From a virus, in IMG/VR virus record IMGVR_UViG_3300034198_013208, positions 1 to 26,075 of that record: a DNA stretch of 26,075 bases, one strand, 5' to 3'. Positions 1 to 26,075 of this stretch are shown piece after piece. Below the pieces are notes generated by a model that was not told where the DNA came from, made no database searches, and worked only from the letters and a program-made list of their open reading frames with translations. Numbering within the stretch: the first letter of the stretch is position 1; each line of letters starts with the position of its first letter. The position numbers and the translations under genes were made by a program.

Positions 1-896
1 AAATTTCCTGGACCTAAATTTGTCCAATAAGATGTATTAGTAGGAAGAATAGAATCATTGTTTGCAATAACTTCATAAACATCTCCAAGATACCAGACTC
101 TTGTACCTACTGTATATTGGTTTCCTAAAGCAGTTGTATGATTTGGAGACCATGCAGTTGCAACAAGACCTCCTCCAGTAATATCAGAAAGATAAGCTAC
201 AACTCCTGAAGCATTTTGGTATGTTGCTGTTCTATTACTTGTTAGATTTTGAGTATTAATTGTAAAAGTAAAAGCACCTTTAACTAAAGCTAAACTTCCT
301 TCTGCTATCCAAGCCATACTGTTTCCAAGCTTACTTCTAAAATTTATTCTGCCTTTATCAGCAAAAATTCTAGCAAAACCAAAAGGAATAGCAAAATTAT
401 CCCAAAGACCAATACTTTTTACATTTATATCTTTATCTGAAGCAGTGTCTCCTTCACCTAAAACTGAATCTATATCTTGAGGTGAAGCTATTGCAGCATT
501 TACATCATTTATAGTTGCATAAGGACTACTACCATCTTCTCCATCATTAAAAAAGTCAGATGTATTAGTAGGTTTATTAAGAATGTATCTTCTACCTCCA
601 GTAGCATTCCAATCAGATTGTTCTTCAGCAAGTAAATGTCCTTCTCCTAAGTCTAACCAATAAGTAGTATTATTAGGTGGAAGTCCATTATTATCAAGAA
701 GACATTTATACACATGACCATTCCAAAATACATAAGTACCTGCAATATAAGGATTACCTGTAACAACAGAGTGATTTGCTGACCATTCTGTAGCCACTAA
801 AGGACAGTTTTCATCTGATTTAGCCATAAGACATCTAACATACCCAAAAAGTATGTTGATGTCTTTTTTTAATTTTTCTAATAATAATAGTGCCAT
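1..896 (-). CDS. Tail fibre protein with two CBM5/12-like modules (3' end cut off)
   Basis: The frame runs from ATG at 896 off the left edge, giving at least 298 residues. The N-terminus (residues 1-24) is a hydrophobic amphipathic helix like that of the next fibre gene upstream and may be an assembly anchor. Two related modules follow, at about residues 32-84 and 243-296. Both have the pattern LVATxWSxNH, a GNxYxxGTxV strand, a GxVY strand, then NNxxLPxNTxYWxxLG. This resembles the small carbohydrate-binding CBM5/12 fold common in phage fibres. Residues 214-240 match a stretch often seen in tail fibres (LTSNRTATYQNASGVVAYL). The likely role is binding host surface glycan. It sits 5 bp downstream of another fibre gene in the same leftward unit. 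The C-terminal receptor-binding part is outside the window. Confidence 0.75.
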   Translation of the reverse strand, partial: MALLLLEKLKKDINILFGYVRCLMAKSDENCPLVATEWSANHSVVTGNPYIAGTYVFWNGHVYKCLLDNNGLPPNNTTYWLDLGEGHLLAEEQSDWNATGGRRYILNKPTNTSDFFNDGEDGSSPYATINDVNAAIASPQDIDSVLGEGDTASDKDINVKSIGLWDNFAIPFGFARIFADKGRINFRSKLGNSMAWIAEGSLALVKGAFTFTINTQNLTSNRTATYQNASGVVAYLSDITGGGLVATAWSPNHTTALGNQYTVGTRVWYLGDVYEVIANNDSILPTNTSYWTNLGPGN

Positions 897-901
897 AATT
901 C

Positions 902-2452
902 TTATGTTACTGTAGTTGTTGGAAAAGATTGCCAATTAGTAGCATCCATTTTAACAAAACATCTTGGTCCTCCTGTAATAGCTGTGAAAAAAATTTTAGC
1001 ACCTCTTGGATAAGATCCATTAGGATAAGTAGTATTTAACCAAGTTTGTGTAGGAAATGTTAAAGTAAAATTATCATAATAAGTTTCTGCAAATGAATAC
1101 TTATCTTCTTGAGTTCTTTTTCCATTAAACATATTAGTTTGTCCTTCAATATTTTCAACAATCCAATAACTACCATCCCAAGTAAATTTATACATATCTC
1201 CAGGATATGTTACAAAGTCTGCCACTAATCCACCAGCTATTGTACCAAATCCATATACATTTAATAGAGTTGAACCATTATGAGTAATAACTCCAAAGTC
1301 ATTGTTTCCTCTTGTTGTAAGATAAAGTTGTTGTCCTCTAACTGAAGGTACAGGTAAAGATACATAAGATGTTGAAAGTATTTGAGTATTCCAAGGAATA
1401 GCACTAAGAGCTTCATTAAAATCATATTGCAATACAGGGTAAGGTCCTGGAGGTGCTTGTGCAGATACTTCTCCTTTTGTTTTAGGTGCATTTCCTTTAT
1501 TAACTCCTCCATGAATAGACCATGAAATAGTGTAATCTTTATTTACAGTAAAGACACTATTACTTACATACATAGGATTTAACCCTATTGATATACGATT
1601 AGAAAACAAAGTCATATCAAAACTAGGTGCTATATATTCTATTTGGTAAATACCTATAATGTTATTAGAACCTACTTCAGTTATTTGAATAAAGAATAAA
1701 GTGCCAGGATAATCTACTCCAAAATCATATAATGCTGTCCACCAAGCTTCATAATTTGTACTATTAATATCATCAAAATTTACAACAATTCTTGAAAGAG
1801 TATTTAGATTTAGAGTATCAGCTACAAAATAAGTTGACCCTGGTGCACCTACAATATTAGTAGTTGTTAAAAATTTCCATCTTCCTGAGTTAGAACCATC
1901 ATTACCACTTATTCCTATACCTGTAGGACCTTGAGGACCTGTAGCACCCTGACTAGCTAATAAAGCAAAACAAGGATTAACATCAGGAGGTGCACAAGCT
2001 GTACTAGGGCAATCTCCTCCACTAGCAGGAGTAAAAGTTAATCCTCCTATGGTAGAAGGAATTTCAGATAAAACACAAAGAACTTGAGGAAGAGCTGAAC
2101 CAGTAACAGTAAAATCATTTCCAAAACAATCTGTTGATTCAAAAACTCCTGTTCCTGTCATTATATAAGAATAACAAGGAGCTGAATCACTAGTTGGACA
2201 AGTTACATAATAAGAAGCACCATTATAACCTACTGCATCATTTTCTTGATATACAACACAAGTAGTCCATTGGCCTTGCCAGTTTAATCCAGCAGGACCT
2301 ACAGCACCATTTGCTCCAGGAGGACCTTGTAAACCAGTATCTCCTTGTGGTCCTTGTGGACCTTGAGGGCCTGTAAACTGATTACTATCACAACAGAATA
2401 ATCTGTGTAATATACTTTCTAATTTATTTAATCTTTCTTCTAAACCTGCCAT
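902..2452 (-). CDS. Collagen-like tail fibre with CBM5/12-like module (516 aa)
   Basis: Residues 1-22 form a short amphipathic helix (MAGLEERLNKLESILHRLF) that could trimerise. A collagen-like Gly-X-Y run follows at 28-54, then a module beginning GLNWQGQW (about 56-165) with the GxW...Y...DAVxYxGxSYY pattern of CBM5/12-like domains, here enlarged and Cys-rich. A second Gly-X-Y run spans about 168-187. The remaining 330 residues are beta-rich with no recognised motif and probably form the receptor-binding or trimeric tip. A homologous collagen-CBM-collagen block occurs in the 435-aa fibre upstream. The ATG at 2452 is clear, and the next gene starts 5 bp after the stop. The fibre role is inferred from architecture and position. 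Confidence 0.8.
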   Translation of the reverse strand: MAGLEERLNKLESILHRLFCCDSNQFTGPQGPQGPQGDTGLQGPPGANGAVGPAGLNWQGQWTTCVVYQENDAVGYNGASYYVTCPTSDSAPCYSYIMTGTGVFESTDCFGNDFTVTGSALPQVLCVLSEIPSTIGGLTFTPASGGDCPSTACAPPDVNPCFALLASQGATGPQGPTGIGISGNDGSNSGRWKFLTTTNIVGAPGSTYFVADTLNLNTLSRIVVNFDDINSTNYEAWWTALYDFGVDYPGTLFFIQITEVGSNNIIGIYQIEYIAPSFDMTLFSNRISIGLNPMYVSNSVFTVNKDYTISWSIHGGVNKGNAPKTKGEVSAQAPPGPYPVLQYDFNEALSAIPWNTQILSTSYVSLPVPSVRGQQLYLTTRGNNDFGVITHNGSTLLNVYGFGTIAGGLVADFVTYPGDMYKFTWDGSYWIVENIEGQTNMFNGKRTQEDKYSFAETYYDNFTLTFPTQTWLNTTYPNGSYPRGAKIFFTAITGGPRCFVKMDATNWQSFPTTTVT

Positions 2453-2470
2453 GATTTCAGTTTTATATTG

Positions 2471-3778
2471 TTATATGTTGTTCATTATTTCTACAGTCCA
2501 ATATCCAATAGATCCTCCATATTTACCTATAAAAGTAAATCTGTAAACTTTTTGAGCTTGTAAACTCATACTACTATTTCCATTTCCTAAAGGAGTTATA
2601 AAATAGTTATTAGCTCCATCATTTCCAGGATTAGGACTAGACCAAAGAGTAATTACTCCTACTGTTCTTACATATAAAACATCTGCTGTAACTGGACTTA
2701 CAGGAAGACCATAACTAAAACCTGTAGAAACACAAAAAGTAGAAGTTTTACTAATATCTGGAAAAGGAGCACTGTTTGTATTAGAAGCTAAATTTTCAGT
2801 TGTAGGTACTTGTGTTCCACTACTTGCACCTAAAGGATTTATAACTTCTACCATAAATACTTTATCAGAGCCACTTGTAGTATTAGCTAAAGTAAATCTT
2901 ACATATCTATTTGGTTCTAAAACAAAATTAACTTGAGAAGCAAACCCATTTGGTTGTAAAAATCTAGCATTATCTAAAGGTATAATAATTAAGTTTAATG
3001 TTGTAGACATATTTTGAACAACAAAAAACTCTCCTGTAACTTTACCTATATTAGAAAAACCTAGATAATTATTTGCTCCACTTGTAACAAAACCTCTTGT
3101 AAAAGTTTTTGTAATCTTAGAAGTTGGAGTTGCAGGATTTCCAGCAATGGCTGATGAATTACTATTTAAAGATTCTTCAGTAAAGTTAGCTCCTACACCA
3201 GGAACTCCTTGTATTCCTTGAATACCTTGAGCTCCTTGAGCAGCAAGTAATGCCCAATTAGTAGGATCTAAATTAGGTGTAGTAGCAGAAGGTCCTACAG
3301 GATCTATACAAAACCAAGAGGAACCTCCATAACTTACTGCATCATCAAGAACATACACTCCTGCTGCAGACCAAGTTCCTCTCCATTCTAATCCAGCTGG
3401 TCCCACAGCTCCTGGAGTACCAGGTATACCTTGTGCACCAGTTTGACCTGTAGCACCTGTTGCACCAACAAGAAAAGTTGGAAAAAAGTTATAACTTTTT
3501 TGAGAATAATCTATTCCAAAAATTATTAAGTTATTTGGATAAAGAAAGTTAGTAGGTAAAAGACCTACTTCTCCAACAAATTTAGGTTCTCTCCATTCCC
3601 ATCTAGTTTGTTCTAAAGCACAATAAGCAATCATACCTTTAAAGTAAGTATATGCCAAGTTACTGCTTGGACCTAGATAAGCTAGATCAGCTTGGCTTAA
3701 TTTATACACTTTAGCATCTAAAGGTATTTGAGAAGGAATTCGTAATCCTACTGGAATATCATTTACTGAATTGCTCAT
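2471..3778 (-). CDS. Collagen-like tail fibre with shared N-terminal anchor (435 aa)
   Basis: Residues 1-98 match the N-terminus of the next gene upstream (MSNSVxDIPVGLRxPxQxPL, then GMIxYCxLExxRxEWR and VGEVGLLP). This is therefore a common anchor that attaches different fibres to the same site on the virion. Gly-X-Y collagen-like runs lie at about 105-129 and 181-194. They flank a CBM5/12-like module at 130-178 (GLEWRGTWSAAGVY, DDAVSYGGSSWFC, NWALLAAQG). The C-terminal 240 residues are beta-rich and unrecognised. Expected role: a receptor- or glycan-binding fibre or appendage. Confidence 0.8.
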   Translation of the reverse strand: MSNSVNDIPVGLRIPSQIPLDAKVYKLSQADLAYLGPSSNLAYTYFKGMIAYCALEQTRWEWREPKFVGEVGLLPTNFLYPNNLIIFGIDYSQKSYNFFPTFLVGATGATGQTGAQGIPGTPGAVGPAGLEWRGTWSAAGVYVLDDAVSYGGSSWFCIDPVGPSATTPNLDPTNWALLAAQGAQGIQGIQGVPGVGANFTEESLNSNSSAIAGNPATPTSKITKTFTRGFVTSGANNYLGFSNIGKVTGEFFVVQNMSTTLNLIIIPLDNARFLQPNGFASQVNFVLEPNRYVRFTLANTTSGSDKVFMVEVINPLGASSGTQVPTTENLASNTNSAPFPDISKTSTFCVSTGFSYGLPVSPVTADVLYVRTVGVITLWSSPNPGNDGANNYFITPLGNGNSSMSLQAQKVYRFTFIGKYGGSIGYWTVEIMNNI

Positions 3779-3789
3779 GGCTTATTATT

Positions 3790-4941
3790 TTAAAGTTTCA
3801 TTATTTTTAACCTTACTACATAAGGTTGCATATTATTGTGAGGAGTAGTAAGTCCTGTTACAGGATCTCCTCCTTTTGGACCAGTATTATTTGTTTGAAC
3901 TCCATTAGGTCTATCATATCCAGTATAAGGAGATCCAGAATGATTACCAACACTACCAGGACCTAGTTCTGTATGAAAATGACTAGGCATTTCAGCTTCA
4001 ATTAAAGTATGAGTTTCTGATCCTCCTGTAGCACCTAAAGTAGCATAGTTAGTTCCTGGACCTTGATTACCCCAAGGTAAAATAACTTTTCCTTTATCAT
4101 TAGGAGTTCCATTAAATCCATTACATATTGCCCAACCTGCTCTTTCTCCTTGTCCTAAACCTACATTAGGACCTGATTGAAGAAAGTAAGTAACCATATA
4201 AGTTGGAGTACAATATACTTCTTTAATATCTCCTGTAAGCCAAATAGGAGTAGTAACAGGAGTTAAAGAAACAATATAAGGACTTACTGCAGTACCAGAT
4301 CCAGTAACTGTAATACCTGTTCCTGCTTGAACTACAGTATTATAAAAAGTAGCATTAAACTGAACTTCATCTCCTACTTGATTAATACTAATAGCAGGGT
4401 TTAAAGATTTAAAAGTTCTAAACTCATGTAGTTGAGTAGTTAGATTAATTCCTTTATATCCAGGAGCTCCACTACCTACATTAGTACCTGGTTTAGGTTC
4501 AATATCTACTTCATTAGAAGTAAAAGTAACATTAAGACCTGTACTTGTAAATGTTTTAAATTCATGAATATTTCCAGGAACATTAAATCCTTTATACCAA
4601 GATGTTCCTGAACCTACATTACCAATAGTTAGATTTTGTATAATAATAAAGAAGTTAAAAGTTTTACCTGAATAAGTAACACCATTAACAACAAGAGGAG
4701 TAGGATAAGTAAAACCTACTGGAAGAAGTCCCACTTCTCCTACAGCACCTACTCTCCATTCATATCTTCTTCTTTCAAGAACACAATACACTATCATACC
4801 TTCATAGTAAGTAAAGGCTAAGTTATTAGATATACCTAAGTTCATTAAACTAGCTTCATCAGCTATATAAAGTTTAGCATCTAAGGGAACTTGTGCAGGG
4901 ACTCTAAGTCCTACAGGTATGTCAGTTACTGAATTACTCAT
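3790..4941 (-). CDS. Tail fibre/tip protein with tail-collar C-terminus (383 aa)
   Basis: The N-terminal 97 residues are paralogous to the 435-aa fibre downstream and probably form the virion anchor. Two tandem repeats of about 45 residues follow (VGSGTSWYKGFNVPGNIHEF and VGSGAPGYKGINLTTQLHEF). Next is a beta stretch (GTGITVTGSGTAVSPYIVS) common in phage fibre stalks. The C-terminus, from about residue 235, has the hallmarks of a phage tail collar domain: TGDIKEVY, GWAICNGFNGTPNDKGKV, GGSETHTLIEAEMPSHFH, and HNNMQPYVVRLKIMKL at the end. Such domains form tips of short or side tail fibres; the HFH and HNNMQP motifs are typical. It starts with a TAATG overlap of the preceding stop, so the two are probably translationally coupled. 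Confidence 0.85.
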   Translation of the reverse strand: MSNSVTDIPVGLRVPAQVPLDAKLYIADEASLMNLGISNNLAFTYYEGMIVYCVLERRRYEWRVGAVGEVGLLPVGFTYPTPLVVNGVTYSGKTFNFFIIIQNLTIGNVGSGTSWYKGFNVPGNIHEFKTFTSTGLNVTFTSNEVDIEPKPGTNVGSGAPGYKGINLTTQLHEFRTFKSLNPAISINQVGDEVQFNATFYNTVVQAGTGITVTGSGTAVSPYIVSLTPVTTPIWLTGDIKEVYCTPTYMVTYFLQSGPNVGLGQGERAGWAICNGFNGTPNDKGKVILPWGNQGPGTNYATLGATGGSETHTLIEAEMPSHFHTELGPGSVGNHSGSPYTGYDRPNGVQTNNTGPKGGDPVTGLTTPHNNMQPYVVRLKIMKL

Positions 4942-5945
4942 TATATTTTTTTAAATTTAAAGTAAATATTTCCAAAACCGTAAGGAATTTTAGATACAAA
5001 TAAAGCTAAACTCATACTGCTTTCATAATGAACATCAAACTCATCAGTTACATCATTATTTAAACTGTCTGAGATTATAAAGTTTTGTACTTGTGTTGGC
5101 ATAACAGCAAAACAAATTTTACCTACATCAACATAAGATACTATGTGTCCTGCCTCAAATGTTGAGAAAGGTAAACTAGGTTTAGCTGCAATATATGCTG
5201 GAGATAGCAAAGCTATTACTTGAGCAATACCATCTTGAGTATTGTCAAGTTGCCAGTAATATACATTACTCTCACTTTCAAATAAAGTGAATATCTGTGC
5301 AGGGTCTACTCCTAATTTTTTCATACACTTAGCTATTTTAGCAAATTTATATTTAGTTGTAACATATTCAGCTTCTGCTGGATCAGCAGCCATAAGAAAA
5401 TCTTTGTAGTAAAAAGCTGCATAGTAGTAACTTAGTATTTTTAACATAGGTTCTTTTACAGAAGAAGAACCAAATACTTTTTGATAAGTAATACTACAAA
5501 CTACTTCATCAGTAAAATCACAAAGAACAGCTTCAGCAATCATATTTACATACTCTTGATAAAGAGGAGTGTTAATAGAGTTAAATGCAAAAGACTTCAT
5601 AAAAGCTCCTAGGTAATCTTGGCACTCATTACACTCTGAACACTCATCACATTTAGCACAACCACATAAAAGTTTTTCAGCATCAGTTATAAAAGACTTA
5701 AGTAAATTCTGAAAATACTTTATATCAACAGCAGCTTCATCATTTAGAGTAGAAAGTTCAATAGTATAGTTACCATCAGTAGCAAAATTTAAAGTTATGG
5801 TTTGTCCTGGATTTATAATACCTGTACTTATAGTAGTAGAAGCATCACAAGAGTTTTTAACCACACTATAAGTCATATCTAGACTTTCATTATTAGTAAT
5901 AGTGTGAACATCTTTATAATCAATGTATGTGTAATTCAGGGCCAT
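4941..5945 (-). CDS. Cys-rich virion/appendage protein of unknown function (334 aa)
   Basis: I chose ATG at 5945 (MALNYTYIDYKD). The longer frame would begin at a TTG at 5969, which is the end of a TATATTTG promoter-like box, so that extension is unlikely. The N-terminal 85 residues look like an Ig-like beta-sandwich (INPGQTITLNFATDGNYTIEL). A helix then leads into a cysteine cluster CGCAKCDECSECNEC, suited to metal binding or a disulfide knot, followed by a helical region and a beta C-terminus. It is the first gene after a terminator hairpin and overlaps the collar-tip gene by one base. Position between the structural genes and the fibres suggests a baseplate or appendage protein. No family is named with confidence. 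Confidence 0.65.
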   Translation of the reverse strand: MALNYTYIDYKDVHTITNNESLDMTYSVVKNSCDASTTISTGIINPGQTITLNFATDGNYTIELSTLNDEAAVDIKYFQNLLKSFITDAEKLLCGCAKCDECSECNECQDYLGAFMKSFAFNSINTPLYQEYVNMIAEAVLCDFTDEVVCSITYQKVFGSSSVKEPMLKILSYYYAAFYYKDFLMAADPAEAEYVTTKYKFAKIAKCMKKLGVDPAQIFTLFESESNVYYWQLDNTQDGIAQVIALLSPAYIAAKPSLPFSTFEAGHIVSYVDVGKICFAVMPTQVQNFIISDSLNNDVTDEFDVHYESSMSLALFVSKIPYGFGNIYFKFKKI

Positions 5946-5966
5946 AATAGATAGGTTTATCAGGTT

Positions 5967-5974
5967 CAAATATA
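5967..5974 (-). promoter_or_regulatory. Candidate Bacteroidota -7 box before fibre unit
   Basis: The minus strand reads TATATTTG, an exact TAnnTTTG match, 22 bp upstream of ATG 5945 and just beyond a terminator hairpin. No good TTTG lies 19-23 bp upstream. The context (terminator followed by -7 box) suggests a separate promoter for the appendage/fibre genes. Confidence 0.4.
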
Positions 5975-5983
5975 CAAAATTAA

Positions 5984-6016
5984 AAAAACATCTCTACTTT
6001 AAATAGAGATGTTTTT
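5984..6016 (-). terminator. Strong hairpin terminator after 378-aa gene
   Basis: The stem ACATCTCTA/TAGAGATGT (5988-5996 with 6004-6012) is extended by A-U pairs and has a 7-nt loop. On the minus strand it is followed by a run of Ts. It separates the structural genes from the fibre unit. On the plus strand it is also followed by TTTTT, so it could work both ways. Confidence 0.75.
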
Positions 6017-6037
6017 ATCTAATAGCTTTTCCTTAAA

Positions 6038-7174
6038 TTAAGCAGGTTCAACAGGAGTGTTAGTAATAAAGGCATTTAACAAATCTGTAATAGACTCATC
6101 TAAATCACAATCATCACACTCATAAGCAAAAATTGTGCTTAAAGGATTACTGTATTCTAACCAACCTGACTCAGAAGTTTGATTATATTCCAAAATAATT
6201 TGGTCATAATTAGTGTTCTTGTCAGCTAAGTAAACGATATTACCATAAGGAGTACCTGTTACTTGAGACAATTTGTAAGGTCCTGAACCAGCCCAACCTG
6301 AAGCATGATACTCTTTTTGTTGAATGTTGATACCTGTACCTTGTGCATAAGTAGGATACTGATTAACAGTAGTTGCACCTGAACATCCAAAACCTTCAAT
6401 TAAAGAAACAATTAAAACTGTTTCTAACAATTTGTAGTAGTGTAAGTTTACTTGGCAGAAAGACCCAATAGAAAGTGGTTGACTTACTAATTGGAAATCA
6501 GCAAATACTAAAGCAGCTGGTAAAGCTGTAGAGTTAAACACAATTAATTGTGCAACATCAGCAGGCAACATTACAGCTCCAGTAGCATAGTTTTGAGAAA
6601 CTCCATGAGTAGCAACAGTCAAAGGTTGTCTTGCAACAAACTGAGCTAAAACTAAACCTGACTCATCAGCATTAATGTTTGCCACAAATAATTGTGACAA
6701 CACATTAGCATCTAAAGTTCCACATCCTTCAGTACAATCATCACAGCAAGGAGTTGTAACCATGTAAGCTTTGCTAAATTGGTTATACCCTTGAATTCTG
6801 CTAATTTTTGAATTACGGAATTCAACTCTTACTCCATACTCAGTATCACACTCAGCTTTGAAGTTACCTACAGTTACCTTCATAGGTGCTCCTGTAGTAC
6901 AAAGTTGTTGTGTAAAACCTGTTACACCTTGTCTTTGAATTACTTGACCTGCAGAAAATCTGTAGTCAGTAGTTCCAGCATCAGTAGTGTAAGCCAAAGC
7001 AAAGAAAATTTCTTTTGGCATTGGATTAGTGAATTGAGTAATAGCCAAATTAGTAGATGCATCAAATGCACCTAATTGACCAATGTTCAAATCATCAATT
7101 GAATCTCCTTCTGATAAAAGGTTACAGTCTGTGACTGGTAACACTCTAAAAACGTCATTGTTACGATTACTCAT
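6038..7174 (-). CDS. Virion structural protein, unknown (378 aa)
   Basis: This is a beta-rich protein with no signal or membrane segment. It starts MSNRNNDVFRVLPVTDCNL and has a conserved-looking GQLGAFDASTNLAI stretch, typical of virion proteins in environmental Bacteroidota phages. Two Cys clusters are visible, CCDDCTEGC near residue 143 and ECDDCD near the C-terminus. It lies between the connector-like gene and the fibre group, and a strong hairpin terminator follows its stop. It could be a tail tube, vertex or head-decoration protein, and the sequence alone does not decide which. Its own operon end suggests it is needed in an amount different from the fibres. Confidence 0.6.
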   Translation of the reverse strand: MSNRNNDVFRVLPVTDCNLLSEGDSIDDLNIGQLGAFDASTNLAITQFTNPMPKEIFFALAYTTDAGTTDYRFSAGQVIQRQGVTGFTQQLCTTGAPMKVTVGNFKAECDTEYGVRVEFRNSKISRIQGYNQFSKAYMVTTPCCDDCTEGCGTLDANVLSQLFVANINADESGLVLAQFVARQPLTVATHGVSQNYATGAVMLPADVAQLIVFNSTALPAALVFADFQLVSQPLSIGSFCQVNLHYYKLLETVLIVSLIEGFGCSGATTVNQYPTYAQGTGINIQQKEYHASGWAGSGPYKLSQVTGTPYGNIVYLADKNTNYDQIILEYNQTSESGWLEYSNPLSTIFAYECDDCDLDESITDLLNAFITNTPVEPA

Positions 7175-7191
7175 AATTTCTAGTTATTAAA

Positions 7192-7893
7192 TTAAACAAT
7201 CTGATTAAAACCTAATTTACCAAGTGTAACTGGTAAATCTGAAGTTTGCACTCCACTTGCTGCAAGCATTACTGCTATATCTACAATTTCCCTATGGGTG
7301 TGTGCAGGGAGGTCACACTGAACAGTACCTGTTAAGGTTACACCTGAAGGTAAGACATAACTTCCTGACCCAAAATCTTGAGCATTGTGGAAGTAAGGCC
7401 ACTTGCGAATATAAGTCAATTTTGCTTCATCTATTGTAAAGGTCCCATCTGTATAGGATTGAATTCCTTGGTCTATGTAAACACCATTGACTTCTCTCCA
7501 TTCAAAGTTACCATTATAAAATGTACTTTCTTCAAACAAGTCTCTGTGCTCTCTAATATATAGTACAGCTTCTTGAGACTTGCAATTTTTCTTAGACAAC
7601 TTAACTCTGCATCTTACAAAGTATAAATAGTCTGAAGGTAAAGAGATTATGTTATTAGTTACTGGAAGCCAAGTCCCAGGTTTAACAATACTCTTAATAT
7701 CATCAATGATTCTTTGGCTAGATTCAAAACCAAGATTATTTTGAGTTTTAGGATTTGACACTTTTTTTACAAATAGTTCAGCAGCCTCATTTAGTAACCA
7801 ATCAATTTCAGGTACTAATAAGTTTCTGTTCTTTTGACTATCTATTTTATTAAACTTCGTTTTGAAGTCATAGTGCATTTCCCTAGTAACCAT
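7192..7893 (-). CDS. Putative head-tail connector/adaptor protein (233 aa)
   Basis: The protein begins with a helical segment (PEIDWLLNEAAELFVKK). It then has a stretch ISLPSDYLYFVRCRVKL, which recalls the LPxDYL strand of podoviral adaptor/tail tubular A proteins, and ends with a helical REIVDIAVMLAA segment. The size and the position after portal, scaffold and MCP suit an adaptor that docks on the portal ring. Family assignment rests on this weak resemblance. The downstream structural gene begins 17 bp after its stop. Confidence 0.5.
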   Translation of the reverse strand: MVTREMHYDFKTKFNKIDSQKNRNLLVPEIDWLLNEAAELFVKKVSNPKTQNNLGFESSQRIIDDIKSIVKPGTWLPVTNNIISLPSDYLYFVRCRVKLSKKNCKSQEAVLYIREHRDLFEESTFYNGNFEWREVNGVYIDQGIQSYTDGTFTIDEAKLTYIRKWPYFHNAQDFGSGSYVLPSGVTLTGTVQCDLPAHTHREIVDIAVMLAASGVQTSDLPVTLGKLGFNQIV

Positions 7894-7898
7894 AACTC

Positions 7899-8705
7899 TT
7901 AGTTATTAATCTTAGACAATATCATTAATTTAATATCCTGATTTTCTTCTTTAGAAAGGTACTCAGCAACCTCTATTTCATCAATACCTAAAGGAGAATC
8001 CATGTGATAGATTCTTTGACCTTCTCTTCTTAATACTGATTTTTGAAGTGCTTCTAAAACAAGAGCATGTGCTGCTGTTTGTTTTTTATCCATATTCAAG
8101 AATCTTAAAAACTCTCCGGCATCTTTTTGAATTATCTTATCTAACTCTACAGCAACAAAATCTGCAGACTGATTCTTCATATTCTTACCACCTAATACAA
8201 GTATTAATTGTACTTTTCTATCTAAGCTTAGTTTAGAAGCTTCAATAATTGCAGTGTTCTTTTGTTCTACTTTACTTGCTAAAACTGATGCTTGTTCTGC
8301 TTCATCAAAGATTACATGAGTAGCTTCTGGCCACATACCTTGATCATACTCTGCCATTGAATTAGCAACAAACTTACTCGCTTTCATTACTCTCACTTTA
8401 ATGAAATCTAAAGGGTTATCTACATTAAAGAACATTGTATTGTTCTCTAATTTAACAACTGCCATGTTAGAATCCCAAAATGGATGAGGTGTGTCTGAGT
8501 TATAATTATCTGTTAAATCATAACTTACATTCTTTTTAGTCAATAACTCTTTAACTTCTGCTGGACTTAATCCTGTAGCATACTTCATAGTAGTTGCATC
8601 AACTAATGCTTGAATCTTCTTTGGTCTTGTGAAAGACTCTTGACCTGTTTTATTGTGCCATCTCTTTGCCTCAATAGGTCTGACTTCAACTTTTACTGAA
8701 CCCAT
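7899..8705 (-). CDS. Unknown virion-module protein following MCP (268 aa)
   Basis: I do not recognise a family. The protein is soluble and mixed alpha/beta. It begins MGSVKVEVRPIEAKRWHNKTG and continues with a Lys/Glu-rich helical C-terminal half (ADFVAVELDKIIQKDAGEFL, LVLEALQKSVLRREGQRIYH). It lies between the MCP/micropeptide unit and the connector-like gene, 5 bp before the latter. A head-completion, vertex or internal head protein is possible from context only. A terminator-like hairpin separates it from the MCP, so it may be expressed by read-through or from a weak promoter in the 93-bp gap. Confidence 0.6.
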   Translation of the reverse strand: MGSVKVEVRPIEAKRWHNKTGQESFTRPKKIQALVDATTMKYATGLSPAEVKELLTKKNVSYDLTDNYNSDTPHPFWDSNMAVVKLENNTMFFNVDNPLDFIKVRVMKASKFVANSMAEYDQGMWPEATHVIFDEAEQASVLASKVEQKNTAIIEASKLSLDRKVQLILVLGGKNMKNQSADFVAVELDKIIQKDAGEFLRFLNMDKKQTAAHALVLEALQKSVLRREGQRIYHMDSPLGIDEIEVAEYLSKEENQDIKLMILSKINN

Positions 8706-8769
8706 AATTTTTTCTCTTTAAATTAATGAACTTATTTTTAGGAGATTACCTTACTCCTTTTACCACCAA

Positions 8770-8791
8770 AAGCTCCCTGTTACAGGAGCTT
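8770..8791 (-). terminator. Hairpin terminator after MCP and micropeptide
   Basis: AAGCTCC at 8770-8776 pairs with GGAGCTT at 8785-8791 around an 8-nt loop. Read on the minus strand it is followed by TTTT. It lies just after the 17-aa ORF and would cap the MCP transcript. A further small GGAG/CTCC hairpin follows before the next gene. Confidence 0.6.
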
Positions 8792-8798
8792 GTTAGTT

Positions 8799-8852
8799 TT
8801 ATTTTCTAGGTCTAGGTCTAGAACTTGGTTTAGGTTTCATAGAACATGCCAT
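8799..8852 (-). CDS. Candidate 17-aa Pro/Arg-rich basic micropeptide
   Basis: The ORF encodes MACSMKPKPSSRPRPRK and sits between the MCP stop (17 bp upstream) and a terminator hairpin (7 bp downstream). It is therefore the last cistron of the MCP transcript. The peptide has seven Lys/Arg and four Pro and no acidic residue. The RPRPRK tail could bind nucleic acid or the capsid interior, or act like a proline-rich antimicrobial peptide; none of these is shown. A second in-frame ATG would give 13 residues. It is too short for statistical support, so the case rests on position and composition. Confidence 0.4.
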   Translation of the reverse strand: MACSMKPKPSSRPRPRK

Positions 8853-8869
8853 GACTATAATGTTTTAAA

Positions 8870-10324
8870 TTAGTTACGAGATAAAATTAATTCTCCACAT
8901 TTAGTGATGTCATGGATATGGATACCACATGATTTTTCAACATGCATTTCATAGTAAGAACCAGAGTGTGCAGAAGAACCACCATTTTTAGGACCATAAG
9001 GACCATACATACCTTCAACATAAGTAAAGGCAAAACCATCTTTTTTACACATGATTTTGATGTTAGAGTTTTTAGCTTCTCCTGAGAAGTCTAAGAATGT
9101 AATTCTTTGTGACTCAATTGGGAAACCTGTAACTTCATCAATCTCAAAGTTAATCTCTCTATCATCATAAAGAGGATTGTGGATCAACTCAAGAGATGCA
9201 CCATTTGCCATGTTGTATTTTACAAATTGGTAACCTGCTTCAAGTGCATTAGTGTGTATTGTGCTAGTCACTTTGTTAGTGTAAACCTCAATATTTTTAA
9301 TGAAACCTGATTTGTTTTGCCAATCTTGGATAGCTCTGTGGAATTGTAACATTCCATACTCTCCTGTAAAACCTTTAACCTGTCTTCCTTGACCTGGTTT
9401 AACTCTTGAGTAGAATATATCTTGTAAGTACTCTTCAATTAACTTAGCAGTTAAGTGAGAATATCTGTGCTGATGTGAATCTTCTAATTGTTCTTGGATT
9501 CCAGGACCCATTCTTACTGGTCTACCATTAGCACCTAATACAGTATCAGCAGATCTTGAATACCAATATCCTCTTTCTACTTCTCTGTACCATTGTTGCC
9601 AATATTCAACTTCAGCATAACGCATCCATGAGTTGTGATAAGCACCTTTAGAATCCGGGATAGCTACAGCTAATACTTCAGTAGAAGCATAGTCAGTAAT
9701 TCTGTATTCTTTACGATATTTAGACATTCTGTTACGGAAAGCAATTGGTAAACTGAATACAGTTGAACCTGATTGCTCAGCAGCTTCTTCATATTGAGAG
9801 AATAATTTACCCCATTGTTGTCCTGGATTCAAATATTTAACAGGCATAAATGCTTGTGGATCATCTGAATTCATTCTTACAGTGTAAACTGTACCATCAC
9901 CATGTTTAACTCCTTGATTTTGGATTCTCACTTGGTATTTCTTGTTAGAAGTACCTGGCATGATAACATCTCCTGGTAAATACCAGTTTTCATCAAGTTT
10001 AATTTTAAAAGTTTTCTTAAATTTACCTGGAGTATTGTTACCAGATTCCATGTTTTCTACAACAACTAGAGGTCTAGTGTTTGCACCTTTCAATTCCCAT
10101 TCCCATTCTGTGTTACCAATAGTTTCTTCTGTTTTGGAATTACCCATTAACAAAGAAGACATTGGGTTGTCAGAATAATAATTCTGAGCTGAGAAAAGTT
10201 TGTCCATTTCTCCTAAAATACGGTGTGGTTTAGCAATCAGAGCAGCACCTAAGTGAGACTGCTCAGTCATGTTGGCATTCCACTCCATCTCTTTTACGAG
10301 AAGCTTGCTTCCTAATGTAGCCAT
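8870..10324 (-). CDS. Major capsid protein (484 aa)
   Basis: Size, soluble mixed alpha/beta composition and position directly after a scaffold-like gene, behind terminase and portal, fit an HK97-fold major capsid protein. Recognisable stretches include the N-terminal helix region, LFSAQNYYSDNPMSSLLMG, and NTEWEWELKGANTRPLVVVE, which I associate with MCPs of crAss-like and related Bacteroidota phages. Two others are DENWYLPGDVIMPGTSNKKY and the Gly-rich YVEGMYGPYGPKNGGSSAHS near the C-terminus. No propeptide cleavage site is evident. It carries slightly more GC-rich, better-spaced codons than its neighbours, as expected for the most abundant protein. The start is ATG at 10324 with an A-rich leader (TTAAAACAAA). 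Its transcript ends with the micropeptide and hairpin. Confidence 0.8.
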   Translation of the reverse strand: MATLGSKLLVKEMEWNANMTEQSHLGAALIAKPHRILGEMDKLFSAQNYYSDNPMSSLLMGNSKTEETIGNTEWEWELKGANTRPLVVVENMESGNNTPGKFKKTFKIKLDENWYLPGDVIMPGTSNKKYQVRIQNQGVKHGDGTVYTVRMNSDDPQAFMPVKYLNPGQQWGKLFSQYEEAAEQSGSTVFSLPIAFRNRMSKYRKEYRITDYASTEVLAVAIPDSKGAYHNSWMRYAEVEYWQQWYREVERGYWYSRSADTVLGANGRPVRMGPGIQEQLEDSHQHRYSHLTAKLIEEYLQDIFYSRVKPGQGRQVKGFTGEYGMLQFHRAIQDWQNKSGFIKNIEVYTNKVTSTIHTNALEAGYQFVKYNMANGASLELIHNPLYDDREINFEIDEVTGFPIESQRITFLDFSGEAKNSNIKIMCKKDGFAFTYVEGMYGPYGPKNGGSSAHSGSYYEMHVEKSCGIHIHDITKCGELILSRN

Positions 10325-10364
10325 TTTGTTTTAATTTAAAGTTAGTAATAATTGATTAAAAAAA

Positions 10365-11516
10365 TTAGTCTATCATATCCCAGATAGCCTTCTTATTGGG
10401 TTTTTGACCTCCCCCTGTATTTGAAACTCTTTGTGTTTTATCAACTCTTTGAACTTCATCTCTGATACCTCTTGCTGCTTGAGATTGTTTTTTTCTCTCA
10501 ATAGCACTAAAATCAAAGTCTGACTTCAAAAGTTTGGCAAGTAAAACAATCTTGTCTTTATCTGCCATGACCTTAAATAGGTCTGCTTGCATTTCACTTA
10601 CTACTCTGCCATCTTGTAATTCTACAGTTGGCTCTGAAATATAAGTTGGAAGTATTGTTTTATCTTGTTTAGAGATAGGTAATCCTCCCATTTCATCTAA
10701 GCTATTAATATGAGTAGTGATGTTAGTCTTATACTCTCTAGCTTGTTTTTTTCTGTATTCTAAAACTTCTTTTTGTCTTTGAACTTGACCTGCAGTTTCA
10801 GCTTCTTGTTCTGTTACAATTTTGTCAAAAGATTTTTTAGCTATACCTTCAAGTTTATCTTTTTCTTTTAGAAATTCAATCTGATCATCTATATACTCTT
10901 GGTCATAACCTTGATTTCTTAAATCCATAGTGACTGCAAGAACTTGTACATCTTCATTGCTGATATCACTGTTTTTATTAATACCTGAAGTAGCATGTTG
11001 AACCATCTTACCTAAAAGTTGTCCAACATCTCCTCCTTTAGAAGCAAACTTAATGAGTTGCTTTAGTTCATCAGGAAGATCTTTAATAGTTGCTTCAACT
11101 TCTGCTTCTACTGATTTTTCCCAACTATCTTCTAAAAGATTATCGGCATCATCATCAGAAAGCTCTTGACCTTCTTCTAATTCATAATCTACAAGACCTC
11201 TTTCTTTTAGAAAAGCTAATGTAGTTTTAGGACTTACTACTGAAGCAGGTTCTCCTTCTTTTGCAGGTTCTCCTTCATCATCTTCAGATGATACTTTAGA
11301 TACTCCAGAGAACTCTTTGAATTGTTCATCAATAAGTTCTTGTTCTTCTTTTGCTTTAGTTTGTTCTTCAGCTTTTTTAGCAGGGTCTACTACATCATCT
11401 TTTTCTACTGTAGTAACAACATCTTCTACTAAATTAGTTTCTCCGAAGAAATCATGTTGCTGTGAAGTATCTTCCCAGCCTGCAAATTGATCAATGGTTT
11501 TCTCTATTCCACTCAT
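10365..11516 (-). CDS. Putative capsid scaffolding protein (383 aa)
   Basis: This is a strongly charged, mostly helical protein. The first third is acidic and low-complexity (KKAEEQTKAKEEQELIDEQF, SSEDDEGEPAKEGEPA). The middle is coiled-coil-like, and the C-terminus is basic, ending GGGQKPNKKAIWDMID. Scaffolding proteins typically have acidic helical rods with a basic C-terminal capsid-binding segment. They are usually encoded immediately before the MCP, as here (40-bp gap). No protease motif is visible. A hairpin and a TAAATTTG box lie in the leader, so scaffold and MCP may share their own promoter. Confidence 0.65.
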   Translation of the reverse strand: MSGIEKTIDQFAGWEDTSQQHDFFGETNLVEDVVTTVEKDDVVDPAKKAEEQTKAKEEQELIDEQFKEFSGVSKVSSEDDEGEPAKEGEPASVVSPKTTLAFLKERGLVDYELEEGQELSDDDADNLLEDSWEKSVEAEVEATIKDLPDELKQLIKFASKGGDVGQLLGKMVQHATSGINKNSDISNEDVQVLAVTMDLRNQGYDQEYIDDQIEFLKEKDKLEGIAKKSFDKIVTEQEAETAGQVQRQKEVLEYRKKQAREYKTNITTHINSLDEMGGLPISKQDKTILPTYISEPTVELQDGRVVSEMQADLFKVMADKDKIVLLAKLLKSDFDFSAIERKKQSQAARGIRDEVQRVDKTQRVSNTGGGQKPNKKAIWDMID

Positions 11517-11524
11517 AATTGTGA

Positions 11525-11532
11525 CAAATTTA
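11525..11532 (-). promoter_or_regulatory. Candidate Bacteroidota -7 box before scaffold/MCP
   Basis: On the minus strand the sequence is TAAATTTG, matching TAnnTTTG, 8 bp before the scaffold ATG and downstream of a hairpin. No clear -33 TTTG lies at the expected distance. The short spacing would make the leader only a few bases, so this is tentative. Confidence 0.3.
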
Positions 11533-11550
11533 AGTTTAATTATTTAATAA

Positions 11551-11591
11551 ATTACATTTTAAAAATGAACTCTTCTCATTTAAAATGTAAT
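11551..11591 (-). terminator. AT-rich hairpin between portal and scaffold genes
   Basis: A perfect 13-bp inverted repeat pairs ATTACATTTTAAA (11551-11563) with its complement at 11579-11591 around a 15-nt loop, 5 bp after the portal stop on the minus strand. No long U tract follows, so it may be a partial terminator, a processing site or an mRNA-stability element that changes scaffold/MCP dosage relative to the portal. Confidence 0.5.
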
Positions 11592-11596
11592 AGCTT

Positions 11597-14014
11597 TTAT
11601 TTAGAAGTAGCTCCTTTTTGAGCTATCTCTTTTGCTTTAAGTTTATTCTTTTCTTTAGCATCTGCTATTTGAAAGTCTAAAGCTCTGTTCTCTTTTTGTA
11701 GAGTTGCTCTTTTAATTTCAGCATCTACTCCATGTTTTGCTACTTCAAGTACATCAGGAATTCCATCACTGTCTTGATCTTTATTAGGATCAAATCCCAT
11801 AGAAAGCATAGCTTGTTTTTGAATCTGAGTTTTTCTGTTTTCTTCTTCTTTTAGAATAATCATATCAGCTTCATGAGCCCACTGTTGTTTTTCATGTTCT
11901 TGTTGTCTAGCAGCAAGATCAGCTTGAGCTTTTTCTTGAGCTTGTTGTTGAGCTTGTAATCTAGATTCTCTAAGTTCTTCAGATACAAGTAAAGCTTCTT
12001 CAGCTTCTTGTATAGAATCTTGTTTAATAACTTTAAGAACATCAGACAATTCAATTTTTTGATTCTGCATTGCAGCATGTGCAAGTTGTTGTATAGTCTG
12101 TTTAATCTCTTCTGACATAGAAGAGTCTTCCATAAACAAACCTAATGTACTTTCATCAAGTAAGTTAATATCCATTTGCAACATCTCTGAAGACATATCA
12201 TCAAGAACATAAGTGATAGATTTTTTATCAGAAGTAGCATAAGCTACTTTAGCAATATCAAGAAGTCCTTGAAGTACATTTCTTTTAATACAGTTATGTA
12301 AGTCAAAGTATGGCTCCAGCATGTGTGAAGTCTGTACAAGGTTTTGTTGGTTATTTGTAACTCTTTCAGATACAGAAGTTTGTCCTAATACAGGATCTGT
12401 AATACCAACTGCCTTACCACATTTTTGTTCTAAGTAATCTGCAAGTTGAATATACTTCTGAATATCAGAAGCTAATGAAAGATCTAGAGTTTTAGCAATA
12501 GTATTAACATCACTTTGGTTCATCCCTTCTTCATCAGGATTGTACCACATAAAAGGAGTACTCTCAAAGAAATACTGCCATTTTTTAAGATCTATTCCAG
12601 AGTCAGTAGGAATAGCATTGATGTTCATTAATATTTTTTTACCTTTATCTGAAGCTAGGAGTAATTCTAATCTGTACATTACTATGTTATAATAGTATTG
12701 GTAAACTTTCATTCTATCCATTACAGATGTAGGTTGAGAGTTTACATTATCATATATAGCACCATAATAAGGTAAGTGACACTTATAGATATTATCAGGA
12801 TCTTTAAATTGTCCTGGTACAGGTCTTAGTTCTTTGTAAATTTGCATACCTATTTTATATCCTTCATAAACTTCAGGTATCCACTCCCAGGTAATTTTAA
12901 TATCTCCCATGTCTCTATTAAGTTTATGGTTTTCATCAACCATAAACTTAGTTTGAAGAACCCCATCTTCATCTATATAATCTAACCAACCTATTTTTCT
13001 AAGGCCTTTAAATACACAGTGAAGAACTCTAACAGCATTTTTATCTTCATAAGTAAGATACTCATCAAAATTAAAAAGATTATCATGGACTCTTTGAGTA
13101 ATGTGGTGATTATAGTTTCTCCAAAGAGTGTCTATTTCTTTATCATCTAAATCAAAAGTTTGTACAATTTGTGAAGGATGCATTCTGTATTCTGCTGCTG
13201 CCCACTCTCCTTGTTCAATATAATCAAGGTCAGAAGCTTTATCACAAGAAAATCTAACAGGATTTACAACTTTCATTGCAGGTTCTCCATTGATTATTCC
13301 TAACCAATATACTTCATAAGCAGAAATAAGTCCATGTTTCCAACCATTATTAAACTTTTTTCTTGCATCTAATTTTTTGATGAGGTAATTTAATAGTTGT
13401 TGACCTTGAACTTCAGAAGGATCTCTATGATCTCTTTTCATATAAGCTCTGACTTTATCTGGAGTCATTTGCTCTATTTCTGCTTGCATTTTAGCTTGCA
13501 TCTCTTGCATCTCTTGCTCAGTAAGTTCTCTACCTTTCATCTGAGCTTGATATTCTGCTTCTTTTTGTTGTTGTATAGGAGCCATTATAGAATTAACTAC
13601 AAAGTCTGTAATTCTCTTAGTTTCCTCTTCTATTTTTCTATTTGAAGCTTCTTTATTAGTAGCCATTACCCTGTACCCAAAAGGTCTTTTCATTTCCATA
13701 CCAATAAGAGCTTTTATTCTATAAGAACAAATATCTCTATTTACCATTTGAGCTGGCATCTCTCCTTGATCAGCTCCATAAGGAGTTGCTACATAAGCAA
13801 AATCAGATAAGTCAACAATGTTATTAAATAAGTCATAGTTAACCCTCATTCTTTTATACTCATTAACTCCTCCATATCCTATAGATAAGAAGTTAGCTTT
13901 AGTATCATACATGTCAATTTTTTCTCTATACCATAGAAAATTATTGTCTTCCTTTTCTTTTCTACTAAGTCTTTCAGTAGAATAGGATTTGGGTTGGGTA
14001 ACAGGTTGATTCAT
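11597..14014 (-). CDS. Portal protein with Ca2+-loop and helical C-terminal extension (805 aa)
   Basis: This large protein lies immediately downstream of the large terminase. The N-terminal part (NFLWYREKIDMYDTKANFLS, then MVNRDICSYRIKALIGMEMK RPFGYRV) and the long central domain fit portals of crAss-like and related Bacteroidota phages, which are about 750-850 residues. A Gln/Glu-rich coiled coil occupies about 145-175. The C-terminal 150 residues are another Gln/Glu-rich coiled coil, interrupted at about 746-754 by DQDSDGIPD. That is the DxDxDGxxD loop of thrombospondin-3/dockerin-type calcium sites. The portal forms the dodecameric DNA gate at the capsid vertex and docks the terminase. The start is ATG at 14014, 34 bp after the terminase stop. 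Confidence 0.85.
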   Translation of the reverse strand: MNQPVTQPKSYSTERLSRKEKEDNNFLWYREKIDMYDTKANFLSIGYGGVNEYKRMRVNYDLFNNIVDLSDFAYVATPYGADQGEMPAQMVNRDICSYRIKALIGMEMKRPFGYRVMATNKEASNRKIEEETKRITDFVVNSIMAPIQQQKEAEYQAQMKGRELTEQEMQEMQAKMQAEIEQMTPDKVRAYMKRDHRDPSEVQGQQLLNYLIKKLDARKKFNNGWKHGLISAYEVYWLGIINGEPAMKVVNPVRFSCDKASDLDYIEQGEWAAAEYRMHPSQIVQTFDLDDKEIDTLWRNYNHHITQRVHDNLFNFDEYLTYEDKNAVRVLHCVFKGLRKIGWLDYIDEDGVLQTKFMVDENHKLNRDMGDIKITWEWIPEVYEGYKIGMQIYKELRPVPGQFKDPDNIYKCHLPYYGAIYDNVNSQPTSVMDRMKVYQYYYNIVMYRLELLLASDKGKKILMNINAIPTDSGIDLKKWQYFFESTPFMWYNPDEEGMNQSDVNTIAKTLDLSLASDIQKYIQLADYLEQKCGKAVGITDPVLGQTSVSERVTNNQQNLVQTSHMLEPYFDLHNCIKRNVLQGLLDIAKVAYATSDKKSITYVLDDMSSEMLQMDINLLDESTLGLFMEDSSMSEEIKQTIQQLAHAAMQNQKIELSDVLKVIKQDSIQEAEEALLVSEELRESRLQAQQQAQEKAQADLAARQQEHEKQQWAHEADMIILKEEENRKTQIQKQAMLSMGFDPNKDQDSDGIPDVLEVAKHGVDAEIKRATLQKENRALDFQIADAKEKNKLKAKEIAQKGATSK

Positions 14015-14036
14015 TTTTCTTAAAGATAAGTATTTA

Positions 14037-14044
14037 CAAAAGTA
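14037..14044 (-). promoter_or_regulatory. Candidate Bacteroidota -7 box before portal
   Basis: The minus strand reads TACTTTTG (TAnnTTTG pattern), 22 bp upstream of the portal ATG. A TTGACA lies about 19 bp further upstream, inside the terminase 3' end. That spacing is close to the Bacteroidota -33/-7 arrangement. This is sequence resemblance only. Confidence 0.3.
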
Positions 14045-14048
14045 CTAA

Positions 14049-16247
14049 TTAATTTAATCTTCGTGTCAAGTTCTTAGTATTATTTTTAACATACATAGTG
14101 TCCATCATGGCTAATAGCTGTTTTGCTTTAGTGTTTCCTTTTGATTTAGATTCATATTCTTTTCCATGTAAATCTTCTTGGTCTTGAAACATAACTTGCA
14201 TAAGTGCCATGACCCTATCAAAGTTTCCTTTTCTATTATACCCTATTAATTCTTCTAAGAGTCCAATAGAATATATTTGATCTAATCCTCTAATTGGAAA
14301 ACCTTCTTCATCAAAATCAAGTGTTTCTAATAACCAAGATTTAATATACTTTTCACCTGCATCTTTAAGTTGGTCTATCATGTGGCATCCATAAAGTCTA
14401 TTAACTTTAGAGTTCTTCACATTTTTCTTTATAACTTCATCAGGTTGATAAGCTAGATAGTGTAATTGTTTCCTTCTTCTGAAATAATCCTTGACATGGG
14501 TTACCTCATTTTCATGCATAATAGTTGTGTTGTAAAGTTCAGCAAATAATCTACAAATGTAGTTTACATCATCTGCTTCTCCAGGTCTACCAACATATTC
14601 TGCTACAATTATTCTTTTAGTTCTATCCCCAATAATCACTGACTTGTAAACATAAACAGCAGCAAGAGATGTCCCTTGTGCTTGTCTATATGGGTCATAC
14701 CCAATTTTAAAAGCACCTCTTTGAGGAACTTCAGGTGGATACTCATAGATAACAGGACATCCTTCTAGTGAGGTGTTGTCTGGTTTTTGTCTGTAGATTA
14801 CATTAGCAGTACCATCTAAGATAGGTTCTGCTTTTACTTTCTTAGACTCATAATCATAAAATAGTTTAACAGGAGTACCCATTATCATGTGTAAATTCTT
14901 TGCTTTAACTATTTCAAGTTGTCTCTTTAATTCAAGTATAGGAAAGTTATTTGTGGAAACCATACCAAAGGCTTCAAATGGGCCCAATGGTTTTTCTTGC
15001 ATTCTCTTTTGAATATCAGCAGAAGTTGCACCATTATCAAGTAATACTTTTCTTTGAGCAAGTTCTAAAGACTTGGCTCCTTCTCTATCAGAGTTACCTT
15101 GTTCATCATAATAACCTTCCATATTCCAAGTAATAGGATGGAAGAAACCACACTTCATATCCTCAGAATCTTCATCCCAAATATTTTGAAAAGGTAACAT
15201 ACCAAACCTCAATGGGTTAGAATGCATTTCAGAATAATCTGCAGTACCACCTTCCATATCTCCTGATGTACCAAAGACAGTAATCATGCCTGTTTTAATT
15301 GCTCCTCCCATTACACAGTCTTGAGAAGCTGCATAAGAATCTTTAAGTAATCCAGGTGTACCAAAAGCTCCAGACTCTTCAAAGATTAAGTCTCTAGCAT
15401 CTTTACCCCTTGCAGCATCTGCATTATCTTTAAAAGTAAGAGCCATTATTTCAGACAAGAAACCTACTTCAATCTTAACCCCATTTCTATACTCAATAGT
15501 TGAAGCTTTAACGTGATCCATTTTATCTACAACATCCTTAGGATAAACCCAAGCTGTATTAGCATTAATAAAGTTGAGGTAGTTGGATGCCATTGTAAAG
15601 ATACCTTTAGGATAAAGGAATTTCTTTTCATAAGCAGCAAAGATAGTAAGTGCTTTAGGATAGCATAGATAATTCTTAACTGCAATAGCTGCATTCTTAT
15701 AGGAGTAACCCTTTCTTCTAGACTTACCTACAATAAGGTTATATCCTCCATTTAGATAATCTACTTCAATTTTAACTTCAAGTTGAAGTCCTTTGAACAA
15801 TTCTTCTAAAGCTTTCTTCTGTGCTTCAGCTTCAGGTAATGATTTAGCATGTACTTTGCAAGTTTCTTCAAACTCTGTTTGAACTCCTAGTCCATCTACT
15901 ACACCATTAAAGGCAATTTCTCTTGCCCAAAAGTAATTATAATCTCCATCCCAGAAATCTGGAAAGTCTGTAACTTTAGCTGATTTCTTTGCATTCATAT
16001 CCTCTACTTTAAGGATAGGACAGAAGTTTAAATAAAAATAATGGTCCCCAGTAATCTTTACACCACCTGAAGAGTAACCATTAATAATTCTATTTCTTTG
16101 TTCTTGCCAATAGGAAAACCAATCAGGAGAACCCCAAGGATCTAGACAGTAGGTATTATACCTTTGAAACTTCCTAGCTTCTTCTCTAAATACTTCTGTG
16201 TTTATCCAAATACCATCAGGGTTTCTAATTGCTCCTAATTGACTCAT
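14049..16247 (-). CDS. terL: Terminase large subunit (732 aa)
   Basis: This is the ATPase/nuclease motor that packages genomic DNA through the portal. A divergent Walker A is visible at about 173-183 (VGKSRRKGYSYK), preceded by a beta strand GGYNLIV. Walker B is at about 285-292 (RDLIFEES, with the catalytic acid pair EE). A coupling motif follows near 323-334 (TVFGTSGDMEGG). The RNase H-like nuclease domain begins around 513 with IGYDPYRQAQGTSLAAVYVY, with D518 as first metal ligand, and continues with MHENE near 578. An insertion lies between the N-terminal region and Walker A. The length fits the large terminases of crAss-like and related phages. No small terminase is recognised upstream. 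The start overlaps the preceding stop by 4 bp (ATGA). Confidence 0.92.
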   Translation of the reverse strand: MSQLGAIRNPDGIWINTEVFREEARKFQRYNTYCLDPWGSPDWFSYWQEQRNRIINGYSSGGVKITGDHYFYLNFCPILKVEDMNAKKSAKVTDFPDFWDGDYNYFWAREIAFNGVVDGLGVQTEFEETCKVHAKSLPEAEAQKKALEELFKGLQLEVKIEVDYLNGGYNLIVGKSRRKGYSYKNAAIAVKNYLCYPKALTIFAAYEKKFLYPKGIFTMASNYLNFINANTAWVYPKDVVDKMDHVKASTIEYRNGVKIEVGFLSEIMALTFKDNADAARGKDARDLIFEESGAFGTPGLLKDSYAASQDCVMGGAIKTGMITVFGTSGDMEGGTADYSEMHSNPLRFGMLPFQNIWDEDSEDMKCGFFHPITWNMEGYYDEQGNSDREGAKSLELAQRKVLLDNGATSADIQKRMQEKPLGPFEAFGMVSTNNFPILELKRQLEIVKAKNLHMIMGTPVKLFYDYESKKVKAEPILDGTANVIYRQKPDNTSLEGCPVIYEYPPEVPQRGAFKIGYDPYRQAQGTSLAAVYVYKSVIIGDRTKRIIVAEYVGRPGEADDVNYICRLFAELYNTTIMHENEVTHVKDYFRRRKQLHYLAYQPDEVIKKNVKNSKVNRLYGCHMIDQLKDAGEKYIKSWLLETLDFDEEGFPIRGLDQIYSIGLLEELIGYNRKGNFDRVMALMQVMFQDQEDLHGKEYESKSKGNTKAKQLLAMMDTMYVKNNTKNLTRRLN

Positions 16248-16525
16248 ATACTAAATAACTTAATTGTTTTAGGTAAAGAAAATAATCTTTTAGCTTTTCC
16301 TATTTGAGTAAATAACCCTTTTCTTTTTATAAACATAAAGTGGTAGTTACCTTCAATAGACCAAATTTCTATAGTGTAGTGTGTCTTAATTTTAAATAAA
16401 GGGCACACAGGTTGTGTAAATAAAGAAGAAGTTATTTCACACTCTTGCTCTTCTTTACAATTAGTGGTTCCATTTACCCATTTCCAAGATTTCCAACTAG
16501 TATAAATTTGTTTATGAGAATTCAT
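16244..16525 (-). CDS. Unknown small protein upstream of terminase (93 aa)
   Basis: I do not recognise this protein. It is basic, rich in Trp and aromatic residues, and has three Cys (TNCKEEQEC, VCPLFK). No membrane segment or signal peptide is clear. It is tightly packed, with a 1-base overlap (TAATG) with the ferritin-like gene and a 4-base overlap with terL, so translation is probably coupled. The position is where a small terminase subunit often lies. However, its composition lacks the expected helix-turn-helix or coiled-coil oligomerisation region, so I do not make that call. Confidence 0.55.
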   Translation of the reverse strand: MNSHKQIYTSWKSWKWVNGTTNCKEEQECEITSSLFTQPVCPLFKIKTHYTIEIWSIEGNYHFMFIKRKGLFTQIGKAKRLFSLPKTIKLFSI

Positions 16526-16959
16526 TATGTAGTAATGTTTTTGATTCTATACAATGTATGAGCAATAAGTTCTTGCATTGTATCAATCTGGTTTTGAATA
16601 AATGACTCTTTAATAGAAACTCTTTCTACTGAAATAGTATTGTAAAGTTCCTTAAAGTAAATTAAAGGATTAGTGATAACTTCTGACTCTTCTACTTCTT
16701 CAAGTACAAAACTGTCATCAATACCCATTGAAGTCTCAACATAAGTATCAACTAAATCTAAGACTGAATCATAAAAGATATTCATAGCATTATGAGTAGC
16801 AAAGGTTTTATCCTTTTGTCTCAAATGAGTTAAGTGAGCATCAGTTCTTGCTTTAAGTAATAAAGCAGGAATAGTCCCTCTTGTACCTTTTGCTTCAGCA
16901 GAAACAGTCTCTTCTGTGTAATCATCATCATCTAACATAGATGCTAAGTTCTTTGCCAT
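16525..16959 (-). CDS. Ferritin/Dps-like helical protein, DUF5856-type (144 aa)
   Basis: The mostly helical protein contains ALLLKARTDAHLTHLRQKDK, TFATHNAMNIFYDSVLDLVDTYVE and a long C-terminal helix pair. This layout, with histidines on the first helix (DAHLTHLRQ), another helix bearing HNAMNIFYDSVLDLVD, and an acidic linker, resembles the phage DUF5856 family predicted to adopt a ferritin/Dps-like four-helix bundle. The recalled pattern is from memory and the assignment is moderate. Whether it binds metal or DNA cannot be told. It lies 18 bp after the 73-aa gene and one base overlaps the 93-aa gene. Confidence 0.55.
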   Translation of the reverse strand: MAKNLASMLDDDDYTEETVSAEAKGTRGTIPALLLKARTDAHLTHLRQKDKTFATHNAMNIFYDSVLDLVDTYVETSMGIDDSFVLEEVEESEVITNPLIYFKELYNTISVERVSIKESFIQNQIDTMQELIAHTLYRIKNITT

Positions 16960-16976
16960 ATTTTCTAAAGGTTAAA

Positions 16977-17198
16977 TTAGTCTAATAAGTTTGTAAAAAA
17001 TCCTTTCTCAGTAAGATCTTCAGGATTTTTCTTTGCTCTTTCATGAGCTTTGTTGATTTCATCTTGGGTGAAAAGAATACATCTTTCATTAGACCCATCT
17101 TCATCTTCTACTTGCACTGCAATATAAGATAAAGCTGAACCAAACTTTCTGTCTGTATTATCAACCTCAATTAATCTGCCTTTTACTACTCTTGCCAT
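16977..17198 (-). CDS. Unknown small acidic/basic protein (73 aa)
   Basis: The start is MARVVKGRLIEVDNTDRKFG, and the next stretch SALSYIAVQVEDEDGSNERC looks like paired beta strands, followed by a charged helix (DEINKAHERAKKN). The N-terminal half could be a small barrel (OB- or SH3-like), but no family is recognised. It stands in the leftward late operon with an A-rich leader (TTAAAATTTAAAATT) and no Shine-Dalgarno sequence. Confidence 0.6.
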   Translation of the reverse strand: MARVVKGRLIEVDNTDRKFGSALSYIAVQVEDEDGSNERCILFTQDEINKAHERAKKNPEDLTEKGFFTNLLD

Positions 17199-17245
17199 AA
17201 TTTTAAATTTTAAGTTGTTAAATAATAAAGTGTAAAGATAGTTAT

Positions 17246-17821
17246 TTATTTTAAACTACTGGGGTCTGCAAATGGGCTAACTATCTTTTGCCCTTTCTTC
17301 TTGATTTCTTCAAATACCTCATTATCAACTTTTTCTCTAAGAGTGTTAAGGTTTTCAAGTACTCTAGAGGTATCATTTAAAGCTGAGGTTATATCTTTAG
17401 GTTTAAAAATTGGTGCTCCTGTTCTAAGATTTACATCAGACATACTAAAGTTAATAAAGAACTGTTGCATCTTTTCAGCTGCAGATTTAGCAGCCATATA
17501 GTAATTGTAAGTCACTGAAGCTTCTGCTTGAAACTCTTTTAACTTAGCAATACCTTGAACAAGTAAAGGATCTTCTTGGTCCCAATCTTCTCTTGTAATT
17601 ATATCTTTAATAATCTTCTCAGATCTTTGATGTTCAGCATATCCTGAATAAGGATTAGATTTTTGTATTGAAGCCATAAACTCTATATAAGAAAAATCTT
17701 CAATAGCATACCTTTTATCTTTAGTAGTGTCTCTTTCCCATATTTCTTTAAAAGGAGGGATAAGTAACACTTGTGTTGTAGGAGAAACTACTTTGCTTTC
17801 TACTGTGAATAATAAACTCAT
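17246..17821 (-). CDS. Conserved-looking unknown phage protein (191 aa)
   Basis: The first 40 residues contain TTQVLLIPPFKEIWERDTTK, followed by AIEDFSYIEFMASIQKSNPY. I associate this pattern with uncharacterised proteins encoded near terminase in Bacteroidota phages. The central and C-terminal parts are helical (AEASVTYNYYMAAKSAAEKM, a SALNDTSRVLENLNTLREKV coiled coil). No catalytic motif is visible. It overlaps the preceding 50-aa gene by 4 bases (ATGA), so it belongs to the same transcript. Function unknown, probably head assembly or packaging by position. Confidence 0.65.
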   Translation of the reverse strand: MSLLFTVESKVVSPTTQVLLIPPFKEIWERDTTKDKRYAIEDFSYIEFMASIQKSNPYSGYAEHQRSEKIIKDIITREDWDQEDPLLVQGIAKLKEFQAEASVTYNYYMAAKSAAEKMQQFFINFSMSDVNLRTGAPIFKPKDITSALNDTSRVLENLNTLREKVDNEVFEEIKKKGQKIVSPFADPSSLK

Positions 17822-17970
17822 AATAAGTTGTATTTTTTAGCATCTACTTCATTAATACTCTTTGAAATAATTATACCATGACTATGGAACTCTGGTAATC
17901 CTATCACATTAACTCCTATTTGAAAATCAATATAAAGAGTGGTAATATACATTCTAAATTTTTTTGACAT
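17818..17970 (-). CDS. Small unknown protein (50 aa), coupled by ATGA overlap
   Basis: This short gene runs from ATG at 17970 to TGA at 17818-17820. Its start lies 17 bases inside the end of the metallopeptidase-like gene, and its stop overlaps the next start as ATGA. Both overlaps are typical of this operon and argue that it is real. Without it there would be a 132-bp gap in an otherwise gapless stretch. The product (MSKKFRMYITTLYIDFQIGV...) is beta-rich and small, with no recognised family. Confidence 0.6.
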   Translation of the reverse strand: MSKKFRMYITTLYIDFQIGVNVIGLPEFHSHGIIISKSINEVDAKKYNLL

Positions 17971-18340
17971 CTTCTTGTTTTTTAAATTTTAAATAAACTT
18001 TGTAAATTTCTCCTGCAAACCAACCTAAAAGATAAGCTTGAGGTTCATCATTATTAACATCAGGTTTTATTCCTTTTTTTAGAAATAAAAGACTAGTTAA
18101 ATGAACTCCTTCATGAGCTATAGTCTCTATTAAATCTGCTTCATTTTTAATATTTTTCATGTCAAAAATTACTAATAAATGGTTTCCTCTGCTCTCTGTT
18201 GTAGCACAGAAATTACTTTCATCATTAATTACTTCAGAAAATCTTTTATTTAAAGCAACTTTATCCTTAATAACATCTGCAGAAAAAGCCACATGTAACC
18301 TACTATAATAAATGGGAACAACAAAACTTGTAGCTATCAT
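17954..18340 (-). CDS. HExxH metallopeptidase-like protein (128 aa)
   Basis: A zinc-peptidase motif HEGVH is at residues 76-80 on a predicted helix (DLIETIAHEGVHLTSLLFLK). A conserved-looking acidic ligand follows at about 99 in NNDEPQAYLLGWF. This HExxH...DEPxAYLxGW arrangement occurs in a family of small phage/prophage proteins annotated as putative metallopeptidases, whose substrate is not known. The first 20 residues are hydrophobic but not a clear signal peptide. It overlaps the endolysin gene by 4 bases, so a role in lysis or cell-wall/protein processing is plausible by association. Confidence 0.65.
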   Translation of the reverse strand: MIATSFVVPIYYSRLHVAFSADVIKDKVALNKRFSEVINDESNFCATTESRGNHLLVIFDMKNIKNEADLIETIAHEGVHLTSLLFLKKGIKPDVNNDEPQAYLLGWFAGEIYKVYLKFKKQEDVKKI

Positions 18341-18915
18341 ACTTTAAAGATTGCAGTTGATCTGTTTAACCATCCTTTTAAGAACTTACCTAAACTCTTA
18401 GTAGTTTTAACTAAAATATTATAAGCTGTGTTTCTTGCGTTGTATAAACATTCTTCTGTCACATATTGCATTTTTTCCCTAGTTGCAGGACCAATAATTC
18501 CATCAGCAGGAACTCCTGCACATTTCTGCATTATCTTTATAGCTCTAATATTTCCCATATTATAAGCAGTATCAAAATACATAAGCCTAGATTCAAGAGG
18601 AAGTATGAAAGCATTAATAGCTCTGTAGTACTTAGTGTAAGCAATAGCCGCAGCTTCTTCATAAGTTGTGTCTTTAAAATCATCAAAGTTTTTAAACATC
18701 TCTTTGTTGTGGTTGTATGCAATACCCCATAAAGTCCAACCTCCTGAGTCTCCTGCTACATTGTGCAGACTACCCCCTGCTTTAGGATTTTTTACTCCTT
18801 CCCAAATTAATGTTCTATTGAATACATGTTCTTTAAAGTATTCAAATTCTTTTTCTACTGTTGGAGTAGCTTTGGCTAGTCTTAGGTAGTCTCTTATGGT
18901 AAGTTTGTTTGCCAT
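18337..18915 (-). CDS. GH108-type endolysin (N-acetylmuramidase) (192 aa)
   Basis: The N-terminal domain has the GH108 arrangement: a catalytic-region Glu in LIWEGVKNP (E39), then AGDSGGWTLWGIA (about 55-66), the family's DxGGxTxxGI signature. The second half matches the associated peptidoglycan-binding domain (PG_binding_3): DTAYNMGNIRAIKIMQKCAG followed by VPADGIIGPATREKM (about 115-149). The enzyme would cleave the glycan strands of peptidoglycan at lysis. There is no signal peptide, so a holin or other export route is needed; none is recognised nearby. The canonical EGG is EGV here. It overlaps the metallopeptidase gene by 4 bases and touches the DUF1573-like gene. Confidence 0.88.
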   Translation of the reverse strand: MANKLTIRDYLRLAKATPTVEKEFEYFKEHVFNRTLIWEGVKNPKAGGSLHNVAGDSGGWTLWGIAYNHNKEMFKNFDDFKDTTYEEAAAIAYTKYYRAINAFILPLESRLMYFDTAYNMGNIRAIKIMQKCAGVPADGIIGPATREKMQYVTEECLYNARNTAYNILVKTTKSLGKFLKGWLNRSTAIFKV

Positions 18916-19208
18916 TATCTAGTTCTTATTGCTTGTATTGTTAATACTTCAGTTAAACCATTTACATAAAGAATATCAATTCTTTTATTAATAGTTTGCA
19001 TACCTTTTACTTGCATAGGTATAGTTCTATTACTATATGTGATGGTTAGTAACCCTTTTTCCTTGTCATATTGAGATGTAGTACATCCACAATAAGGTTT
19101 AATACTTTCTATAGTAGGCATATCAGGTAAAGCTATAAAAGTTACTTTTTTAGGAGTGCCAGATTTAATTATTCCTAAATTAATTGTAGAGTTTTTCCAG
19201 TGACTCAT
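18915..19208 (-). CDS. DUF1573-like Ig-fold protein (97 aa)
   Basis: This beta-rich protein has TFIALPDMPTIESIKPYCGC followed by TTSQYDKEKGLLTITY. A Cys-Gly-Cys-Thr after a strand, then a Gly-turn-strand, is the hallmark of DUF1573 Ig-like domains. These are common in Bacteroidota and related to PapD-like/ASPM folds. There is no signal peptide. In free-living Bacteroidota such domains are usually extracytoplasmic, so a bare copy inside a phage lysis/structural operon is unusual. It starts with a 1-base overlap of the upstream stop. Confidence 0.55.
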   Translation of the reverse strand: MSHWKNSTINLGIIKSGTPKKVTFIALPDMPTIESIKPYCGCTTSQYDKEKGLLTITYSNRTIPMQVKGMQTINKRIDILYVNGLTEVLTIQAIRTR

Positions 19209-19570
19209 TACTTAGTAATTTTATGTGATATTCTTAGTTCAAATTCTCTTGGTTTAGAAGGATTCCAATATCTAAATTCAATATTGTACTCTCTTTTGTA
19301 AATGGCCCAATCTGTATCATCCATCATAATAGGATAACATCTTGCATCACAAGTTTTGTTTGCCATTTGTAATGCAGGAGTAGCACACCCACAAATAACA
19401 CACTCTCCATCAGTGTAACAATCCTTATTCATAACAAATAACCTGTAGTTAATTTGTTCAAATATGTGCAATGGCAATAACCAATTCCATCTCTTACTAT
19501 AGAAAAGTTTTTCTCTTATATGCCCTTGGATAAAGGCACAAACATTTTTAAAAGTTACTTTTGCTTTCAT
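19208..19570 (-). CDS. Cys-rich putative zinc-binding protein (120 aa)
   Basis: I use ATG at 19570 (MKAKVTFKNVC); an upstream TTG at 19576 is a weaker choice. The middle has CYTDGECVICGCATPALQMA followed by NKTCDARCYP. The eight-Cys spacing C-x5-C-x2-C-x1-C, then C-x3-C, would suit one or two zinc sites. A helical N-terminus and an aromatic C-terminal strand pair surround it. It overlaps the IHF-like gene by 23 bases. I recall similar Cys-cluster proteins in Bacteroidota phages but no function. Confidence 0.6.
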   Translation of the reverse strand: MKAKVTFKNVCAFIQGHIREKLFYSKRWNWLLPLHIFEQINYRLFVMNKDCYTDGECVICGCATPALQMANKTCDARCYPIMMDDTDWAIYKREYNIEFRYWNPSKPREFELRISHKITK

Positions 19571-19877
19571 TATCAACTTTGTTTAAGAATTTCTCTAACT
19601 GTTCCTTCTTTTTAAAGTAAACACCTGGAGAAACTCTGTGGTTTTTAAATAAATTTTCAAGATTCTTTAGTATTCCTTTTACCCTTTTAGGATAGGCAAT
19701 AAAGGTACCAAAAAATTTTAATCTAATAGTAGGTAAATCTCCTGATTCAATTCCTTTCCTAACTTCTATAAAAGGAGCAGAACAAATCTCATTACACTGA
19801 TGTTGTGTAAGATTTGGATACTGTTCTCTTATAGACTCAAAGTACTCTTGAATTAACTCAGAATGATTTAATCTCAT
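19548..19877 (-). CDS. IHF/HU-like DNA-binding protein (109 aa)
   Basis: The N-terminal half is helical (LTQHQCNEICSAPFIEVRKG). It is followed by ESGDLPTIRLKFFGTFIAYP, where the IRLKFFGTF strand and turn corresponds to the I-L-x-F-G-F/S-F stretch of the HU/IHF fold. crAss-like phages carry a related IHF-like gene in their structural block. Such proteins bend DNA, so roles in packaging, transcription switching or genome condensation are possible. It overlaps the winged-helix gene by 4 bases, so two DNA-binding candidates are made together. Confidence 0.6.
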   Translation of the reverse strand: MRLNHSELIQEYFESIREQYPNLTQHQCNEICSAPFIEVRKGIESGDLPTIRLKFFGTFIAYPKRVKGILKNLENLFKNHRVSPGVYFKKKEQLEKFLNKVDNESKSNF

Positions 19878-20233
19878 TGTTCTTGTACTATTTTAAACTG
19901 GTAATTTTGTTGTTTTTCTTCCGGCAACAGTATAGTAGCTATCTGTATAATACCTGTCAGGTCTTCTTTAATTGCACCTTTACTCCTAAGAGAAGTAAGG
20001 TGATTAGATAGGCCTCCATCTGACATGGTCAACATTTTTTTTACTTCTTTTCTGAATGTTGTACCAAATCTATCTTTTTCTGCAAGGTCACCCTTAAATG
20101 ACATGAATGTACCAAGAACTTCTCTCTCTTTTGGTGTCAATTCTATTGGTAAAAAAGGGTTGATAATGCTCAAATGATAGATGTAATATTGGGCATCTTT
20201 TAACCCAACAATTCCCTTTTGAATTATCTTCAT
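19874..20233 (-). CDS. Winged-helix DNA-binding protein (119 aa)
   Basis: The core LTPKEREVLGTFMSFKGDL begins a first helix. The stretch KKMLTMSDGGLSNHLTSLRS KGAI follows as a helix-turn-helix recognition element with wing-like strands (IIQIATILL). This is the arrangement of small winged-helix regulators with an S/T-x-x-x-L-S-x-H-L-x-x-L-x-x-K-G recognition pattern. It may regulate late transcription from this arm or help terminase recognise DNA. Moderate confidence in the fold, low in the role. Confidence 0.6.
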   Translation of the reverse strand: MKIIQKGIVGLKDAQYYIYHLSIINPFLPIELTPKEREVLGTFMSFKGDLAEKDRFGTTFRKEVKKMLTMSDGGLSNHLTSLRSKGAIKEDLTGIIQIATILLPEEKQQNYQFKIVQEQ

Positions 20234-20248
20234 ATAATGGTTTTTAAA

Positions 20249-21049
20249 TTACAGTATAACTGGAGGAACTCCTCCAGAACAAGTCTCTTGTAATATAAGA
20301 GTTCCTACACTAGTTGTAATAGTGTTTATTTCTGCACAATAATATGTTTGAATTGTTCCTGCTGAACCTGCTATCCCTGTAGAAACTCCATCACAATCAA
20401 TAAAATTAACAACAACTGGATCTAAAGGAGGAACACCGGTTAAATCTAGGAAATACTGAGTACACATTTTAAAAGTAAGATCACAATTAATTCCTGCAGT
20501 AATAACTCCACCTGAAATAGTAATATCAGGGTTACCTGCACATATTTCATAGTTAGGTCCCCAATCATTTACAGTTTTAGTAAGTGTTTGAGGGTTATTA
20601 AAGCAGTCTGTATAGCTAATTGTCATAACATCAACACTAGGATCATCAACTACTACACCACTTAGGTCCCAATTGTACTCAATACAACCTTGTCCACCCG
20701 GAACCTCTCTAACAATTCCTCCTATAAACATAACATCTTCTCCTAAAGCAATAGGAGAATTTGTAATTGGATCATACATTTGCATAACATAATCTCCTTC
20801 ATCAGGATACTTTATCTCAGCTTCTTTTCTCCATACTTCTCTAAGACTTTCCCAAGTTTTTTCATCATAATTCTCAATATCAATGGTAGGATCTCCAGGA
20901 TTTGCTATTCTAGCTAAAAAGATATTTCCAATGTACTTTGACTCTTCTCTAAATACATAGCCTAATCTTAAACTTGCTCCACTTACTGTGGTAGCTGTTG
21001 AGAATGGGATATCTTCTGCAATAAAAGTTGGTGTAACTCTATCTGACAT
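20249..21049 (-). CDS. Repeat-containing beta-rich structural protein (266 aa)
   Basis: The N-terminal 115 residues are acidic and mixed (MSDRVTPTFIAEDIPFSTAT). Then come two related beta-sandwich-like repeats at roughly 122-187 and 190-258. Both show an aromatic/Cys start, DLSGV or DLTGV, a DPxVxVxxIxYxDC-like strand pair, and YxICA or YYCAEINTIT before a Gly-turn strand. This YxDC...ICA pattern recurs in structural proteins of Bacteroidota phages. It is probably a surface or appendage protein. It lies at the promoter-proximal end of the late arm rather than with the fibre genes. Confidence 0.6.
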   Translation of the reverse strand: MSDRVTPTFIAEDIPFSTATTVSGASLRLGYVFREESKYIGNIFLARIANPGDPTIDIENYDEKTWESLREVWRKEAEIKYPDEGDYVMQMYDPITNSPIALGEDVMFIGGIVREVPGGQGCIEYNWDLSGVVVDDPSVDVMTISYTDCFNNPQTLTKTVNDWGPNYEICAGNPDITISGGVITAGINCDLTFKMCTQYFLDLTGVPPLDPVVVNFIDCDGVSTGIAGSAGTIQTYYCAEINTITTSVGTLILQETCSGGVPPVIL

Positions 21050-21056
21050 AACTGTA

Positions 21057-21377
21057 TTATTTAAGTGGTTTTAACCTTATTATCTCATTAGTCTGATCAT
21101 TATCAATGACATCATCTTTAGTCAAGACTCCTAGCATAAAATACTTATACACATAAGCATGCAGATTATGTACTGCTTTAGCATCTGATGTATCTGTGAA
21201 TCTTACTGGAATCAAATAATACTTACCTTCATATCTCTTTCTAACTAGAGTACTAAATGTAACTTGTTCTCCTATATCTTGTCTTCTAACTATAGGGTAC
21301 AAAGGATACATGTCCTTTAAATTTTCAGGTGTTTGAAGTCTTAATTCTTCCTTTCTTTTAGAGATTGCTTTGGACAT
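21057..21377 (-). CDS. Unknown 106-aa protein, first gene of the late arm
   Basis: The protein is basic at the N-terminus (SKAISKRKEELRLQTPENLK), with a central FSTLVRKRYEGKYYLIPVRF strand pair and a helical C-terminus. I recognise no family. As the first cistron after the divergent promoter region it is placed to be strongly expressed. A TAACTTTG box lies about 20 bp upstream of its ATG. The next gene starts 7 bp after its stop. Confidence 0.6.
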   Translation of the reverse strand: MSKAISKRKEELRLQTPENLKDMYPLYPIVRRQDIGEQVTFSTLVRKRYEGKYYLIPVRFTDTSDAKAVHNLHAYVYKYFMLGVLTKDDVIDNDQTNEIIRLKPLK

Positions 21378-21396
21378 AGTTCAGATTAATATTTAG

Positions 21397-21431
21397 CAAA
21401 GTTAATAATAATATTTAATACTTCCTGCAAA
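21397..21431 (-). promoter_or_regulatory. Candidate Bacteroidota promoter for the leftward late arm
   Basis: On the minus strand TTTG (21428-21431) is followed 23 bp later by TAACTTTG (21397-21404). This matches the TTTG / TAnnTTTG arrangement of Bacteroidota vegetative promoters, with spacing at the long end of the usual range. The start codon of the first late gene lies about 20 bp downstream. Confidence 0.5.
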
Positions 21432-21483
21432 TTATTGTTAAAAATTTTTTTAAAATTTTGGTATGTGTGGACTACCCTACATC

Positions 21484-21499
21484 AAAACCCCCACTGATT
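21484..21499 (+). repeat. AAAACCCYYACTKATT motif, copy 1
   Basis: The sequence is AAAACCCCCACTGATT. The same 16-mer pattern recurs at 21737-21752 and 22185-22200. This copy lies about 50 bp before a candidate 27-residue ORF. It may be a phage promoter element or operator. Confidence 0.5.
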
Positions 21500-21535
21500 T
21501 TTAGGATTACAAGTCCCCTCCGGCATAAAATAGAA

Positions 21536-21619
21536 ATGATTATTTTTCTGGGGATAAATATATATAGAAAAGAGTTTCTATGTTATCTTGTAGTGTGTCT
21601 GTTGTTCTTGGAACTGTAG
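21536..21619 (+). CDS. Candidate 27-aa hydrophobic leader peptide
   Basis: ATG at 21536 opens a short frame (MIIFLGINIYRKEFLCYLVV...) ending at TAG 21617-21619, inside the left arm of the hairpin at 21611-21655. It could be a small membrane peptide or a leader peptide whose translation would open that hairpin. It has little statistical support, and AT-rich DNA gives such ORFs by chance. Confidence 0.2.
   Translation: MIIFLGINIYRKEFLCYLVVCLLFLEL
21562..21583. other. Stem-loop in divergent region (AGAG loop)
   Basis: ATAGAAA (21564-21570) pairs with TTTCTAT (21575-21581) around AGAG, with two more weak pairs outside. No U tract follows. It lies inside the candidate 27-aa ORF and before a larger hairpin. 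Confidence 0.45.
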
Positions 21620-21655
21620 CAATCTCACTTGAGTGTAGAGGATTGACTACAGTTC
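21611..21655. promoter_or_regulatory. Long imperfect hairpin in divergent region
   Basis: A perfect 9-bp arm GAACTGTAG (21611-21619) pairs with CTACAGTTC (21647-21655). Inside, AATC/GATT and TC/GA extend the helix after a small internal loop. It is not followed by a T run, so it is not an ordinary terminator. It could be an operator, a structured leader or a replication/packaging signal. Confidence 0.55.
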
Positions 21656-21736
21656 AGAGCTTAGACTTTGACTGTGTGTCTTGTCTCTCTCTATGTATAT
21701 AAAGTATATCTTATCTACTATCTATAATATCCTTTC

Positions 21737-21752
21737 AAAACCCTTACTTATT
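21737..21752 (+). repeat. AAAACCCYYACTKATT motif, copy 2
   Basis: The sequence is AAAACCCTTACTTATT, 14 bp upstream of the OB-fold gene's ATG, followed by AATAGTATTAACTTATG. Copy 3 is likewise followed by AACTTATG. The shared motif-to-start layout suggests a promoter or translation leader. Confidence 0.55.
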
Positions 21753-21766
21753 AATAGTATTAACTT

Positions 21767-22132
21767 ATGTCTGATTACAAGGACTATAAAAACGTGTTCA
21801 CCTATATTATGTCAACTAAAACTTCAATGACAGGTATTGTTAGATCAACTGGTTCTAAAGTGTTAGCTAAAGCTAATGGAGCATCTTATGTGCTAATGAG
21901 TGTGGAAATCACTTCTGGTAAAGGTACTGGATTAACTGTTCTTGCTACTAGAACTACAATTACTAAAGAAGCTGTTGTAAAATCAGTGCCTGAAGTAGAT
22001 TCTGTAGTTACATTGTATCACAGTGTGGTTCCTTCTACTAAAGAAGGTGAAAAGAATCAGCATTTCTTTGAGATTAGCACTGGAGCAGATACTGCAAGTA
22101 ATGCTGACCTTGATGACGCATTTGGTTTGTAG
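21767..22132 (+). CDS. OB-fold, SSB-like DNA-binding protein (121 aa)
   Basis: The protein is beta-rich with a Gly-bounded core: MTGIVRSTGSKVLAKANGAS, YVLMSVEITSGKGTGLTVLA, VTLYHSVVPSTKEGEKNQHF. It ends in an acidic tail (TASNADLDDAFGL) like the C-terminal tip of single-stranded DNA-binding proteins that recruits partner enzymes. The OB-fold interpretation comes from strand pattern and tail, not from a search. It is the first gene of the rightward arm and has its own strong terminator, suiting an abundant early protein that coats phage ssDNA. Confidence 0.6.
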   Translation: MSDYKDYKNVFTYIMSTKTSMTGIVRSTGSKVLAKANGASYVLMSVEITSGKGTGLTVLATRTTITKEAVVKSVPEVDSVVTLYHSVVPSTKEGEKNQHFFEISTGADTASNADLDDAFGL

Positions 22133-22136
22133 AAAT

Positions 22137-22165
22137 AGGGGGATGGAAACATCCCCTTTATTTTA
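22137..22165 (+). terminator. GAAA-tetraloop terminator after SSB-like gene
   Basis: GGGGATG (22139-22145) pairs perfectly with CATCCCC (22150-22156) around a GAAA loop. It is extended by a G-T and an A-T pair and followed by TTTATTTTATT. It starts 5 bp after the stop codon. A very clear rho-independent terminator. Confidence 0.9.
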
Positions 22166-22184
22166 TTGCTTTGAATCTCATCTT

Positions 22185-22200
22185 AAAACCCTCACTTATT
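22185..22200 (+). repeat. AAAACCCYYACTKATT motif, copy 3
   Basis: The sequence is AAAACCCTCACTTATT, just beyond the SSB-gene terminator and about 22 bp before an ATG preceded by AACTT, as in copy 2. Confidence 0.5.
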
Positions 22201-22221
22201 GTAGGGATAAATACTCAACTT

Positions 22222-22335
22222 ATGTTGTTTTTTTTTCCTTTGGTGTCTTATATGTTATTATATTGTTTATTTCATCTGTTTAGAGGGAAAATAATGGTAA
22301 CATTTTGTTGTAACTTGCTGATAATGTGTAAATAA
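22222..22335 (+). CDS. Candidate 37-aa hydrophobic small protein
   Basis: ATG at 22222 opens a frame to TAA at 22333-22335 (MLFFFPLVSYMLLYCLFHLF...), one likely membrane helix followed by a short tail. Support comes from its leader: it shares the AAAACCC motif and AACTTATG junction with the SSB-like gene, and a hairpin follows its stop. Chance occurrence is still possible. Confidence 0.3.
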   Translation: MLFFFPLVSYMLLYCLFHLFRGKIMVTFCCNLLIMCK

Positions 22336-22338
22336 AGA

Positions 22339-22356
22339 TGTGGGTCAAACCCCATA
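22339..22356 (+). terminator. Weak hairpin after candidate small ORF
   Basis: TGTGGG (22339-22344) pairs with CCCATA (22351-22356), with one G-T pair, around TCAAAC. CACCTCTTTT follows. Only four Ts appear, a few bases away, so termination would be weak. Confidence 0.3.
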
Positions 22357-22421
22357 CACCTCTTTTAACCACATTTTCACACTTATAACAATCATAGTCA
22401 TATAATTTTAATAGCTTATTT

Positions 22422-22522
22422 TAAATCTCTATGTCAATCCTATAGCAATACAATACAACCTGAAACAAAGTTGTTGGCAGTTGAATGATACTGTATAATT
22501 GCAGAGGTCAAATAGAGATTTA
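22422..22522. ncRNA. Candidate structured RNA closed by an 11-bp helix
   Basis: TAAATCTCTAT (22422-22432) pairs perfectly with ATAGAGATTTA (22512-22522), enclosing 79 bases. Inside, GCAAT (22445-22449) can pair with ATTGC (22498-22502), and ACAAC (22455-22459) with GTTGT (22470-22474), giving a nested multi-helix fold. No ORF crosses it. No known RNA family is recognised; it is not tRNA-like. Strand and transcription are unknown. Confidence 0.35.
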
Positions 22523-22592
22523 TTATAATGCTAATACCCAAAATATTAATTCAGTTCATAGTATGCATACTTGGAACAAATCAGCCTATTCT

Positions 22593-22643
22593 AAATCCAG
22601 ATGGTAGGGGTCACTGAGAATGCATAATCATCTGGATTTTTTT
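22593..22643 (+). terminator. 11-bp hairpin with T run
   Basis: AAATCCAGATG (22593-22603) pairs perfectly with CATCTGGATTT (22629-22639) around a 25-nt loop. TTTTTTT immediately follows. This suggests that an upstream RNA in the 22.2-22.6 kb region is transcribed rightward and ends here. Confidence 0.65.
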
Positions 22644-22652
22644 CTTGTAATC

Positions 22653-22664
22653 TTTAATCCAACA
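22653..22664 (+). repeat. TTTAATCCAACA start-adjacent motif, copy 1
   Basis: An exact 12-mer 4 bp before the TTG start of the 113-aa gene. Identical copies precede ATG codons at 23083 and 23443. Confidence 0.65.
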
Positions 22665-22668
22665 TATT

Positions 22669-23010
22669 TTGAAAACAAACTATTTACCTTTACTCTTAGC
22701 ATTATTATGCTTATCTATCTGTATTAATATCTATCAATCTGTTCCAGAATCAGTAGATAATAACTTTGATAACCCTACTTTTATTTGGAATGATGATTTA
22801 GAAGGTCTTCCAAAAGACAATTCTTTAATCCTATTAGAGCATACATCTAATGATACTATTTATATAGGTTCTGCAGATAATTATGTATCTCCTGAATACC
22901 AATTCACAGTTACTGATGATTCAATATCAGTATCAGATTTTGGTAGAGAAGTAGGAACAGTTAAAATTGAAGGCCAATTAAAAAACCTAATTGACCAAGA
23001 CAATTTATAA
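22669..23010 (+). CDS. Membrane-anchored unknown protein (113 aa)
   Basis: The only in-frame start after the upstream stop is TTG at 22669, supported by the TTTAATCCAACA motif just before it. Residues 5-24 form a hydrophobic signal-anchor (LPLLLALLCLSICINIY). There is a Cys, but the residue before it is not small, so a lipobox is unlikely. The rest is acidic and would be outside the cytoplasm. The end FGREVGTVKIEGQLKNLI resembles a motif in small uncharacterised proteins of Bacteroidota phages. A terminator hairpin follows. Confidence 0.65.
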   Translation: MKTNYLPLLLALLCLSICINIYQSVPESVDNNFDNPTFIWNDDLEGLPKDNSLILLEHTSNDTIYIGSADNYVSPEYQFTVTDDSISVSDFGREVGTVKIEGQLKNLIDQDNL

Positions 23011-23021
23011 TACCTTAAAAT

Positions 23022-23046
23022 AGGCCCTTTAATTAGGGCCTCTTTT
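23022..23046 (+). terminator. Hairpin terminator after 113-aa gene
   Basis: AGGCCCT (23022-23028) pairs perfectly with AGGGCCT (23035-23041) around TTAATT. CTTTT follows. It lies 12 bp after the stop codon. Confidence 0.75.
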
Positions 23047-23071
23047 AATAGCCAATTTGTATAACCAATCA

Positions 23072-23083
23072 TTTAATCCAACA
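23072..23083 (+). repeat. TTTAATCCAACA start-adjacent motif, copy 2
   Basis: An exact copy whose last A is the first base of the ATG of the 32-aa gene. Like copy 1, it lies shortly after a terminator. Confidence 0.65.
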
Positions 23084-23181
23084 TGAAAAGATTATCATTA
23101 CAACAAATAGCTAATATCTTAAAGGTAACAGCTATTCTTATTACAGCTTATATTATTTATTCAGTAACATTTCCAGGATAA
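23083..23181 (+). CDS. Small single-pass membrane protein (32 aa)
   Basis: ATG at 23083 directly abuts the TTTAATCCAACA motif, and the stop lies 2 bp before the next ATG. The product starts basic (MKRLSLQQIANILK) and continues as one membrane helix (VTAILITAYIIYSVTF). Motif, spacing and composition together support a real gene. Function unknown; such peptides may act on host membrane proteins or in lysis timing. Confidence 0.6.
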   Translation: MKRLSLQQIANILKVTAILITAYIIYSVTFPG

Positions 23182-23183
23182 TT

Positions 23184-23432
23184 ATGAGCAGACACCACAC
23201 AACAGGTACAAATCCTGATACTAGTAACACCGTAGATATATTCTATGGTTATGATCAAGTACCAGGATTTGTTGGTGGTTATTTCTTTCAAGTTTATTCA
23301 AGAGAAGAAATACCAAATGACCCTTCAGGAGAAGGCATCATTGTAAATGAAGGTTTCCTTAATGGAATATCTAAGAAAGCACTCAATGACCTTGCTAAAC
23401 ATTGGCAATGTAGACTTAAAACAAACATTTAA
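23184..23432 (+). CDS. Unknown 82-aa accessory protein
   Basis: The start MSRHHTTGTNPDTSNTVDIF is followed by YGYDQVPGFVGGYFFQVYSR. An aromatic YGxDxxxGxxGGYFFQV strand of this type is seen in a family of small uncharacterised proteins from phages and mobile elements. A helical C-terminus follows (LNGISKKALNDLAKHW). It starts 2 bp after the small membrane gene. Its stop TAA lies within copy 3 of the TTTAATCCAACA motif. No enzymatic motif is seen. Confidence 0.65.
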   Translation: MSRHHTTGTNPDTSNTVDIFYGYDQVPGFVGGYFFQVYSREEIPNDPSGEGIIVNEGFLNGISKKALNDLAKHWQCRLKTNI

Positions 23433-23439
23433 TCCAACA
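23428..23439 (+). repeat. TTTAATCCAACA start-adjacent motif, copy 3
   Basis: An exact copy that also contains the stop codon of the 82-aa gene. The ATG of the next gene lies 3 bp downstream (AAA ATG). Confidence 0.65.
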
Positions 23440-23442
23440 AAA

Positions 23443-23640
23443 ATGAAAAAATCAGAAGAAGCTAAGCAAACTATATGGGAAACATGGTTTGTTGCATCAG
23501 TTATTATTTTTCTTGCCTACCTATTTGTAGGTACATTAGAAAATAGTATGAAAGACTTTCCTAATTGGTTACCATTTATGCTTATAGCATGCAGTAACCT
23601 TATAATCTGTATTTATTATGGACTTAAACCTAGAGACTAA
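23443..23640 (+). CDS. Two-helix membrane protein (65 aa)
   Basis: I use ATG at 23443 because it follows the TTTAATCCAACA motif; a longer frame from 23347 would overlap the previous gene heavily. The protein starts MKKSEEAKQTIWETW and has two membrane helices, WFVASVIIFLAYLFVG and WLPFMLIACSNLIICIYYGL, joined by a short acidic/polar loop. It could be holin-like in architecture, but it lies far from the endolysin and in the other transcription unit, so the role is open. Confidence 0.65.
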   Translation: MKKSEEAKQTIWETWFVASVIIFLAYLFVGTLENSMKDFPNWLPFMLIACSNLIICIYYGLKPRD

Positions 23641-24190
23641 GTTCATAAAAGGCACTAATGAACAATACTCCATCAGAAATGATGGAGTTGTTATTAGACA
23701 TTTCTCTTATGTGACTAATCAGTTTATGAAAAAGATAGTCTACAGAGATGTAATAATTAAGAAAAAACTTGTTGACAGGAAAATAAATCCTGAAAACAAG
23801 TTACCTTATGTTAGAGTATTATTATATCCTATAGAAGGCAAAAAAAGAGAGTGTATTATTAAAGTTCTTGTAATAAAGTATTTTACTGACATAGTAATTA
23901 ATACTAATACAAGAATAACTCATAAAGATAACAATGTATTTAATTGTAGCCTAGATAACCTATCAGTAGAAAGAAAACTATCTAATTATTTGAATGTAAA
24001 TAGACCTTTAACAAGGGTTGAAATTGCTACCAAAAATAAAAGAGATTTAACTAAAGCTTATGTAGGCAATCAAATAGGAATACATGCAAAAAACATACCT
24101 GAAGAAGTATATGAAGAATATAAGGCTCTTCTTAAAATAAAAAGATTATTAGCACAAAAACTGAATATAAACATTAAATCTTTACAATAA
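23618..24190 (+). CDS. Degenerate HNH/NUMOD-type protein (190 aa)
   Basis: The N-terminus (YSIRNDGVVIRHFSY) resembles the NUMOD4-like start of phage HNH endonucleases (YxISxxGxV). The middle has RITHKDNNVFNCSLDNLSVE, with H102, D104, N109 and N114-L115 corresponding to the HxDxnxxNxxxNL part of an HNH motif. The preceding region that normally carries a His (vHrLVAxxF) reads IIKVLVIKYF, so the first catalytic His appears lost. It may be inactive or act as a DNA-binding protein. It overlaps the end of the membrane gene by 23 bases. Confidence 0.55.
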   Translation: MDLNLETKFIKGTNEQYSIRNDGVVIRHFSYVTNQFMKKIVYRDVIIKKKLVDRKINPENKLPYVRVLLYPIEGKKRECIIKVLVIKYFTDIVINTNTRITHKDNNVFNCSLDNLSVERKLSNYLNVNRPLTRVEIATKNKRDLTKAYVGNQIGIHAKNIPEEVYEEYKALLKIKRLLAQKLNINIKSLQ

Positions 24191-24191
24191 A

Positions 24192-24392
24192 ATGGCACAA
24201 AAAAGAAACTACAAATCATTAACTGATGATTTATTTACTCTGTATGATAATATAGAGGAAGGCAAAATAGACCTTAATAAGGCTAAGACAATGGTTAAAA
24301 CTGCATCAACCATTAACTCTATTCAAAGAGCTAAATTGATAGCAACTCAAACTACTTCACAAGAAAAAAGGGTAGAATTTTATGAAGATTAA
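24192..24392 (+). CDS. Small helical phage protein (66 aa)
   Basis: The protein is helical and charged (SLTDDLFTLYDNIEEGKIDL, NKAKTMVKTASTINSIQRAK), ending near VEFYED. This L-x-x-L...G-x-I-x-x-x-x-A-x-x-x-x-x-A-x-x-I-x-S-x-x-x-x pattern resembles a common family of very small phage proteins without known function. It starts 1 bp after the previous stop. Confidence 0.65.
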   Translation: MAQKRNYKSLTDDLFTLYDNIEEGKIDLNKAKTMVKTASTINSIQRAKLIATQTTSQEKRVEFYED

Positions 24393-24481
24393 CAAATTAA
24401 CTATCAATTAGTTAAGTTATCTTACTTAAATCATTTATACCTTAAAGAAAAAAAGAACCAAAAAAAGAAAACTATACAGTT

Positions 24482-24550
24482 AGGCTAGTGGGACAAGAAC
24501 TTGTCTCATTAGTCTTCCTATTGCACTGTAGTGCACATAGAAAACTATGT
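24482..24550. ncRNA. Candidate structured RNA with three hairpins
   Basis: The first hairpin, 24482-24515, pairs about 15 bp (AGGCTAGTGGGACAA with its near-complement TTGTCTCATTAGTCT, including three G-T pairs) around GAAC. The second pairs TGCAC (24522-24526) with GTGCA (24531-24535) around TGTA, and the third pairs ACATAG (24535-24540) with CTATGT (24545-24550) around AAAA. G-T pairs in the first favour an RNA structure over a DNA palindrome. A terminator follows immediately. No known family recognised. Confidence 0.4.
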
Positions 24551-24551
24551 T

Positions 24552-24601
24552 AGGCAAAGTTAGTTGATTTATTTTTAATAGTCAATAGATTTTGCCTTTT
24601 T
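24552..24601 (+). terminator. Terminator hairpin closing the hairpin cluster
   Basis: AGGCAAA (24552-24558) pairs with TTTGCCT (24591-24597), with an inner TTGA/TCAA pairing. TTTTT follows. It would end the structured transcript and the genes upstream. Confidence 0.65.
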
Positions 24602-24641
24602 AATAATAAACTTATTAATAATTTAATTAACAAATATCCCA

Positions 24642-24749
24642 ATGTGCACATATATTAAAAACAGTATTAAACCTTGTGAAACATGCCCTAGATTAATAAC
24701 AGCATTACACATGTGTAAATTATTGCAAGAAACAATTAAATCCAAGTAA
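24642..24749 (+). CDS. Candidate 35-aa Cys-rich micropeptide
   Basis: ATG at 24642 to TAA at 24747-24749, with one base before the next ATG. The product (MCTYIKNSIKPCETCPRLIT...) has Cys at 2, 12, 15 and 25 and His at 23. A CxxC pair plus HxC could bind one zinc ion. Tight spacing to the next gene and non-random Cys use support it. No family recognised. Confidence 0.4.
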   Translation: MCTYIKNSIKPCETCPRLITALHMCKLLQETIKSK

Positions 24750-24750
24750 T

Positions 24751-24981
24751 ATGAATAAATATTTAGTATGTTATTGGGTTGAAAAAAATGAAGAGCCCAA
24801 AGAATTTGAAGACATTGTAGAAGCAGAAAGCATTACAGAAGCTCTCAAGAATTTTATACAAACTCATAGTAATGAAAATATTACTAGTATAACTATAATT
24901 CATGACTTTATACCTAGATTTGAAAAATATTCTGAAGTATTTGAATATAAAGAATCTACAATAAATAGTCCTAAAACTTAG
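24751..24981 (+). CDS. Unknown 76-aa accessory protein
   Basis: The product begins MNKYLVCYWVEKNEEPKEFE and continues IVEAESITEALKNFIQTHSN. This looks like a ferredoxin-like or strand-helix-strand small domain (K-Y-L-V-x-Y...V-E-A-x-S-x-x-E-A) common in small phage proteins. Acidic overall. Function unknown. It follows a partial TTAAATCCAA match to the start-adjacent motif. Confidence 0.65.
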   Translation: MNKYLVCYWVEKNEEPKEFEDIVEAESITEALKNFIQTHSNENITSITIIHDFIPRFEKYSEVFEYKESTINSPKT

Positions 24982-25012
24982 GATAAGAAAGTAATTTAAA
25001 CAACTTAAAAAC

Positions 25013-25168
25013 ATGAGTGAACAAAAAGCTAAAGATTGGTTTTATAGTTTAAACCCAGATGAAAGAAATAGGCTTTCTTTAAAATACAGAAACACCTATG
25101 GTTATGGAACTTTTAAAGATTATGTATTTTTAGAAATTTATAATCAAGAACAATTTAAAAACAAATAA
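25013..25168 (+). CDS. Small unknown protein (51 aa)
   Basis: The ATG at 25013 is preceded by CTTAAAAAC, the same leader as the following genes. The product MSEQKAKDWFYSLNPDERNR has a Trp/Tyr-rich helical start and ends QFKNK. It contains no known motif. The stop lies in junction motif TTTAAAAACAAATAA, and the next gene begins 4 bp later. Confidence 0.6.
   Translation: MSEQKAKDWFYSLNPDERNRLSLKYRNTYGYGTFKDYVFLEIYNQEQFKNK
25154..25168 (+). repeat. TTTAAAAACAAATAA junction motif, copy 1
   Basis: The 15-mer encodes the end of the 51-aa gene (FKNK, stop) and leads into the next ATG at 25173. Confidence 0.6.
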
Positions 25169-25172
25169 AATC

Positions 25173-25322
25173 ATGACTTGGAAAAAAGAAACTACGTTAC
25201 AATTTATAGCAAGTTGTATTTGGAATACAAGCGAAAACTTACACATTCCACTTGGCAGATTTGCTCCAATAGTATTTGGATGGATGATTGGGGCTAAACA
25301 TAAAAAACTTAAAAACAAATAA
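25173..25322 (+). CDS. Small unknown basic protein (49 aa)
   Basis: The ATG at 25173 is 4 bp after the previous stop. The product MTWKKETTLQFIASCIWNTS has a hydrophobic middle (APIVFGWMIGA) possibly associated with membrane, and a Lys-rich end KHKKLKNK. The stop is within junction motif copy 2. No family recognised. Confidence 0.55.
   Translation: MTWKKETTLQFIASCIWNTSENLHIPLGRFAPIVFGWMIGAKHKKLKNK
25308..25322 (+). repeat. TTTAAAAACAAATAA junction motif, copy 2
   Basis: CTTAAAAACAAATAA, one mismatch to the other full copies, at the end of the 49-aa gene; ATTATG follows. Confidence 0.6.
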
Positions 25323-25326
25323 CATT

Positions 25327-25644
25327 ATGAGTGCAACAAAAGAAAAATTACACGATGTAATTGAAAAAGGAATGAAACAAACAGCAGTAGAATGGTTATA
25401 CAAAAACTTATTAGAAAATCCAATATCAAATCAAGATATAGAGTATAATGAAGCAGTATTTCATAATGCCAAAGAAATGGAAAAGCAACAGATAATTGAT
25501 TGTGGTAATACGTGTGCTTTAATGCAATATATACATGTAGACAAAGTTAGTCAAATGTCTATTAAAGAAGTAGAAAAACTTGCAGAAGAAGATAATATAA
25601 CTTTTGGAGAAGAATATTACAACGAAACATTTAAAAACAAATAA
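25327..25644 (+). CDS. Small accessory protein of AVEWL type (105 aa)
   Basis: I use ATG at 25327 because it follows the junction motif; a longer frame upstream overlaps the previous gene. The product has TAVEWLYKNL near residue 19, then AKEMEKQQIIDCGNTCALMQ, and ends EEYYNETFKNK. This layout (AVEWL... A-x-x-M-E-K-x-Q-I... YYNETF) is shared by many small uncharacterised proteins of Bacteroidota phages and prophages. No function is known. Confidence 0.7.
   Translation: MSATKEKLHDVIEKGMKQTAVEWLYKNLLENPISNQDIEYNEAVFHNAKEMEKQQIIDCGNTCALMQYIHVDKVSQMSIKEVEKLAEEDNITFGEEYYNETFKNK
25630..25644 (+). repeat. TTTAAAAACAAATAA junction motif, copy 3
   Basis: An exact match to copy 1, ending the 105-aa gene (TFKNK, stop), followed by GATTATG, the start of the next gene. 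Confidence 0.6.
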
Positions 25645-25648
25645 GATT

Positions 25649-25906
25649 ATGAAACAAAATGAAACTCTTGAAGAAGTTGCTGAAAAGTATATTGAAGAAA
25701 ACATAGCACCATATTCTGAAAATAAATGGATGTATAAAAAATGTTTTATTGATGGTTATTGGTTAGCACAACAAGAAACAAGTTATAGTGAGGAAGAAGT
25801 TGAAGAGTTAATATACAACGTATGTGGTACAGTAGCAAGACTACAAGGAATTGTGTTGAATGGTAATCATTTAGATACTGCTTATAAACAATATAAAAAG
25901 AAATAA
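25649..25906 (+). CDS. Small helical accessory protein (85 aa), paralogue of next gene
   Basis: I use ATG at 25649 after the junction motif. The product MKQNETLEEVAEKYIEENIA continues KCFIDGYWLAQQETSYSEEE VEELIYN. The F-x-x-G-Y/F-x-L-A-x-x...E-E-V pattern resembles the common phage protein group with F-x-x-G-A-x-W and SEEEV. The next gene shares TLEEx, xFIDGFQLA and IEEV. The stop is in a diverged copy of the junction motif. Confidence 0.7.
   Translation: MKQNETLEEVAEKYIEENIAPYSENKWMYKKCFIDGYWLAQQETSYSEEEVEELIYNVCGTVARLQGIVLNGNHLDTAYKQYKKK
25892..25906 (+). repeat. Junction motif, diverged copy 4
   Basis: TATAAAAAGAAATAA at the end of the 85-aa gene, differing at a few positions; the next ATG is 1 bp later. 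Confidence 0.4.
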
Positions 25907-25907
25907 G

Positions 25908-26075
25908 ATGACACAAGAAACACTTGAAGAAGCACTAAACAATTACATAGCTAAAAAACATACACAAGAAGAATGTGTTGGGTTTATTGATGGCTTTCAA
26001 TTAGCAAAAGAAAAAACCATTGAAGAAGTATTTGAATGGCTAACAACCAACAATTATTTAACAGATTTAAAAGAA
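25908..26075 (+). CDS. Small helical accessory protein (partial, 56+ aa)
   Basis: The frame is open from ATG at 25908 to the right edge. The product MTQETLEEALNNYIAKKHTQ, then VGFIDGFQLAKEKTIEEVFE, is a shorter relative of the 85-aa protein upstream, aligned through TLEE, FIDG and EEV. The two probably arose by tandem duplication. The C-terminus lies outside the window. Confidence 0.65.
   Translation, partial: MTQETLEEALNNYIAKKHTQEECVGFIDGFQLAKEKTIEEVFEWLTTNNYLTDLKE

Follow-up and report, generated by a model that had tools for sequence, protein, structure and literature searches.

Protein J of the phiX174-like phages is very short and basic, its gene adjoins the capsid gene, and it is essential; these phages are ssDNA microviruses. 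Oncocin and apidaecin are proline-rich antimicrobial peptides, short and cationic, in which Pro and Arg alternate. A catalogue of phage small proteins has reportedly been assembled by Fremin et al. in 2022, and the members covered in a review of phage small proteins are mostly host-directed (PMC11323111). Here we describe a 17-codon open reading frame (ORF) in the slot behind the major capsid protein (MCP) gene, which ranks among the most conserved slots in crass-like phages. The ORF was analysed within a stretch of 26,075 nucleotides of viral DNA, referred to below as the window.

The locus behind the capsid gene

The phage in the window belongs to the Crassvirales by its MCP (PF23898 Crass_capsid, E 2e-160; phrog_11589 major head protein, E 3e-207) and by a match to CrAss_Ring_3_4 (E 1e-6). 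The MCP gene is followed by genes in the gp33 and gp34 positions, an order that matches crAss001, and the minus strand is common to all genes around the ORF site (Table 1). The nearest named relatives are Flavobacterium phages of the genus Fipvunavirus, with 74% DNA identity over the region. The placement of the ORF behind the MCP gene by the first-pass annotation was confirmed; its count of seven basic residues in the peptide is to be corrected to six. Elsewhere in the window, repeats of the type CCTTGNGGACC on the plus strand of 1916-3466 suggest that minus-strand tail-region proteins contain collagen-like Gly-x-Pro runs. A 28-nt repeat (TCAAAACCC...) occurs three times close to a switch in gene direction (21482-21509, 21735-21762 and 22183-22210), possibly as a promoter or regulatory element.

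Table 1. Features of the window at the ORF locus
Feature	Position	Strand	Basis
17-codon ORF, MACSMKPKPSSRPRPRK	8799..8852	minus	sequence; ATG..TAA read 8852 -> 8799
Spacer from MCP stop to ORF start, 17 nt	8853..8869	minus	sequence
MCP gene, Crassvirales type, directly upstream of the ORF	8870..10324	minus	PF23898, phrog_11589
Hairpin behind the ORF	8765..8797	minus	window fold, folds of 31 distinct sequences, alignment
Gene after the hairpin, 268 aa, phrog_16383; crAss001 gp33 position	7899..8705	minus	gene order in crAss001

The hairpin is found once in the window, where it folds at -15.7 kcal/mol (z -3.2). All 31 distinct versions of it fold as one long stem-loop; the 3' arm (GGAGCTTTTGGTGGT / GGAGCUUUUGGUGGU) is invariant across the clade, and where the 5' arm varies, pairing is mostly retained, through G-U. 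The first-pass annotation had described a terminator behind the ORF. A strong hairpin does stand there, 1 nt past the ORF stop, but its label as an intrinsic terminator is doubtful because the full fold pairs its four U within the stem, with no U-run after it. A terminator scan matches a short stem and then a U-rich stretch; in the longer stem, which is favoured, those U are paired. We infer that the hairpin is just as likely to stabilise the mRNA 3' end or to be a processing site as to terminate transcription.

Comparative evidence for a selected gene

The related IMG/VR material comprised 80 loci encoding close MCP relatives and 46 stretches that contain the hairpin motif, two sets that overlap. 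The comparison was based on 35 distinct sequences from the MCP stop to the hairpin core, and all counts are of distinct sequences because some metagenome contigs may share one population. The ORF is present in 17 of the 35 gaps, which measure 74-104 nt, and absent from the other 18, which measure 18-22 nt. Every gap longer than 30 nt (17/17) thus carries a complete ORF of this type, and no decayed copy was seen among the 35. The gaps of the group in which MCP stop and ORF start are joined as TAAGATG (74, 80, 89 and 104 nt) are spaced by multiples of three only. In the group of the window the ORF lengths are six bases apart and the tails after the stop one base apart.

The 17 gaps encode 10 distinct peptides of 17, 19, 22 or 27 aa. 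Each peptide contains a single Cys, a KPKP motif and 6-9 Lys/Arg, and none has Asp or Glu, which extends to all of them the lack of acidic residues already pointed out for the window peptide. A PRP core is present in three of the 10. The start codon lies 1 nt past the MCP stop in eight of the peptide types and 17 nt past it in the two of the window's group. A frameshift fusion with the MCP was ruled out for the window type by an in-frame stop within the spacer, ahead of the ORF; in the TAAGATG types the frame of the ORF is open upstream, so that such a fusion is possible.

Selection acts at the level of the protein. For the 13 codons that could be aligned in 13 distinct sequences, pN was 0.06 and pS 0.43 (pN/pS 0.14). 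All 13 sequences are of the CKPKxGG type; just three sequences of the MAC type, to which the window belongs, are known. The 14 variable sites of the CKPKxGG-type sequences are distributed over codon positions 1/2/3 as 1/3/10 (binomial P 0.004). Between L003 and L004 the ORF is identical letter for letter and the spacer differs at 4 of 17 sites (Fisher P 0.002); the window ORF differs from theirs by one changed codon and a two-codon indel. The homology of the MAC and CKPKxGG types is putative, based on composition and slot and not on a significant alignment. Shuffling of the 78-nt gap (40,000 shuffles) gave an ORF of 17 aa or more in 2.9% of cases, and one that also had at least 10 K/R/P residues in none.

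The ORF is almost certainly a real gene under selection, judged from these comparisons. The first-pass annotation had considered chance less likely and had named stops or frameshifts in relatives of the same layout as the pattern that would speak against the gene; the data strengthen the former, and the latter were not seen. They also favour its proposal of a coding cistron that would be placed for late production with the MCP. The conservation behind the MCP that it had suggested checking is seen in part: the peptide is intact in the 17 gaps and, which it had not foreseen, missing from the other 18. Sequence evidence alone can thus show that a 17-codon gene is real and under purifying selection, yet missed by annotation.

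Distribution across relatives and other occupants of the slot

Presence and absence of the ORF were traced over a tree built from 44 MCP genes. The state switches about 11 times on this tree, with at least five switches forced by supported branches, and it differs even between MCPs that are more than 99% identical. In the pairs L009/L010, L019/L049 and L040/L041, the MCPs are nearly the same and the ORF status differs. Roughly half of the distinct relatives that share the MCP-hairpin layout are without the ORF, which makes it, on sequence grounds, an accessory and dispensable gene; the peptide is not a needed capsid part, because close relatives with near-identical MCPs manage without it. Such natural pairs with and without the ORF would allow direct functional tests. 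Two isolates, FpV4 and FPSV-S29, are among the phages without it.

A peptide of the ORF type is absent from the MCP slot of the 16 other crassvirus genomes examined, crAss001 included, and a search with the pattern AARCCNARRCCNARR found no second copy in 17 related records. In some distant MCP relatives, the sequence behind the MCP encodes MKCGCGKPKPVVEGLKPRPKPIVR, MGCGCGKPKTGTTTSKPKPIFRPRTK, MRCGCGKPKPFVPGQKPRPKPQAK or a very basic ORF of 48 aa, the last in L204 (MAKSKSTRMRRKSTKSLKK...). The peptides of L190, L191 and L192 start with MKCGCGKPKP, MGCGCGKPKT and MRCGCGKPKP, respectively. Tight coupling of MCP and peptide is not universal, because a hairpin stands between the two in L191 and L192. 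Most other distant MCP relatives have just a terminator-like hairpin behind the MCP. One contig with a crass-like MCP (L083) is assigned to a Nanoarchaeota metagenome bin and is probably mis-binned.

Further small genes were observed nearby. In L009, L010, L020, L028, L033 and L040 an extra small gene precedes the gp33-position gene, past the hairpin (or the HNH gene), and its kind varies (MAKKVKDDGKMKG.., MAENVTLGQKRVQ.., MITPIET..). A 27-aa ORF, MIPKTKKAPKLLKKKKPKITKRKMKKK, lies about 1 kb upstream of the MCP gene in L060 (at 1964), L061, L062 and L063. HNH-type endonuclease genes between the MCP and gp33-position genes in L012, L028, L055 and L001 mark the slot as a homing hot spot. The annotation splits the MCP gene itself into two parts in cr50_1 and cr118_1 (L390, L391), and in cr50_1 an HNH gene separates the two. 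The ORF was also considered as the remnant of an HNH gene; this was rejected, as none of the HNH proteins ends in a KPKP tail.

Possible roles and relation to known systems

The reading that we prefer, tentatively and with somewhat less than even confidence, is that of a translated, selected and dispensable late gene whose cationic accessory peptide binds nucleic acid or the virion. The nucleic-acid-binding or capsid-interior role proposed in the first-pass annotation would agree with the data. Ribosomes finishing the MCP would reinitiate on the ORF, 1 nt (most relatives) or 17 nt (window) past the stop. Reinitiation is presumably the simplest route of expression, and the peptide would therefore be made together with the capsid protein. 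An extended, wholly cationic chain would then bind nucleic acid or an acidic virion surface, the cysteine could provide a disulfide anchor, and the peptide may tune packaging or particle stability, as a small cassette that would be gained and lost between the MCP stop and the hairpin. A peptide of 17-27 aa and such composition is unlikely to have a fold of its own; it can bind polyanions and form one disulfide. If it does belong to the virion, we know of no comparable accessory internal peptide in tailed phages. According to the crAss001 structure paper, tail and portal-vertex proteins of that phage use disulfides, and its passages on gp33, small proteins and peptides describe no comparable small component (PMC10172136).

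Other explanations account for some of the same observations. A chance ORF in an intergenic gap would agree with a length of just 17 codons and with absence from many relatives, but the comparative data contradict it: with no decayed copies, length steps in whole codons, constrained amino acids and uniform composition in all 10 peptides, it is extremely unlikely. It is also very unlikely that the cassette is a selfish or protective insertion which breaks the target of the HNH endonucleases of the slot. FpV4 and two loci of the clade compared here, L012 and L028, do have an HNH gene between the MCP and the next gene, in place of the ORF and of this type of hairpin, but protection requires no conserved frame, the frame of the ORF is under purifying selection, and relatives with a bare gap are common.

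Another alternative is a role in cis, whereby ribosomes stopping beside the hairpin would govern its folding, and with it mRNA processing, stability or read-through, the peptide being a by-product. In the window the conserved hairpin starts 1 nt past the stop; its core follows the ORF stop by 19 nt in the TAAGATG types and the MCP stop by 18-22 nt in relatives without the ORF. The distance from stop to core is, however, just 6-7 nt in the window's group, the same hairpin is kept by ORF-less relatives, and amino acids are selected while synonymous sites are free, which a pure cis role fits less well; we regard it as quite unlikely. A host-directed accessory peptide is possible, if improbable on balance. 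Such a small late product would act on a host or competitor target, in anti-defence, host takeover or antimicrobial-like inhibition of ribosomes. It would explain the patchy presence, an accessory distribution of fast turnover that such a role fits as well; the Pro/Arg-rich cationic composition also agrees with it, and phage small proteins often target the host (PMC11323111). Against it stand the site, which lies among structural genes and not in a region of early or accessory genes, and the scarcity of the PRP core of proline-rich antimicrobial peptides.

Returning to the cationic accessory peptide, comparison with databases gave no annotated relative. The longer members had nothing significant in PHROGs (at best one weak match each, phrog_2069, E 0.08, unknown function), and tblastn of the 24-32 aa members against INPHARED (50,697 phage records) returned nothing or T7-type kinase noise at E of at least 5. 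The family may thus be without an annotated relative in either collection, although this absence is weak evidence because short, low-complexity queries have little power. Among the IMG/VR matches listed are many tiny CGCGKPK peptides from other phages and other slots (e.g. MGCGCGKPKRPKPRGK, MNRLGCGCGKPKPTPPPIKLPNNN). They resemble the window family in being tiny and in having KPK and a Pro/Lys tail after Cys; they differ in genomic slot and in having two Cys, and the likeness is one of sequence pattern, homologous or convergent. The matches listed as L257-L336 include, from a variety of phages, numerous tiny GCGCGKPK peptides that have Pro/Lys tails; a common family of 41-47 aa (MCATCGCGKPKDKHGMKTL...) is also among them. 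MAC..KPKP matches in unrelated phages, although suggestive, are possibly convergent and were left out of the evidence. They are ORFs of 12-15 aa reading MAC..KPKP..K or similar (L132:5779-5826, L155 on the minus strand, L159, L164 and L170), several of which sit in head or tail gene blocks; that of L132 (MACGEKPKKKPKPRK) lies a few ORFs behind an MCP and that of L155 (MACKTKPKPPKKK) behind a portal gene.

With phage small proteins in general the window family shares very short conserved ORFs that annotation misses and that are often accessory, and it is unlike the mostly host-directed members of the review (PMC11323111). The peptide resembles oncocin and apidaecin in being short and cationic with alternating Pro and Arg, which had led the first-pass annotation to propose an antimicrobial-like function. 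This proposal is weakened by a PRP core that is not conserved across the family (3/10); the family is, moreover, without a leader or export signal and is an intracellular phage product. Protein J offers a parallel in layout, as it is likewise very short, strongly basic and coded beside the capsid gene, and the peptide perhaps works like it. J is, however, essential and required for the particle, whereas the window peptide is dispensable, absent beside MCPs of more than 99% identity, shorter, equipped with a Cys and encoded by a dsDNA tailed phage. A wider view, which we consider fairly unlikely, is that single-Cys, KPKP-tailed micropeptides form a mobile family swapped behind crassvirus capsid genes as virion tuning parts; they would then be dsDNA-phage counterparts of J, possibly anchored to the capsid by a disulfide.
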